Assembly: GCA_013388845.1 (NCBI GenBank)
Contig: JACAEN010000011.1
Span: forward strand, 62,001-126,000
Direction: 5' to 3'
DNA: 64,000 bases
Origin: Chloroflexota bacterium
Lineage (GTDB): Bacteria > Chloroflexota > Dehalococcoidia > GIF9 > AB-539-J10
Below are positions 1 to 64,000 of this stretch, one piece after another; position 1 is the first letter of the stretch, and each line of letters begins with the position of its first letter. The notes below the pieces were generated by a model. It was not told the DNA's origin. It searched no databases and worked only from the letters and a program-made list of their open reading frames with translations. The translations under genes and the position numbers were made by a program.

Positions 1-142
1 GTGGGCCTTCATAAAAGGCATAATGTGCCGCGCCTTCCCTTGTCTCGATGCTCTTATCAAAAATTCCGTGCTCTTTCCAGAAGCGAAGGATATCTTCTTC
101 CAGTTGAATAAAGTTGGTCTTACTACTAACTTCTCGGAACAT
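1..142 (-). CDS. ileS: Isoleucyl-tRNA synthetase, N-terminal fragment running off the window edge
   Basis: Minus-strand translation MFREVSSKTNFIQLEEDILRFWKEHGIFDKSIETREGAAHYAFYEGP, typical IleS N-terminus. Confidence 0.85.
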   Translation of the reverse strand, partial: MFREVSSKTNFIQLEEDILRFWKEHGIFDKSIETREGAAHYAFYEGP

Positions 143-144
143 GG

Positions 145-777
145 CTAGCCCTGTCTCGGTAAAATAACCACCTTTCTATTCTCGCCCTCGCCTATGCTCT
201 GAGTTGTCACATCGGGATTGTCAGCCAGAGTTAAATGAATAATACGGCGTTCGTCGGCAGGCATTGGCTCCATAGTTATGGCACTGCGTTTTGATTTCAC
301 CTGCTCAGCCAGATATAAGGCTAGTTTTTGCAGGGAATCATAGCGACGTTTTTTATACCCGGCAACATCGACGTTTAACGGCAGCCAGGTCTTTAACTGT
401 CCAGCCACTATTAGTTTTGTGACATACTCCAGGGCAACCAAGGTTTGACCTCGCCGACCAATCAAGATACCTAAGTCGTCGCCTTTGATATCCAAAGCTA
501 AAGGTATCTCATCAGATAGCACTTCAACCTTGCCCGCCACTCCTAGCAATCTGAGCAAAGTATCTAGAATTTCTGTCACTACCTGAACCACGTCTCTTTC
601 CGGTGGAGTTATTGGAGTTACCCTGATTAAAGCTCCCTTGCCTCCTACTCCCAAAATTCCCGGCTTTCCCTCTCTAATAACCTCCACCTTGAATTGGTCT
701 CGGCTCAACCCTAGCTGGGCCTCTGCTTTCTCTATCGCCTGTTCTACTGTTGCAGCTGTTATCTCAATGCTTTCCAT
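145..777 (-). CDS. jag: Jag/KhpB family RNA-binding protein (Jag_N, KH, R3H)
   Basis: IGRRGQTLVALEYVTKLI KH motif; R3H-like end MPADERRIIHLTLADNPDVTTQSIGEGENRKVVI; next to yidC. Confidence 0.93.
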   Translation of the reverse strand: MESIEITAATVEQAIEKAEAQLGLSRDQFKVEVIREGKPGILGVGGKGALIRVTPITPPERDVVQVVTEILDTLLRLLGVAGKVEVLSDEIPLALDIKGDDLGILIGRRGQTLVALEYVTKLIVAGQLKTWLPLNVDVAGYKKRRYDSLQKLALYLAEQVKSKRSAITMEPMPADERRIIHLTLADNPDVTTQSIGEGENRKVVILPRQG

Positions 778-826
778 AGTACGCTTTCCTTTTAGTGATT
801 TGCTTTATTGTCAGCGCAGTGTGCAA

Positions 827-1603
827 TCACCTCTGTTCTGTAATGCTAGTTTGCTTTCCCTTCGCTGGTTTTGATGGAAATGGGGAACGGAATTTAAGGT
901 ATCCCCAGCTGCCAGTAGCGAAATATTGGGTGATAATACCAATTATATTGGAAACAGCCCAGTAAATAGCCAAGCCACTGGGAAACATCAAGGTAAGGAA
1001 GCCAAACATGAGGGGCATCATCAGCGTCATTATCCTGTTTGTGGATTCTTGCCTGGGGTCAACTGCTGGCGCTTGGCTCATCTTCTGCTGTATCCATGTT
1101 GTGCCACCGACTATGATAGCTAAAATCCAATATGGGTCAGGTTGTCCTAAATCAAGCCACAAAAACTTGCTGCTCAACGGAATCACTTGATTCACTATGT
1201 CCCAGGAGTAAAGACGATGAGATAAATCAAGTAAGTTCTCGGGCGTGGTGGCTAGAGCTCTCATGATGGCTTGATAGAGGGCAATCCAGATGGGGAACTG
1301 AATCAACATAGGCCATAAGCAGCCCAAAGGATTTACTCCGGCTTCCTTGTAAAGTTTCATCATTTCTTGCTGGAGCTTTTGCTGATTCTTACCATATTTT
1401 TTCTGCAATTCTTGAATCTTCGGTTGCATATCCTGCAAAGCTTTAGTGGACTTGAGTTGTCGGTTATTGAGAGGCCAGGTGATTAGACGAACGATAATTG
1501 TGAGGGCGATGATGGCTAAGCCAAACTGACCGAACAAAAAGTGGCTTAGGGCAATCAGTACATTAAGTACCGGGTTAGCTATGATAAAGTCCCAAGGATT
1601 CAT
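827..1603 (-). CDS. yidC: YidC/Oxa1 family membrane protein insertase
   Basis: Oxa1 core GLAIIALTIIVRLITWPLNNRQLKS...EAGVNPLGCLWPMLIQFPIWIALY; rnpA-yidD-yidC-jag context. Confidence 0.95.
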   Translation of the reverse strand: MNPWDFIIANPVLNVLIALSHFLFGQFGLAIIALTIIVRLITWPLNNRQLKSTKALQDMQPKIQELQKKYGKNQQKLQQEMMKLYKEAGVNPLGCLWPMLIQFPIWIALYQAIMRALATTPENLLDLSHRLYSWDIVNQVIPLSSKFLWLDLGQPDPYWILAIIVGGTTWIQQKMSQAPAVDPRQESTNRIMTLMMPLMFGFLTLMFPSGLAIYWAVSNIIGIITQYFATGSWGYLKFRSPFPSKPAKGKQTSITEQR

Positions 1604-1615
1604 TGAGCGCGGCCC

Positions 1616-2728
1616 TCATTCTTCTTCAGTCAACGGGATTGGCTGACTTACCTCCCTCTTTTCAATATCCACAACATACAACTGGTTATCTTCACCTCGA
1701 ATGTAAACCAGACCCTCGCGAGCACAAAGAGGCGTCCTTATTTGAGTATTGATGGTCGGTTTGTCGGCATTGTCTGGATTCTTAATTCGCTCGCCATCAC
1801 CGGTCTCAGAATTAATGATATACACATTGCCTGCCTCATTAGCTACTATTAGCAGATTGCCAATCAAAACAGGTGAGGAAACTATAGGTTTTCCAGTGTC
1901 GAATTCCCACAATTTTTCTCCTGTTTTTGCTTCAATAGCATAAAGCTTGCCATCAAGACAGCCAGCATAAACAATGCCTTCATTAACTACAGGAGGCGCC
2001 CAGAACCAATTGCCGGCTGGCTTTTCCTGGGGAAATTTCCATACTGGCACATCACTACCTATCTTTATGGCATAAAGACAGCGATCGAATGAACCCACAA
2101 ATATAGTATCTCCGTAAATCACTGGTGAAGAAGCAAAGCCTGCCTGTGATTTAAAAGACCAGTCTAATAACTCTCCCGTTTCCATTGATAAAGCATAGAT
2201 ATGACCGTCGAAAGTGCTGACATAAAGAGTATCACCCATAACCGTGGGGCTTGTCCACAGCTTGACAGCCAAGGGCTCAGATTTCCACTTAAGGTCACCA
2301 TAAGTTGTATCCAAAGCATAAACCATGCCATCCGAGTTGCTAATATAGATAGTGTCATTAGCTATAACCGGGCTACCTACAATAGCTCCTATCGAACCTG
2401 TTCTGGGGTAAACCCACCTCTCGATGCCCCGGGCTATGGCCAGGGCATATACCCGGCCACTATAAGTGCCAACGTAAACTAATTCACCATCCACTATCGG
2501 CGTGGTATATATAGCAGCAGGAGGGTCGATAGGATAAGACCAATTCTGGCCTCCGGTCGATGAGTTTATCGCCACCACCCTGCCATCTCTGGTGCCCACA
2601 TAAATGATGCCGTCATGAACTGCAGGCCCCGACCATCCCCCTTTGGGCTGAGCCGTGCCAGAACAGGAAACCAAGATCAAGGGCAAAAGGGCAATTACAA
2701 CGAGGAATAATATCTTTGGTTGTTTCAT
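1616..2728 (-). CDS. PQQ-like beta-propeller lipoprotein (BamB-like fold)
   Basis: Lipobox ILVSCSG after a hydrophobic signal; repeated VYVGTYSGRVYALA / LYAIEAKTGEKLWEF blades. Start placed at internal Met (2728), downstream of the yidD stop. Confidence 0.85.
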   Translation of the reverse strand: MKQPKILFLVVIALLPLILVSCSGTAQPKGGWSGPAVHDGIIYVGTRDGRVVAINSSTGGQNWSYPIDPPAAIYTTPIVDGELVYVGTYSGRVYALAIARGIERWVYPRTGSIGAIVGSPVIANDTIYISNSDGMVYALDTTYGDLKWKSEPLAVKLWTSPTVMGDTLYVSTFDGHIYALSMETGELLDWSFKSQAGFASSPVIYGDTIFVGSFDRCLYAIKIGSDVPVWKFPQEKPAGNWFWAPPVVNEGIVYAGCLDGKLYAIEAKTGEKLWEFDTGKPIVSSPVLIGNLLIVANEAGNVYIINSETGDGERIKNPDNADKPTINTQIRTPLCAREGLVYIRGEDNQLYVVDIEKREVSQPIPLTEEE

Positions 2729-2735
2729 TCCATAA

Positions 2736-2945
2736 CTAAGGCACTGGGTCGTAGCCACCTTCAGAGAATGGATTACAGCGAACTATCCTCTTGGCTGCCA
2801 GCCAGCTACCTCGGAGAAATCCATATTTTTTAATTGCCTCAAGCGCATACTGAGAACATGTGGGCTGGAAACGGCAGACACTAGGGAGACCCTTCGAAAG
2901 TGTGTTCTGGTACCATCTAATCAACCACAGAGCTAATTGAGTCAT
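2736..2945 (-). CDS. yidD: Membrane protein insertion efficiency factor YidD
   Basis: [35 protein letters not shown]...[14 protein letters not shown]. Confidence 0.96.
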
Positions 2946-3280
2946 TCGTTGCTCTCCAATAATTGTGCCCGAGTCAAAAGCTTAGTCACGGCCCTCTCGA
3001 GTTGATGATAGTCTGTGTTGACTGCTGCAGACCGAGCAATGAGGATAATATCCCATCCCGGTTTTAGCGATTGCAACCTCATTATTTCCCTGAGTAACCT
3101 CTTCAAGTGATTACGCTGCACCGCCTTACCTACTTTTTTGGTCACAGAAAAACCGTATCGGCTTAGACTTAAACCATTGGGCATTGCCTTCATCACTAGC
3201 AAGCTATTTGCCCACGCTTTGCCTTGTCGGTAAACCAAAGTATATTGTGCTCTATTAGTTAAAAATCGAGGCTCCTTCAC
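2942..3280 (-). CDS. rnpA: Ribonuclease P protein component
   Basis: [28 protein letters not shown] signature; 4-bp overlap with yidD. Confidence 0.95.
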
Positions 3281-3289
3281 TGGATGGAA

Positions 3290-3430
3290 TTAAACTGGAG
3301 TTAGCCTATGCCTCCCCTTAAGGCGCCTGGCTTTAAGCACTCGTCTACCAGCGCGAGTGGCCATCCTGGCGCGGAAACCTAAACTGCGCCTCCGGGGAAT
3401 GTTCTTTGGTTGGTAAGTCCGCTTTGGCAT
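3290..3430 (-). CDS. rpmH: 50S ribosomal protein L34
   Basis: 46-aa translation read by hand: [46 protein letters not shown]; missing from the supplied ORF track because it is short. Confidence 0.96.
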
Positions 3431-3433
3431 TTT

Positions 3434-3742
3434 TCAGACTGTCGAACGGGATAGGCCGACGCCTCCTGTTTTCCAAATATGGGTTGGTGCGTAAGGCAGC
3501 ATAGCCAGATAACGAGCTCTCTTTATAGCTTGTGCCAAGCTTCTTCGATGTTTAGCGCAGGTTTTGCTCCTCCGTCGTGACACTATCTTGCCCTGACCGG
3601 AAATATAGCGAGACAACAGAGAAACATCTTTATAGTCGATTTCCATACTTCCTTTGCAGAAGGGACAAACTGCGGGCTTAGTGACAAAGTTTCTCGTAGG
3701 TCTTACCCTTCCGGTATTAGCTGCTCTTCCAGTATTAGTCAA
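3434..3742 (-). CDS. rpsR: 30S ribosomal protein S18
   Basis: CPFCKGSMEIDYKDVSLLSRYISGQGKIVSRRRSKTCAKHRRSLAQAIKRARYLAMLPY. Confidence 0.95.
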   Translation of the reverse strand: MTNTGRAANTGRVRPTRNFVTKPAVCPFCKGSMEIDYKDVSLLSRYISGQGKIVSRRRSKTCAKHRRSLAQAIKRARYLAMLPYAPTHIWKTGGVGLSRSTV

Positions 3743-3760
3743 ATCTTCCTCTCCTCTATT

Positions 3761-4150
3761 TTAGTCAAAGGGTAAATCTTCAGGCTCGAGCTCCCCTTCC
3801 TCAGCTACCGACACCGGGGTTCGCTTGCCAAGGAAAAGTACGCGCTCCGCAGTCACCTCAAGGCTGGTGCGCGTCTGCCCGTCCTGTCCTTCCCAATTGC
3901 GGGCGTGCAATCTTCCTTCAACGTAAACTTGCCTCCCCTTGCTCAAGAATTGATTGCATTGCTCAGCTTGCTTGCCCCAAACGCTAACTCGAAACCAGTC
4001 CGTCTCTTCCTTGGTCTCTCCGGCCGAAGTGGTATAGCGACGAGTAGTAGCCATACGAAAAGAGGTAACTGCCTTCCCGTTGGGCGTGTACCTCATCTCC
4101 GGGTCGGAACCTAGATTGCCAACAAGTATTACTTTGCTTAGGCTTGCCAT
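3761..4150 (-). CDS. ssb: Single-stranded DNA-binding protein
   Basis: MASLSKVILVGNLGSDPEMRYTPNGKAVTSFRMATTRR; acidic tail ending DLPFD. Confidence 0.96.
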   Translation of the reverse strand: MASLSKVILVGNLGSDPEMRYTPNGKAVTSFRMATTRRYTTSAGETKEETDWFRVSVWGKQAEQCNQFLSKGRQVYVEGRLHARNWEGQDGQTRTSLEVTAERVLFLGKRTPVSVAEEGELEPEDLPFD

Positions 4151-4151
4151 G

Positions 4152-4439
4152 TCAATCCTCCACTTTTACCACAAGATATCGCAGAATATTCTCGAAAGCA
4201 CGGACTTCTGATTCAAGCTCCTTAACCGATTTTGGCATTAACTTAAAGCGAGCTAGAATATAATCAGCCTCCATAAATTTCTTTATAGGGTAAGCGAGCT
4301 TTCTTCTTCCCCAATTTGTTATCTCCTCCACCGCTCCACCGCGGCTATTAATGGACCGGGTCACCTTGTCTACAATTTTGGACACTCCCTCTTCATCAAT
4401 TTCAGGGCTGATTATAGCTACCATCTCGTAATCATGCAT
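4152..4439 (-). CDS. rpsF: 30S ribosomal protein S6
   Basis: MHDYEMVAIISPEIDEEG...NWGRRKLAYPIKKFMEADYILARF. Confidence 0.94.
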   Translation of the reverse strand: MHDYEMVAIISPEIDEEGVSKIVDKVTRSINSRGGAVEEITNWGRRKLAYPIKKFMEADYILARFKLMPKSVKELESEVRAFENILRYLVVKVED

Positions 4440-4550
4440 GTCTAAAATTTTATATCACAGGGAATAAAATGGCAACAAGACCTATGTTTTAACTACCTAT
4501 TACGTCTACTAGCTAGAATGTTAAATAGGGCCAGTGTTATAATTCCGCCA
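4440..4550. promoter_or_regulatory. Divergent promoter region with two extended -10 elements next to start codons
   Basis: Plus: TGTTATAAT (4535-4543) then ATG at 4551. Minus: TGATATAAA followed 9 nt later by the rpsF ATG. Confidence 0.5.
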
Positions 4551-5555
4551 ATGAAAGTATCTGAGTTGGGAGAATTTGGGCTAATTGACCTTATACGAGA
4601 TATTGTGGCTAAATCCCAAAATCTGGAACGTGCTTCTTGGCAGAAAACTCTGGTGGGAATTGGCGATGATGCCGCCGCTTGGCAAAGTAATGGGCACATT
4701 GAATTGGCTACTACGGACACTCTGGTTCAAAATATACACTTCGACTTGAGGCTGACACGCTGGGAGGAATTGGGCTGGAAAGCACTCGCTGTAAACTTAA
4801 GCGACATAGCTGCTATGGGTGGTATTCCCAGCTATGCTTTGCTTTCCTTGTCGCTGCCTGGCGAACTCGAAGTTGAAGATATGTCCAAATTCATTAACAG
4901 CATGGTGCATTTGGCTGGGGAATTTGGCGTAGCTATAGTTGGAGGTAATGTAGCAGCCGCTCCTAATGTCGTAATCACAGTAACAGTAATTGGTTACTCC
5001 AAAGGCAAAGCATTACTTAAGAGGTCAACAGCTTCCCCTGGTGAGCAAATAGCCGTCACAGGATACCTGGGATTGTCCGCAGCCGGCTTGGAGATGCTCC
5101 AGGGAAAGATCATCTCAGAACCCGAAACAAACAATATCCTGAGGCAAGCTCACCTTAAGCCTATGCCGCGGGTAAAGGAAGGACAAATTCTGGTAGAGCA
5201 AGGGGTTAAAACTGCCATAGATATAAGCGATGGGCTTGTTGCCGACCTTAGCCATATATGTGAATCCAGCAAAGTCAATGCTAGGATAAAGATCGAGAAA
5301 GTGCCAGTGCACCCTGTAGTTATAGCCAATTTCCCGAACCATAAAGAGCTGGCTTTATATGGTGGAGAGGATTATGAGCTTCTTTTTACCGCTGATGAAA
5401 CCATTATTGCGCGGGTTAAGCAAGCTCTAAACTGCCCAGTGACTGTAATCGGTGACATAACAAAAGAACAGCTGCCAACACGTGTGACTGTAGTGGACAG
5501 TAAGGGAAATAGCATCCCTTATCGAAAGGGGGGCTGGGAACACTTTAAGAATTAA
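4551..5555 (+). CDS. thiL: Thiamine-monophosphate kinase
   Basis: GIGDDAAAW...TTDTLVQNIHFDLRLTRWEELGWKALAVNLSDIAAMGGIP; ORF extends to 4518 but ATG at 4551 (MKVSELGEFGLI) fits the family. Confidence 0.93.
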   Translation: MKVSELGEFGLIDLIRDIVAKSQNLERASWQKTLVGIGDDAAAWQSNGHIELATTDTLVQNIHFDLRLTRWEELGWKALAVNLSDIAAMGGIPSYALLSLSLPGELEVEDMSKFINSMVHLAGEFGVAIVGGNVAAAPNVVITVTVIGYSKGKALLKRSTASPGEQIAVTGYLGLSAAGLEMLQGKIISEPETNNILRQAHLKPMPRVKEGQILVEQGVKTAIDISDGLVADLSHICESSKVNARIKIEKVPVHPVVIANFPNHKELALYGGEDYELLFTADETIIARVKQALNCPVTVIGDITKEQLPTRVTVVDSKGNSIPYRKGGWEHFKN

Positions 5556-5557
5556 GA

Positions 5558-6043
5558 ATGCAGTCTTTCAAGTTAAAATCGCATAGTCCTGAACAAACTC
5601 AGCTTTTGGGAAGATACTTGGGGGAACTTGCTCAAAAGGCTGATATTTTTCTTCTCGTAGGCGAGTTGGGAACAGGCAAAACTTGTCTTGTCCAGGGCAT
5701 CGCTCGCGGGCTGGATGTCACGGAATATGCCTTCAGTCCTTCTTTCGTTATCCTTAGAGAATATCATGGCCGACTTCCTTTGTACCACATCGATTTCTAT
5801 CGCCTGGATCATATCGAGGAAATTGCTGACCTGGGGCTGGAGGAGTATTTTTACGGCGACGGGGTTTGTGTGGTTGAATGGGCAGATAAGGGGCTGCAAG
5901 TAGCCCCTCGTGATAATTTGCTTATCACCATACAGTATATTCCTGCCTCGGAGACAGGACGGTCTATTTGCCTAAAACCTCAAGGCAAGCGCTATTATGA
6001 ACTAATAGAACAGCTCCAAAAAAAGAAGGATTTGTGGCTTTGA
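5558..6043 (+). CDS. tsaE: tRNA t6A biosynthesis ATPase TsaE
   Basis: LVGELGTGKTCLVQGIARGLDV...SPSFVILREYHGRLPLYHIDFYRLD. Confidence 0.94.
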   Translation: MQSFKLKSHSPEQTQLLGRYLGELAQKADIFLLVGELGTGKTCLVQGIARGLDVTEYAFSPSFVILREYHGRLPLYHIDFYRLDHIEEIADLGLEEYFYGDGVCVVEWADKGLQVAPRDNLLITIQYIPASETGRSICLKPQGKRYYELIEQLQKKKDLWL

Positions 6044-6154
6044 ATGCGAAATGCTAGACCTCTTGACTTTTGCCCTGTTGTTTTGCAGTTTTATTTTTCT
6101 CTTTTGCATTTCCAAGGGATTTGTCTGGGGTTTAGAAACTAGCGTCTCTTTGAT

Positions 6155-6874
6155 ATGGAATTAGCTATAGATACTTCATCCAATATTGTCAGCGTTGCCT
6201 TGTCTCGTAAAGGTAAGATATTAGCTTCGCTAACCTGGCAAACGACACAAAATCATACAGTAGAGCTGTTGCCGAATTTGGTTTTCTTGTTACAAAAAGC
6301 TAAGGTGGGTCTAGACTCTATAGAAGCGATCATAGTAGCTAAAGGTCCGGGAAGCTTTAATGGACTTCGAGTGGGCATAAGCACTGCCAAAGGACTAGCT
6401 TCTGCTTTGAATATCCCTTTGCTTGGTATAAGCACGCTGGAGGCTGAAGCCTACCTCTTTGCCTTTACTGGATTGCCCCTCCGTCCCATTCACAAGGCTG
6501 GTCGCGAAGAAATAGCCACCGCTCTTTACCGTCAAAAAGATGATGAATGGCAATGTCTGGAGGCGGAAAACTTGACCACAGTCAAAACTCTGTGCCGTCG
6601 AACTAAGCAAAAAACGCTTTTCTGTGGCGAAATCCCTCCTGACATAATAAGCGAAATACAGCAAAAGCTGGGCAAGCGAGCTATAATTTCCCAGAATAGT
6701 AGGCCATGTCGAGCCAATTCCTTGGCTATATTAGGTTGGCGAGAATTGAGCAAAGGGGAACGAGATGACCCAGCCGCCCTACAGCCAGTATACCTTCGCC
6801 CCCCTCATATAACCAAGCCCAAGGATAAAATACCTCCTTTGTCATTCAGAGTGGAGCAAGGGAATCTAAACTGA
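6155..6874 (+). CDS. tsaB: tRNA t6A biosynthesis protein TsaB
   Basis: MELAIDTSSNIVSVALS...VAKGPGSFNGLRVGISTAKGLASALNIPLLGISTLEA. Confidence 0.94.
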   Translation: MELAIDTSSNIVSVALSRKGKILASLTWQTTQNHTVELLPNLVFLLQKAKVGLDSIEAIIVAKGPGSFNGLRVGISTAKGLASALNIPLLGISTLEAEAYLFAFTGLPLRPIHKAGREEIATALYRQKDDEWQCLEAENLTTVKTLCRRTKQKTLFCGEIPPDIISEIQQKLGKRAIISQNSRPCRANSLAILGWRELSKGERDDPAALQPVYLRPPHITKPKDKIPPLSFRVEQGNLN

Positions 6875-6977
6875 CCCAAGAACATCTTGCGATTTTCTTG
6901 GAAACCCAGTTAAGATTTAGAGCAAATTTAGCAGAGTCGCTCAAAAGTCTTACAGGCTTTTTGGGGTAGTTTAGGAA

Positions 6978-8039
6978 ATGGAGATTCCCAGATCAGACGC
7001 TGAGTGCACAGCAAGGCTTTGTTTTGCCTGTAGCCAGGAGAACCCTATAGGGCTGAAGTTGAAACCTGTTCACGATGGGGAAAAAGTCACCGCAATGTTC
7101 ACTGCCGGGGAGTTTCATCAAGGCTGGAATGGTGTTGTCCATGGTGGTATCCTCTATACCCTCCTCGATGAAGTAAATGCCTATGCTATGCTTTGCCACG
7201 GGATTGAGTTTGGCGTTACTGCCAAGAGCGAGATAAGGTTTAAACAGATAGCACCCATCAACGAGCCAATCCAAGCCTCTGCCTGGGTCACTAAACTGAC
7301 AAAACGGTTAGTGGAAACTAAGGGAGTGCTTACCCTCAGGGACAATACAGTCATACTCGATGGCGATTTCTTATTCTACGTCTGGAGGCAGTCCAAGAAG
7401 GCAATCCTCTGGGACATGGATGGAGTTATTGCCGATTCCGGCTCCTTGCATTTTGCTGCCTGGCAAGAGACTTTTGCTAAACGGGGGGTAAAATTCACTC
7501 AAGAGGATTTTACCAGGCTCTTTGGCACTAGAAATGACTTCATAATTGGCAGCATTATGGGCAAGGAACTCCCTGAGGAAGATGTCAAGATCATGGTGCA
7601 GGAAAAAGAAGAAAATTTTCGATGGAAGGCAACAGGAAGCATCAAGCCATTTCCTGGGGTGGTAAGGCTGCTGAATGCTATAAAGAAAGGGAATTTCAAA
7701 GTAGTCTTGGTTTCCTCAGCGCCCAAGGAGAATATCGACTTGGTTCTTAGAGAGCTTAGTTTGGAAGGGATTTTTGATTGTATTGTGTTTGGTCAGGAAG
7801 TATCCGAAAGCAAACCCAGTCCCCAGATATATCTTTTAGCTGCCCAGAAATTGGGAGTGACACCTAACGATTGCCTGGTAGTTGAAGATTCTCCCCTGGG
7901 AGTCAAAGCAGCCAAAATTGCGGGGATGAAATGCTTGGCTATAACTAATACACACCCTCGACAAGAGCTCCAGGAGGCTGATAAAGTAGTTGACTCTTTA
8001 GGGAATGTGGATTTGATCACCTTGCTCACGAGGGTTTAG
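6978..8039 (+). CDS. Fusion of hotdog (PaaI-like) thioesterase domain and HAD-superfamily (PGM-type) hydrolase
   Basis: N-half CFACSQENPIGLKL...WNGVVHGGILYTLLDEVNAYA (hotdog); C-half AILWDMDGVIADSGSLHFAAW...VSSAP...KPSPQIYLLAAQKLGVTPNDCLVVEDSPLGVKAAKIAGM (HAD). Confidence 0.88.
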   Translation: MEIPRSDAECTARLCFACSQENPIGLKLKPVHDGEKVTAMFTAGEFHQGWNGVVHGGILYTLLDEVNAYAMLCHGIEFGVTAKSEIRFKQIAPINEPIQASAWVTKLTKRLVETKGVLTLRDNTVILDGDFLFYVWRQSKKAILWDMDGVIADSGSLHFAAWQETFAKRGVKFTQEDFTRLFGTRNDFIIGSIMGKELPEEDVKIMVQEKEENFRWKATGSIKPFPGVVRLLNAIKKGNFKVVLVSSAPKENIDLVLRELSLEGIFDCIVFGQEVSESKPSPQIYLLAAQKLGVTPNDCLVVEDSPLGVKAAKIAGMKCLAITNTHPRQELQEADKVVDSLGNVDLITLLTRV

Positions 8040-8075
8040 AAAGGAGCTAGGATAAGGAAGAAGGAGATTAAAATC

Positions 8076-8522
8076 ATGGAGAGAAGTTTAGTCCTTATCA
8101 AACCTGATGCTATACAACGGGGATTGGCCGGGGAAATCATTTCTCGCTTGGAAAAGAAGGGGCTTACAATTGTAGCTATGAAGATGTTGTATATGGATAA
8201 GAATTTGGCCCAACGTCACTATGCCATTCATAAAGGAAAGGCTTTCTTTAATGATTTGGTGAGTTTTATTACTTCTAGCCCGGTCATTGCCATTGTCTTC
8301 CAGGGTAAAAATGCTGTGGAAATGATAAGACGAATGATGGGAGAAACTGACCCGGCCAGGGCGCAGCCTGGCAGCATTCGAGGCGACTTGGGCATTGATA
8401 TTGGACATAATCTAATACATGGCTCTGATTCTATAGAAAATGCCTCGAAGGAAATAGACTTATTTTTCTCGAAAGAGGAAATCTTCAGCTATGACCGGGA
8501 GCTTGACAGATGGATTTATTGA
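8076..8522 (+). CDS. ndk: Nucleoside diphosphate kinase
   Basis: MERSLVLIKPDAIQRGLAGEIISRLEKKG...NLIHGSDS. Confidence 0.97.
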   Translation: MERSLVLIKPDAIQRGLAGEIISRLEKKGLTIVAMKMLYMDKNLAQRHYAIHKGKAFFNDLVSFITSSPVIAIVFQGKNAVEMIRRMMGETDPARAQPGSIRGDLGIDIGHNLIHGSDSIENASKEIDLFFSKEEIFSYDRELDRWIY

Positions 8523-8929
8523 ATTCTGATTACCGGGATCGCCTTGTCCCATAGTTTATCCAGTTGATAATAATCCCGCTGTAACGGGGCAAATATGTGA
8601 ACAATAACCGAACCAAAATCAGCAAGCAGCCAACCTGAATCGGGAGTCCCTTCATTGTGATGAGGTACAATGCCTTTGGTTCTCAACACCTCATCGATGC
8701 CCTGCCAGATAGCTTCAATATGCCGTTTGGTATCTCCTGTGCAGATGACAAAGTAATCCGCGAAAGAGCACAAGGCTCTCACATCCAGCATAGCGATATC
8801 CCTGGCTTGCTTCTCAGAAGCAAGTTCGGTAGCCAGGCGTGCTATTCCCTCCGCTTCCAGAAAGACACTAACCTCCTTTGATAAAATTATATCACTTATG
8901 GCAATATTTGACCAAGACCATCTTATCAT
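8516..8929 (-). CDS. rsfS: Ribosome silencing factor RsfS/Iojap; true start uncertain
   Basis: IAMLDVRALCSFADYFVICTGDTKRHIEAIWQGI...DFGSVIVHIFAPLQRDYYQLDKLW. Confidence 0.9.
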   Translation of the reverse strand: MIRWSWSNIAISDIILSKEVSVFLEAEGIARLATELASEKQARDIAMLDVRALCSFADYFVICTGDTKRHIEAIWQGIDEVLRTKGIVPHHNEGTPDSGWLLADFGSVIVHIFAPLQRDYYQLDKLWDKAIPVIRIQ

Positions 8930-9053
8930 TATAATTTTGAATACAGTGCACCGTGCATTAGGACTTTACCTCCATACTAGTCTGCCTGCAAATCTGAGAA
9001 CGAAATTTTTCAATTTGCAATACATCTGCTATAATTAAAATGAGGGTAAGGAT

Positions 9054-10883
9054 ATGCAAACAAAATGGTGGCGTAGCGGGTTTTTCTACCTAGTGCTTCT
9101 AGGAGTGATAGTGGGTCTGGTGCTCGTCTCCATGCCTCGTGAAGGGCCTAAGTACATAGATAAAATTGGGCTCTTTATCGAGAAGGTCAAGGATCCGAAT
9201 GAACAGATTGATACCATCCAGCAAGATGGTGATACCCTCATTGCCTTAGAAGATGGCAAAGCTAAGTACAAAACTGGCTTCACCGGTAGTACTCTCGAGT
9301 TGCAGCAACTGCTTAAAAATGAGGGAGTAGACCCTGGTATCGTTGCTCCCATAATTAGTAGTGGTATTGATTGGGGGACGATAGGACTAACAGTCATTCT
9401 ACCCATTGTGCTACTCGGGGCATTATTCTACTTCTTATTCTTCCGTGCCGCCCGTGGTGCAGGAACTCAAGCCTTCAATTTCAGCAAAAGCCGTGCCCGC
9501 TTAACTCTGGACAAGAGGCCAGATGTAACTTTCGCTGATGTTGCTGGAGCTGATGAAGCTAAGGAAGAGGTTCAGGAAATAGTAGAATTCCTTAAGGCTC
9601 CTCAGAAATTCCAGGCACTGGGGGGGCGCATACCCCGAGGAGTGCTTTTAGTGGGGCCACCGGGAACGGGTAAGACTTTGCTGGCTAAGGCTATAGCTGG
9701 AGAAGCCAAAGTGCCTTTTTACTCCATCAGTGGGAGCGAATTTGTGGAGATGTTCGTGGGCGTCGGTGCTGCCAGGGTCAGAGACCTGTTTGACCAAGCC
9801 AAGCGTAATGCACCATGCCTGATATTTATTGATGAAATTGATGCTGTAGGTCGACACCGTGGTGCTGGCATAGGTGGAGGGCATGATGAGAGGGAGCAGA
9901 CCTTGAATCAGATTCTGGCTGAGATGGATGGCTTCGATACCAATGCCAATGTCATCATCATGGCTGCCACCAATCGCCCCGACATCCTTGACCCGGCTCT
10001 CCTTCGCCCTGGTCGATTTGACCGACATGTCGTCATTGACCTGCCTGACATAAAAGGTCGCAAGGCTATTCTGGAGGTGCATGCTAAGGGCAAGCCGCTG
10101 GCTAAGGAAGTTGACCTTGAAACATTAGCCAAGGAGACGCCGGGCTTCAGCGGCGCTGACCTTGCCAACCTAATCAATGAAGCAGCCATCCTAGCTGCGC
10201 GGCGCAATCGTAAGGATATTTCACTAAAGGAGCTCGAAGATGCTGCTGACCGCGTTCTAGCTGGACCGGAAAAGAAAAGCCGCATAATAAGCCCTAAAGA
10301 AAAGGAAATAATTGCTTATCACGAAAGTGGCCATGCCTTGACTGCCAGGCTGTTGCCCAATGCCGACCCTGTGCATAAGATTTCTATTGTCACCCGAGGG
10401 ATACTGGGGGGCTGGACACGCTTTCTGCCAACCGAAGACCGTCATTTATGGACTAAGTCTCAGTTTGATGATAGATTGGCAGTGAGCTTGGGTGGGCGTG
10501 TTGCTGAGGAAATTACCTTCGGCGAAATGACGACCGGTGCCCAACATGATTTGGAGGAAGCAACCAAGTTAGCTAGAAAAATGGTCACCGAGTACGGCAT
10601 GAGTGAAAAACTGGGCCCGAGAACATTTGGTCAAAGACAGGAGCTCGTCTTTTTGGGTCGCGAGATCAGTGAACAAAGAGACTACAGCGACAAGATAGCT
10701 CAAGAAATCGATGAGGAAGTGCATAATATTATCCAGCGGGCTTACGATACCGCCAAGAAGATTCTGACCGAGAATAAAGCCAAATTGAAGCAGCTAGCTG
10801 AAGAGCTTATAGCTCATGAAACTCTGGATGAATCTGAGCTCAATAAGATATTTGAAGGCTTAGCACCACAGCCAACCACCTAG
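9054..10883 (+). CDS. ftsH: ATP-dependent zinc metalloprotease FtsH
   Basis: [52 protein letters not shown] zinc motif. Confidence 0.97.
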
Positions 10884-10947
10884 TTAAGTCAAAACGCAAA
10901 GGTCAGAATTACAAATTAACAATCAGTTTTTCCCCTTTGATTTTGTT

Positions 10948-12609
10948 TCAGGGAGCTAGGCGGCTACTTTCTTTAGCGACGATATCCTCATCTAACTTGA
11001 CAAATAGCGGTTGAGGCTGGCGCAGTCTCTGCCCCGGAGGCAGAAACTGAACTTTCCAGCCTGCTTCTTTCAAACTACCATCAAATCCAAGGAAGGAGTG
11101 AAGCCTTTCAGAACTGAAAGGAAGAAATGGATAGAAGATAGTTTTCAGTGCCGCCAGCACAGAAAGGATTGTGTAGGTGGGTTTAGTCGCCGTTTCTCGT
11201 TCGGTCTTGATTGTTTTCCAAGGAGCTTGTTCATCAAGATAACGATTAGCTTCTTGGGCTAGAGACATAGCCTCTTTAACTGCCTCTTTAAACTCACAGC
11301 GATAAAGCAAGTTATTCACAGCATCCAAAGTAGCTTGAGCCTTGTGAATTAGCCCCTGGCTGTGTTCATCCAGTTCACCGGGTGCAGGCACAGCTCCCTC
11401 GAAATTGCGATAAGCAAATGTGAGAATGCGATGAGCTAAATTGCCATAGGTCGCTACCAACTCATTATTATTACGACGAAGGAATTCATGCCAGGAAAAA
11501 TCGCTGTCCCCGCTCTCAGGCATATTCGCTGCCAAAGCATACCTCAGAGGGTCTGGTTCATAGCGTTCCAGGTAATCATGAAGCCAAATTGCCCAGCCAC
11601 GGCTAGTGGAAAGTTTTTTGCCTTCGATAGTCAAAAATTCATTAGCGGGGACGTCATAGGGAAGATTCAGACCGTCGTAACCCATCAACATCGCCGGCCA
11701 AATAAGGGTATGGAAAAAGATATTATCCTTGCCAATGAAATAGAAACTTCTGGCATCGCCCTCCCAGAAAGCTTTCCAGGCATCGTCATCCCCCTGTGAT
11801 TTTGCCCATTCCTTGCTTGCCGATAAATAACCAATAACTGCCTCAAACCATACATAAATGCGTTTACGCTCGAAACCTGGCTGCGGCACAACTACTCCCC
11901 AATCCAAATCACGTGTAATAGCTCTGTCCTTTAATCCTTCTCCTAGGAATTTCCAGGTGGTGCTAAGCACATGCTCCCGCCAATGGGTTTGTTCTTTTAT
12001 CCAGGCAGTCAACTTATCTTGGAAAGAAGAAAGGCGCAAAAAGAAATGCTCTGAAGACTCGAAGCGGGGTGCAGTGGAACAAAGGTAACAGTGAAGGTCC
12101 TTAAGCTCCCACGGATTCAAAGGCTTACCGCACTCATCACATTCATCACCTCTGGCTTTCGTGAAGCCACAGTGAGGACAAGTGCCTTGCAAGTAGCGGT
12201 CGGGAAGGAACCTTTGACACTTCGGGCAATAAGCTTGAAGCATCTTATCTTTGTAGATATAACCCCTGTCGAGCAGCGTCAGGAATATGTCATGAACAAC
12301 TTGACTGTGATTCGAAGTGCCGGTAGTGGTAAATAAATCGAAAGAGATGCCCAGTTTTTCCCAACAATCAACAAACTGCTTATGATATTTGTCCACTACG
12401 TTTTGTGGCGTGGTAGATTCTTGTTCGGCACGAATTGTAATCGGCGCTCCGTGTTGGTCGCTACCAGAAACCATCAGCACCCTGTTACCTTTAAGACGGT
12501 GATAACGGGCAAAAATATCGGCTGGCAAATAAGCACCAGCGATATGTCCCAAGTGTAACGGGCCATTGGCATAAGGCCAAGCAACACCAATGAAAATGCG
12601 CTCGCTCAA
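10948..12609 (-). CDS. metG: Methionyl-tRNA synthetase
   Basis: VAWPYANGPLHLGHIAGAYLPADIFARYHRLKGNRVLMVSGSDQHG; zinc knuckles CPKC...CPHC...CDEC; KLSTSRG. Confidence 0.95.
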   Translation of the reverse strand: MSERIFIGVAWPYANGPLHLGHIAGAYLPADIFARYHRLKGNRVLMVSGSDQHGAPITIRAEQESTTPQNVVDKYHKQFVDCWEKLGISFDLFTTTGTSNHSQVVHDIFLTLLDRGYIYKDKMLQAYCPKCQRFLPDRYLQGTCPHCGFTKARGDECDECGKPLNPWELKDLHCYLCSTAPRFESSEHFFLRLSSFQDKLTAWIKEQTHWREHVLSTTWKFLGEGLKDRAITRDLDWGVVVPQPGFERKRIYVWFEAVIGYLSASKEWAKSQGDDDAWKAFWEGDARSFYFIGKDNIFFHTLIWPAMLMGYDGLNLPYDVPANEFLTIEGKKLSTSRGWAIWLHDYLERYEPDPLRYALAANMPESGDSDFSWHEFLRRNNNELVATYGNLAHRILTFAYRNFEGAVPAPGELDEHSQGLIHKAQATLDAVNNLLYRCEFKEAVKEAMSLAQEANRYLDEQAPWKTIKTERETATKPTYTILSVLAALKTIFYPFLPFSSERLHSFLGFDGSLKEAGWKVQFLPPGQRLRQPQPLFVKLDEDIVAKESSRLAP

Positions 12610-12702
12610 ATTCTTCCCCCGAAAGTCAGCTTATTGTAACTTATTAGTTGCCCCGTGTCATTGCTATGAGCCCAACGTTGTTTGTTAATTTCACTCTACG
12701 GA

Positions 12703-12737
12703 ATTCTGGTTCATCCCGATTCATCGGGGCGAAGAAT
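12703..12737. repeat. Short interspersed repeat copy 1 (attctgg...cccgat..atcggggcgaagaat)
   Basis: Same attctgg / cccgat / atcggggcgaagaat blocks as copy at 13776-13807. Confidence 0.55.
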
Positions 12738-12797
12738 GACAAGAAAGGTTGCCAAACGGGTTTTAAGCTGAGGCTCTCAAGTGACGATTGCCCTTGT

Positions 12798-13001
12798 TTA
12801 TTCCTTAGGGAGAAAGGTGATTATTTCTTTCCCTTTTTCCGTTCCGTATGAGACATAACCGCGGCTCAGGCAGCAATCAATACAAAAACGTTGCTTTTCA
12901 TCTCCCTCCCCGTTGATTACCAGATAGCGCTCTCCGTATTTAATAGGGCGGTGACAACCGTCACATTCTACTTTTCCTACAGCAATACAACCACGGCGCA
13001 T
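12798..13001 (-). CDS. Small zinc-ribbon-like protein of unknown function
   Basis: 67 aa with CDGC...CIDCC Cys pairs; abuts rsmI. Confidence 0.6.
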   Translation of the reverse strand: MRRGCIAVGKVECDGCHRPIKYGERYLVINGEGDEKQRFCIDCCLSRGYVSYGTEKGKEIITFLPKE

Positions 13002-13002
13002 T

Positions 13003-13695
13003 TTAGCTCCTTTCCTGAAATTTCAACCAAGCTCGAGTTTTACCCTCGATAACGAGGCTAAACTCCCCTCTTGGTTCGGTGAAATGTTCTCTAGCCTGAC
13101 TCACCCTTCCCCGGAAAACTTCTTCGTGAACCTTGGTTAACTCTCGACAAACAGATACTCTCCTATCCCCTAGAATTTCTTCAATATCACTCAACGCCTC
13201 CTTGAGACGATGAGGAGTTTCGAAAGCCACTATAGTCCTCGGTTCATCGAGTATCGAGGTGAGAAGGCGTTGCCTTTGCCCTTTACGTCGGGGCAGAAAA
13301 CCAACGTAAATGAATTGGTCGGTCGGTAATCCGGAAACCACTAAAGCAGTAATCACAGCTGAGGCTCCAGGAATAGGTACCACGGGAATTCCACGCTCAA
13401 TGGTTGCAACAATAAGCTTGTAGCCAGGGTCACTGAGTCCCGGCATGCCAGCTTCCGAAACTAAAGCCAAGTCTTCTTTCTCGAGATGGTCCAGTAAATA
13501 ATCGAGTTTGGCCTTCTTACTATGTTCATGATAGCTGGTCACAGGAGTTTTTATATTGTAGGCATTGAGCAGGTGTCGTGTAGTCCGGGTATCTTCAGCG
13601 GCAATAAGTTTCACCTCTCGCAAGAGGCGCAGGGCACGCAGGGAAATATCCTCCAGATTGCCAATGGGAGTACCAATGACATAAAGAACCGGCAT
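13003..13695 (-). CDS. rsmI: 16S rRNA (cytidine1402-2'-O)-methyltransferase
   Basis: MPVLYVIGTPIGNLEDISLRALRLLREVKLIAAEDTRTTRHLL. Confidence 0.96.
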   Translation of the reverse strand: MPVLYVIGTPIGNLEDISLRALRLLREVKLIAAEDTRTTRHLLNAYNIKTPVTSYHEHSKKAKLDYLLDHLEKEDLALVSEAGMPGLSDPGYKLIVATIERGIPVVPIPGASAVITALVVSGLPTDQFIYVGFLPRRKGQRQRLLTSILDEPRTIVAFETPHRLKEALSDIEEILGDRRVSVCRELTKVHEEVFRGRVSQAREHFTEPRGEFSLVIEGKTRAWLKFQERS

Positions 13696-13775
13696 GGCTC
13701 AAAATTATACTCAATAGCCATCATTTTATCCACACAAGATTTTCTTGCCTTTGGAGCAATCAATAGCCCGCTGTT

Positions 13776-13807
13776 ATTCTGGACCCCGATCTATCGGGGC
13801 GAAGAAT
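13776..13807. repeat. Short interspersed repeat copy 2 with ccccgatctatcgggg palindrome
   Basis: Shares attctgg / cccgat / atcggggcgaagaat with 12703-12737. Confidence 0.55.
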
Positions 13808-13942
13808 CTCAACTCAGCCAAGACAGAGTGCGCCAAGAATCTACAGACCCTTCGCCGACGCTCAAAGTGATGGTTTAACTTGCCTTGACTTTAGGCCGCC
13901 ATGCTTGTATAGTTTGTGGCAAATTTTATCAGGTAAAGAAAA

Positions 13943-15088
13943 ATGCCTCACTTTAAATTCAAAGAATTGGAACGCGCTTACGGATTTGACGAAGTTTCAC
14001 TTGTCCCTGGCGATGTAACTGTTAATCCTGACCAAACCAACATAGACTTTACTATAGGAAATTACACCTTTTCCATCCCCATTCTAGCTTCAGCCATGGA
14101 TGCTATTGTTGACCCAGCCTTTGCTATCAAATTCAACAAACTTGGCGGGCTAGCTGTCCTTAATCTAGAAGGTGTACAGACAAGGTATGAGAACCCTGAT
14201 GAGATCTTAGATCAGATTGCTCAAACTCCTGAGAAAGAGGTCACTCCCCTGCTTCAGAAAATCTACTCTGAGCCCATCAAGGAAAAGCTCGTTAGCCAGC
14301 GGATTGAAGAAATAAAAAGGGCTGGGGCTGTCTGTGCTGCGTCTGTAACTCCAGCCAATACCAAACGATTGGCTCCTATAGCTAAGGATGCCGGGATGGA
14401 CATACTTGTGGTGCAATCTACTGTGACGACGGCCAGGCACATTTCCAAGAGCTATCGGGGACTTATCCTGCCCGAACTCTGCCAGCAACTGTCCTTGCCT
14501 ATCATAGTGGGCAACTGTTGCAGCTATAGCGCAGCGTTAGAGCTAATGGGAACGGGGATCGATGGCATCTTGGTTGGAGTGGGGCCTGGGGCTGCTTGCA
14601 CCACCAGGGAAGTCATCGGTTTGGGAGTTCCCCAGATAACTGCTACTCTGCATTGTGCCGCTGCTCGAGAAGTATATCTCAAGGAAAGTGGTAAATACGT
14701 AGCCGTAATAACAGATGGAGGTATTCGCATTGGTGGCGATTTATGCAAAGCATTCGCTGCCGGCGCTGACGCTGTCATGATTGGCTCACCTTTAGCTCAA
14801 GCAATAGAAGCGCCTGGAAGGGGTTATCATTGGGGCATGTCTCATTCCCATCCAGCATTGCCGAGAGGGACGCGTGTCAGAGTTGGCACTGCTGCCTCAT
14901 TAGAGCAGATTCTCTTTGGTCCTACTTCCGTCACCAATGGCACTCAAAACCTAGTTGGTGCTCTACGCACTGGTATGGGAGTATGTAGCGCTCGGACCAT
15001 CAAAGAAATGCACAAAGTTAAGATAGTTATTGCTCCATCTATAAAAACTGAGGGGAAATACTTTCAGGCAATTCAGAATGTCCCTTGA
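13943..15088 (+). CDS. GuaB3-type IMP dehydrogenase family protein without CBS domains
   Basis: YGFDEVSLVPGDV...FSIPILASAMDAI...GVGPGAACTTREVIGLGVPQITA...DGGIRIGGDLCKAFAAGADAVMIGSPLA. Confidence 0.88.
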   Translation: MPHFKFKELERAYGFDEVSLVPGDVTVNPDQTNIDFTIGNYTFSIPILASAMDAIVDPAFAIKFNKLGGLAVLNLEGVQTRYENPDEILDQIAQTPEKEVTPLLQKIYSEPIKEKLVSQRIEEIKRAGAVCAASVTPANTKRLAPIAKDAGMDILVVQSTVTTARHISKSYRGLILPELCQQLSLPIIVGNCCSYSAALELMGTGIDGILVGVGPGAACTTREVIGLGVPQITATLHCAAAREVYLKESGKYVAVITDGGIRIGGDLCKAFAAGADAVMIGSPLAQAIEAPGRGYHWGMSHSHPALPRGTRVRVGTAASLEQILFGPTSVTNGTQNLVGALRTGMGVCSARTIKEMHKVKIVIAPSIKTEGKYFQAIQNVP

Positions 15089-15090
15089 TT

Positions 15091-15714
15091 TTATAGAAAT
15101 ACCTTAAGGCAAAACCGGACACCAAAGCCGACTAGAATCAAAGCACAAACACTAAAGACAATCCTTTGTACCTTCGGTGTCCACCAGCGTTTTGACTCGA
15201 ATGTGCCCACGGAGAGAAATTCACTCCAGGCCAAATCGAGAGGCAAATGCACTATAGTAAACAGAATAACACCGACAAGTCCGAACCTGGCAGCACCGGT
15301 TATTAAAACTGCACCTGCCGTCACCCACCATATGTAAAAAGCCGGGTTAGTTCCCGTGATCACAATACCTGTTACTAAAGAGCTGGCAGGCAGACCGCCC
15401 ACCGCACTGTGTGTCTGACGAGTAGCTCGAAACATTCGAAAACCTAGGTAAAGTAGCATCAAGCCACCAACAAGATATAGTACTCTTTCCACTTGGGGAG
15501 AGCTGAGGAAACGCCCGGACCCAAAATATATTGCAGTCATTACAACTATGAGAGGTATTTCGATAACAGCATGCCCGGCTGCAATCCAAGCGCCAGCGTG
15601 TTTATCACTATAACCTTTGGCGATGGTGGCCGCAGTCATTGGTCCGGGTAGCATAACACCACTAAGGGAAATCGCCGCTGCTGATAATAAAAATAAGCCT
15701 AGGCTCGTCTCCAT
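15091..15714 (-). CDS. LysE-family translocator
   Basis: LLSAAAISLSGVMLPGPMTAATIAKGYSDKHAGAWIAAGHAVIEIPL. Confidence 0.85.
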   Translation of the reverse strand: METSLGLFLLSAAAISLSGVMLPGPMTAATIAKGYSDKHAGAWIAAGHAVIEIPLIVVMTAIYFGSGRFLSSPQVERVLYLVGGLMLLYLGFRMFRATRQTHSAVGGLPASSLVTGIVITGTNPAFYIWWVTAGAVLITGAARFGLVGVILFTIVHLPLDLAWSEFLSVGTFESKRWWTPKVQRIVFSVCALILVGFGVRFCLKVFL

Positions 15715-15742
15715 GACTTACTCGGGTAAAGCCAAACTCGGG

Positions 15743-16507
15743 CTAGATTTCCTCTTGTTCCTCATCCTCCTCAGGCGCAACCCCACCATAACGAGGGAGC
15801 ATCACGTCTACTTTAGTGCGGCGACCTCTGGCTCCTCTGGGTAGTTCGCTAATCATCCTCTTTAGCTCTGCCAGTGCCTCAACCGACTGTGTTGAAGGCG
15901 CAACTACGCCATCTACCCCAGCTTGCCATAAACTGGTTAGCTCAGCCTTCGCGACTAAGGAAGGCAAGGACATGATAACTGGCTTCTCTAAAAGCTCGAC
16001 GAGCCTTCGGCAAACAAGCAGATGCTCTACAGTGACAGAAGGCTCTCCGCTTCTGCTGCTGATAACCACACCGTCTACTCCAAGGCTATTAATGGCTCTA
16101 ACAAACCCTGGGTCTAACGAAGGCTCTATCATCAAGAATTTGCCTATCCCCTCTTTGTGTAAAACCGCGGCAGGTACTTTGATGTCAAAGACCGCAAAGT
16201 CACACCCCGCGCTCACAAGCTCGTTTATTTTCTCTTCGCTCATGTCTTTCACAAGTATCCCCACAGGGATATTGCCCATAGCCTCGACCATTTGCTTAAC
16301 AACCTTGGCGCTTGTGTCCTCGCTCATTATCAAGCCAGCATCAGCATTGGCCTCAGCCACGGTTTTGGCTTCCTTGACCTGTGTTCCGGATAGACCAGCA
16401 ATAAGCAACATTGCCGAGCTTTTTAGTTCAGAGGCGGACGGATGAAAGCCTATGGGCGCGGTTGCAGACTTAGAAAGGCTCTGCAATTTATCCACAAATT
16501 TGCTCAT
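15743..16507 (-). CDS. Conserved protein with TIM-barrel-like beta/alpha repeats, acidic C-terminal tail
   Basis: Alternating SAGCDFAVFD / GVDGVVISS / AGVDGVVAPS elements; tail EEDEEQEEI. Confidence 0.6.
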   Translation of the reverse strand: MSKFVDKLQSLSKSATAPIGFHPSASELKSSAMLLIAGLSGTQVKEAKTVAEANADAGLIMSEDTSAKVVKQMVEAMGNIPVGILVKDMSEEKINELVSAGCDFAVFDIKVPAAVLHKEGIGKFLMIEPSLDPGFVRAINSLGVDGVVISSRSGEPSVTVEHLLVCRRLVELLEKPVIMSLPSLVAKAELTSLWQAGVDGVVAPSTQSVEALAELKRMISELPRGARGRRTKVDVMLPRYGGVAPEEDEEQEEI

Positions 16508-16559
16508 ATCACCCCCAGATTAACCTCGATATAAACACATGCTGAATTTAAGCAGGGTT

Positions 16560-16587
16560 CCCAAGAAAATTACAAGATTTTCTTGGG
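16560..16587 (-). terminator. Hairpin 3' of tRNA-Thr(CGT)
   Basis: Perfect 11-bp inverted repeat cccaagaaaat / attttcttggg with 6-nt loop. Confidence 0.7.
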
Positions 16588-16594
16588 ATGGTTT

Positions 16595-16666
16595 AGCCAG
16601 CGGTCGGATTCGAACCGACGACCGACGGTTTACGAAACCGCTGCTCTACCTCTGAGCTACGCTGGC
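16595..16666 (-). tRNA. tRNA-Thr (anticodon CGT)
   Basis: GCCAGCGTAGCTCAGAGGTAGAGCAGCGGTTTCGTAAACCGTCGGTCGTCGGTTCGAATCCGACCGCTGGCT folds as a cloverleaf. Confidence 0.96.
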
Positions 16667-16797
16667 ACTCATTTAATTGCCTTTCGAAATAGCCCTCACA
16701 GTTAAGGCAAGAGAAGGGCAATGTTAAAGTTGACTCCTGCTATCCTTAACGGGTCTGTTGGAAGGATTCTACCATACCTTAACAAGCTGTCCAAATT

Positions 16798-18075
16798 TCA
16801 GGGGCTCACTTTCCTGGGTGCTCTAATAAAGGCGAGAAGTATCAGTGCTAGGATAGTGCATATGCCACCCACCATGAAAGCCAGGTAATAAGTGCCTGTT
16901 ACATCATATACGCGTCCTCCGAGGAGCGGTCCAATTGCTCCCCCGATGGCTACCCCTAACATTTGAACACCGACAATTGCGCCTATGGACTTAAGCTTAA
17001 AGATTTCCCCAGCTATCACCGGGAGCTGGGGGACACAACCGCCATAGGCAAACCCGAAGACCGCGGCAAACAGATAGAGCATCCATATATCTGTGGCTCT
17101 CAGGAGCCAGAACATCGCCAAGGCTTGGAGGACCAAACAGATAGCGAGTGTGCGCTTTCCCCCTAGTCTGTCGGAGACGGCGCCCATGGCCAGTCGGCCG
17201 ATAATGCTCAAGACGCCGATTACAACCAGGAACTTAGCAGCCACTATCTCAGGTATGTTGAGGCCGATTGCATGCTTATCTATATTAATCATTACCATTT
17301 GGAGACATATAGACCAGAAGATAATTATGGCCAGCAATAGCCAGAATGCTCTGGTTTGAGCTGCGTCTTTTAGTGAGAATCCTGCTCTTTCTGAAGTAAG
17401 GCTGTCTTCTTTTATATTTTGATTCTTCTCATCTCCTGCTATCGCCTCAGCCTTGCCCAATGGTAAAAGCCCCTTGTCCTCAGGACTACGCCATAGCAGC
17501 AGTGCACCTGGGATAATAATGGCCCAGGCCACGAGCCCAAGAATGATATAGGTCCAGCGCCATTCATAAGTATCGATGAGGTATCTGGCTAGTAGAGGTA
17601 TGACCGCTGTGCCCACCCCTGTTCCGGCAACAACAATACCTACCGCTAGACCTCTTTTCTGCACGAACCACCTTGATGCTGTGGCCACTAAAGGAGCAAA
17701 GGCCACACTTAGTCCGAAGCCGACCATTAGGCCGTAGAATAGATACAATTGCCAGGCAGCGCTGATTCGGCTGGTCAATATCAGGCCCAAACCCAGAAAA
17801 AAGCCTCCGATGGCCACTGTTATTCTGGGTCCGTATTTGTCGGTGGCCCGTCCGGTGAGGATAGCTAGGGCGCCACGCGAAAACATGAAAAGCGAAGCGG
17901 CTCCTGTTACTAATGCCTGACTCCAGCCGAAAGCTTCTGACAGAGGGTCGAGGAATTTGCCGAAGGAGTATTGGACACCGTAAGCAACAAGGGCCACGCA
18001 GAAGGCGGCGGCTACTACTACCCAGCCGTAGAAAAGTCTTTGAGTTTTCGCTTGGTCAACTTTGCCAGATTTCAT
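16798..18075 (-). CDS. MFS transporter, OFA (oxalate/formate antiporter)-like
   Basis: 12-TM-like sequence; FYGWVVVAAAFCVALVAYGVQYSFGKFLDPLSEAFGWS, SRGALAILTGRATDKYGPR. Confidence 0.88.
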   Translation of the reverse strand: MKSGKVDQAKTQRLFYGWVVVAAAFCVALVAYGVQYSFGKFLDPLSEAFGWSQALVTGAASLFMFSRGALAILTGRATDKYGPRITVAIGGFFLGLGLILTSRISAAWQLYLFYGLMVGFGLSVAFAPLVATASRWFVQKRGLAVGIVVAGTGVGTAVIPLLARYLIDTYEWRWTYIILGLVAWAIIIPGALLLWRSPEDKGLLPLGKAEAIAGDEKNQNIKEDSLTSERAGFSLKDAAQTRAFWLLLAIIIFWSICLQMVMINIDKHAIGLNIPEIVAAKFLVVIGVLSIIGRLAMGAVSDRLGGKRTLAICLVLQALAMFWLLRATDIWMLYLFAAVFGFAYGGCVPQLPVIAGEIFKLKSIGAIVGVQMLGVAIGGAIGPLLGGRVYDVTGTYYLAFMVGGICTILALILLAFIRAPRKVSP

Positions 18076-19467
18076 TCAGGCCTCCTGTCGCATATCTTTT
18101 ATCAATTTTTTAGCTCGAGTGCTTTTTTGTAGTGAGCCGGGGGTTACCAGTTGTATCTCGGGTATGGTCATTTTCCCCGTTTTGACATTTTTTTGAACCG
18201 GCGGGACTTTTAATATCACTTCCCTTACCAGTTCTTCGACCGCTGCTCCTGTTCTAGCTATCTCTACCTGAAAGGTCAGCTTATCTTTGCCGCCATCCTT
18301 GCTAACGCTCACTTCATAACCAACGATGTCAGGAATTGTATAAAGTGCCTCGTCAAACATGGCGGGATATATCTCGTCCCCGTCTCCTATCCTTACTACC
18401 GACTCCAGCCTTCGAGTTACCTTATCCAGCCTCTTGAGAGCGGTTATGCCACACGTGCAAGGTTTGCTACTCAACCTGGATATATCGTGTGTTCTGTATC
18501 TGATTAGCGGCATCGCTTCCCTAGTTAAGGTGGTAAAGACTAGTTCTCCCTCCTCTCCCTCAGGCAAAACCTCCCCGGTTTCCGGGTCTATAATCTCGGC
18601 CAGAAGGTCAGCCTCGTTAAAGTGGTAGCCATTATGGGCTGAGCACTCTACTGCTACTCCTAACCCCATCTCGGTTAACCCGTAGTGGGTGAAGACTTCA
18701 CAATTCCACGCAGACTGGAGGTTAGCCCTCATCGAGTCAGAGAGATAGTTAGAAGTGAGGAACAAGACTTTGACCCCTAATTTTGTTAAATCATGATTTT
18801 TTCTAGCTTCCACCGTAATTCGATTAAGGCGAAGTGTCTCACAAAACAAAACAGTTGAGCCGTGTCTCTTAATGGCCTGGATTTGCTCCTCGGGAGTTGG
18901 CTCAATTCCAGTGACGACTGGCGTAGCCCCCATTTTCTTGACACCTTGTGCCAGCAGGTCAGACTGTCCTAAGACCATACCCTTGGGCAGCATTATCTGA
19001 ACGACATCGTCGCTGGTAGCTACCACGCTCATGCCTGCCCCCATAAAATCGGTCATTACCTCAATATCCTTTTCACTAAAAAAAATCCTCTTCTGCGGGC
19101 CAGTGGTGCCTGAGCTGGTAAAAGTAATTACTCGGGTCACATCTCCTAGAGGAACACATACGAATCTCAGGGGGTTCTCGGCCAATTCCTTGGGGTCAGT
19201 CAAAGGCAGCTTAGCTAAATCCGCCAGGGATTGGACTTCACTCGGCTCTATGCCCTTTTTGCTGAACAGTTCTCGGTAAAACAGGCTCTTGTCATAAGCA
19301 TAGTGTAAAGTATTCCGAAGCTGGAAAAGTTGAAAATCCTCCAAATCACGTCGGGTTAATTTCTCCAGGCTTTTCTTAGCAATACGTTTACGGTATTCTG
19401 GAGTCTCCTTTATTCTTTGTGTAATTATCTTGTTGAGTGACTCCTGTAGAGAAATCCGCTCGGCCAT
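18076..19467 (-). CDS. PaaK-like AMP-dependent acyl-CoA ligase
   Basis: VITFTSSGTTGPQKRIFFSEKD; THYGLTEMGLGVAVEC; PLIRYRTHDISRL. Confidence 0.9.
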   Translation of the reverse strand: MAERISLQESLNKIITQRIKETPEYRKRIAKKSLEKLTRRDLEDFQLFQLRNTLHYAYDKSLFYRELFSKKGIEPSEVQSLADLAKLPLTDPKELAENPLRFVCVPLGDVTRVITFTSSGTTGPQKRIFFSEKDIEVMTDFMGAGMSVVATSDDVVQIMLPKGMVLGQSDLLAQGVKKMGATPVVTGIEPTPEEQIQAIKRHGSTVLFCETLRLNRITVEARKNHDLTKLGVKVLFLTSNYLSDSMRANLQSAWNCEVFTHYGLTEMGLGVAVECSAHNGYHFNEADLLAEIIDPETGEVLPEGEEGELVFTTLTREAMPLIRYRTHDISRLSSKPCTCGITALKRLDKVTRRLESVVRIGDGDEIYPAMFDEALYTIPDIVGYEVSVSKDGGKDKLTFQVEIARTGAAVEELVREVILKVPPVQKNVKTGKMTIPEIQLVTPGSLQKSTRAKKLIKDMRQEA

Positions 19468-19482
19468 GTGATTTGCCTCCAG

Positions 19483-20832
19483 TTATGCTATCCCCGGATA
19501 AAGACGCTGCCCAGCGACGCTGGTCAAGTATTTGGCACATAAAGGTACCATCTTCCCGGTAGAAGTAATTATGTGAATACAGCATCTCTTCAGTCTTTCC
19601 AGGTCGATATTCCAGACATCTTGAAAGGCCATGCCTGAAATGTATAAATACTCCCTTTGCAGATGCTGTAATAAAGTGCTAAAAGGCGCTGGCTTATGTC
19701 GAGGTAACGGGCAGCGTTGTACCTCATCTTCCTCAACAAATCTCCAATATCGCTTGGCAAATCGTCGGGAATGCTCAGCTCCATCCTCATTGATTCGTCT
19801 CGGTTCCAAGTGACTGATTGGTAATAACTTCCCATCCATCAATACGAAAAAGCCTGAAAAAGAGCAGTGAGGATGCTCGCAGACGGGAGGCGCAAAGTTG
19901 CTCTCCCTTAACTCTCCGTTCGTTTGTTCCTCAAGAGCTCTGATTATATCTGGTATGGTCAGCCTATCCTCGTCCCCGGGTGTTCCTGGATATCTGCCGA
20001 AGTAACTGACTGGCTGGAAGTAAACTCCTTTTACTGTGGGCACCCAGCTCTTAGCAAACTGGACGATGTCTCCTATCTGCTCAAAATTGACATTGGGGAT
20101 GATTGTGGGTACCAGCGTAACCCCTATCTTGACTTCGGCGCAATTGCTTATGGCTTGGACCTTGAGGTCGAAGAGGCTTGCGCCGCGGGTATAACGATAT
20201 ACGTCATCAGTTACACCATCAAACTGAAGATAGATAGTGGTAGCCCCGGCCTCCTTTAATCTACTCAGATATTCCTTATCTTCGGCCAATCTGATGCCAT
20301 TGGTATTTATCTGGATATGATTAAAGCCCAGTTTCTTGCCCATAGCAATAACCTGAGGCAAGTCCTCCCGGACAGTTGGTTCCCCACCGCATAGTTCTAC
20401 AGGATATGCCCCGCAAGTATCCAAAATGACTTGGTACATCCTTTTGATGCTGTCCAAGGAAGGCTCATAGACAGGTCTTTCGTCGCCATAGGTAAAACAG
20501 ATAGGACAATGAAGGTTACACCTATTAGTAGTCATAATAGCTACAGAAGAAGTGTCTTGTTCATGGTCCGGACAAATGCCACAGTCATAAGGGCAACCTC
20601 CATTATGACTGGTAAGCCTCTTTTTGGGACCTACAGGAGTTCCATTACCGCCGAACTCCGCCCATTTGAGGTAATGTTCAGCATCCTTTCTCCAGATGAT
20701 AACTTTATATTCGCCATGTCGGGGGCAACTTTTCTCCAGATAAACCTTGCTGTCTTCGGTGGTTATCTTCGCCGGTATCCGGCTCAGACAGACTGGACAT
20801 AGGCTCTCTGTTTCGTTCAGTATCTCTTTCAT
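19483..20832 (-). CDS. Radical SAM protein, Tes/TrsS-like family, paralog 1
   Basis: LCPVCLSRIPA; GCPYDCGICPDHEQDT; radical SAM CNLHCPIC; CEHPHCSF; C-terminal RLKRCCIHIITSTGKMVPLCAKYLT. Confidence 0.88.
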   Translation of the reverse strand: MKEILNETESLCPVCLSRIPAKITTEDSKVYLEKSCPRHGEYKVIIWRKDAEHYLKWAEFGGNGTPVGPKKRLTSHNGGCPYDCGICPDHEQDTSSVAIMTTNRCNLHCPICFTYGDERPVYEPSLDSIKRMYQVILDTCGAYPVELCGGEPTVREDLPQVIAMGKKLGFNHIQINTNGIRLAEDKEYLSRLKEAGATTIYLQFDGVTDDVYRYTRGASLFDLKVQAISNCAEVKIGVTLVPTIIPNVNFEQIGDIVQFAKSWVPTVKGVYFQPVSYFGRYPGTPGDEDRLTIPDIIRALEEQTNGELRESNFAPPVCEHPHCSFSGFFVLMDGKLLPISHLEPRRINEDGAEHSRRFAKRYWRFVEEDEVQRCPLPRHKPAPFSTLLQHLQREYLYISGMAFQDVWNIDLERLKRCCIHIITSTGKMVPLCAKYLTSVAGQRLYPGIA

Positions 20833-20858
20833 CCCATTAGTATTATCCAGATGAATTC

Positions 20859-22259
20859 CTAATCTGTGCGAGACAGAGTGATATCTGTGGGAAGATTCTG
20901 ATACAGCCTTTCCCCGCTAATACTGGTGACATAAAAGGCACATAGAGGTATTAGTTGCTTATTGCTGGTGACAACGTGAACGCAGCATCTTTTTAGCCTG
21001 TGTAAATCGAGTGTCCATACATCCTGGAAGGGCATGCCGGTAATCGTCAGGTAGTATAGGCTTTCTCTTTCTAGGAAACGTCGCCAGGCCTCCTGATTTG
21101 GCCCACAGCATTGACCACACCCTTTCTCAGTTTGTTTTGGCTTTTCGCTAGCCAATCTCCAACGTCTACTGATAAAGTTTCTCGCTGTTACTGCCGGAGG
21201 ATCTTTTCTATAGCCAAATCCACTTACTGCTTCCTGGGCGATGTCTGTCCTCGCTTGTAATTTGCCGTCTTCCATCAGTACAAAAAAGCTGCTAAATGAA
21301 CAGTGCGAGTCCTCACATCTGCGAGGCAGAAAATCTGTTTCTTTAAGTTCGCCGTTGGTCTGGGCGACTAACCCATTCACAATATCTGGTAGGGTTACCC
21401 TATCTTCGTCTTTTGGTGACCAGGGATACCTGCCAAAATAGCTAACCGGTTGGAAATGGACACCCTTGACAGTAGGTATCCATTGTTTAGCAAATCGGAT
21501 GATGTCACCTAGCTGGTGAAGATTAACATTGGGAACCACAGTGGGCACCAGGATGACCCCCATCCTCACCTCCGCACAGTTGCTTATTGCTCGAACCTTG
21601 AGGTCAAATAGGTTTCTACCACGGATAACGCGATAAACATCGTCAGATACACCATCGAACTGGAGGTATATCAAGTCAGCACCACTGTCTTTTAGCCTCG
21701 CCAGATATTCCTTATTTTGAGCTATTCTGATGCCGTTGGTGTTTATCTGAATATGATAAAACCCCAATTTCTTGCCCAGAGCTACAATGGCGGGCAGGTC
21801 GTCCCGTAAGGTAGGTTCCCCACCACTCATCTGCACCGGATAAGGTCCACCCGCTTCTACGATGGTTTGATACATTCCTCGGATTGTAGCGATATCCGGT
21901 TCAAAGCGGGAACCTTCGTTGCCGGAAGCGAAGCAGATAGGACAATCGAGGTTACACTTGTGGGTGACTTCCATCACGGTGGTGCATGTATCTGCCTCGT
22001 GATCGGGGCAGAGACCACAATCATAGGGGCAGCCCTGAGTAATATCAGTTAGCCTCTTTTGTGAACTGCCAGCTTGCTGGCTGTATTGGCTCCAATTGCG
22101 GTAAAGTTCAGCATTTCGCCAGATCAAAGCCCTGAAGCTACTGTGTTTGGGACAATCTTTTTCCAGATAAACATCTCCCCTTTCTACTACTCTCTTGGCT
22201 GGTATTCGGCTTAAGCAAACCGGACATAGGCTCTCTGTCTCAGTTAGCACTTCTTTCAT
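20859..22259 (-). CDS. Radical SAM protein, Tes/TrsS-like family, paralog 2
   Basis: LCPVCLSRIPA; GCPYDCGLCPDHEADT; CNLDCPIC; CEDSHCSF; RLKRCCVHVVTSNKQLIPLCAFYVT. Confidence 0.88.
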   Translation of the reverse strand: MKEVLTETESLCPVCLSRIPAKRVVERGDVYLEKDCPKHSSFRALIWRNAELYRNWSQYSQQAGSSQKRLTDITQGCPYDCGLCPDHEADTCTTVMEVTHKCNLDCPICFASGNEGSRFEPDIATIRGMYQTIVEAGGPYPVQMSGGEPTLRDDLPAIVALGKKLGFYHIQINTNGIRIAQNKEYLARLKDSGADLIYLQFDGVSDDVYRVIRGRNLFDLKVRAISNCAEVRMGVILVPTVVPNVNLHQLGDIIRFAKQWIPTVKGVHFQPVSYFGRYPWSPKDEDRVTLPDIVNGLVAQTNGELKETDFLPRRCEDSHCSFSSFFVLMEDGKLQARTDIAQEAVSGFGYRKDPPAVTARNFISRRWRLASEKPKQTEKGCGQCCGPNQEAWRRFLERESLYYLTITGMPFQDVWTLDLHRLKRCCVHVVTSNKQLIPLCAFYVTSISGERLYQNLPTDITLSRTD

Positions 22260-22328
22260 CTTACTAACCCTCTATTACATAAACTAAAGGACATATAAGC
22301 CTTTTACAGGTGGTAGGAAATTGCTTGC

Positions 22329-23093
22329 CTACGGCTTGGTCAAAGCGATAAGAGCATACCCAAACGTTGTTTGACTGAAAAACTCCTGGTAAGCCTCAAC
22401 AGGTATGGCACCGTCTCTTCCGTCTTTACCGAGACAATGCATCCCGGCTGCAACTTTAGCGAAGAATTTTGCAACGGAACCGTAGTTAACAGCTATCCAA
22501 TAACCTATCCTTTTCATTTCCTCCGGGTGGTCTTCAATGTAAGGATCTTGGAAGCCCGTTTTTTCGAAGAGACTGACGTATTCTTCCAGCCGTTTTGCCC
22601 CTGCGCAAGGAAGGAAAGTCATTTGGCATTGAAGCTTTTGGGGTATTTCTCTGCGAAGTACAAAATCTGTCACCACCACCTTTCCGCCGCGCCTTAAGAC
22701 ACGATGAAACTCCTTGGCAGCCCTTTCTTTATCTGCAAGGCCGGAGAAAACAGCTTCACACATTACGGTATCGAATGTATAATCTGGGAAGGGCAGCTGC
22801 ATCGCGTCAGCTACCAAGAATTGCACTCTGTGAGACAGTGCCTCAGTCCGAGCTCGCTGGTTAGCCAGAGCAATCATCTTATCTGAGGCATCAATACCAA
22901 TGACGTCACAAGCATATTGTTGGGATAAAAAGAGGGCTGACATTCCGTCTCCGCAGCCCACCTCCAGAACTGACCAACCTTCGCCAAGCTTAGCAACCTT
23001 AGCCGTTTGCCTAGTAAGTTCAAACCTGCCGGGACGCATTCCCCAGAATTGCACAAGGGAGTCAAAAGTTACATTAGCTGATGCTGATTTCAT
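22329..23093 (-). CDS. Class I SAM-dependent methyltransferase
   Basis: VLEVGCGDGMSALFLSQQYACDVIGIDASDKMIALANQRA; YTFDTVMCEAVF. Confidence 0.92.
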   Translation of the reverse strand: MKSASANVTFDSLVQFWGMRPGRFELTRQTAKVAKLGEGWSVLEVGCGDGMSALFLSQQYACDVIGIDASDKMIALANQRARTEALSHRVQFLVADAMQLPFPDYTFDTVMCEAVFSGLADKERAAKEFHRVLRRGGKVVVTDFVLRREIPQKLQCQMTFLPCAGAKRLEEYVSLFEKTGFQDPYIEDHPEEMKRIGYWIAVNYGSVAKFFAKVAAGMHCLGKDGRDGAIPVEAYQEFFSQTTFGYALIALTKP

Positions 23094-23136
23094 GCCTGCC
23101 CTTAGCTATTACTTGCGGAGCATATGTACTTACACT

Positions 23137-23325
23137 TTACTTTGACTCTAGCATTTTCTCACCTTCGGTGACTTGCGTGAGCACGAATTCCTCTAGTAGA
23201 TATTGAGCATCACATTTAGGACATTTCACCCCAACGGCCCCTGGTATCACTAAATCCTTGTATTTAAAGGATACCTCACCTTCTTCCATTTTCTCTTTAC
23301 ATTTAAAGCAATACCATTGTGCCAC
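23137..23325 (-). CDS. Small two-CxxC redox/zinc protein
   Basis: MAQWYCFKCKEKMEEGEV...VGVKCPKCDAQYLLEEFVLTQVTEGEKMLESK. Confidence 0.75.
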   Translation of the reverse strand: MAQWYCFKCKEKMEEGEVSFKYKDLVIPGAVGVKCPKCDAQYLLEEFVLTQVTEGEKMLESK

Positions 23326-23330
23326 TTGCT

Positions 23331-23594
23331 TTACTCCTTACCTATCCTTGACCTGTGTGAATAAGCCGTATGGATTATGTAGCCCTTTTCATCAGTAGAA
23401 TATTCGACGTAGATTGTCACCTCACCAAGCCTGCATTTAGCCAGGTATCTATTTCCCTCTGGTTGATATAGTTTCTCACCCCCGGTCTCGGCAAAGTCTA
23501 TTACCTTCTTCACCTCTTCCTCTGATATATGCCTATCCTCCAGCCGCTTCTTTACCTCATCGCCTACCTGCAACTTTATCTCTTCCCAGGACAT
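23331..23594 (-). CDS. Small conserved protein of unknown function within the radical SAM operon
   Basis: 87-aa ORF, 5 bp upstream of the small redox gene, same strand. Confidence 0.6.
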   Translation of the reverse strand: MSWEEIKLQVGDEVKKRLEDRHISEEEVKKVIDFAETGGEKLYQPEGNRYLAKCRLGEVTIYVEYSTDEKGYIIHTAYSHRSRIGKE

Positions 23595-23621
23595 ATTGAC
23601 ACCTCGCTTCTTAAAACATTT

Positions 23622-23778
23622 TTAATCCCTCTGATAACCAGTAAGAGCAATCAGATTTCTAGCGCTGTCGCGTAAGCCTTTGTGCTGTCGAGCTTTGCCA
23701 GAATCATGAAGAGTGAAGGTCTGACCATTCTGCTTAGCTACCTCGGGAATGCCTCTTTCCACCTCACGATTTTTGTCT
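23622..23778 (-). pseudogene. Remnant of a second HdrD/CCG-domain protein
   Basis: Open frame NWNRDKNREVERGIPEVAKQNGQTFTLHDSGKARQHKGLRDSARNLIALTGYQRD* aligns with EVIVENGLPKEYKGNGQTFSLHDPCKTRWEKEWHESARTLLTLMGYK of the adjacent gene; no start codon. Confidence 0.65.
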
Positions 23779-24903
23779 CGATTCCAATTGCGACTTTAGC
23801 GCTGCCTGATTCGCCTTCCTTACTTCTACGGAATTTGTCTTTTTTGTTTTATCCTTTTGCCAGTCAGGGTTAAAGAGGAGGTCGAGAATATGCACACTAG
23901 GTCGGCTAAGGGCGAAAGTCTCACGGCAACCTGCGCAGTAGGAAACTATGTCGAAGTGAGCCTCCGCTAATCTTTCTGTAGCCACGTTAAATACACGGAA
24001 AGGATTGAGACCGAGGCTCAGCCCTCCCTGCCCGCAACAGTAGGTTAGCTCTCTGGAATGTCTCATTTCCTCTATCTTATAACCCATGAGAGTGAGCAGA
24101 GTTCGAGCGCTTTCATGCCACTCCTTTTCCCACCTGGTTTTACAAGGGTCGTGGAGAGAGAAGGTTTGACCATTACCCTTGTACTCCTTGGGAAGCCCGT
24201 TCTCCACAATTACCTCATAGAGGCCTTTCAGTCGATAGTTGGGTGTAGTCTGCTTGATAGTGTAGTAGCACTCCGGACAACCAGTAATTAGCTCTGACGC
24301 CCCTAATTTGTTCATCTCTTCTTCCAGTTCTCGCGTCATTCCTTGAAACTGAGAACCTTCGCCCAAGCTATGAGGAAGAGCCCCACAACATCTTAAGATA
24401 ATCCCCGTGCCCGGTAGCTTTTCCCTGAGATAATCCCAGACCTTAATAACGATGGAGGGTGAATATGCTGATAAACTACAGCCAGGGAACCAAACCCGTT
24501 CACATTTAGCAGTATCAGGGTCAGGGAGGGTCAGGGTGAAGGAAGGAGACTCGGCAAATTGTTTGAGGTCTTGTATAACTTTATGTCCGGGCAGTGGGCC
24601 AACTCCTTCCTCTACCAATTGCTCTCGAAGTGCTAAACACAAGTTAGAAATGTTCAGTCCGCGCGGACAAACTCCCTTACATAGCTCACAGATGTTGCAC
24701 GCATAAGGGACTTCAGGGTGCTGCCGGAAATAATCTCTCATCCCTAACAGGACCATGCGGACCACAGTTCTCGGATTGAAGCTGGCATCCACGTTTGCCA
24801 GCAGGCAGTTACCAGTGCATGCCCCGCACTGAATGCAACTTATGACCTCTCCAGACCGTGCCGCAATCTCTTTCTTAAGTTTTGAATCTAGCTTGTCCAT
24901 CAA
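23764..24903 (-). CDS. (Fe-S)-binding protein with 4Fe-4S dicluster and CCG domains (HdrD/HdrBC-like)
   Basis: CIQCGACTGNC, CNICELCKGVCPRG; CCG motifs RCCGALPHS and YCCGQGG. Confidence 0.88.
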   Translation of the reverse strand: MMDKLDSKLKKEIAARSGEVISCIQCGACTGNCLLANVDASFNPRTVVRMVLLGMRDYFRQHPEVPYACNICELCKGVCPRGLNISNLCLALREQLVEEGVGPLPGHKVIQDLKQFAESPSFTLTLPDPDTAKCERVWFPGCSLSAYSPSIVIKVWDYLREKLPGTGIILRCCGALPHSLGEGSQFQGMTRELEEEMNKLGASELITGCPECYYTIKQTTPNYRLKGLYEVIVENGLPKEYKGNGQTFSLHDPCKTRWEKEWHESARTLLTLMGYKIEEMRHSRELTYCCGQGGLSLGLNPFRVFNVATERLAEAHFDIVSYCAGCRETFALSRPSVHILDLLFNPDWQKDKTKKTNSVEVRKANQAALKSQLESRQKS

Positions 24904-24930
24904 TATTAGTCCTGGCGCTTAACTGACCTC

Positions 24931-26010
24931 TTACCCTTTGCTTAAGCCTTTGCCTTGTGATAGAAGAATCAAGATTTCTGAAGCTGCTGCCTTGGCCTGG
25001 GCTACCGTATCAGCGATGTCCTTAGGACTTTGGCAACATCCAGCGATAAAAATTCCATCGGCTGACGTAGCTACTGGCTCAAGCATAGCATGTCTCTCCA
25101 TGAAGAAGCCATCCTTTCTTCGGCTGATAGAAAAGAGGTTGGCAATTTTCTCAGCATCAGCCCTCGGCTCAATGGCAACACACAGGATAACCATGTCCAC
25201 CGGCACGCGGAGTATTCCGCCCGCCAGCGTATCCTCAACACAAACAACTAACTTTCCTTTTTCCTCCTCGTTTAGGGCACGGTTCGTAACACTGGCTACC
25301 TTGCCTCTTATCAAATTCACGCCTTCTTCGGAAAGGCGATTATAGAATTCCTCATGGCCTTCGCCAACACAACGCATATCGATATACATTTGGTATACTT
25401 GGGCATTCGTTTTTTCCATAATTACATGGGAATAATTGAGGGCATACATACAGCATACCCGTGAGCAGTACTCATGATAATTCTTGTCTCGGCTGCCAAC
25501 ACAATGTATAATAGCTACACTTTCCGGAGGCTTGCCATTTTTGAGCAGGATTTGGCCGCCGGTCGGCCCCGTAGCACTACACATTCGTTCAAATTCAAGG
25601 CTGGTGAGTACATTATCGTATTCCTTATAACCGTATAGAGTGATGACCGAGGGGTCGAAGACATCATAGCCTGTAGCTAGAATCACTGCGCCTACGCTTA
25701 CTTCGGTAAGTCCGTTGCGTGCCTTTTCCCGTATCTTGACTTTGAAATCGCCGACATGACCTGAGACCTCCTCAATCTCACTAGAGGTCATAAGCTTAAT
25801 GTTGGGATGAGATTCCAATTTTGTTATCTTGGGAGTGAGGATATCCAAGGCGGAATCCAGAGTAGGAAAGACTTTATCAAACTCGGCCATGTGCCCGCCA
25901 ATCCTAGGCTCCCTTTCTACCAGAATAACCTTGTATCCAGCTTCAGCAATATCCAGAGCTGCTTGGATACCAGCGATACCGCCACCGACAACAAGGTTAG
26001 TTTTGTTCAT
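24931..26010 (-). CDS. HdrA-like FAD protein lacking inserted and terminal ferredoxin modules
   Basis: VVGGGIAGIQAALDIAEAGYKVILVEREPRIGGHMAEFDKVFPTLD; retains CVGSRD...YCSRVCC. Confidence 0.88.
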   Translation of the reverse strand: MNKTNLVVGGGIAGIQAALDIAEAGYKVILVEREPRIGGHMAEFDKVFPTLDSALDILTPKITKLESHPNIKLMTSSEIEEVSGHVGDFKVKIREKARNGLTEVSVGAVILATGYDVFDPSVITLYGYKEYDNVLTSLEFERMCSATGPTGGQILLKNGKPPESVAIIHCVGSRDKNYHEYCSRVCCMYALNYSHVIMEKTNAQVYQMYIDMRCVGEGHEEFYNRLSEEGVNLIRGKVASVTNRALNEEEKGKLVVCVEDTLAGGILRVPVDMVILCVAIEPRADAEKIANLFSISRRKDGFFMERHAMLEPVATSADGIFIAGCCQSPKDIADTVAQAKAAASEILILLSQGKGLSKG

Positions 26011-26068
26011 GTCAACCTCCTATGAGCGCAAGGTATTTCAACCAGTCTCTCATCAGCGCTCCGCTTGA

Positions 26069-27229
26069 CTAAATCACTTCTTGAATCAGTTCTGATATAT
26101 CCTTAATTTCTAGGATATCGCCTTTGCCCATATCCAAGACGCTATCCATTAGATTGGTAATACAATAAGGGCAACAGGTAGCCAGTATATCTGCCTTAAC
26201 CTCGAGAGCTTCCTCTACCCTCCGGTTAGAAAATCTTTCCTCCTTTTTGGTTTCCATCCAAAACCTTCCCCCTCCGCCACCGCAGCAAAGGCTATTCTCA
26301 GCAGACCTGGGTAGTTCCACCAGTTCCAAGCCTGGGATACTCTTCAGGACTTCCCGTGGTGCATCGTATATACCACTATGACGCCCCAAATAGCACGGGT
26401 CATGATAACTCACTCTTTTCTTCAATTCTTTGGTAAATCTTAGCTTGCCGTCCCGAATAAGTATGGCTAAATATTGACAGAAGTGAAACACTTCAAAATT
26501 GCCTTTCAACTTCGAGTATTCGTTCTTGTAGGTGCTATAGCAGTGGGGCGAAGTAGTAACAATTTTCTTAACACCAGCTTCGTTAAAAGCGTTAATATTG
26601 CTCTGGGCTAAACTTTGGAATAAGGCCTCGTCACCCGCTTTGCGAACACTCTCGCCACAGCAAACCTCTTTAGCTCCCAGGATGCCAAAATCTACTCCAG
26701 CCTTTTTAAGGATATTAACTGCAGCCCGGGCAACTCGCTGGACTCTTGTGTCATATGCGGGAATGCAACACGGGAAGTATAATATTTCGGTGCCTTCGGT
26801 GTGGATTTTTACATCAAGGTCCTTTGCCCAATCTGCTCGTTTCCCCGGCTCCTCTCCCAGAGGATTACCAACCCCAGCAATATTTTTTAGTGTAATTCTA
26901 AGTGAGTCAGGTACCTTGGCCACACCTAGTCCCACAATGACCCTCCGCAGAGCCCTCATGACATCTGTCATTTCCACACCACGAGGACATTTCTGAGCAC
27001 AGGCGATACAGGTAGTACACATCCATATATCATCGGCTTTGAAGTCGACCAGACCAAGCTGTGCCTGGTGAATAAGCTTTCGGGTGGCAAACCGTGGCGG
27101 AAACCTGCTGACGAGGTTCCATGGGCAAATGGCAGTACAGAAACCACATTGATAGCAAGATTTGAGAGGGTCACCCCCGCTCTCTATTACGGCACCCTTT
27201 ATGTCCCTATCTGGATTTGTTGCTTTCAT
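26069..27229 (-). CDS. HdrD-like (Fe-S)/CCG protein
   Basis: CYQCGFCTAICPW, CTTCIACAQKCPRGV; EVCCGESVR and SLCCGGGGGRFW. Confidence 0.9.
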   Translation of the reverse strand: MKATNPDRDIKGAVIESGGDPLKSCYQCGFCTAICPWNLVSRFPPRFATRKLIHQAQLGLVDFKADDIWMCTTCIACAQKCPRGVEMTDVMRALRRVIVGLGVAKVPDSLRITLKNIAGVGNPLGEEPGKRADWAKDLDVKIHTEGTEILYFPCCIPAYDTRVQRVARAAVNILKKAGVDFGILGAKEVCCGESVRKAGDEALFQSLAQSNINAFNEAGVKKIVTTSPHCYSTYKNEYSKLKGNFEVFHFCQYLAILIRDGKLRFTKELKKRVSYHDPCYLGRHSGIYDAPREVLKSIPGLELVELPRSAENSLCCGGGGGRFWMETKKEERFSNRRVEEALEVKADILATCCPYCITNLMDSVLDMGKGDILEIKDISELIQEVI

Positions 27230-27318
27230 GATAAAGCGAGACAGCCCTTTGTTCTTATGTAAGCTGGGGATTATAACAAAAATATCTTTTTGGGTAAAGT
27301 ACTGCTGAATAGACTCTC

Positions 27319-27390
27319 AGCTAGCGGTCGGATTTGAACCGACGACCCGCGGTTTACAAAACCGCTGCTCTACCTCTGAGCTACGCTGGC
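27319..27390 (-). tRNA. tRNA-Thr (anticodon TGT)
   Basis: GCCAGCGTAGCTCAGAGGTAGAGCAGCGGTTTTGTAAACCGCGGGTCGTCGGTTCAAATCCGACCGCTAGCT; 67/72 identical to tRNA-Thr(CGT). Confidence 0.94.
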
Positions 27391-27497
27391 ATTCTAGTTC
27401 TTACTCAACCTTATATCTACCTTTTGGCTTGTCAGAGGTAACCTTTGGCTTAGCGCCACGTAGTAATATAAGGCTGGCATTCCGGGGACACAATACT

Positions 27498-28346
27498 TTA
27501 ATATTCCCGCCAATTCCAATTGAACCCACCTTTGAACACATTGGCATTCATCTCATTACTGATAAAGAGGTTGGCCTCGGGGAAGCGTTTAACCATGGCG
27601 TAGTAAAAACTAGCAACATCGTTTGTTCTGACCAGTTCCTCCTCAGTAGCGACAAGATAATCCTTGGTGAAATCGTAGGAACTGGAGTCGAAGGGCATTC
27701 CGGGTTTCTGATGGCCGGGAATAATGACCTCGGCGTCCATTTTCTGTAAGCGCTCAATATCCCGTATCCACTGCTGGCGTTCTTCCGCGGTAAGCTCGCA
27801 GGTAAAGGGATGTGCCTGGTTAAAAAGAACGTCGCTCCCATACAGAGTCCGTATTGAAGGGATCCAGACCACTGTGTTGTATTTCATGTCCCCCATCACT
27901 TCCGGGATAATCTCGATGCGTTGCCCTTCCAGTTCGAAGTAGTTCTCGGTAAGAGGCTCAATATTGGTTGTTTTTCTGGGTACGTTTATAGCTCCTATCA
28001 CTTTTTCCCAGTACTCGATTTTGCCGAAGAACTGTTTATTGATGATATGGGCTTCTGAAGGGAGCGCTACAACCCGAGCTTGAGGGAAAGCCTCGGCGAT
28101 GGTGCCCAGTCCAAAGTAATGGTCAGGATGCGCATGAGTAATATAAATCGTTTTCAGATATTTGCCTGTTTCCAGTATTTCTGCGATTACTCGATGGGCA
28201 TTTGACAACGTCCACTGTGCATCAATAAGAACGGCATCGGTCTTGCCTGTCACGATTACGGAGGCCACTTCGAAACCACTTTCGTCGCTGAAAAAGACTT
28301 TCGTTGCCAGTGAGTTCCGCCCGTGTGTGTTTAATCTAATCTCCAT
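27498..28346 (-). CDS. MBL-fold metallo-hydrolase
   Basis: THAHPDHYFGLGTIAEAFP; IIPGHQKPG. Confidence 0.88.
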   Translation of the reverse strand: MEIRLNTHGRNSLATKVFFSDESGFEVASVIVTGKTDAVLIDAQWTLSNAHRVIAEILETGKYLKTIYITHAHPDHYFGLGTIAEAFPQARVVALPSEAHIINKQFFGKIEYWEKVIGAINVPRKTTNIEPLTENYFELEGQRIEIIPEVMGDMKYNTVVWIPSIRTLYGSDVLFNQAHPFTCELTAEERQQWIRDIERLQKMDAEVIIPGHQKPGMPFDSSSYDFTKDYLVATEEELVRTNDVASFYYAMVKRFPEANLFISNEMNANVFKGGFNWNWREY

Positions 28347-28491
28347 GAACTTTCTCCCTCCAACAAATTTTCTTTAATTTAACAAGCAGTGTCCTAGATT
28401 GCAATAAGACATCAAGATGTTAAAGTCCTTTAATTTTAAAGAAACATGTTTATCGGCAAATAGGCACCTAGGGCAAGCTCAAAGGATAGGC

Positions 28492-28509
28492 TCGAGGGGT
28501 TAACCTCGA
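28492..28509. repeat. Small hairpin tcgagg-ggttaa-cctcga followed by T-rich tract
   Basis: Inverted repeat, followed by tcctgtttttgcc; resembles 35195-35226. Confidence 0.4.
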
Positions 28510-28644
28510 TCCTGTTTTTGCCTATGAAGCCACATTTCGAGCGATTGTGATCCGACGGAAGCCTCTACTACGATATTTGTTTACGTAGCTTGAGTATCAT
28601 CTCTCCGAGTGGGATGGTTAGCTGGGCAGATTAAGAATGCTCTA

Positions 28645-28860
28645 TCAGGACAATGCCTGTCTCAAGGCCGGCAGTACCCACGGCGAGAAAATCAAGCATA
28701 GGCCTCCCAAGACCATGAACAAGCCCCAGAAAAGTGGACTCGTAAAGACTTCCTTCGGCTTTGCCGAGCCTTTGGTAACTAGGTTAATCCCTGAGGCAAA
28801 AAGATAGCAACCCCCGACAAACAGAGCATGAGAGATTACAAGTGCCATAGCTAATAGCAT
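28645..28860 (-). CDS. Small two-TM membrane protein
   Basis: 71 aa with two hydrophobic segments. Confidence 0.5.
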   Translation of the reverse strand: MLLAMALVISHALFVGGCYLFASGINLVTKGSAKPKEVFTSPLFWGLFMVLGGLCLIFSPWVLPALRQALS

Positions 28861-28999
28861 TTGCCGCCTCCTTTTATCGCTTATTCTCGGTGCGAAGTGA
28901 TACTAACCGTAAGGCAGTTAGAGTGTCAATATGCAGGAATTTCTATTTTTGAAGGTAGCGTAACATTGTGGACTTTTGTTGGGCAAGTTGGTCTAGATG

Positions 29000-29425
29000 C
29001 TAACGGTCTGCTTCCTCGAGTTCTTCTTCAGCGAAGCGACTGACTGTTGTGAAGTCTTTGGACTTTATTCTCACCATATACCAGAAGCGAAAGGTATCCT
29101 TAATGGGTTCTTTATCTACGACCCCGGTGTGGCCTCTATACATTGAGGGAGAATTGGTACTGATTCTCACCTTGCTGCCTTGCTTGAACTTCGGCACTCT
29201 TTTACCATACCCCCGGGGAAGATCATACCCCCTCCGTTTAATCGGGTCAGACAGAATAGCATAAGCCTCATTTATTTCTAGCATTTTTCTATGGGTTTCC
29301 TCGCTCGCCTGATGCCTGTCTGGGTGATATTGAAAAGCTAGCTTGCGATAGGCCTTTCTTATTTCCTTTGCGCTCGCAGTCGGCTCAATGCCCAAAACTT
29401 CGTAATAGTCTCGTTCCTTTTGCAT
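29000..29425 (-). CDS. J-domain protein with C-terminal KOW/SH3-like segment
   Basis: [34 protein letters not shown]-terminal [28 protein letters not shown]. Confidence 0.85.
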
Positions 29426-29542
29426 TTTGCGTATCCTGATCTCCTAATGTTCGTTGAGTATTTTAGCACACCCACTGTCACGGAGATAATAGATGGTAAA
29501 ATGTTCCATGGTTATCATTATGGTGGGTGAGCTAGTCCTTAC

Positions 29543-30286
29543 ATGATTGTTAGAGAAGTCTATGCCAGGAGCATACTATCCGAATCGAAGGTCTTTGACT
29601 ACGTGGTGAACCCATACATTGGGTGCCAGCACGGTTGCAGTTATTGCTATGCTCGTTTCATGAAGAGATTCACGGGACATAAGGAACCGTGGGGGCAGTT
29701 TGTTGACGTTAAGGTTAATGCCCTAGCTCTGCTGCTGCAGGAGATAAAAAAGAAACCGCCCGGTAGAGTGTGGATAAGCGGAGTATGCGACCCTTATCAA
29801 CCGCTGGAGGGACAATATGAGTTGACAAAGAAGTGTCTTGAAGTATTGATTCAACATGATTGGCCAGTTACAATCCAGACGAAATCTCCACTCGTGTTGC
29901 GTGACATAGACTTATTCAGGAGAGGCGATAAAGTCGAGGTCGGGTTCTCAGTTACTAGTGCCGACGATAAGGTAAGAAAGTTGTTTGAACCAGGTGTGCC
30001 ATCTATTGAGGAAAGGCTCAAAGCACTGGAGGAGCTACATCTTGCCGGCATTAGAACTTATGCCATGATTGCGCCGATGCTTCCTGGGGCGGAGGAACTT
30101 GCAGATGGGCTTAAGGGGAAAGTGGACTACGTATTGATCGACAAAATGAACTACCACTATGGCGATTGGGTGTATAGAAAGTATAATTTAGAGGGCGCCA
30201 TGAGCAATGATTTTTTCTCCTTAAAAGGCAAGGAACTGGCCTCTGCCTTTGCAAAACAGGGCATCGAGTGTCGCGTGCTATATTGA
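29543..30286 (+). CDS. Radical SAM protein of the SPL/Rv2578c-like family
   Basis: VNPYIGCQHGCSYCYARFMKRFTGH; TIQTKSPLVLRDIDL. Confidence 0.88.
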   Translation: MIVREVYARSILSESKVFDYVVNPYIGCQHGCSYCYARFMKRFTGHKEPWGQFVDVKVNALALLLQEIKKKPPGRVWISGVCDPYQPLEGQYELTKKCLEVLIQHDWPVTIQTKSPLVLRDIDLFRRGDKVEVGFSVTSADDKVRKLFEPGVPSIEERLKALEELHLAGIRTYAMIAPMLPGAEELADGLKGKVDYVLIDKMNYHYGDWVYRKYNLEGAMSNDFFSLKGKELASAFAKQGIECRVLY

Positions 30287-30543
30287 CGGCGCTTGGGTAA
30301 CGGCCTTTTTGAGTACATTGCTAAGTGAGATGCTGGCAGCGCTCAGCGAGTAAAGCATTCGCCCCAAAATGTGCTGCTATTTACTTCAATATTAGCCGGT
30401 GCGTCTGGCGGTTAGCAAAATGAGTGATTGTTACCTGCGTAGTGTATCGAACTGAACAGGGGCCCGTTAAGTAGCTGCCTCACCGAGGATAGAGCCTAAG
30501 TTTTGGTGGTATAATGATTTCCGAATTGGTCTAGGAGGTGGCG

Positions 30544-32055
30544 ATGGAAAAGTCAATAATCATCATCGGGGGTGGCATTGCTGGCCTGTCTGCCGGGTGC
30601 TATGGACAGATGAATGGCTACCAGACTCAGATATTTGAGATGCACGATAAGAGTGGTGGGGTATGCACCGGCTGGAAACGCAAAGGCTATACCATTGACG
30701 GCTGTATGCACTGGCTGGTAGGCACCAACCCGGCCAACAAGTTCTATCACATTTGGGAGGAGTTGGGGGTGGCGCCGGGGTGGAGAATCATTGACCACGA
30801 GCAGTTTATATCCATTGAAGGAGGGGAAGGCAAGGTCTTTACTGTTTATGCTGACATTGACCGTCTGGAGCAACATATGAAGGAGCTTGCCCCTGAGGAC
30901 AAGAATGTTATCGGAGAACTTACCAAAGGAGTGCGTGACTGCACCCATGTGGATATGCCGATAGAAAAAGCTCCCGAATTATATGGCCCCATTGACGGGT
31001 TCAAGATGATATTTGCTATGTTTCCCTTGTTAAAATTCATGAGAAAATGGGGCAAGGTTTCGTCTCTTGGTTTTACCAGGCGCTTCCAGAATCCCTTCCT
31101 GCGCGAGGCTATCTCCGTAGCCTTCTTAGGCGATTTTAGGGATGATTTTCCTCCCTTATTTATGCTTATGACGCTAGCCTGGTTGCACCAGAAGGCGGCC
31201 GGTTATCTAGTTGGTGGTGGCTTGGCGCTGTCCGGCGCTATTGAGCGTCGCTACCTCAGTTTGGGCGGTGAACTTTACTGCAAGTCAAGAGTGGACAAAA
31301 TCTTGGTGAAGGATGATAAGGCGGTTGGCGTACGGCTAGCTGATGGGACAGAACACCGTGGTGATATTGTCATCTCCGCTGCCGATGGTCACACCACCAT
31401 TTTTGATATGCTCGATGGAAGATACACCGATGAAAAAATCCGGGGTTATTACGATAATCCTAAGCTGTTTCCGCCGTTGGTATATATCGGCCTGGGGGTC
31501 GCTCGTTCGTTCGATAATGTGCCATCTTCAGTAGCCGGGCTGAGCTTCCCTATTGACAAGCCGATTACTATTGCCGGGCAGGAGCATAAGCGGCTGGGCG
31601 TGCAGATTTACAACTTTGACCCAACCCTAGCCCCAAAGGGCAAGACCGTATTGAAAGTCCAGTTCAATACTGACTATGATTACTGGAAGAAGTTGAGGCA
31701 AGAGCCTGAGCGATATAATGCGGAGAAAGAGCAGATTGCTGAGCAGGTAATTACGGCGCTGGACCGACGTTTCCCCGGCTTAGCTGCTAAGGTGGAGATG
31801 CATGATGTGGCTACGCCTATGACCTGGGAGAGATATACGGGCAACTGGCGGGGTAGCTATGAGGGGTGGCTGCCCTCAGCCCAGTCTCTGATGAAGCGCA
31901 TGAGTAAGACTCTCCCCGGACTGGACGACTTCTATATGGCTGGACAGTGGGTTGAACCTGGGGGAGGCCTGCCCACGGCTGCGATGTCTGGTCGCAATGT
32001 AATACAGATAATCTGCAAAAGGGATGAAAGGCAATTCGTGACAATGGTGGCGTGA
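30544..32055 (+). CDS. CrtI/phytoene desaturase-like NAD(P)/FAD-dependent oxidoreductase
   Basis: IIIIGGGIAGLSAGCYGQMNGYQTQIFEMHDKSGGVCTGWKRKGYTIDGCMHWLVG; RBS aggaggtg before ATG 30544. Confidence 0.9.
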   Translation: MEKSIIIIGGGIAGLSAGCYGQMNGYQTQIFEMHDKSGGVCTGWKRKGYTIDGCMHWLVGTNPANKFYHIWEELGVAPGWRIIDHEQFISIEGGEGKVFTVYADIDRLEQHMKELAPEDKNVIGELTKGVRDCTHVDMPIEKAPELYGPIDGFKMIFAMFPLLKFMRKWGKVSSLGFTRRFQNPFLREAISVAFLGDFRDDFPPLFMLMTLAWLHQKAAGYLVGGGLALSGAIERRYLSLGGELYCKSRVDKILVKDDKAVGVRLADGTEHRGDIVISAADGHTTIFDMLDGRYTDEKIRGYYDNPKLFPPLVYIGLGVARSFDNVPSSVAGLSFPIDKPITIAGQEHKRLGVQIYNFDPTLAPKGKTVLKVQFNTDYDYWKKLRQEPERYNAEKEQIAEQVITALDRRFPGLAAKVEMHDVATPMTWERYTGNWRGSYEGWLPSAQSLMKRMSKTLPGLDDFYMAGQWVEPGGGLPTAAMSGRNVIQIICKRDERQFVTMVA

Positions 32056-32108
32056 TGTTGACCCCTGACGATATTGGACTGTGGTAGTGCAGAGGAAACC
32101 ACCAGTGT

Positions 32109-32789
32109 TCATCTCCTAAGCTTACTCTGGAGAGCGTCACTCTCTAGTTCTTTGAGAGCATCAGAAGCAACCCAGCGCGCAGCCTTCGAGTCAAGGCGCT
32201 GGATTTTCTTGGCAGTATTTATCGCAGCTTCGTTCAGATTGAGGTTCCTTTTTCCGATGTTTCTCAGAGCCCAGTTCACGGCTTTCTTGACGAAGTTACG
32301 CTCATCAGTAGCCCCTCGTATTATTACAGGAAGCAGTTCGATGAATGCCTCATCGCTAGCCTTCTTATCATGCCAGGCCAAGCAAGCTGTCAGCGAAAAG
32401 GCCGTCCTTTTGACAAACTCTTCTTCTCGCTCAGACCAATCGATGATTTTCTTCCAAGCTAATGGGTTCTTTTCAAAAAGATTCATGCATACCTGGTCGC
32501 AGACATCCCAGGAAGCAATATCTTTCACCCAATCTTCCATCTGCTCTTCAGTTAGCTCAGCAGGGTCATCAACCATCCCAGCCAGGATTCTGGCTTCAGC
32601 TATTCCGGTTCTCCATAAGTCCAGTGCCAGCTTGTGATCTTTTGCTATTTCCTTAGCCAGTTTCCTCATATCAGGAACTGAGACGCCTAATCTCTGTTCC
32701 ACGGTCATGCCGTATTTGGCCATTCCTTTTAACTGCTCTGGATGAGCCTTGCTCTGGAGTTTGTCCAGCACATTCTTCACAGAAGCCAT
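32109..32789 (-). CDS. DNA alkylation repair protein (AlkD-like HEAT repeat)
   Basis: GMAKYGMTVEQRLGVSVPDMRKLAKEI...NFVKKAVNWALRNIGKRN. Confidence 0.88.
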   Translation of the reverse strand: MASVKNVLDKLQSKAHPEQLKGMAKYGMTVEQRLGVSVPDMRKLAKEIAKDHKLALDLWRTGIAEARILAGMVDDPAELTEEQMEDWVKDIASWDVCDQVCMNLFEKNPLAWKKIIDWSEREEEFVKRTAFSLTACLAWHDKKASDEAFIELLPVIIRGATDERNFVKKAVNWALRNIGKRNLNLNEAAINTAKKIQRLDSKAARWVASDALKELESDALQSKLRR

Positions 32790-32931
32790 TGTTTCCTCGT
32801 ATGCCGTTACTTCAAAATTACTAACACATATATTGAGTCGTGTGTGAAGATAATGACAAGAGAGAGCATATTACCCTCTCTTGTCCGGTATTTACCGCAT
32901 TCGGCTTCGGCAAACCGAAGAGGCTTGAGAT

Positions 32932-33831
32932 TTACAAAAGCAAATCGTTACTGAAGGAATCGCTTATCGTCGGTTTTTGCATCTGGCAGTTAGCCTTGGC
33001 GTAGTCGAAAGCCTCTTCAATAGTTACATCGGCGATACCTGGCAGGTTATCGTATCTGTCAGCTAGACCACTCAGCATCCCTTGGTCAACAAAGTAGTAA
33101 GAAAACTGGCCGTTCTGCCACGAGGCATCCTCGTAGGACACCCCACTCTCAGAGCAAGCCATGTTGATGACCCTACCCGGAGCCTGCAGGTCGGTCATAC
33201 CGCCGGCCAGGCAACTATCAAATATGAAAATAATCCTCGTGGTATTGAAGCCAGCGAACCAATCCCTTAGTTGCCCATCCCATATATAAACAAAGTTGCC
33301 ATATTGATTACCATCATGACTGACAATTGCCTCATCAATTTTTTCCCCGTCGCCATCACTTGCCCGGCCACTGGTGCCATGTCCGCTGAAGAAGAAAACG
33401 ACTTCATCGCTGGCTACCGCCTTCGATTTGATGTCATTAACAGCACCCTGAATCGCAGTAAAACTGGCATCCATGTCTAGAAGCAAGTGAATGTTGCTTG
33501 AGTTATACCCGTAGAGCGTGGTTAGGGCATTATACATGTCTTGCGCGTCATCATCGCAGTATTCAAGGTCATTGGCGTCGCCCGGGTAATCGGAAATACC
33601 AACTAGAATGGCATATTTGTCTCCTGAGCTTGTCGCACCCAGAATACCGGTGGCCGCTTGCTTTGCTGGCTTACTGCTGCCACCGGACTTGCCTTGAATG
33701 GTAACCTTTTTGACTAGCTCGACATCGGTCGCTGGCAACGGCTTGTTCATATCGGGCTTAGCCACGGCGGCTGGTGTTATGAGCACCAACATCAACATTG
33801 CCACTAAGACAGCAGCTATTAATTTTTTCAT
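32932..33831 (-). CDS. Secreted caspase-family (C14) peptidase
   Basis: Signal peptide; YAILVGISDYPG; catalytic His FFFSGHGTSG; catalytic Cys IIFIFDSCLAGG. Confidence 0.9.
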   Translation of the reverse strand: MKKLIAAVLVAMLMLVLITPAAVAKPDMNKPLPATDVELVKKVTIQGKSGGSSKPAKQAATGILGATSSGDKYAILVGISDYPGDANDLEYCDDDAQDMYNALTTLYGYNSSNIHLLLDMDASFTAIQGAVNDIKSKAVASDEVVFFFSGHGTSGRASDGDGEKIDEAIVSHDGNQYGNFVYIWDGQLRDWFAGFNTTRIIFIFDSCLAGGMTDLQAPGRVINMACSESGVSYEDASWQNGQFSYYFVDQGMLSGLADRYDNLPGIADVTIEEAFDYAKANCQMQKPTISDSFSNDLLL

Positions 33832-34068
33832 CTCGCACCTCTTAAGTTTGTTTGACGCCTATTCTAGCACCCAAGCTTACCGTGTCAAGTGTCTGTCGCT
33901 GGTTGGGAGTTGGAAAGTGACAAGCCGTTATGTTGTTGCCGTTCGGGGCAAGGTCGAGAATGCAATCATCTTGACTTCTAATGGTATAATTGGCGGTCAG
34001 GGATATCGGTTTGAGAGAGCAGCAGGCAAATTGTCTCGACGCGCAGCTTGCAGAAAAGGAGGTTTATC

Positions 34069-34326
34069 TTGGATTGGAAAGAACTGCTGGGATTCATTGG
34101 TGGAGCTTTGACGACACTGGGATTTGTGCCACAAGTATGGCGTCTGTTTAAGCTCAGGAGTGCCCGTGAGATAAGCTTGCCATTCACCATCTGCTTCATT
34201 TTGGGCATAGCTTTTTGGCTGTCCTTTGGGATTTCATTGGGTCTGCTATCGGTAATTATCTGGAATGCTACAACATTTGTTTTAGGATGGGGCATGTTGT
34301 ATGCCAAGCTAAAGTATGGCAAATAG
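34069..34326 (+). CDS. SemiSWEET/PQ-loop transporter, TTG start
   Basis: GFIGGALTTLGFVPQVWRLFKLRSAREISLPF...IIWNATTFVLGWGMLYAKL; RBS aaggaggt at 34056. Confidence 0.85.
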   Translation: MDWKELLGFIGGALTTLGFVPQVWRLFKLRSAREISLPFTICFILGIAFWLSFGISLGLLSVIIWNATTFVLGWGMLYAKLKYGK

Positions 34327-34418
34327 TGCGAGCGAGCATGCGAATTCTGGCAATTCCCAAGAAGACAAGATATCGACACTATTGACCGGCAACAGTTTGG
34401 GGATTTTTGCAAGCCTCC

Positions 34419-35060
34419 TCAGTAGGCGACAGTGAATCGTTCGCGAATGTGCTGGGGGTGCTCAAGTTCATCGAGCATAGCCACGGCGTAATCCTGCGTG
34501 GAGATTTTGCTGTCGCCTTTTTCGTTCTTGAGAAGTTGGTCTTTGCCGACTCGATAACGTCCCGTCCGCTCTCCGGGTGCAATGGAAGCAGGCGGACTCA
34601 AGAATGTCCACTCGAGTTCTTGTTCTTTCCTTAGCATGTACAGTACCTCCCTGGTTGCCAGCACTCCGCCTTTTATGTTCTCCGGGAAAGTCACCGTATC
34701 AATAAGTTGCACACCGGGGGCGACTTCCAGGCTGCCAGCCCCACCGACAACCAATAATCTTTTGATCCCAGCCTTCTTGACTCCGCTAATAATCGCTTTA
34801 TAGCCCTTGATTTGCTCATTGTAGATATCGGGATTGTTCCAGCCGGGATTGTAGGCGCTTATGACTGCGTCATGACCTTTCACGAGTTCATCGACCTTGT
34901 CTTTGAGAATGTCTGCTTTCACAACCCTGAGATGAGGGTGCTGCAGAGTTATTTTCTCAAGATGCCTCACAATCGCTGTTACTTGATGCCCTCGTGCCAG
35001 AGCTTCATCGCGGATGTACGAGCCAATATTCCCACTGGCTCCGATGATCACTACTTTCAT
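34419..35060 (-). CDS. NAD(P)H-binding SDR-type epimerase/reductase
   Basis: MKVVIIGASGNIGSYIRDEALARGHQVTAIVRH. Confidence 0.9.
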   Translation of the reverse strand: MKVVIIGASGNIGSYIRDEALARGHQVTAIVRHLEKITLQHPHLRVVKADILKDKVDELVKGHDAVISAYNPGWNNPDIYNEQIKGYKAIISGVKKAGIKRLLVVGGAGSLEVAPGVQLIDTVTFPENIKGGVLATREVLYMLRKEQELEWTFLSPPASIAPGERTGRYRVGKDQLLKNEKGDSKISTQDYAVAMLDELEHPQHIRERFTVAY

Positions 35061-35194
35061 GGATGTAACCCTCCCTTTACGCTTTCAAAGTCGTTTTTGC
35101 ACGGGTTTCCTTGAACTAGACTTGCTTGTACCTATTATACAGCATTCTAATCGCATGAACACAGCGCAGCATGGGCAAGGTATTCCCCAAATTG

Positions 35195-35226
35195 AATAGG
35201 GTCGAGGTTGACTCCTCGACCCTATT
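35195..35226. terminator. Perfect 13-bp hairpin downstream of serpin
   Basis: aatagggtcgagg-ttgact-cctcgaccctatt. Confidence 0.6.
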
Positions 35227-35254
35227 CCTGCTTTTGCGCAGTAAAGGAGGTATT

Positions 35255-36538
35255 TTAGGCAGCGGGATTGAGGACGCGCCCGACGAAGAGAATGGCACCC
35301 GTCTCAATGTCGCGAATCAAAAAGATGAAAGGGCGGTCTATGGTGACTTCTACAGGATGTTCGGGTACCGATGTTATTCCAACAATCACTGCCGTGGCAG
35401 CCGCCGCCTCGGTGCCATCTTCATCCACGGCCACGAATGACTTGTGTATAACGTCTGATATGAGCAGCTCAGGATTGCCAGTCATTCCGGAGAAATCGGC
35501 GTCACCAGAGAAGGCAATCGGCATGCCCGTCCCGGCGAGGGTATCCTTCAGGCTGAATTCTGACTCAAATTCAAACTTGGGCATCGTCAGGGCAACTTGG
35601 GTCTGTCGCAGATTGCTTATAATCTCATAGACCTGCTGGGCCTGCAGCTCTTTTTCAAAAGCCTCGAAGTTCCCAGAGGCAGGAAGCAAAATCAGCATGG
35701 AGAGTTCACCGCCATCGTAGGGCAGCTCGACTGCCTGGTATCCTGCCCCTTCGGCGCAGCCGAACGACTCCGTCTGCTTCATCATGGGCACTGTTACCCG
35801 CCCGCCGTCAAGTAGGTAGAACGAGCCGTTTACTGTCAGGTCCTCATCGAAGGGGTACGCCCAGGCGGCATTGAAGTAGATGGCATTGGTCAGTACCAGC
35901 CTGGTCCATTCATCGATTGCGCCTCGCGGGATGAGGTCTTTGATCCGTTCCTCTGTCTGGTTGCTGACCCAATCATTGATGGCAAGGCGGGACTTTTCTG
36001 TCTCCGTTATGAAGTCCAGCACTCTTAAGCCGGCACCGTAGTTCTCAGCCAGGACATCGAGGAACTCGGATAGGAACTCATAATCTTTCTGCCCCCAGAT
36101 GGCGTTGACAATGTTCAGCCTGAATCCCTTGCCATCTTTGCCAGCGGCACCTTCGCCTCTCTTGGCAAGCTCGGCATCGAGCCAGTTGAATGCCGGGTGC
36201 AGCCTCTCCTGTTCCAGAAGGAAGTGAAGGGTAGCGGCCATCTGCTCCGCAGTTTCGCCACGCGCTCCGGCATAGGTCATAGCTAGCGCCAGCGAGATGC
36301 TATAAGGAGAGTAGAAAAGATTACCCTCCTGACCTTTAAGCGCCTGATAAAGCTTGAAGGCGAAGGCGCTGTTTCCTTCAACCAGCAATGCCTGCTCATC
36401 TGTGCTGATATTCGGCTCGGGTATCCGGTCTCTATCGGATCTGACTTCTTCGGCTACTGTCGGTTGAGCTAATTGAATAGAGGCTATCAGCGGCACCAGC
36501 AAAACTGAAGCTAATACGATTATCACTATCTTTTTCAT
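35255..36538 (-). CDS. Secreted serpin
   Basis: Signal peptide; NAIYFNAAWAYPFDEDLT; VIHKSFVAVDEDGTEAAAATAVIV hinge; RPFIFLIRDIETGAILFVGRVLNP. Confidence 0.95.
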   Translation of the reverse strand: MKKIVIIVLASVLLVPLIASIQLAQPTVAEEVRSDRDRIPEPNISTDEQALLVEGNSAFAFKLYQALKGQEGNLFYSPYSISLALAMTYAGARGETAEQMAATLHFLLEQERLHPAFNWLDAELAKRGEGAAGKDGKGFRLNIVNAIWGQKDYEFLSEFLDVLAENYGAGLRVLDFITETEKSRLAINDWVSNQTEERIKDLIPRGAIDEWTRLVLTNAIYFNAAWAYPFDEDLTVNGSFYLLDGGRVTVPMMKQTESFGCAEGAGYQAVELPYDGGELSMLILLPASGNFEAFEKELQAQQVYEIISNLRQTQVALTMPKFEFESEFSLKDTLAGTGMPIAFSGDADFSGMTGNPELLISDVIHKSFVAVDEDGTEAAAATAVIVGITSVPEHPVEVTIDRPFIFLIRDIETGAILFVGRVLNPAA

Positions 36539-36592
36539 TTCATTTACCTCACATGAACATGCCTAGATTGTTCGGTTTCACTCTCTTTCTGG

Positions 36593-38671
36593 CTATTTCT
36601 GCGGCTCTTCACTTCCAGGCTCAACACCCGCAGGCGGCTCTTCGGGCCGGGTCTCACCCGGGACATGTTCGTAAGGCGTCCAGGTTGAGTATGGGAGCTC
36701 GACCTCGTTAATGTAAGCCAGAGTCTCCAGGCTGTTCATCTTTATCTTGGCGTCTGAAAGGGTGTAGAGAATATCCTCTATATAGAGCGACCTCGTCACC
36801 GCGAACGGAGACCAGAAGTACTGATATGCTTGCTTAGGGTCGGAGATATTCTCAATATGGGTGATTTTACCCTTCAGTTGGATTCCCTGGTCTAGAGAAA
36901 TATTAAAGACATAGGCACCCTGCCAGACAGGCTCGCCGTAAGCCCACTCAGGAACTCCTTCAGGATATTGTGACGCATCTACCTTGGCCTCTAAGATAGG
37001 TATGACCATCAGGTTCCTGAACTTATCAAAGAGGAAGGCTTTGTGGTCCCGCAAAACCGGTGAATCGCTGCCTCTGTGACCTATTACTTCCTTGTCTACT
37101 TCCTGTGGATTCCTGACATCAAAGAGCGATATCTTCACTCCTTGGTACCAGGCGAATTCTCCTTCCTCCGTTGTTTCCTTACCTATGCCTATAAGGTGGG
37201 TTTCGTCATAGGGGTGAAGGTAGTCTGAGTAGCCAGTTACCTTCAGGTACCCGAGCTCTCTCGGGTTATTGGGGTCACTTAAATCTATGACGAATAAGGG
37301 GTCAACCTGCCTGAATGTTACCAGATAGCCTCTCTCACCCATAAACCTGGCGGAATAAATGGTTTCTCCTTGAGCAAGGTCTGTTAGTGAGCCGGTAACG
37401 TTGAGGCTCATATTCAAGATGTATACATTATTCCAGGACGTTTCCGTGTGGGTTGTGGTGGCCACCCTGAAGTAGCCATCATACTCATCCATGGAGAACT
37501 GATTTAGCACCATACCAGGGACTTCGCCACTGGCCGCGTACTCCATCTGGTCGCCTTGTATTTGAATTCGGTGAATAGAAGTTCTTTCAAAATCCCCCAC
37601 GCCTGTTCCCCACACGGGGAAGGTCAGGTAAATGTTGTCTGGAGAGACATAGAGGTTGCTAGAGGCTCCCAGCAGCATTGTTTCGTATGTTGGCTCCTGG
37701 GCATCGTTCTGCGTGTTTACAGCTATAATAGTCGTGTACATATAGTAGTAGTCAGCGACGTCAGAATACCAGATATCTGTAGCCGGTATTTCCGTCTTGT
37801 TGCCACCGGAACAAATCTTAGGCAGGTTTACCTCATTATCCTCTTCGTACACGGGTTCATTGACCACCACATAAGCATAATCTCCTATCATCCGTGAACT
37901 GACGTATTGACCATCGGCGGAAAGCTCCCTTCGCAACTGGGGATTTTCCCTGTCTGAAACATCATATACTTTGACATACGTCTGGGGTGCCCTATAAGGT
38001 ATGTAGGTCCTGTCTTCAGTTCCCCACCGCACATCATAGTAGGGATAATAAGGTGTTTCCTCCTCGAGCACGACCAGTTTATCTCCGTTTATGAAGATTC
38101 CTGTCACTGCGCCTTCTAGTTCGATCTCCGATAGGATTTGAGCTTGTTTAGGGGGATACGCCCTCACGATGATGGTCCTGTTCCCCGAAGCGAGGTAGAT
38201 ATACTCTCCGTCGGTCTTAACGATATCTGCCTCATCTACCCCGGCAACCTGGATATTGGTTACAGAGTAGTTCGTCTTGGATGGCGCAGGGAGTAAGGCT
38301 TCTGCGCTTCCTGAAAAAAGGTCGACGTCTCCCCCCTTAGAGAATCCCCAAAAGAATTGTCTGTAGCCTGCGTTCGTCTTCACAAACTCTTGCAACTGCT
38401 CATATGAAGAGAACTTATTGATCTCTCCCGCTCCCAGGGGCATAAATGTAGGGACAGCAAGAAGTCCGACAACTGCTATTAAGAGCACAGCAGCAGTAAT
38501 GGGAGCCAATAACTTTGCCCAATTCGGAATAGGCCTCTCCCTAAAGCGCCTGGCTGTTTTAAAGTAGCCGGACTTGAGCAGGGCCACTCTTAAAGCCCGT
38601 CTGTGGCCGGGAAGCTCGATTTCCGGGGTTTTAAGGTTTTCCAGTTTCTTGATTAAGTCTTCGTATTTCAT
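36593..38671 (-). CDS. Membrane-anchored protein with large extracytoplasmic beta-propeller domain
   Basis: ~45-aa cytoplasmic part, one TM (LLAPITAAVLLIAVVGLLAVPTF), then VAGVDEADIVKTDGEYIYLASGNRTIIVRAYPP, typical of the secreted beta-propeller family. Confidence 0.88.
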   Translation of the reverse strand: MKYEDLIKKLENLKTPEIELPGHRRALRVALLKSGYFKTARRFRERPIPNWAKLLAPITAAVLLIAVVGLLAVPTFMPLGAGEINKFSSYEQLQEFVKTNAGYRQFFWGFSKGGDVDLFSGSAEALLPAPSKTNYSVTNIQVAGVDEADIVKTDGEYIYLASGNRTIIVRAYPPKQAQILSEIELEGAVTGIFINGDKLVVLEEETPYYPYYDVRWGTEDRTYIPYRAPQTYVKVYDVSDRENPQLRRELSADGQYVSSRMIGDYAYVVVNEPVYEEDNEVNLPKICSGGNKTEIPATDIWYSDVADYYYMYTTIIAVNTQNDAQEPTYETMLLGASSNLYVSPDNIYLTFPVWGTGVGDFERTSIHRIQIQGDQMEYAASGEVPGMVLNQFSMDEYDGYFRVATTTHTETSWNNVYILNMSLNVTGSLTDLAQGETIYSARFMGERGYLVTFRQVDPLFVIDLSDPNNPRELGYLKVTGYSDYLHPYDETHLIGIGKETTEEGEFAWYQGVKISLFDVRNPQEVDKEVIGHRGSDSPVLRDHKAFLFDKFRNLMVIPILEAKVDASQYPEGVPEWAYGEPVWQGAYVFNISLDQGIQLKGKITHIENISDPKQAYQYFWSPFAVTRSLYIEDILYTLSDAKIKMNSLETLAYINEVELPYSTWTPYEHVPGETRPEEPPAGVEPGSEEPQK

Positions 38672-38763
38672 AGACTTTGCCTCCTTTCACAACTGAAAAT
38701 GCAGAAGCCCGGAAAAGGTTGCATTATTTAACCCCAAAAGTTTTGCGGCTTTCGTGGGGCGGT

Positions 38764-39327
38764 TTACTCTGTTTCTCTTAATTTCTCTACTGCCCGGTGG
38801 AGCAAGGATTTTACCGTTCCCTCTTTTTTGCCCAGAATTTCGGCGATTTCGTTAATCTGTTTCTTCTCAAAAAATCTGAGGGCGATGACTTCTTGATATT
38901 TGGCCGGGAGGTGAACGATTCTCTCCTGAATTTCCAGAAAGTCCTCATGTTGCTTTAGTTTCTCCTGCGCCTCTATCAGTTCGCTTTCGGGGTCATAAGG
39001 TGATACGGGTTCAAAACCTTGTTCCTGTAATTCTTCTAGTGATACGGATTTTTTGTATTCGGCTTTTCTAAAGTACTGGTTAATCTCATTGGCGGCGATT
39101 TTATAGAGCCACGAGGAAAAAGAGACATCGCGCCAGCGAAATTGCCAGAGCTTCTTCAACGCCTTAAAGAATGTCTCGGAAGTAATATCCTGGGCGACTT
39201 CCAGATTAGCAGTCCGCCTCAGGGCGTAGCCAAAGATTTTGGGATAATACTGGTCGTAAAGCTTGGCAAAAGCATCGGGGGCTTTTTGCGCTTGTCTGAC
39301 GAGTTCTCTTTCTTCGCTTAAATCCAT
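38764..39327 (-). CDS. ECF-type RNA polymerase sigma factor
   Basis: YDQYYPKIFGYALRRTANLEVAQDITSETFFKALKKLWQFRWR; HLPAKYQEVIALRFFEKKQINEIAEILGKKEGTVKSLLHRAVEKL. Confidence 0.94.
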   Translation of the reverse strand: MDLSEERELVRQAQKAPDAFAKLYDQYYPKIFGYALRRTANLEVAQDITSETFFKALKKLWQFRWRDVSFSSWLYKIAANEINQYFRKAEYKKSVSLEELQEQGFEPVSPYDPESELIEAQEKLKQHEDFLEIQERIVHLPAKYQEVIALRFFEKKQINEIAEILGKKEGTVKSLLHRAVEKLRETE

Positions 39328-39778
39328 ATTAGCCGGTAAAAAATAAACATACCCCGTTAATATAATGCACTAGTAATAATTTAGTTTCCCCCAAAATCTC
39401 AGTTCATACTGTACCACTCTCCTGCACGGTGTCAAGCATTTTTGCGTCCTTTCTAGATTTTCCTCCGACTGGCGAGGAGTCGACGAATTGAGTGACAAGG
39501 GACTGAGCCTCGTACCCCATACCAACCATAATGGCAAGCTATAGCTGAGAAAACAGTTCAGGCGGTTTCTAGAAGAACTGACCTGTTACGCACAATCAGG
39601 TTTTTGTGCCATTCCCAGCGTTGCTTAATTGTGGCAAAGCGGGGCAGGTTGCAAAAGGTCATGATTTTGTATAGGCTTATTAAGCTAAGGAATGGTATTT
39701 TGTTCGTGGTGGAAGACCCTGTAAGTTTTGCTTGCTGGCTATGGAAAATGTAGGGCTACTTTGGTGAAGTAACTGACA

Positions 39779-41083
39779 ATGAAAGAAGGTAATGGAGTTA
39801 AGAAAGCTATCGATGCAGCTAGTTCTGAGTTGAATCTAGCTGATGAGGGCAGCAAGGCTGATAAATATTATCGTGGCTTCATTGCTTTGAGCCGAGTCTC
39901 GGCGGCGATCAGCGGTCTGCATGAGTTGGATGCTATTCTTAAAATTGGCTTGGACAATGTGCTTAACATCATGAATGGAGCCGTGGGGGGGATAATGCTC
40001 CTGGATGAGCCAAGTCAGACGCTGTTTTACCGTGTTTATCATGGTCTATCTGATAAGTATGCTGAAGAGATGCGTCTTAAACTCGGCGAGGGCATCGCCG
40101 GGAAGGTAGCTCAAAGTGGCCGGGCAGTGCTGCTGGAGGACATTTCCTCGGAACCAAGTGCCGCTCGGATTGACCTGATAGGCTCAGAGGGTTTAAGGGC
40201 ATTCATCAGCGTCCCTCTCCGAGCAAAAGACAATGTTCTGGGGGTGATGAATGTCGCTAGCCGCGTGCCCCATCACTTTAGCAAGGAAGACGTGCATATC
40301 TTGCATTCGATTGGGGATCAACTCGGCACAGCTATTGAGCAGGCAATGCTGCAGGAGCGGCTGAGAAAAGCACGGGAGAGATTACGCAAACTTGCCCGAC
40401 AGAATCTTGTAGCCGAGGAGGAGGAACGGAGGAGAATTGCCCGTGAGCTACACGACGAGACCAGTCAATCGCTCTCCGGGATAGCACTTCAACTAGAAGC
40501 GCTGGTGGAAATGGCTGCGAAATCTAGTAATCAAGATGCTCAGTTTATTGACGGACTAAAGAAAGTCCAATCGCTGACAGTACAGGTACATAAGGAAGTA
40601 AGCAGAGTGATTGCCAATCTCCATCCTACCGTATTGGATACGCTAGGGTTAGTCGCTGCTGTTCGCCAGCATGCTAAGAATACTCTTCAGCCCCTGAACA
40701 TTAACGTAACAATAGAGGTCAAGGGGACTGAGAGACGGTTTCCTGCTGATGTAGAAGCTGCTCTTTTCCGTGTTATTCAGGGAAGCATTGGCAATATTGC
40801 CGAGCATTCTAAAGCAAGGAATGCTTCCATAGTGCTGGTATATCAACCTGATGAATTCTCGCTAAGTATTAGTGATGACGGGCAAGGATTTGACGTTTCC
40901 AAGCTCACCGATGTGGAGGCAAGCGGGCGAGGCCGTGGGTTATTCAGTATGAGGGAGAGGATTGGTTCCCTTGGCGGCACCAGCGGTGTTGAGTCCAAGA
41001 TTGGAGCAGGAACTACGGTTTGGGCCAAGATTCCAATGGGTCAAGACATTAGATATGGCGAAAATAAAGGTACTGGTAGCTGA
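39779..41083 (+). CDS. GAF-domain sensor histidine kinase (HisKA_3, NarL-type)
   Basis: GAF region; RRRIARELHDETSQSLSGIALQLEAL; SISDDGQGFD; GRGLFSMRERIGSLGG. Confidence 0.93.
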   Translation: MKEGNGVKKAIDAASSELNLADEGSKADKYYRGFIALSRVSAAISGLHELDAILKIGLDNVLNIMNGAVGGIMLLDEPSQTLFYRVYHGLSDKYAEEMRLKLGEGIAGKVAQSGRAVLLEDISSEPSAARIDLIGSEGLRAFISVPLRAKDNVLGVMNVASRVPHHFSKEDVHILHSIGDQLGTAIEQAMLQERLRKARERLRKLARQNLVAEEEERRRIARELHDETSQSLSGIALQLEALVEMAAKSSNQDAQFIDGLKKVQSLTVQVHKEVSRVIANLHPTVLDTLGLVAAVRQHAKNTLQPLNINVTIEVKGTERRFPADVEAALFRVIQGSIGNIAEHSKARNASIVLVYQPDEFSLSISDDGQGFDVSKLTDVEASGRGRGLFSMRERIGSLGGTSGVESKIGAGTTVWAKIPMGQDIRYGENKGTGS

Positions 41084-41708
41084 CGACCATGCCATCGTAC
41101 GTGACGGTATTTGCGCCTTGCTTGCTCTTACCGGGGACATAGAAGCAGTAGGCGTGGCTGCTAATGGTCGGGAGGCGCTAGAAATGGTTCCCAAGGTCTC
41201 ACCTGACATAGTGCTTATGGACATAGTCATGCCTCTTATGGACGGGCTGGAAGCAACTCGCCGAATACACAAGGAGTTCCCGGGGACAAAGGTGATAGTA
41301 CTGACCCAATATGAAGACAAGGAGTATGTGTTGCCCGTTATTAAAGCTGGTGCTAGCGGTTTTATCAGTAAAGTAGTGGCGTCCTCTGAGCTTACCTCGG
41401 CCATTCGGGCTGTGTATCGTGGAGATTCTTTCTTATCTCCATCCATAGCTAGACTCTTAGTTGAGGACTATCGACAGATAGCCAGAGTGGGAAAAAGCAA
41501 GGACGCCTTCGAAGAATTAACAGACCGAGAGAGAGAAATACTGAAACTGTTAGTAGAAGGGCACTCTACTCAAGAGATAGCTCGGATGCTGGTTATTAGT
41601 CCCAAAACTGTAGAAAGACACAAGACTAACCTGATGGCAAAGCTGGATATCCACAACCGCCTTGACCTGTTCAAATATGCCCTGCGCAAGGGCATTATCA
41701 GCGTCTAA
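41055..41708 (+). CDS. LuxR/NarL family response regulator
   Basis: MAKIKVLVADDHAIVRDG...IVLMDIVMP; HTH LTDREREILKLLVEGHSTQEIARMLVISPKTVERHKTNLMAKL. Confidence 0.94.
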   Translation: MAKIKVLVADDHAIVRDGICALLALTGDIEAVGVAANGREALEMVPKVSPDIVLMDIVMPLMDGLEATRRIHKEFPGTKVIVLTQYEDKEYVLPVIKAGASGFISKVVASSELTSAIRAVYRGDSFLSPSIARLLVEDYRQIARVGKSKDAFEELTDREREILKLLVEGHSTQEIARMLVISPKTVERHKTNLMAKLDIHNRLDLFKYALRKGIISV

Positions 41709-41939
41709 GATTGTTGCCTCGTAGTCCTGACAAGTCGGGGCGGCACTGCTTGTTTCTCACCTCCCCTAATGGGAAGCATTATCCCCATAAATGAGTGGTC
41801 AACTGCACGAAAATGCGGTGATATTTTCCCGATTTTTGGGGTAGATACCTCTATTGCTTTCGTAGGCTGGGCGATACACTTTATGGTAGCAAGCTAAAAG
41901 GTAAGCTCCCAAAAATGTACTTGGTAAGGGGGGTGAAAG

Positions 41940-42767
41940 ATGGAAAGGAACACTAAGATTCTGGTGGTGGACGATGAATCAGATTTTATTGCGGATATGC
42001 AAGCTAGATTACTAGCAAAAGGCTGGCAGGTGCTTACCGCTGGCAACAGATTACAGGCAGAGGAGATAGCGCGTCGCGAAAAACCTGACTTGATTATTTT
42101 AGGCACAATAATGCCACGTGGAGATGCCTTTCGGCTGCACCAATGGTTGAAGCAGAGCCCCAATTTCCGAGAAGTGCCGCTCATTGTAGTTGATGCCCCA
42201 CAGGAGAAACGTCTGATTAAGGGGTGGCGTATGGATGAAGGCTTGAAGCTTGAAGCCGAACAATATTTAGTCAAGCCAGTCGAGTCAGCTTCAATAATAG
42301 CCTGGGCCGAGAAATTCCTGGATAAGACACTGAGAAGAATCAAGGTGCTGGTGGTAGATGACCATGCTGTAGTCAGGGAAGCAATTTGCGCTCTGCTGAG
42401 TCTGCAAAAAGACATGGAAGTGATAGGTGAAGCTGTTGACGGGCAAGATGCTATTGATAAAGTGCAGCGTCTTGCGCCGAATGTAGCAGTGATGGATATA
42501 GTCATGCCGGTGATGAGCGGACTTGAGGCCACGAAACGAATAACCGAGGAGTACCCAGAGACAAAGGTTTTGATTCTAACCCAATATGACGAAGAAGAGA
42601 ACATGTTTGTTGCTAAACAGGTAGGGGCTTATGGCTTTATTGCCAAGAGCGCTGCCAGTTCTGACCTCTTGACTGGCATAAGGACAGTAGGTGAAGGAAG
42701 ATACTTCCCTCGGTCTTTTGCCTACGTGTCTGCCAACTGGCCGGAGGGTCGAGATAAAAAGAAGTGA
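41940..42767 (+). CDS. Tandem receiver-domain protein without HTH output
   Basis: REC1 ILVVDDESDF...LIILGTIMP (phosphoacceptor Asp replaced by Gly); REC2 VLVVDDHAVV...VAVMDIVMP intact. Confidence 0.88.
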   Translation: MERNTKILVVDDESDFIADMQARLLAKGWQVLTAGNRLQAEEIARREKPDLIILGTIMPRGDAFRLHQWLKQSPNFREVPLIVVDAPQEKRLIKGWRMDEGLKLEAEQYLVKPVESASIIAWAEKFLDKTLRRIKVLVVDDHAVVREAICALLSLQKDMEVIGEAVDGQDAIDKVQRLAPNVAVMDIVMPVMSGLEATKRITEEYPETKVLILTQYDEEENMFVAKQVGAYGFIAKSAASSDLLTGIRTVGEGRYFPRSFAYVSANWPEGRDKKK

Positions 42768-42797
42768 CCCCATCTGGAAAGCCTTATTCCCACCTGC

Positions 42798-45488
42798 TTG
42801 TTTATGAAGGAGGATATTAGTTTGCAGCCGATAACCATTACCCTTGATGGTCGTGAGGTAAGTGGCTACCTGGGGATGACCATCCTAGAATTGGCATGCG
42901 AATCTGGCATAGAAATTCCGACACTCTGTCACGATAACAACTTACCTTCGACTGGCGCTTGCCGCGTCTGCCTGGTAGAGAATGAACAAAATGGAGCGCT
43001 GCTGGCATCTTGTGTTACACCGATAGCGTCGGGGATGATAATCAACACGCATTCCCCACGAGTTATAGAGCGCCGCAAAACCATAGTCAAGTTGATGCTT
43101 GCCAGCCACCCTGATTCTTGCCTGGTATGCGATAAAGGCAATCGCTGTCAGCTACGTCAAATTGCCTCAGACCTGGGCATTGGATTGGTGGAGTTGCAAA
43201 GGATTCCCCAGATGGCTAGCATCCAGGAGGTTAATCCTTTCTTGGAACGGGATTTAAGCAAATGTATACTGTGCGCTAAATGCATTCGAGCTTGTCAAGA
43301 ACTGGTCGTTGAAGGTGCTATTGATTACTTTAGAAGAGGATTTACGACTATACCAGCGACGCTGGACAATGTGCCGCTGGAAAATTCTGAGTGCACTTTC
43401 TGCGGAACGTGTGTGGCGCTGTGCCCGACAGGCGCGCTGGCAGAGAAGGAGAAAACATATAGAGGAACAACTCAGACTGTTGTCCAGACGACCTGTCCCT
43501 TTTGTGGCTGTGGCTGTAGCATCCGTCTGGAGGCCAAGGATGGCTGTGTAGTGCGGGTCACGCCGGGCCGGGAAAGTTCCGTGAACAAAGGCACGCTCTG
43601 TGTGAGGGGAAGCTATGGCTGTGATTTTATCCATAGCCCGGACAGGTTGCTCAAGCCCCTGATCAAGGTCAACGGTAACTTTGAGGAATCGTCCTGGGAA
43701 AAAGCTTTGCAACTGGTAGCCACTCAATTCCAGCGAATAAGAGACGAACACGGGAGTGACAGCCTAGCTGTTTTGGGCTCATCCAAGTGCACTAACGAAG
43801 AGAACTATCTTTTGCAGAGATTCGCCAGGGCTGTGCTGGGCACCAACAATATTGATAATGGTGGTCGCTTGTACACCTCTGCCAGCCGTGTCGGTTTGGG
43901 GTCCTCACTTAGCTTCTCTGGCACCACAAATTATCTCAGTGACTTGGAACAAACTGAGCTTATACTAGTTATCGGGGCTGACCCCGATTCTTCAGCCCCG
44001 GCTGTCAGTTATGCTATAAAACGTGCTGTCAAACAGCGCGGTGTCAAACTATTGTTGATAGATCCTCGGCAGACAAAGCTCACTTTGTTTGCCCGCCTTT
44101 GGTTACGCCCTAAAGTCGGCACTGACGTGGCTCTTATAAATGGTCTAGCCAAGGTGATTATTGATGAAGGCTTGCTGGATGAGGAATTCGTCGCTAGAAG
44201 AACAGATAACTTTGGGGCTTTTGGAGAAAGCTTGAAAAAGTATACCCTGAAGTACGTCGAGGAGATTACTGGCGTTTCAGGTCAAGAAATTCGTACCGTC
44301 GCTCAGCTTTATGCCAGGGCAAGCCGGGCGGCAATTGTCTATGGCACAGGAATCACGCAACATATCACAGGAACGGATGGCGTCAAGGGCTTGGCAAACT
44401 TGGCGTTACTGACGGGAAATATTGGGCGTAAGGGAGGTGGCGTCTATGCTCTGCAAAGAGAAAACAACGGACAAGGCGCCTGCGACATGGGAACATTACC
44501 CAAATTCCTCCCCGGATATCGGAGTGTAACGGATGCCGAGGCCAGAAAAAAGTTCGAGGAGCGTTGGGGAGCAAGTTTGCCAGCTGAGGCTGGGCTAACA
44601 GCCCTGGAGATTATGGAGCAGACAAAAAAGGGAAAAATTAAAGGCATGTACATTGTTGGAGAAAATCCCGTCTCGAGCTTTCCCAATTCGAGGCTTATTG
44701 CCGAAATTCTAGCTTCACTTGATTTCTTGGTGGTTCAGGACATGTTCCTTACGGAAACGGCCAAAGTGGCAAATGTAGTTCTGCCAGCGGCAAGCTTCGC
44801 CGAAAAAGACGGTACGTTCACTAATTTTGAGGGCAGGGTGAACAAAGTGCGTAAAGCAATCGAGCCCATTGCTGAAAGCCTGCCAGACTGGGAAATAATC
44901 ATGCGCTTGGCTGATAGGATGAATTACCCATTGCCATTTTCCTCTCTACAGGATGTCATGAGTGAGATTGAGGAGTTAGTTCCTTCATACGAAGCCTATA
45001 CTGATTCGGAAAGACAGGATGAGTTAGCCTATGGAGTGAGAGGGCGCACCTATGGTAGTCAACTCTTAAAGGGATTTGCCCGTTTCTCCCCCGTTGAATA
45101 TACTCCACAAGCGGAGAAGAGAAAATCGGATTACCCCTTTACTCTACTCACCGGGACTATCCTTTACCACTTTGGCACTGGCAACAGGAGTTCCAGGGCT
45201 TGGCGTCTGAGGAAATTTTTCCCCCAGTCTTTTTTAGAAATTTGTGAGTCTGACGCCAGAAAACTTGCCATCGCTGATGGTGAGAAGGTCAAGATAATCT
45301 CACCTGTAGGCGAGGTGACTACCATCGTCAAGATTAGCGATACGCTGCGTGAGGGGATGCTCTTTATGCCAATTTCATTCTCAGAGACTCCGGTTAATGC
45401 GCTATTCGACATTGTCTTAGAGCCCGAGACAAAAGCACCCTCATTGAAAGCCTGCAGCGTGAAAATGGAGAAAATTCCTCCTTCTTGA
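42798..45488 (+). CDS. NuoG/FdhA-like molybdopterin oxidoreductase subunit with N-terminal 2Fe-2S and 4Fe-4S modules
   Basis: CHDNNLPSTGACRVCLVE; CILCAKCIRAC; CTFCGTCVALCP; CPFCGCGCSIRL; molybdopterin domain; active site region NIDNGGRLYTSAS. Confidence 0.92.
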   Translation: MFMKEDISLQPITITLDGREVSGYLGMTILELACESGIEIPTLCHDNNLPSTGACRVCLVENEQNGALLASCVTPIASGMIINTHSPRVIERRKTIVKLMLASHPDSCLVCDKGNRCQLRQIASDLGIGLVELQRIPQMASIQEVNPFLERDLSKCILCAKCIRACQELVVEGAIDYFRRGFTTIPATLDNVPLENSECTFCGTCVALCPTGALAEKEKTYRGTTQTVVQTTCPFCGCGCSIRLEAKDGCVVRVTPGRESSVNKGTLCVRGSYGCDFIHSPDRLLKPLIKVNGNFEESSWEKALQLVATQFQRIRDEHGSDSLAVLGSSKCTNEENYLLQRFARAVLGTNNIDNGGRLYTSASRVGLGSSLSFSGTTNYLSDLEQTELILVIGADPDSSAPAVSYAIKRAVKQRGVKLLLIDPRQTKLTLFARLWLRPKVGTDVALINGLAKVIIDEGLLDEEFVARRTDNFGAFGESLKKYTLKYVEEITGVSGQEIRTVAQLYARASRAAIVYGTGITQHITGTDGVKGLANLALLTGNIGRKGGGVYALQRENNGQGACDMGTLPKFLPGYRSVTDAEARKKFEERWGASLPAEAGLTALEIMEQTKKGKIKGMYIVGENPVSSFPNSRLIAEILASLDFLVVQDMFLTETAKVANVVLPAASFAEKDGTFTNFEGRVNKVRKAIEPIAESLPDWEIIMRLADRMNYPLPFSSLQDVMSEIEELVPSYEAYTDSERQDELAYGVRGRTYGSQLLKGFARFSPVEYTPQAEKRKSDYPFTLLTGTILYHFGTGNRSSRAWRLRKFFPQSFLEICESDARKLAIADGEKVKIISPVGEVTTIVKISDTLREGMLFMPISFSETPVNALFDIVLEPETKAPSLKACSVKMEKIPPS

Positions 45489-45537
45489 GAGGGAAACATT
45501 AAGGCTTGTCTATAGCAGAACGAAGGAGCAAATCAAG

Positions 45538-46026
45538 ATGGGTAAAAAAGAGACGGTCAAAGAGGTTGACCTGACACGGATAAATGCTATTGTTTCCGAA
45601 TATAGTGAGCAGAAGTGGGCGTTGATACCGTTGCTGCAAAAAATCCAAAATGAATTCGGGTATATCCCTCCTCAATCTATACCAATCATAGCCAGGAATT
45701 TGCAACTTTTCCCCAGTCAGGTGCAAGGGGTCATTAGTTTTTATACCCAGCTCTATACTCAGCCGCGAGGCAGAAAAGTTGTGAGGGTTTGTCGGGGAAC
45801 AGCTTGCCATGTGCGGGGAGGGAAGACGATACTGAAATTGGTTAAGCAGCACCTGGGTATAGAGGAGGGCGAGACCACCCCTGATTTGGAATATACTTTG
45901 GAAACTGTAGCCTGCATTGGCGTTTGTGCTCTGGCCCCTAATATAGTCGTGGGTGACCATGTCCATGGTCATATGAACCCTAAGAAGGTGGAGCAACTGT
46001 TTAAGAACCGAAGGAGCAGAGGGTAG
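45538..46026 (+). CDS. nuoE: NuoE-like 2Fe-2S thioredoxin-fold subunit
   Basis: FGYIPPQSIPIIARNLQLFPSQVQGVISFYTQLYTQPRGRKVVRVCRGTACHVRG...CIGVCALAPN. Confidence 0.93.
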   Translation: MGKKETVKEVDLTRINAIVSEYSEQKWALIPLLQKIQNEFGYIPPQSIPIIARNLQLFPSQVQGVISFYTQLYTQPRGRKVVRVCRGTACHVRGGKTILKLVKQHLGIEEGETTPDLEYTLETVACIGVCALAPNIVVGDHVHGHMNPKKVEQLFKNRRSRG

Positions 46027-46027
46027 C

Positions 46028-49000
46028 ATGAAAGACCATCGTACTGTTTTCGTCTGTCAGGAGACGCCATGTCTTTCTATGGGGTCTGATGCTGTCTACG
46101 ATGCACTTAAGGCGGACGTAGCTCGGCAGGGAGTGAAGAACGTTGTGGTGGAGACCAGCGGTTGCCATGGCCATGGCCTTTGTGAGCGAGGTCCCAGCGT
46201 AGTTATTGAACCCGAAGGCATTTTCTACATCGGTGTTCAAGCCGAGGATGCTGGGGAAATTGTCACCTCTCACCTTCGAGATGGCAAACCTGTAGGACGA
46301 CTTCTTTACCACGACCCTGTGAGTGGCAAGGTCATACCTCACTATTCGGAGATAAACTTCTACAAAAAACAGCAGCGCATTATCCTACGCAATTGTGGGC
46401 ATATCAATCCAGAAAAAATTGAGCACTATATTGCTGTTGGAGGTTATCGGGCGTTGAGGAAGGCTCTTTTGATGACTCCTGAACAAATTATCGAGGAGGT
46501 TAAAAAATCTGGTCTGCGTGGGCGAGGTGGTGCTGGTTTTTCCACTGGTCTCAAGTGGGAGTTTTGCCGCAAATCTCCTGGAGATAAGAAATACGTGATT
46601 TGCAATGCGGATGAAGGTGACCCCGGGGCTTTCATGGACCGCTCCATCCTGGAAGCAGACCCTCACGCTGTTATTGAAGGGTTAACTATTGCTGGATATG
46701 CCATAGGTGCCAACGAGGGCTATATCTATGTCCGTGCTGAGTATCCCTTGGCAGTGAAGCGAGTTCACACTGCTGTAGAGCAAGCTCGACAGAAAGGCTT
46801 TCTGGGTAAAGATATCCTTGGCTCGGGCTTTGATTTTGTAGTGCACATCAAAGAAGGTGCTGGAGCTTTTGTCTGTGGTGAGGAAACAGCTTTGATAGCT
46901 TCTATTGAGGGTCGGCGGGGCATGCCGCGTCCTCGCCCCCCATTCCCCGCTCAATCAGGATTAGAAGGTAAGCCTACCAACATCAATAATGTGAAGACAT
47001 TGGCTTCTGTCCCTGTGATCATTGACCGCGGGGCTGATTGGTTTGCCGCTATCGGTACAGAAAAGAGCAAGGGGACAGCCGTCTTTGCCCTCACGGGGAA
47101 GATTGCCAATAGTGGATTGGTAGAGGTGCCTATGGGCACTCCTTTATCCACTATAATCTTTGATATTGGGGGTGGTATTCCCCGGGGCAAGCGCTTTAAG
47201 GCGGTGCAGACTGGTGGTCCTTCCGGTGGCTGTATCCCGGCTCGGTTTCTCGATTCCCCGGTGGAATATGAAACACTGGCTCAATTAGGCTCGATTATGG
47301 GCTCTGGCGGCATGGTGGTGCTGGACGAGACCACCTGTATGGTGGATGTAACCAAGTATTTCTTGAGCTTCACTCAAGCGGAGTCCTGTGGGAAGTGTGT
47401 TCCTTGCCGTCTGGGAACCAGGCAAATGCTCGAAATATTGACCAGAATCACTCAGGGCAAAGGGCGTGAACAGGACATAGATACCCTGCTTACCATAGCC
47501 AAGACGGTTAAGGAATGCTCGCTCTGCGGTCTGGGCCAAACCTGTCCCAACCCCGTGCTCACCACTCTCAATTATTTCAGAGACGAATATGAAACTCACA
47601 TAAAAGAAAAGAAATGCCCGGCTGCCGTCTGCGATGCCCTCATGATATCACCGTGTCAACATACCTGCCCGGTAGGAATCAATATTCCCAAATATGTAGC
47701 TCAAATTGCCGCTGGTGAGTACCTAGAGGCTGTCAACACCATCAGGGAGCGTAATCCCTTCCCGGCTATTTGCGGCCGCATTTGTCATCACCCTTGCGAG
47801 GGAAGATGTCGCCGCGGGGAACTCGATGAGCCTGTAGCCATCAGGGCGCTTAAACGCTTCGCTGCCGATTGGTATTTTGACCATGTTGATGAATTACCTG
47901 AACCGCAACCCTTCCCCCAGACTCACACCCAAAAAGTAGCAGTAGTGGGGGCGGGACCTACCGGGTTGTCCTGCGCTTACTTCTTGGCTCAAATGGGCTA
48001 TCCAGTCACGGTCTTTGAAGCTCTTCCTCTGGGTGGAGGCATGCTCTCGGTAGCCATACCCGACTTTCGCTTGCCGCGGGAAGTTATTGAAAAGGAGATA
48101 GATTATATCGCCAAGAAAGGAGTGGACATAAAGTACAATACACCCATCAACGTAAATTTCACCATAGAAGATATCAAAAGCAGTGGTTTCGTGGCTGTTT
48201 TCATCGCTGCTGGAGCGCAAAGGAGCCAGAGCATTGGCATACCCGGAGAGTTGGAGGACATCGAAGGCTTCTACTATGGTTTGAGATTTCTCAGAGACGT
48301 GAAGGTTGGCAAGCCCGTCAAGATCGGACGCCGGGTAGCTGTTATCGGGGGTGGTAATGTAGCTCTGGACTCCTCTCGCACAGCCCTTCGCCTTGGTGCC
48401 GATGAGGTGAGTATCTTTTACCGTCGGTCGCGGGAAGAGATGCCAGTAACTGAGGTGGAGTATGATGAGACATTGGCTGAAGGCGTCCAGGTTAATTTCC
48501 TCGTCAGCCCCACCCGCATAGTAAGCAACGACTGGAAAGTGACTGGTTTGCAGTGTGTCCGCATGAGGCTAGGCGAGCCTGACGCCAGCGGACGCCGTCG
48601 CCCAATTCCCATTCCTGGCTCCGAGTTCTTTGCTCCCGCGGACACCGTAATTGCTGCTGTGGGACAAGCTCCAGACTTGTCCTTTCTACCTCCGGATAGT
48701 GCTCTGGAGCGTACCCGATGGGAAAGGCTAGCGGTTGATGAAAACAGATTAGCTACTAATGTTCCCGGAGTCTTTGCCGGTGGGGATTTTGTCTCCGGGC
48801 CAGGCATGGTCATAGAAGCTATTGCGGCTGGTCGCAGAGGAGCCATCGCCATAGACAAATATCTCCGACGTGATGCCTCACGAGTCGAGATGTATGACCT
48901 GAAGCCCAGCGTTATTGAGGAAGAAATAAGTAAAGAGGAGGAGGAAACCTGGGAACCACAATTCAGGCCGGAGACACCTCATCTGCCTCTCACGGAAAGG

Positions 49001-49093
49001 AAAGGCAGCTTTAAAGAGATAGAGTTGAGCTTTTCTGAGGAGAAGGCGAGACAGGAGGCTAAGCGTTGCTTAAGATGCGACCTGGAAAAGTAG
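46028..49093 (+). CDS. NuoF-GltD fusion: 2Fe-2S, FMN/NADH NuoF core, 4Fe-4S, GltD-like FAD/NAD(P) domain
   Basis: [117 protein letters not shown]. Confidence 0.94.
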   Translation: [1021 protein letters not shown]

Positions 49094-49096
49094 TGT

Positions 49097-49230
49097 AAAA
49101 AGCAAAAATAAAAGTGCAAAATGACTGAACAATAGGAAACAAAAAGCTGAGATGCAAAAAGCAGAGATACAAGGAAAGGTATGTAAAAGTTTTTTGATTT
49201 GTCATTTTGCTTTTTAACTTTTGACTTTTT
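49097..49230. repeat. Long imperfect inverted repeat in the nuoF-gltD/metV gap
   Basis: Arms aaaaagcaaaaataaaagtgcaaaatgac (49097-49125) and gtcattttgctttttaacttttgacttttt (49201-49230). Confidence 0.55.
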
Positions 49231-49247
49231 GAAGTGGGAGGTCAAGC

Positions 49248-49892
49248 ATGAAATCTATTACTAAGCAGAAGCCTTTTAAGGAAATCGAGCAGCAGTTAGG
49301 TGGGTTTGACCGAGTGTATATTGCTGGTTGTGGCACATGCACCACAATGACTAAAACTGGTGGAAAGGAAGAGGTCTTAGCAATGGGGAAGCGTCTCCAA
49401 GAACTGGGCAAGCTAGTCACCGGCTGGATAGTCATCCCGACCGCCTGTGATGAGATGACTGAAGTAGCTATTAAAGAAAATAATGGAGCCATTCAGAATG
49501 CCAACTGCATTCTGGTCATGGCGTGTGCTTTGGGAGTGCATAAGCTGAGTACCTATATTAACAAGCCGGTCATTCCAGCCCTGGATACTCTTTTCATAGG
49601 CGTCGAGGATGAGCCCGGCCACTTTCAGGAAGTCTGTGCTCAATGCGGTCAATGTGTCCTCGGGGAGACTGCTGGCATCTGTCCGTTGACAGCTTGTCAC
49701 AAGGGTTTGCTAAATGGCCCATGTGGTGGCACCAACAATGGTAAGTGCGAAGTGGATAAAGAAAAGGATTGTGCCTGGACTCTTATATATCAGCGACTAA
49801 AAGAACAGGGCCGGCTGGATTTGATGCGTAAATATTATTCCCCCAGAGATTACAACGTGGCACCCAGGCCACGAATGACCCAGATTACGTGA
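49248..49892 (+). CDS. metV: Methylenetetrahydrofolate reductase C-terminal-domain protein (MetV-like)
   Basis: YIAGCGTCTTMTKTGGKEEV; CAQCGQCVLGETAGICPLTACHKGLLNGPCGGTNNGKCEV; directly upstream of metF. Confidence 0.92.
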   Translation: MKSITKQKPFKEIEQQLGGFDRVYIAGCGTCTTMTKTGGKEEVLAMGKRLQELGKLVTGWIVIPTACDEMTEVAIKENNGAIQNANCILVMACALGVHKLSTYINKPVIPALDTLFIGVEDEPGHFQEVCAQCGQCVLGETAGICPLTACHKGLLNGPCGGTNNGKCEVDKEKDCAWTLIYQRLKEQGRLDLMRKYYSPRDYNVAPRPRMTQIT

Positions 49893-49902
49893 AGGAGGAG
49901 CT

Positions 49903-50793
49903 ATGGCACCGAGTTTTAAGGAAGTTCTCAAATCTGGCAAATTTGTGGTGACCAGCGAAATCGGTCCCCCCAAGGGGACCAACATTGAGAAGATGCTTCA
50001 TCATATTGACCTTCTCAAGGATAAAGTGGACGCACTGAATGTTACTGACCATCAGAGTTCCGTAATGCGTTTTCCCTCTATTGGTGGCTGTCTGGCTATC
50101 AAGGAACGAGGCGGCGAGCCTATATTGCAAATGACTTGCCGCGACCGTAATCGCCTTGCTCTTCAAGCCGAGCTTCTCTTCGCCTACACCAGAGGCATCA
50201 GAAATGTCCTCTGCCTAACGGGAGATGCAGTTGTTGTGGGTGACCATAAGGCGGCCAAGGGCGTTTTCGACCTGGATTCAACACAATTGCTGAGGATGAT
50301 TCGGCAGATGGAATCAGGCAAAGACCTGGGAGGGAATGAACTCGACGGGACTGTGGAGTTCTGTGCTGGAGCCATAGTCACACCGGAAGCAAACCCGATT
50401 GAGCCTCAATTGATGAAATTTGAAAAGAAGGTTGAAGCTGGTGCCGAATTCTTCCAGACTCAGGCCATCTATGACCTGGACAAATTTGCCAAGTTTATGC
50501 AATATGCCCGCCAATTCCCGGTCAAGATACTAGCGGGCATTATTCTGCTTGTGTCAGCCAGGATGGCGAAGTATATGACCGAAAATGTCCCGGGCGTCTT
50601 TGTGCCTCAAAACTTGATTGATGAACTAGCAGCTGCCCCCAAAGGCGAGGCGCTCAATAAGGGCATAGAAATCGCGGGCCGGATGATTGCCACTATAAAA
50701 AAGGAAGCTATGTGTGATGGAGTCCATGTCATGGCTATAGGCAAGGAAGAGGTGGTTCCCGACATTCTGAAAGCCGCGGGCCTTGCCGCCTAG
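49903..50793 (+). CDS. metF: Methylenetetrahydrofolate reductase
   Basis: FVVTSEIGPPKGTNIEKML...EPILQMTCRDRNRLALQAELLFAYTRGIRNVLCLTGD. Confidence 0.94.
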   Translation: MAPSFKEVLKSGKFVVTSEIGPPKGTNIEKMLHHIDLLKDKVDALNVTDHQSSVMRFPSIGGCLAIKERGGEPILQMTCRDRNRLALQAELLFAYTRGIRNVLCLTGDAVVVGDHKAAKGVFDLDSTQLLRMIRQMESGKDLGGNELDGTVEFCAGAIVTPEANPIEPQLMKFEKKVEAGAEFFQTQAIYDLDKFAKFMQYARQFPVKILAGIILLVSARMAKYMTENVPGVFVPQNLIDELAAAPKGEALNKGIEIAGRMIATIKKEAMCDGVHVMAIGKEEVVPDILKAAGLAA

Positions 50794-50810
50794 TATCCCA
50801 TGAAAATCGA

Positions 50811-51500
50811 ATGAGCATATCTCTAACAAGATTCATCAAGGATGTACTGAGGAAGCCTGAAGCAATCCCAACCCCTGGTGCCATATTCTACAATGCGACA
50901 GTGGCAAAAGTTCTGCGCAAGCCTGAAACAAAGATAGCTAAAGACCTAGTGGAAAAGATGGGAAACGGCACTATTCTGGATTTAGGTTCGGGAACAGGTT
51001 ATTTGGCAATAGAGATTGCCAAGGGGTCACCCAGCTTACAGGTCTATGGCATCGATCTCAGCAGGCAAATGGTCAAGATTGCCACACGTCATGCCCAAGG
51101 CATTGATAATGCTCGATTTGTTTTTGGCAATGCAGCCAAACTCCCTTTCAAGGATAATTCAATAGACCTTGTGATTAGTACGGGCGCTTCGCATCATTGG
51201 AAGACACCACGCACGGTGTTCGATGAATGCTATCGGGTGCTAAAAACTGGCAAGGAAGCTTGGATATATGATGGGTGTCCTGAGGTATTCCGCAACCCGG
51301 CTGATAGAAGAAAAGTGAACGAGGAATATGGGTTCTTTGTTGGCCGATTCGGGCCCAGAGTCTCTACACTACATGGTTTCACCAGGGAAGAATACCAGAC
51401 CGTGATTAAGGGTATGCTGGAGCAAACGGCATTCAAAGGCAATTACCAGATGGCGCTAACAGATATCTGGATGAAGATTACGCTTAAGAAGCGCCCGTAA
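50811..51500 (+). CDS. Class I SAM-dependent methyltransferase
   Basis: ILDLGSGTGYLAIEIAKGSPSLQVYGIDLSRQMVKIA. Confidence 0.9.
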   Translation: MSISLTRFIKDVLRKPEAIPTPGAIFYNATVAKVLRKPETKIAKDLVEKMGNGTILDLGSGTGYLAIEIAKGSPSLQVYGIDLSRQMVKIATRHAQGIDNARFVFGNAAKLPFKDNSIDLVISTGASHHWKTPRTVFDECYRVLKTGKEAWIYDGCPEVFRNPADRRKVNEEYGFFVGRFGPRVSTLHGFTREEYQTVIKGMLEQTAFKGNYQMALTDIWMKITLKKRP

Positions 51501-51549
51501 GCGCGTTTGCCGGTTCGCGACTTTCTGGTTGTTTATCACATTCAAAGTT

Positions 51550-51592
51550 GGGGTGAGAGGATCTGAGCCTCCGACCACCTGAACCCCATTCA
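51550..51592 (-). repeat. Degenerate 3'-half copy of tRNA-Pro, possible att remnant
   Basis: 43 bp matching 55809-55851 with 2 mismatches by eye, same orientation. Confidence 0.8.
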
Positions 51593-51774
51593 CTCTAGAA
51601 AAAAGGTAGAGCCCACTCGCCTCCTTTATGAATGAGCAACCTTAAAATCGAAATGGGCTATGCCCAGCTCGCCCTCCGGGCGGATGTAGGTATCCGCACT
51701 GGAGTTTTTGCTCGTCCAGATGCCCTTTGGGAACCTAGACAAAAAGGCAGAATATATGTATCATCTTAGGCGCT

Positions 51775-52791
51775 ATGATAGTGGAGATGAGAAAAAATGC
51801 CACTCCGGAGGAGATAAACGGGGTGGTGCAGAAGGCTAAATCGCTGGGACTGGGCACCCAGTTGAATGTGGGCACCGACAAGACAGTAGTGGCTTTACTG
51901 GGAAGCAACACAGGGCAGTTATCTACCGACATCTTCGCCGTGCTCCCTGGAGTGGAGAACGTAGCCCGGATTATGAAACCTTACAAGCTCGCCTCCCGCG
52001 AATTCAAGCCACAGGACAGCGTGGTTTCCGTTAGCGGGATCGAGATCGGGAGCAAGCAAATTGTGGTTATGGCCGGGCCCTGTGCTGTGGAAAACGAAGA
52101 ACAGCTCATGAAGGCGGCCACGGCTGTGAAAGAAGGCGGAGCCTGTATTTTGCGCGGTGGTGCCTTCAAACCACGCACCTCCCCCTTTAGCTTTCAGGGG
52201 CTGGAGAAGGCCGGCTTGGAGCTGCTGGCGAGAGCTAGAGAGCAGTTTAACATACCTGTAGTTACCGAGGTGGTGGACGCCCACGATGTGAGCCTGGTGT
52301 CCAAGTATGCGGATATCCTTCAAGTCGGGTCCCGAAATATGCAAAACTTCGCCCTGCTAACCGCACTTGGGAAGAGTAAGCACCCCGTCTTATTGAAACG
52401 GGGGTTCTCATGCACCGTTGCTGAATGGCTGACAGCGGCCGACTATTTGCTAGCAGAGGGGAACAACCAGGTTATTTTGTGCGAGAGAGGGATCAGGACC
52501 TTTGAGCCCAGCACTCGCTTTTCTCTCGATGTGTGCTCTATACCCGTGATTAAAAGATCCAGCCACCTGCCTCTAATCGTCGATCCCAGCCATGCTGCCG
52601 GTCACTATGCTCTGGTTCCAGCGATAGCCAAGGCCGCCATAGCTGCCGGTGCCGATGGGCTTCTCATCGAGGTTCACCCCAACCCCAAGGAAGCCCTCGT
52701 AGATGGCCTTCAGTCCCTTACTCCATCGGACTTCGCCAGATTGATGAAGGAACTCAGGCTAGTTGCCAAATCGGTAGGCAGATACATCTAG
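51775..52791 (+). CDS. aroF: 3-deoxy-7-phosphoheptulonate synthase
   Basis: VVMAGPCAVENEEQLMKAA...LRGGAFKPRTSPFSFQGL; LKRGFSCTVAEWL; VDPSHAAGH. Confidence 0.95.
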   Translation: MIVEMRKNATPEEINGVVQKAKSLGLGTQLNVGTDKTVVALLGSNTGQLSTDIFAVLPGVENVARIMKPYKLASREFKPQDSVVSVSGIEIGSKQIVVMAGPCAVENEEQLMKAATAVKEGGACILRGGAFKPRTSPFSFQGLEKAGLELLARAREQFNIPVVTEVVDAHDVSLVSKYADILQVGSRNMQNFALLTALGKSKHPVLLKRGFSCTVAEWLTAADYLLAEGNNQVILCERGIRTFEPSTRFSLDVCSIPVIKRSSHLPLIVDPSHAAGHYALVPAIAKAAIAAGADGLLIEVHPNPKEALVDGLQSLTPSDFARLMKELRLVAKSVGRYI

Positions 52792-53017
52792 TCAGGCCTC
52801 TCAGTCTCCGGTGGTCAGGGAGGGCCTATTCACCATCCCCCTGATTGGATCGGCAGTAAGGCAACCGCTATTCTTGACAGAAGCTGCTGCGTTTGGTAAC
52901 CTTGAGCCCACTTTTTTAAGAGTTTCCTCAGAGAACTCTGAAGCCCGGATAAGGCCGCACTTCTCAGGGTTTCTTGTTTAGCCAGGAGCGACCGAGTTTA
53001 ATAAGGGTAGAGATTAC

Positions 53018-53959
53018 ATGACTGACAAAAGGTACCGCCACATCAGCATTACCCCTAATTTCTATCAATTAGGCACTCCGTCTTTCCCCGCCTACCTGTC
53101 CCTGGGAGACGATGGGATGATTATCGAAGGGGGGACGGGGGCTACCTTCGTTATCATCCTTAATCAGCTAAAGGAACTGGGTATTGAGGCGGAGCGCATC
53201 AAATACCTGTTCCTGACCCACACCCATGCTGACCACATCGGGGCAATACCTCGCCTGAGAAGAATATGGCCTCATCTGAAGGTTGTAGCCAGCCCGGTAG
53301 GAGAAAAGCTGTTGACCAGGCTGGTCACAAAGGAGGAGGCACTGAAGGAATTTGTTGAGGTAGACCGCAGCATCGCCAGGATTATGCTCTCCAAAGGCCA
53401 GATTGACGCTGTCCCCCCCGAGCTGGATAGCTATAAATTTGGCGTGGATATGGTGGTTAAGGAAGGTGACCGTCTTGACCTTGGCTCAGGAGTATCGTGG
53501 ACTGTTTATGAGACCCCGGGGCATTCGCCGTGCCATACCTCCCTGCACAATGAAAGGGAGGGGACACTGGTCATCGGAGACGCCACCGGATTCTACCTAC
53601 CTGAAAAGGACATTTTCTGGCCCAATTACTTCCACTCTCTCGAGGCCTACTGCAGCAGCATCCGGAAGCTCGCATCACTGCCGGCCCAGAGAGGAGCCTT
53701 AAGTCACAACGGTGTCATTGAAGGCGGGATCAAACGTTATTTTCGGAAGGCCATCAGGGCGACGGAGTCCTACCATCAGGAGATGATGGCCAGGCTGGAC
53801 AGGGGGGAAGCCCTTGATGAGATTGCTCTGGAAAAGGCGAAGTGGGTGGTCACCTTTACCGCTCTGCTACCATTTGAGGGAATAAAGGCACTGGCCGCGC
53901 TGCTGGTCAGACGTTCCCAGTCCGCAGTCGTCAGTGAAGGCATGTTAGCCATCCCGTAA
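53018..53959 (+). CDS. MBL-fold metallo-hydrolase
   Basis: FLTHTHADHIGAIPRLRRIWP; YETPGHSPCHTSLH; VIGDATGFY. Confidence 0.9.
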   Translation: MTDKRYRHISITPNFYQLGTPSFPAYLSLGDDGMIIEGGTGATFVIILNQLKELGIEAERIKYLFLTHTHADHIGAIPRLRRIWPHLKVVASPVGEKLLTRLVTKEEALKEFVEVDRSIARIMLSKGQIDAVPPELDSYKFGVDMVVKEGDRLDLGSGVSWTVYETPGHSPCHTSLHNEREGTLVIGDATGFYLPEKDIFWPNYFHSLEAYCSSIRKLASLPAQRGALSHNGVIEGGIKRYFRKAIRATESYHQEMMARLDRGEALDEIALEKAKWVVTFTALLPFEGIKALAALLVRRSQSAVVSEGMLAIP

Positions 53960-54202
53960 TGGATAATATAACTATGGCGTGGTGAGGCAGATGCAAGAGA
54001 TAAAGCGTGTTGAAATAGAAGCAACCACACAATTTGAGACGATTATGTCACAACACTTCCTGGAGCTAGACGAGGCAGCACAGACTAACCTCCACCACAG
54101 CTCACCAGGGCCTATGGGGCCGCCCCCATCGCCCGCGAGTCACTCGCTTGATATGTCGGCATGGCTGGTAATATACTCAGATAGCACCAAGCTGGAGAGA
54201 AA

Positions 54203-55627
54203 GTGATGCCGAAAGGACAGCCCGGTACCAGAAGCAATTACGGTCGGGTTACTGATGAGGTTGTGGCCCGGCTGGCCGCCATAGTCGGCAATAAGAATGT
54301 CCTGACGGGAGAAGAGCGGGAGAACTACACCCGCGATGAGATGCCCGGAAAAAGGTCTTTCCTCCCCGAGGTAGTGGTAAAACCTGAAAACAGCCGTTCC
54401 GTAGCCGAAATACTGAAACTGGCCAACGAGAAAGTTATCCCGGTCACTCCTCGAGGGGGAGGGACTGGTCTCTCCGGTGGGGCAGCCCCCATCTATGGAG
54501 GTATCGTCCTCTCGCTGGAGAAGATGAACCGTATACTGGAGATTGACAAGGTCAACTTTGTGGCTACTGTCGAGGCTGGCGTTCTCCTCTCTGATTTACT
54601 CGAAGCTGTGAACGAGCAGGGACTCTATTATCCACTATACCCCGGCGAGGCCAGTGCTGCTATCGGTGGTAACGTGGCGACCAATGCTGGCGGAATGAAC
54701 GCCGTGAAGTACGGCGTTACCCGGCATTTTGTCCTGGGACTGGAAATAGTGTTGCCCACCGGCGAAATAATCCAGACCGGGGGTAAGTTCGTTAAATGCT
54801 CTACCGCCTACGACCTCACACAGTTAATCGTCGGCTCAGAGGGCACCCTGGCGGTGATTACCAAGGTCCTGCTGAGGCTGGTTACCCCGCCAAGGAAGAC
54901 GGAAATGCTCTTCGTTCCCTTCCACAGCCTCCGTGCTGCCATAGGCTCTGTCCCTGACATACTACAGCGGGGGATACTCCCGGTGGGCATAGAGTTTATG
55001 GAGAGGGACATGATCAACCTGGCCGAGCAGTATACGGGTAAAGAAATTCCCCTCCATGACCATGAGGCCTTTCTTATGATTCTTCTGGAGGGGGAAAATG
55101 ACAAGGAGATTCACCGGCAGGCCAATGAAATCGCCTCAATCTGCCTGAACAATGGTGCCGTTGATGTCTTTATGCCAGCCGGCAGCCGGGCCAAAAGGGA
55201 CCTGCTGGAGGCTAGGGAGAAATTTTACTATGCCTTGCAGCGTTTCGGCATGGTGGACTTCGCCGACGTTGTTGTGCCTCGGAGCAACATAGCAGAGTTT
55301 GTGGAGACAGCACACCGGATGGGAGAAGAGCACCAGATACCCATCATCGCCCTGGGACATGCCGGGGATGGCAACGTACACCTGACACTAATGGGCCAGG
55401 CAGGAGGCGAAGACGAGGCGGGGGTAAAAAAGCTTCTCAGCAAGCTCTGTCAGGTGGGGGTGTCGCTGGGTGGCACGATATCTGGGGAGCACGGCCTTGG
55501 CTTTGCCAAAAAAGATTATCTGCCTATAGCTGACAGTGCCAGTAAGATAGAGTTGATGAAAAGAATCAAGAGGGCATTTGATCCTAAGGGTATTATGAAC
55601 CCGGGCAAGATTTTCAGCCTGGAGTAA
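54203..55627 (+). CDS. GlcD-type FAD-binding oxidase (glycolate/D-lactate dehydrogenase-like)
   Basis: VTPRGGGTGLSGGAAPIYGGIVLSLEKMNRILEID; GGNVATNAGGMNAVKYGVTRHFVLGLE; GTISGEHGLGFAKKDYL. Confidence 0.93.
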   Translation: MMPKGQPGTRSNYGRVTDEVVARLAAIVGNKNVLTGEERENYTRDEMPGKRSFLPEVVVKPENSRSVAEILKLANEKVIPVTPRGGGTGLSGGAAPIYGGIVLSLEKMNRILEIDKVNFVATVEAGVLLSDLLEAVNEQGLYYPLYPGEASAAIGGNVATNAGGMNAVKYGVTRHFVLGLEIVLPTGEIIQTGGKFVKCSTAYDLTQLIVGSEGTLAVITKVLLRLVTPPRKTEMLFVPFHSLRAAIGSVPDILQRGILPVGIEFMERDMINLAEQYTGKEIPLHDHEAFLMILLEGENDKEIHRQANEIASICLNNGAVDVFMPAGSRAKRDLLEAREKFYYALQRFGMVDFADVVVPRSNIAEFVETAHRMGEEHQIPIIALGHAGDGNVHLTLMGQAGGEDEAGVKKLLSKLCQVGVSLGGTISGEHGLGFAKKDYLPIADSASKIELMKRIKRAFDPKGIMNPGKIFSLE

Positions 55628-55806
55628 CCGGGCAGAATGGAGACCAGCAATGGGACTCTCCGACAGAATTAAGGCAAGCATGGCCGAGGGCTCCCTGGAT
55701 AAGGCGCATGCTTGGGTAGGGGACAATCCTCAATCGGCAGCACAGAAGGTTGATGATTTTAGAGAGGCAAAAATCAATCCGTTAGCACAGTCTAGAAATC
55801 CAGAAA

Positions 55807-55880
55807 TCGGGGTGAGAGGATTTGAACCTCCGACCACCTGAACCCCATTCAGGTGCGCTACCAGGCTGCGCTACACCCCG
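55807..55880 (-). tRNA. tRNA-Pro (anticodon GGG)
   Basis: CGGGGTGTAGCGCAGCCTGGTAGCGCACCTGAATGGGGTTCAGGTGGTCGGAGGTTCAAATCCTCTCACCCCGA; acceptor CGGGGTG/CACCCCG. Confidence 0.96.
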
Positions 55881-55954
55881 TCGCCGCGACCTGCCTAAAT
55901 ATGTTATCATACTCGCCACAACAAAGAAAACATCAGATTGGCAGGTTGTGACTC

Positions 55955-57199
55955 TTGGCTAAGAAACAAAAGAAGGCTACGCCTGAGCGAGTCCCCACTA
56001 AACGCCAACTGTCCAAATGGCAGCGTGAGGAGAAAATACGCCGAATTGCGATAATCGCCTCCGCTGTTTTCCTGGCAGGCATTTTGAGCTGGGTAGGCTA
56101 TAAGTCTTATGAGGATTATCGGGCCAGGACTGCAGCGTGGCGTGAGGTCGTGATCGAAGTAAATGATGTCTCCTTTACTATGGAATACTTTGTAGATATG
56201 CTCGATGTTTACACTAAAGGCATCGACTCTGAAACGCTCAATTTATGGGGCGATTATATCGCTGGCATGGTTGCTAATATGCTTATCCAGTCGGAGTTAA
56301 CAAGACAAGGGGCTGAAAATCTGGGCATTCACGTTACTTCTGCTGAAATAGATAGGGGGCTACAAGAACGTGGATGGCCCAACGATAGGGTATATAGGGA
56401 CATAGTTGCCGCCAACTTATCGCAGGAAAAGCTTCAGAATTACTTTGGTTTGAATCTAACTGACACGATGGAGCAAGCTCGTGTGCAAGTAATGCTTGTA
56501 GAGAGCGAAGAGGTGGCTGCTAAGTTGATAGCTCAGATCGAGCCTTGTAGCAACATCACTGTTTTTGCCGCGGAGTATTCCTGTAACTCCTCCGTCGAAG
56601 GCGATTTGGGCTGGCTGCCCAGGGAACTGATGCCTAATACCTTAATTGCTGATGCCGCCTTTAACCTTACCCTCTGCGATATAAGTTCGCCTATTTATGA
56701 TAAAGATGCGATCAAAGACGTTGGCTACTGGCTTATAGAAGTTACTGATAAACAAGGTGAAAAGATAAAAGCCAGAGCCATGCTGCTGGGTAGCGAGGAG
56801 GAGGCAGAGCGCGTTAAATCTGAATTAGCTAGTGGAAACTTCAGCTCTCTAGCCCAGAAATACTCTCAGCATAAAAGCAAAACCGAGGGTGGTGAGCTTG
56901 GTTTGTTAGGACGAGGCGATATGGGCAGTGATACCTTCGACGCAGTTGCCTTCAACATTACTGCTAATGAGGTAAGCGAGCCAGTCAAAGATGTGTCTGT
57001 CCAAACAACTGGTGGCTATTGGCTAGTTATGGTTGTCGATAGAGGTGTGCAGGACCTTGATGAGGAGACCAGGGAAAAGCTGATAGATAAGCGGTTGAAC
57101 GACTGGTTTGAGGAATGGAGAAAGAATAGCACAATTGAAAACATGTTGACTACGGAGAAGAAATCCTGGGCTGTAAACAAGGTTTTGCAAGGGAGATAG
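55955..57199 (+). CDS. Membrane-anchored SurA/PrsA-like peptidyl-prolyl isomerase
   Basis: N-terminal basic region and TM; parvulin motifs ASGNFSSLAQKYSQHKSKTEGGELGLLGRGDM. Confidence 0.88.
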   Translation: MAKKQKKATPERVPTKRQLSKWQREEKIRRIAIIASAVFLAGILSWVGYKSYEDYRARTAAWREVVIEVNDVSFTMEYFVDMLDVYTKGIDSETLNLWGDYIAGMVANMLIQSELTRQGAENLGIHVTSAEIDRGLQERGWPNDRVYRDIVAANLSQEKLQNYFGLNLTDTMEQARVQVMLVESEEVAAKLIAQIEPCSNITVFAAEYSCNSSVEGDLGWLPRELMPNTLIADAAFNLTLCDISSPIYDKDAIKDVGYWLIEVTDKQGEKIKARAMLLGSEEEAERVKSELASGNFSSLAQKYSQHKSKTEGGELGLLGRGDMGSDTFDAVAFNITANEVSEPVKDVSVQTTGGYWLVMVVDRGVQDLDEETREKLIDKRLNDWFEEWRKNSTIENMLTTEKKSWAVNKVLQGR

Positions 57200-57203
57200 C
57201 ACC

Positions 57204-58502
57204 ATGATGAAAAAGGAAATTGGCATTGGCTTACTAGGTTTGGGGACTGTGGGGGGTGGCGTGGCTGAAGTCCTGGCCACCAAGGCAGGCAGCTTGGCTG
57301 AGCAAGCGAGGCTGCCTCTAGTTTTGAAAAAGGTACTTGAACGCGACGTGAGTAAACGCTACCCAGCAGAACTAGGTCCTAACTTGACTACCACCAATCC
57401 TGAGGAAGTCCTCTCACATCCTGAGGTAGATATAGTAATCGAACTCATTGGCGGCGAACATCCGGCCACGGAGTACATGAAACGAGCTATCGCTAACGGA
57501 AAACACGTAGTTACAGCCAATAAGGAGGTAATAGCTAAGCATGGATACGAGCTATTGTCTCTGGCCAGGAAATACAATGTTGACCTCCGCTATGAAGCGA
57601 GTGTAGGCAGCGGCATACCACTGATTTCCCCTTTTCAGCAAGACTTAGCTGCCAATAAAATCTCAGCCATCCGTGCCATCCTTAACGGCACCACTAACTA
57701 TATTCTGACCAGAATGGCAAAAGAGGGACTGGAATTTGCTTCGACATTGAAACAAGCCCAAGAGTTAGGTTATGCTGAAGCCAATCCCGCTAATGATATA
57801 GAGGGGATAGATGCTGCTTACAAGCTAGTCATCTTATCCAACATAGCATTTCGGGCTAAATTTGTCCCTCAAGATGTATACTGCGAAGGAATAGCCAATA
57901 TTGCCGCCCGGGATTTTCTCTATGCCCGAGAATTTGGCTACGCTATAAAACTTCTGGCCATTGCCAAGAAAGATGGTGACAAAGTGGAGATGAGGGTTCA
58001 TCCTGTTTTTATCCCCCAGGACTCCCAGTTAGCTAAAGTGGATGGTGTCTATAATGCCGTCGAAGTGGAAACTGACTTGGCTGGCAAACTGGTCTTTTAT
58101 GGAGAAGGGGCTGGAGGCCTCAGAGCTTCTAGCGCTGTTATTGCTGATGTGTTGGCAATAGCCAGAAATATCTATCGCGGCGTAAATAATGTTCCTGAAC
58201 TGAGATTAGACCGGCGAATCACTGTCAAGCCCGTGTCTGACGTAAAGACTCGGTACTATCTGAGGTTGAATGCGCCTGACCGCCCCGGTGTTTTAGCTCA
58301 AATCTCCAAAGTTCTGGGCGACAATTCCATAAGCATTTCGTCCGTAATTCAGAAAGAAAGCGACCCAGCAGCTCAAACCGCCATAATCGTCATTATGACC
58401 TATCCGGCCGAGGAAAAAGGGATGCAAAAGGCTCTTAAGCAACTAAAGCAGCTACCGGTGGTTAATGAGGTTAGCAACTTTATCAGAGTTGAGGAGTCCT
58501 GA
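57204..58502 (+). CDS. hom: Homoserine dehydrogenase with C-terminal ACT domain
   Basis: IGIGLLGLGTVGGGVAEVL; GKHVVTANKE; GTTNYILTRM; ACT APDRPGVLAQISKVLGDNSISI. Confidence 0.96.
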   Translation: MMKKEIGIGLLGLGTVGGGVAEVLATKAGSLAEQARLPLVLKKVLERDVSKRYPAELGPNLTTTNPEEVLSHPEVDIVIELIGGEHPATEYMKRAIANGKHVVTANKEVIAKHGYELLSLARKYNVDLRYEASVGSGIPLISPFQQDLAANKISAIRAILNGTTNYILTRMAKEGLEFASTLKQAQELGYAEANPANDIEGIDAAYKLVILSNIAFRAKFVPQDVYCEGIANIAARDFLYAREFGYAIKLLAIAKKDGDKVEMRVHPVFIPQDSQLAKVDGVYNAVEVETDLAGKLVFYGEGAGGLRASSAVIADVLAIARNIYRGVNNVPELRLDRRITVKPVSDVKTRYYLRLNAPDRPGVLAQISKVLGDNSISISSVIQKESDPAAQTAIIVIMTYPAEEKGMQKALKQLKQLPVVNEVSNFIRVEES

Positions 58503-58507
58503 GCGAA

Positions 58508-59590
58508 GTGAAGGAGCGAGGCGTCTTAAATAGATATCGTAATTTCCTGCCAGTGACTCCGGCTACGCCCTTGATTACGCTGGGAGAAGGCGAGACCCCT
58601 CTCGTGAGGTCACGAATTTTAGAGAAAGAGCTTGGCTGTGGTGAACTTTATTTTAAGCTGGAAGGCTGTAATCCTACGGGCTCTTTCAAAGACCGAGGCA
58701 TGGTGGTGGCAGTGGCTAAGGCGGTAGAGAATGGCAGTCGGAGCATCATTTGCGCTTCCACAGGTAATACCAGCGCTTCAGCTGCCGCTTATGGCGCCAG
58801 GTTCGGACTCAAGACTATCGTCATTATCCCTAAAGGGAAGATAGCCATGGGCAAGCTCGCCCAAGCCTTGGTTTACGACGCCCAGATTATCGGCATAAAA
58901 GGTAATTTTGACCAGGCGCTTCACATAGTACGTGCCTTGACTCAGAAATATCCCATTACTCTGGTAAATTCTCTAAATCCTCATCGCATCGAAGGTCAGA
59001 AAACGGCAGCTTTTGAGATTGTGGATGACTTGGGAGATGCTCCCGATTATCTCTTCATCCCCGTGGGCAATGCTGGGAATATCACTGCTTACTGGAAGGG
59101 ATTTGTGGAATACTATCGCACAGGCAAGGCCAGCCACACTCCCAGAATGATGGGCTTTCAGGCGGCTGGCGCTGCCCCTATAGTTGTGGGTAAGGTTGTT
59201 AAACGACCCAGGACCATTGCCACAGCTATTCGCATCGGCAATCCTGCTAGCTGGCAAAAGGCAGTAGCTGCCCGAGATGAGTCGGGAGGCGTTATTGACT
59301 GTGTTACTGATGATGAAATTATCAATGCTTATAGATTGATGGCTATCAAAGAAGGTATCTTTGGTGAGCCCGCTTCAGCTGCCTCTTTAGCTGGGCTTAT
59401 CAAGCTATCGAGGAAGGGAAACTTCTCGGGCAAGCGTGTAGTCTGCATTGTGACTGGCAGCGGGTTAAAGGACCCCGGTGTGCCAGCAAGATATGCCCGG
59501 GCACCTCTGGAGCTCCCTGCTGAGCTGGCGGCTGTTGAGGAAGTTTTGAAGTTGCCAACCTCGCCGACTCTTCACCACACTCAAAGGTGA
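58508..59590 (+). CDS. thrC: Threonine synthase
   Basis: YFKLEGCNPTGSFKDRGMVVAVAKAVENG; follows hom. Confidence 0.95.
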   Translation: MKERGVLNRYRNFLPVTPATPLITLGEGETPLVRSRILEKELGCGELYFKLEGCNPTGSFKDRGMVVAVAKAVENGSRSIICASTGNTSASAAAYGARFGLKTIVIIPKGKIAMGKLAQALVYDAQIIGIKGNFDQALHIVRALTQKYPITLVNSLNPHRIEGQKTAAFEIVDDLGDAPDYLFIPVGNAGNITAYWKGFVEYYRTGKASHTPRMMGFQAAGAAPIVVGKVVKRPRTIATAIRIGNPASWQKAVAARDESGGVIDCVTDDEIINAYRLMAIKEGIFGEPASAASLAGLIKLSRKGNFSGKRVVCIVTGSGLKDPGVPARYARAPLELPAELAAVEEVLKLPTSPTLHHTQR

Positions 59591-59652
59591 CAAGAGGCAA
59601 AGAGCCAGTGATATTGGAGACGGGATGACGTTAAATTAAGGAGACGAAAATC

Positions 59653-60219
59653 ATGTCCAAAATTGTTACCGAGGATGTAGGAAAATTCAGCCAGCATAAT
59701 CCCAAAGTAGCTGTTATAGTTACCGCTAGTGCCCGAGGCAAGGATGATGCTATGACCGCTGCCTGGCATAGCTCGATTTCTTTTAAGCCGCCCCTCTATG
59801 GCATTGCTGTTTCACCTAAGCGATTTACTTACCAGCTTATCAGGGAAAGCCGGGAGTTTGGCATTAATTTCATTCCTTTGGAGAAAGCCTCTCTGGCTGC
59901 TGCCATCGGCGGCACTTCTGGACAACAAATGGACAAATTTGAGAGGTTCAATATCAAGAAAGAGAAAGGTTTGAAGACCACAGCACCTATCTTGAAGGAT
60001 GCTTATGCTGCCTACGAATGCAAGCTGGTGGATAGCAAGCCCTATGGTGACCACATCTGGATAGTCGGTGAAGTTGTCGCAGTTCACTTCCTTGAGGAAG
60101 CGTTTACCACGGCGGAGATTCTCGACTTGGATAAGGTAAAGCCGCTCCTTTACCTCGGCTCAGATTTTTATGCTAGCGCGGATAAAACCAGCGTAAGTTT
60201 TATAAAGAGGGGGATTTAG
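59653..60219 (+). CDS. Flavin reductase-like domain protein
   Basis: VIVTASARGKDDAMTAAWHSSISFKPPLYGIAVSPKRFTYQLI. Confidence 0.88.
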   Translation: MSKIVTEDVGKFSQHNPKVAVIVTASARGKDDAMTAAWHSSISFKPPLYGIAVSPKRFTYQLIRESREFGINFIPLEKASLAAAIGGTSGQQMDKFERFNIKKEKGLKTTAPILKDAYAAYECKLVDSKPYGDHIWIVGEVVAVHFLEEAFTTAEILDLDKVKPLLYLGSDFYASADKTSVSFIKRGI

Positions 60220-60786
60220 ATGGTTAATCAGGACAAAATCAAACGGGCAATGGCTTCCATAATCGAGGCTATTGGTGAAGACCCTCTTAGGGAGAGCATC
60301 AAGGATACGCCACAGAGGGTGGCTGAGATGTATGCCGAGCTTTTTTCTGGCTTAGATGTCGACCCTAAAACTGAATTAGTGGTGGACTTTGAGGAAGGAT
60401 ATGAGGAGATGGTGATTCTAAGGGATATCCCCTTCTATTCCATGTGTGAGCACCATCTCCTACCATTCTATGGCGTGGCTCATGTCGGCTATATCCCCAG
60501 TCCTGGTGGTAGGGTGGTAGGGGTAAGCAAGCTGGCCAGGGTGGTAGAAATCTGTGCCCGGCGGCCTCAGCTTCAAGAAAGGATGACCCAGCAAATTGCT
60601 GATGCCATCTTCGAAGCACTTCAACCTGAAGGAGTAGCTGTAGTCATTCAAGCCGAGCATTTATGCATGATTATGCGGGGAATAAAAAAGCCCGGAACAA
60701 CTGTGGTAACCTCGTCGGTGAGGGGAACTTTCCGCAGCAAGGTAGCCACTCGTAGTGAATTTCTGTCTTTAATTCAAGGAAAATAG
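60220..60786 (+). CDS. folE: GTP cyclohydrolase I
   Basis: [53 protein letters not shown]. Confidence 0.96.
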
Positions 60787-60787
60787 C

Positions 60788-62023
60788 TTATTCGTGCCGC
60801 AAGGACTCGATAGGGTCAAGTCGCGCTGCCCGTACGGCTGGATACAACCCGGAAATAAGTCCGATAAAAATTGACACGCCCGCTGCCAGAGCAATAGCAT
60901 AGATGGGAACTGTGGCAGTAAAGGGAAAACCAGCTTTAGTCGCTACGACAGACATGATTTTCACTATAATCCACCCCAGGCCCACCCCCACGGCACCACC
61001 ACAAAGACCTAGTGTGGCAGCTTCAATGAGGAACTGAACCAGAATATCTCGGCGCTTGGCTCCCACCGCCTTGCGCAAACCAATTTCCCTGATACGCTCG
61101 GTCACTGAAACCAGCATGATATTCATAATACCGATGCCGCCCACAAGCAAAGATATGCCAGCTATGCCCGCCAGGACCAGTTGGATTATGCCTAGCACCT
61201 GAGTAAGCTGCTCTGCTACAGATGCCACACTGATAACTCTGAAGTCATTGCTTTCTCCCTCCCTGATGTTGTGGAGGTCCCGCAAAATATCAATGATTTC
61301 CTGCCTGGCAGATTCCAGCACGTCGCTGCTCTTTGCTTGGACGCTTATTGTATTGACGCTGTCGCCGCGGCTGCCTACCTGTGAAGCTGCCAAAGTAGTA
61401 TAGAAGGTAGATAAAGGAATATAGACCCTCATGTCTTCAAGTCCGAATCCCATTCCCCGGCTTTCTAACACACCGATAACCTGGAATTGACGCCCGCCAA
61501 TCCTTATGCTCTGGCCAATAGGGTCCATCTCGCCGAAAAGGGTCTTGGCTACCTCACTTCCCAGGACAGCTGCCCTGGACTTCCCCCTATAATCGGAATC
61601 GGTAATAAAGGTGCCCCATGCTACCACGTAATTATCCACTACTTCAGCTTCTGGGGTCACCCCAGCAATAATCATGTTGCTGAGGCTTTCTCCCCCGGCT
61701 ACGACCTGGGCATAGGTCTGCGCCGAGGGCGCCACCCTCTCTACAAAGGTAGCATGCCGTGCAATCGCCTGAGCGTCTTCCAAAGTCAGTGTTGTCTGCG
61801 CTCCCAATCCAGCCATGCCCAGTTGGCGAGGCGTAACGTATATCAGGTTAGACCCCAATGTAGCAAAAGCCTGCTCTACTACAGCCGTCTGAGCTCTTCC
61901 CAGAGATAGCACAGCAATGACGGCCGCTACGCCAATCATAATGCCCAGCATGGTCAGGATTGACCTTAGCTTGTTACGAAGCAAAGCCTGTAGCGCAGTA
62001 GAGAAACAATCCCAGAGTTTCAT
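60788..62023 (-). CDS. MacB-like ABC transporter permease
   Basis: [58 protein letters not shown]. Confidence 0.93.
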
Positions 62024-62682
62024 TCCGTTGCCTCTATCAGACCATCTCGGATTCTAATTGTGCGCTGGGTATAAGCGGCAATATCTCGTTCATGAGTAAC
62101 CAAAACGATGGTCATGCCTTGCTCATTCAATTTCTTAAAAATCTGCATAATTTCCTGGCTAGTTTTGGTGTCAAGGTTGCCTGTGGGCTCATCAGCTAGA
62201 ATAAGAGAGGGATTATTTACCAAGGCTCTAGCAATAGCCACCCTTTGTTGCTCCCCTCCGGCTAGCTCGCTTGGTTTGTGAGTGACCCGATGACCTAGTC
62301 CTACTGCCTCCAGGACTTGTAACGCCCTTTGCCGTCGGTTGCTGACACCACTGTAAATAAGTGGCAGTTCCACGTTAGCTAAAGCTGTGACCCGAGGCAA
62401 TAAGTTGAAGCTTTGGAAGACAAAGCCTATCTTTTTGTTTCTTATCTCAGCTAGTTGATTATCATTAAGCTTGTCTATCGCAATGCCTTCTAAGCGGTAC
62501 TTCCCAGAAGTAGGTTTGTCGAGGCAACCGATGATATTCATCAAGGTGGATTTCCCCGAGCCTGAAGGCCCTATGATGGACACCATCTCCCCTGACTCGA
62601 TGTGGCAGCTAACCCCCCGCAGAGCAGGAATCTCGGTCTGACCCGCTTTATACACTTTGGTTATGTTTTCTAGTTCAATCAT
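62020..62682 (-). CDS. ABC transporter ATP-binding protein (MacB/LolD-like)
   Basis: [55 protein letters not shown]. Confidence 0.95.
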
Positions 62683-63775
62683 TGCCTAAATCAAAAAAGC
62701 TGTATGGCTGCTCCGCAGAAGCAGGTAACACCACCTTTTCCCCCTCCTCCAATCCCGATAGAACTTCAGTATTTGTCCCGTCGGTTAAGCCTAAGGTAAT
62801 TTCCCGTTCCTCAATTTGCCCGTCTACAAGCACTTTAACTATGGGATTTTCCCAGGTCCCTTGAATAGCCTTGTTCGGTATCACCAAAACATCAGTGCGA
62901 CGCTCGATGACCACTTCGGCAGTGGCAGTCATGCCATCTCTGAGCCCTTCGGTGGCATTTTCCGAGGTTATGGTGGTGGCGTAGGACACTATCCCCGCTC
63001 GGTTTGTGCCTATCGGGGAGATGAAGGTCACCTTGCCCTTTACTTCCGTGTCCGGCAAGGCATCTAACGAAATGCTTGCCTCCTGTCCTACTTTCACCGT
63101 GGCGATATCCAATTCATCAATGAAGCCGCTCATCTCTATCTTACTGGTATCAACCAGAAATATTGCGGGGGTGGCCAAGGCCGCTGTCGAGATTTCTTGT
63201 CCTTCAGTTATGCTAACGTCAGCGACCATGCCATCAAAGGGAGCCACTATTACCGCCTTTTCTAGATTGAGCTCCGCCGTTTCCAGGTTAAGTTTTGCTA
63301 TTTCCAGGTTGAGCTTTGCCGCACTCCAGTTCGCTTCGGCTATATTCACCTGTTCCCGAAGCACCTCCTCCTGGGATGGAGTGGGGGCATTTCCCAAGTT
63401 AATCAAAGCGATTTCATATTGTGCTCGGGCTGCCTTGACTTGTGCCTCTGCTATTTTGACCTGCAGCTCAGCCATTTCGACGCTTGAGTCCAGAGACTGG
63501 GCATCGAGTCTGGCTAAGACCTGGCCTTTCGTCACATTGTTTCCCTCCTCGACTAGCACCTCTGCCACTGTACCCGTGACGCCAAACGACAAATACGCTT
63601 TATCGGGCATTACTAAATTGCCATCCACGAAGACTGTCTTGACTATATCGCCGCGAGTAACCACAGCCGTTTCCTGCGGGACAGCTTCACGGCCAGCACG
63701 CCCGCCAAGTACAATGCCGAGTACTACACCAATAACAACTACGCAGACTATTATTAGTATTCGCTTTTTTTTCAT
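62675..63775 (-). CDS. HlyD/MacA-like efflux adaptor protein
   Basis: N-terminal [28 protein letters not shown]; coiled-coil; [22 protein letters not shown]. Confidence 0.92.
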
Positions 63776-63876
63776 TTTTCTTTATACCGCCTCTCTATTC
63801 TGGCAAACCGTTTATTATAGCAGTGGTTTCATAGTTTCGGGTAGGAAGTTAACGCACTATATATTTTGACAGAGCA

Positions 63877-64000
63877 TCAACTGCGCTTGTGTTTATCCTC
63901 TCTAGCAACAGTAGAGGTTTCGCCGCCCCTGATCAACTTGGCAATTTCATCAAGTCTGCTGGTCACGATGTTGAGCAACTTTTCTGCCGCCTCAACCTTG
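63877..64000 (-). CDS. C-terminal end of an unidentified protein running off the window edge
   Basis: Open frame ...KVEAAEKLLNIVTSRLDEIAKLIRGGETSTVAREDKHKRS*. Confidence 0.4.
   Translation of the reverse strand, partial: KVEAAEKLLNIVTSRLDEIAKLIRGGETSTVAREDKHKRS

Follow-up and report, generated by a model that had tools for sequence, protein, structure and literature searches.

Tandem TrsS-type radical SAM proteins in a Dehalococcoidia operon: an ordinary family member and a probably old, divergent paralogue

Tes (GDGT-MAS, MJ0619; PDB 7TOL and 7TOM; NCBIfam NF045702) is a radical SAM enzyme with several clusters, which couples unreactive carbon atoms. A hydrogen atom is abstracted from an alkyl chain and the substrate carbon is parked at the C-terminal [4Fe-4S] cluster, which has a labile Met ligand (PMC9433317). 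Tyr459 is completely conserved among archaeal Tes (PMC9433317). TrsS, the "radical SAM (seleno)protein TrsS" of NCBIfam (NF045646), resembles Tes and is widespread across anaerobic bacteria and archaea; selenocysteine is a trait of some members and not a requirement for membership. No function or biochemistry was found in the papers searched for TrsS or DVU1551-1559. Here we describe two TrsS genes in tandem, TrsS-A (upstream copy) and TrsS-B (downstream copy), in a 64-kb stretch of DNA (the window) from a Dehalococcoidia genome of 1.38 Mb in 52 contigs.

Both ORFs lie on the minus strand with 26 nt between them, and both are intact (Table 1). They were read as paralogues from the sequence alone, and this is correct: BLASTP aligned them with 255 of 461 residues identical (55%, 536 bits), and the coordinates and motifs quoted for them proved exact. 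An assembly duplication is ruled out by this divergence and by the occurrence of the same A-B pair in seven other assemblies. A degenerate copy is ruled out for the window by intact metal ligands and by low dN/dS in both genes: between the window and another Dehalococcoidia MAG (locus L063), dN/dS was 0.086/0.52 for TrsS-A and 0.074/0.45 for TrsS-B. Because the ratio is about 0.16 for each, both copies are maintained by purifying selection, which answers the selection test that had been suggested for each paralogue. A 942-aa 'open frame' in genome G036, a candidate for a fused A-B gene, was rejected, as a TAG separates the two ORFs. Promoter and terminator scans gave sites not above the level of shuffled sequence.

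Table 1. Features of the TrsS pair and its neighbours in the window (positions count from the first letter of the stretch)
Feature	Coordinates	Strand	Basis or remark
MFS transporter, last gene of the cluster	16798..18075	-	Pfam MFS_1; same place in L031 and L063
AMP-dependent CoA ligase of the DVU_1553 family, next gene after TrsS-B	18076..19467	-	NF045666, 371.3 bits (cut-off 300)
TrsS-B, 449 aa, divergent paralogue with the full set of metal ligands	19483..20832	-	NF045646, 552.7 bits; AF2 model; Foldseek; clade; signature
TrsS-B K434, two residues past the last C-cluster Cys	19531..19533	-	Y or F in 82/84 other TrsS
TrsS-B C148, directly before GGEP (CGGEP)	20389..20391	-	S in 84/84 others
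TrsS-B E146	20395..20397	-	Q in 84/84 others
TrsS-B T114, two residues past the last radical SAM Cys	20491..20493	-	A in 83/84 others
TrsS-B M100	20533..20535	-	E in 84/84 others
TrsS-A, canonical-type radical SAM protein, 466 aa	20859..22259	-	NF045646, 586.2 bits; AF2 model; Foldseek; ligand columns
GCGQCCGP, TrsS-A residues 380-387, variable linker	21099..21122	-	Not conserved
Class I methyltransferase, DVU_1556-like, upstream of TrsS-A	22329..23093	-	NF045667, 143.8 bits (just under the cut-off of 155)
87-aa protein, DUF4258-like	23331..23594	-	L066 relative matches the C-terminal 83 positions of NF045663
Dicluster (4Fe-4S)2 + CCG protein	23764..24903	-	Matches NF045663 positions 305-663
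HdrA-like flavoprotein, part length	24931..26010	-	NF040770, 408.5 bits (below the cut-off of 1100)
HdrBC/TfrB-like iron-sulfur protein	26069..27229	-	Pfam and NCBIfam profiles

With regard to the family, Pfam finds Radical_SAM and Zn_ribbon_HMPTM domains in both proteins, and both pass the cut-off of the TrsS profile (490 bits) and fall below that of the Tes profile NF045702 (369.3 bits for TrsS-A and 387.5 for TrsS-B, cut-off 450). Judged by these profile scores, they are TrsS proteins and not Tes. The sequence-only reading was right in seeing multi-cluster radical SAM enzymes related to Tes, though the family is TrsS. AlphaFold2 models, built on 62 TrsS sequences, reached pLDDT 89.0 and pTM 0.91 for TrsS-A and 91.2 and 0.92 for TrsS-B. 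The comparison with Tes that had been suggested gave 7tom and 7tol as the best Foldseek matches of both models, with 7tom on top over the full length (E 2.3e-48 and TM 0.79 for TrsS-A, E 4.3e-46 and TM 0.81 for TrsS-B, both TM by query length). Both proteins are therefore predicted to fold like GDGT-MAS, the only near full-length relative with a known structure. When aligned to Tes, whose ligands are given in PMC9433317, the putative ligands of TrsS-A are C12/C15/C36/H39 for the rubredoxin-like site, C77/C81/C84/H87 for [4Fe4S]N, C102/C106/C109 for the radical SAM cluster and C320/C425/C440 with M409 for [4Fe4S]C. In the window, both copies keep every metal-ligand Cys and His so assigned (rubredoxin-like CX2C...CX2H, N-terminal CX3CX2C plus His, radical SAM CX3CX2C and the C-terminal Cys set). 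The radical SAM, rubredoxin-like and C-cluster ligands and the Met equivalent to Met439 of GDGT-MAS are kept in all eight A and all eight B copies that we collected. It might be supposed from the closest solved structure, and from the proposal of Zeng et al. that bacterial Tes homologues make membrane-spanning lipids (PMC8941075), that the two proteins are tetraether or membrane-spanning lipid synthases and that the locus makes such bacterial lipids. We consider this very improbable, given the scores below the Tes cut-off, the replacement of the Tyr459 equivalent by Val429 in TrsS-A and by Ile at the same column in TrsS-B, and an operon without any lipid-biosynthesis gene, in which the neighbours are a ligase, a methyltransferase and redox proteins.

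The same-strand genes follow each other in the order MFS transporter, ligase, TrsS-B, TrsS-A, methyltransferase, 87-aa protein, dicluster protein, HdrA-like and HdrBC-like proteins. By its position and similarity, the methyltransferase is best taken as a DVU_1556-type gene though it scores below the cut-off. In the window, the NF045663 protein, which is a single chain in other Trs operons, appears to be split into separate genes, because the relative of the 87-aa protein (last 83 positions) and the dicluster ORF (305-663) match different parts of the profile. Such a split is also seen in other Dehalococcoidia (window 23331-27229; L063 812-8913; L066 972-8895), and HdrA-, MvhD-, AsrA- and HydG-like genes adjoin it in L063 and L066. 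The ligase was found at 46 of the 47 bacterial loci with at least 3 kb of downstream sequence, and the methyltransferase and the dicluster/DUF4258 group each at 42 of the 44 with at least 3 kb upstream; the methyltransferase and dicluster genes are missing from most of the 28 archaeal loci. A C_GCAxxG_C_C gene is present in 34 and a molybdenum hydroxylase in 29 of the 53 bacterial loci. No molybdenum hydroxylase, XdhC-like or C_GCAxxG_C_C cluster was found within 9 kb in the window, L063, L073, L079 or L081. Moreover, two Bacillota genomes (G453 and G1062) have the pair and, elsewhere, one or two further TrsS operons that include a molybdenum hydroxylase. The pair therefore belongs to a second type of Trs operon, which is distinct from the canonical system, does without the molybdenum hydroxylase and coexists with the canonical one in these two genomes. 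The pair loci of Bacillota tend to carry 2-hydroxyacyl-CoA dehydratase-like (double-cubane) proteins, an activase and a pyridine-nucleotide oxidoreductase. The first were seen in L073, L227, L228 and L229, the activase in L073 and L227 and the oxidoreductase in L073, L227 and L228; a TetR-like gene was seen in L073 and L229. Elsewhere in the window, a 254-aa ORF (15743-16507) has no Pfam or NCBIfam match, and a caspase-like peptidase ORF (32932-33831) and a serpin-like ORF (35255-36538), both read from sequence only, lie less than 3 kb apart.

To place the pair in the family, we used a scan of GTDB genomes and further profile searches, which are samples and draw mostly on MAGs. Two tandem TrsS copies were present at four of the 80 TrsS loci that represent the best 80 of 193 matches to two peptide patterns. 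Searches with a B profile added three further pairs, which makes eight with the window, in Dehalococcoidia and Bacillota-side genomes. A second genome of the window's genus carries the same pair, and one pair besides that of the window was found in the window's family. Among 400 Chloroflexota genomes, the pair occurred only in the window genome and TrsS above the cut-off in one other. The eight B copies, from Dehalococcoidia and Bacillota alike, form one clade (bootstrap 100, SH-aLRT 99). Every B stands directly behind an A and, in all seven cases with downstream sequence, directly before the ligase; in the Bacillota pairs, the ORFs touch or overlap. Forcing TrsS-A and TrsS-B of the window and L063 into one clade costs 54 log units (p 0.012, AU test). 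Because the B clade is well supported and this sisterhood is rejected, TrsS-B is best read as an old paralogue kept beside TrsS-A and not as a fresh copy. The tandem duplication proposed from sequence, in the sense of a recent duplication of TrsS-A, is rejected by the same tree and test. A tree with all A copies as one clade was not rejected (p 0.136). With five pairs, the tree under this constraint even scored above the unconstrained quick tree, which does not count as support. The tree does not unite the A copies in one clade, so that a single origin of the pair is a candidate only; its spread by transfer and its descent with losses are two candidate histories, of which we prefer neither. 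The window's family includes two more genomes in which a gene for a Tes-like radical SAM protein precedes a methyltransferase gene (L032:2926-5143 and L033:5261-7415), downstream of glucoamylase-like and dihydrolipoamide-dehydrogenase-like genes; a His of the radical SAM protein aligns with Met439 of GDGT-MAS. In Candidatus Hadarchaeum, TrsS has a further radical SAM-like gene, shorter than itself, immediately upstream (L074:9047-9967).

The two copies differ sharply in how they treat the conserved core of the family. Among 76 single TrsS proteins, 53 positions are invariant; TrsS-A keeps all 53 and TrsS-B breaks five. Positions E97, A111, Q143 and S145 of TrsS-A are M, T, E and C in all eight B copies and in none of the 84 other TrsS. 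This signature was first seen in five of five B copies, and the three that were fetched after the pattern had been found all conform. Two further changes occur in B alone, V95 to A and F442 to K (A numbering), and at H268 seven of the eight B copies have Y or F. Control clades of comparable size have zero or one exclusive change at otherwise conserved positions. By alignment, the changed positions flank the radical SAM Cys loop, on the strand that leads into it and just past it, or lie in front of GGEP or next to a C-cluster Cys; the residues there would face SAM or the substrate. The sequence-only reading set the key differences near the clusters, and they are indeed found around the radical SAM Cys loop, though the telling changes are in TrsS-B and not in TrsS-A. 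The idea of two specialised copies is supported in this form, with TrsS-A as a normal TrsS and TrsS-B as a protein with fixed changes at otherwise conserved positions.

What these changes mean can be read in more than one way. TrsS-B may be a partner subunit of an A-B heterodimer, which holds its clusters for electron transfer or stability and performs little or no chemistry. The obligate adjacency, the constant A-B order and the touching or overlapping ORFs of Bacillota are consistent with such a subunit. So is the state of the six Bacillota B copies, all of which have lost two arginines, the SAM-contact Arg and the lid Arg (counterparts of Arg210 and Arg275 in Tes), and three of which also lack the N-cluster ligands; these copies could be drifting to a non-catalytic role there. 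The window's TrsS-B keeps the equivalents of both Arg and the N-cluster ligands. Moreover, all eight B copies retain the radical SAM Cys and the counterparts of the Phe, Gln and Ser through which Tes touches 5'-deoxyadenosine, TrsS-B is under purifying selection, and its changes are coordinated and fixed, unlike random decay, so that we regard a mere partner as possible but unlikely. Alternatively, TrsS-B could be a variant in substrate range, which carries out the same reaction as TrsS-A on a different substrate of the same pathway. Both share the same fold and clusters, and at locus L066 a Dehalococcoidia operon almost identical to that of L063 works with a single TrsS in the same context. 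TrsS-B is therefore not needed for the core pathway. However, the changes include residues that adjoin the radical SAM Cys loop and GGEP and that are conserved in all other TrsS, mostly in Tes-like rows too. This exceeds usual substrate tuning, and we find a range variant quite unlikely.

GCGQCCGP in the linker of TrsS-A had been noted as an extra Cys motif. It is present in TrsS-A as described, but it is not conserved even in the nearest A orthologue, which has GCGQGCGQ at the same place, and the six Bacillota A copies are without it. Because a vicinal Cys pair (CC) is common in the variable linker of the family (49 of 86 TrsS), the motif gives no evidence for an extra cluster, and this candidate was rejected; the motif may be a redox-active thiol pair. 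The sequence-only reading that neither copy is a selenoprotein stands for the window, where all ligand Cys are present and in-frame TGA is absent from both ORFs. Nor was an in-frame TGA inside the protein found among the TrsS relatives examined: the one flagged in L182 is at the natural C-terminus and those in L097 lie past it. A tRNA-Sec model matches in the genome, as it does in all 14 control genomes.

The explanation that we favour, with a little better than even confidence, is a Trs-type module of two obligately paired radical SAM enzymes, in which TrsS-A is the ordinary enzyme of the family and TrsS-B an ancient linked paralogue with a rewired barrel interior. By analogy, the best-supported chemistry for both is radical activation of unreactive carbon with assistance of the C-terminal cluster, because both keep the machinery of Tes. 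The neighbours suggest a carboxylate precursor (ligase), a methylated product (methyltransferase) and a supply of low-potential electrons (redox genes). We infer the electron route, the radical chemistry, the cooperation of the two proteins and the role of the substituted residues as follows. The Hdr/dicluster module upstream would supply low-potential electrons, and SAM would be cleaved at the C-X3-C-X2-C cluster of each protein into a 5'-deoxyadenosyl radical, which would take a hydrogen atom from the substrate. The substrate radical would then be handled at the C-terminal [4Fe-4S] cluster (three Cys and the labile Met), as in Tes. The DVU_1553-type ligase would activate a carboxylate and the methyltransferase would methylate an intermediate. 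TrsS-A would perform the reaction common to all Trs operons, and TrsS-B would add a related radical step, with the same intermediate or the next one as its substrate. Cys148, Glu146, Met100, Thr114 and Lys434 of TrsS-B may alter substrate fit or radical fate, Cys148 as a possible hydrogen-atom donor or sulfur ligand. Since TrsS-B is ancient, always behind TrsS-A and changed at several active-site residues that are otherwise invariant, the two probably do different steps of one pathway, and the sequential roles suggested from the sequence are plausible. A bolder version, which we think rather doubtful, holds that TrsS-B is a new type of radical SAM enzyme, whose added C148, Glu146 and C-cluster lysine change the fate of the substrate radical, and that the pair carries out an undescribed two-step radical reaction. 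The natural A/B pair is a direct handle on such questions, and swapping four to six residues should reveal determinants of reaction outcome in the Tes-like family.

Finally, the two proteins agree with described TrsS (NF045646) in passing its cut-off and in length, cysteine layout and operon partners (DVU_1553-type ligase, DVU_1556-type methyltransferase and dicluster protein). They differ in that there are two tandem copies, that TrsS-B has fixed substitutions where the rest of the family is conserved, that neither copy shows a selenocysteine, and that the ±9 kb compared include no gene for a molybdenum hydroxylase and none of the C_GCAxxG_C_C kind. With Tes/GDGT-MAS they share the fold (in predicted models), three [4Fe-4S] sites, the rubredoxin-like Cys3His site and the labile Met equivalent, whereas the scores below the family cut-off, the lost Tyr459 equivalent and the missing lipid context set them apart. 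Gms, the GMGT synthase (PMC11186832), is likewise a multi-cluster radical SAM enzyme that makes C-C bonds in anaerobes, but it has SPASM-type auxiliary clusters, another domain layout and no link to Trs genes. The canonical Trs operon with molybdenum hydroxylase (for example at L087, L104, L130, L233 and L234) shares TrsS, the ligase, the methyltransferase and the dicluster protein with the pair loci. It has one TrsS together with molybdenum hydroxylase, XdhC-like, NTP-transferase and C_GCAxxG_C_C genes, which the pair loci do without; several pair loci of Bacillota instead carry double-cubane dehydratase/reductase-like proteins and an activase.
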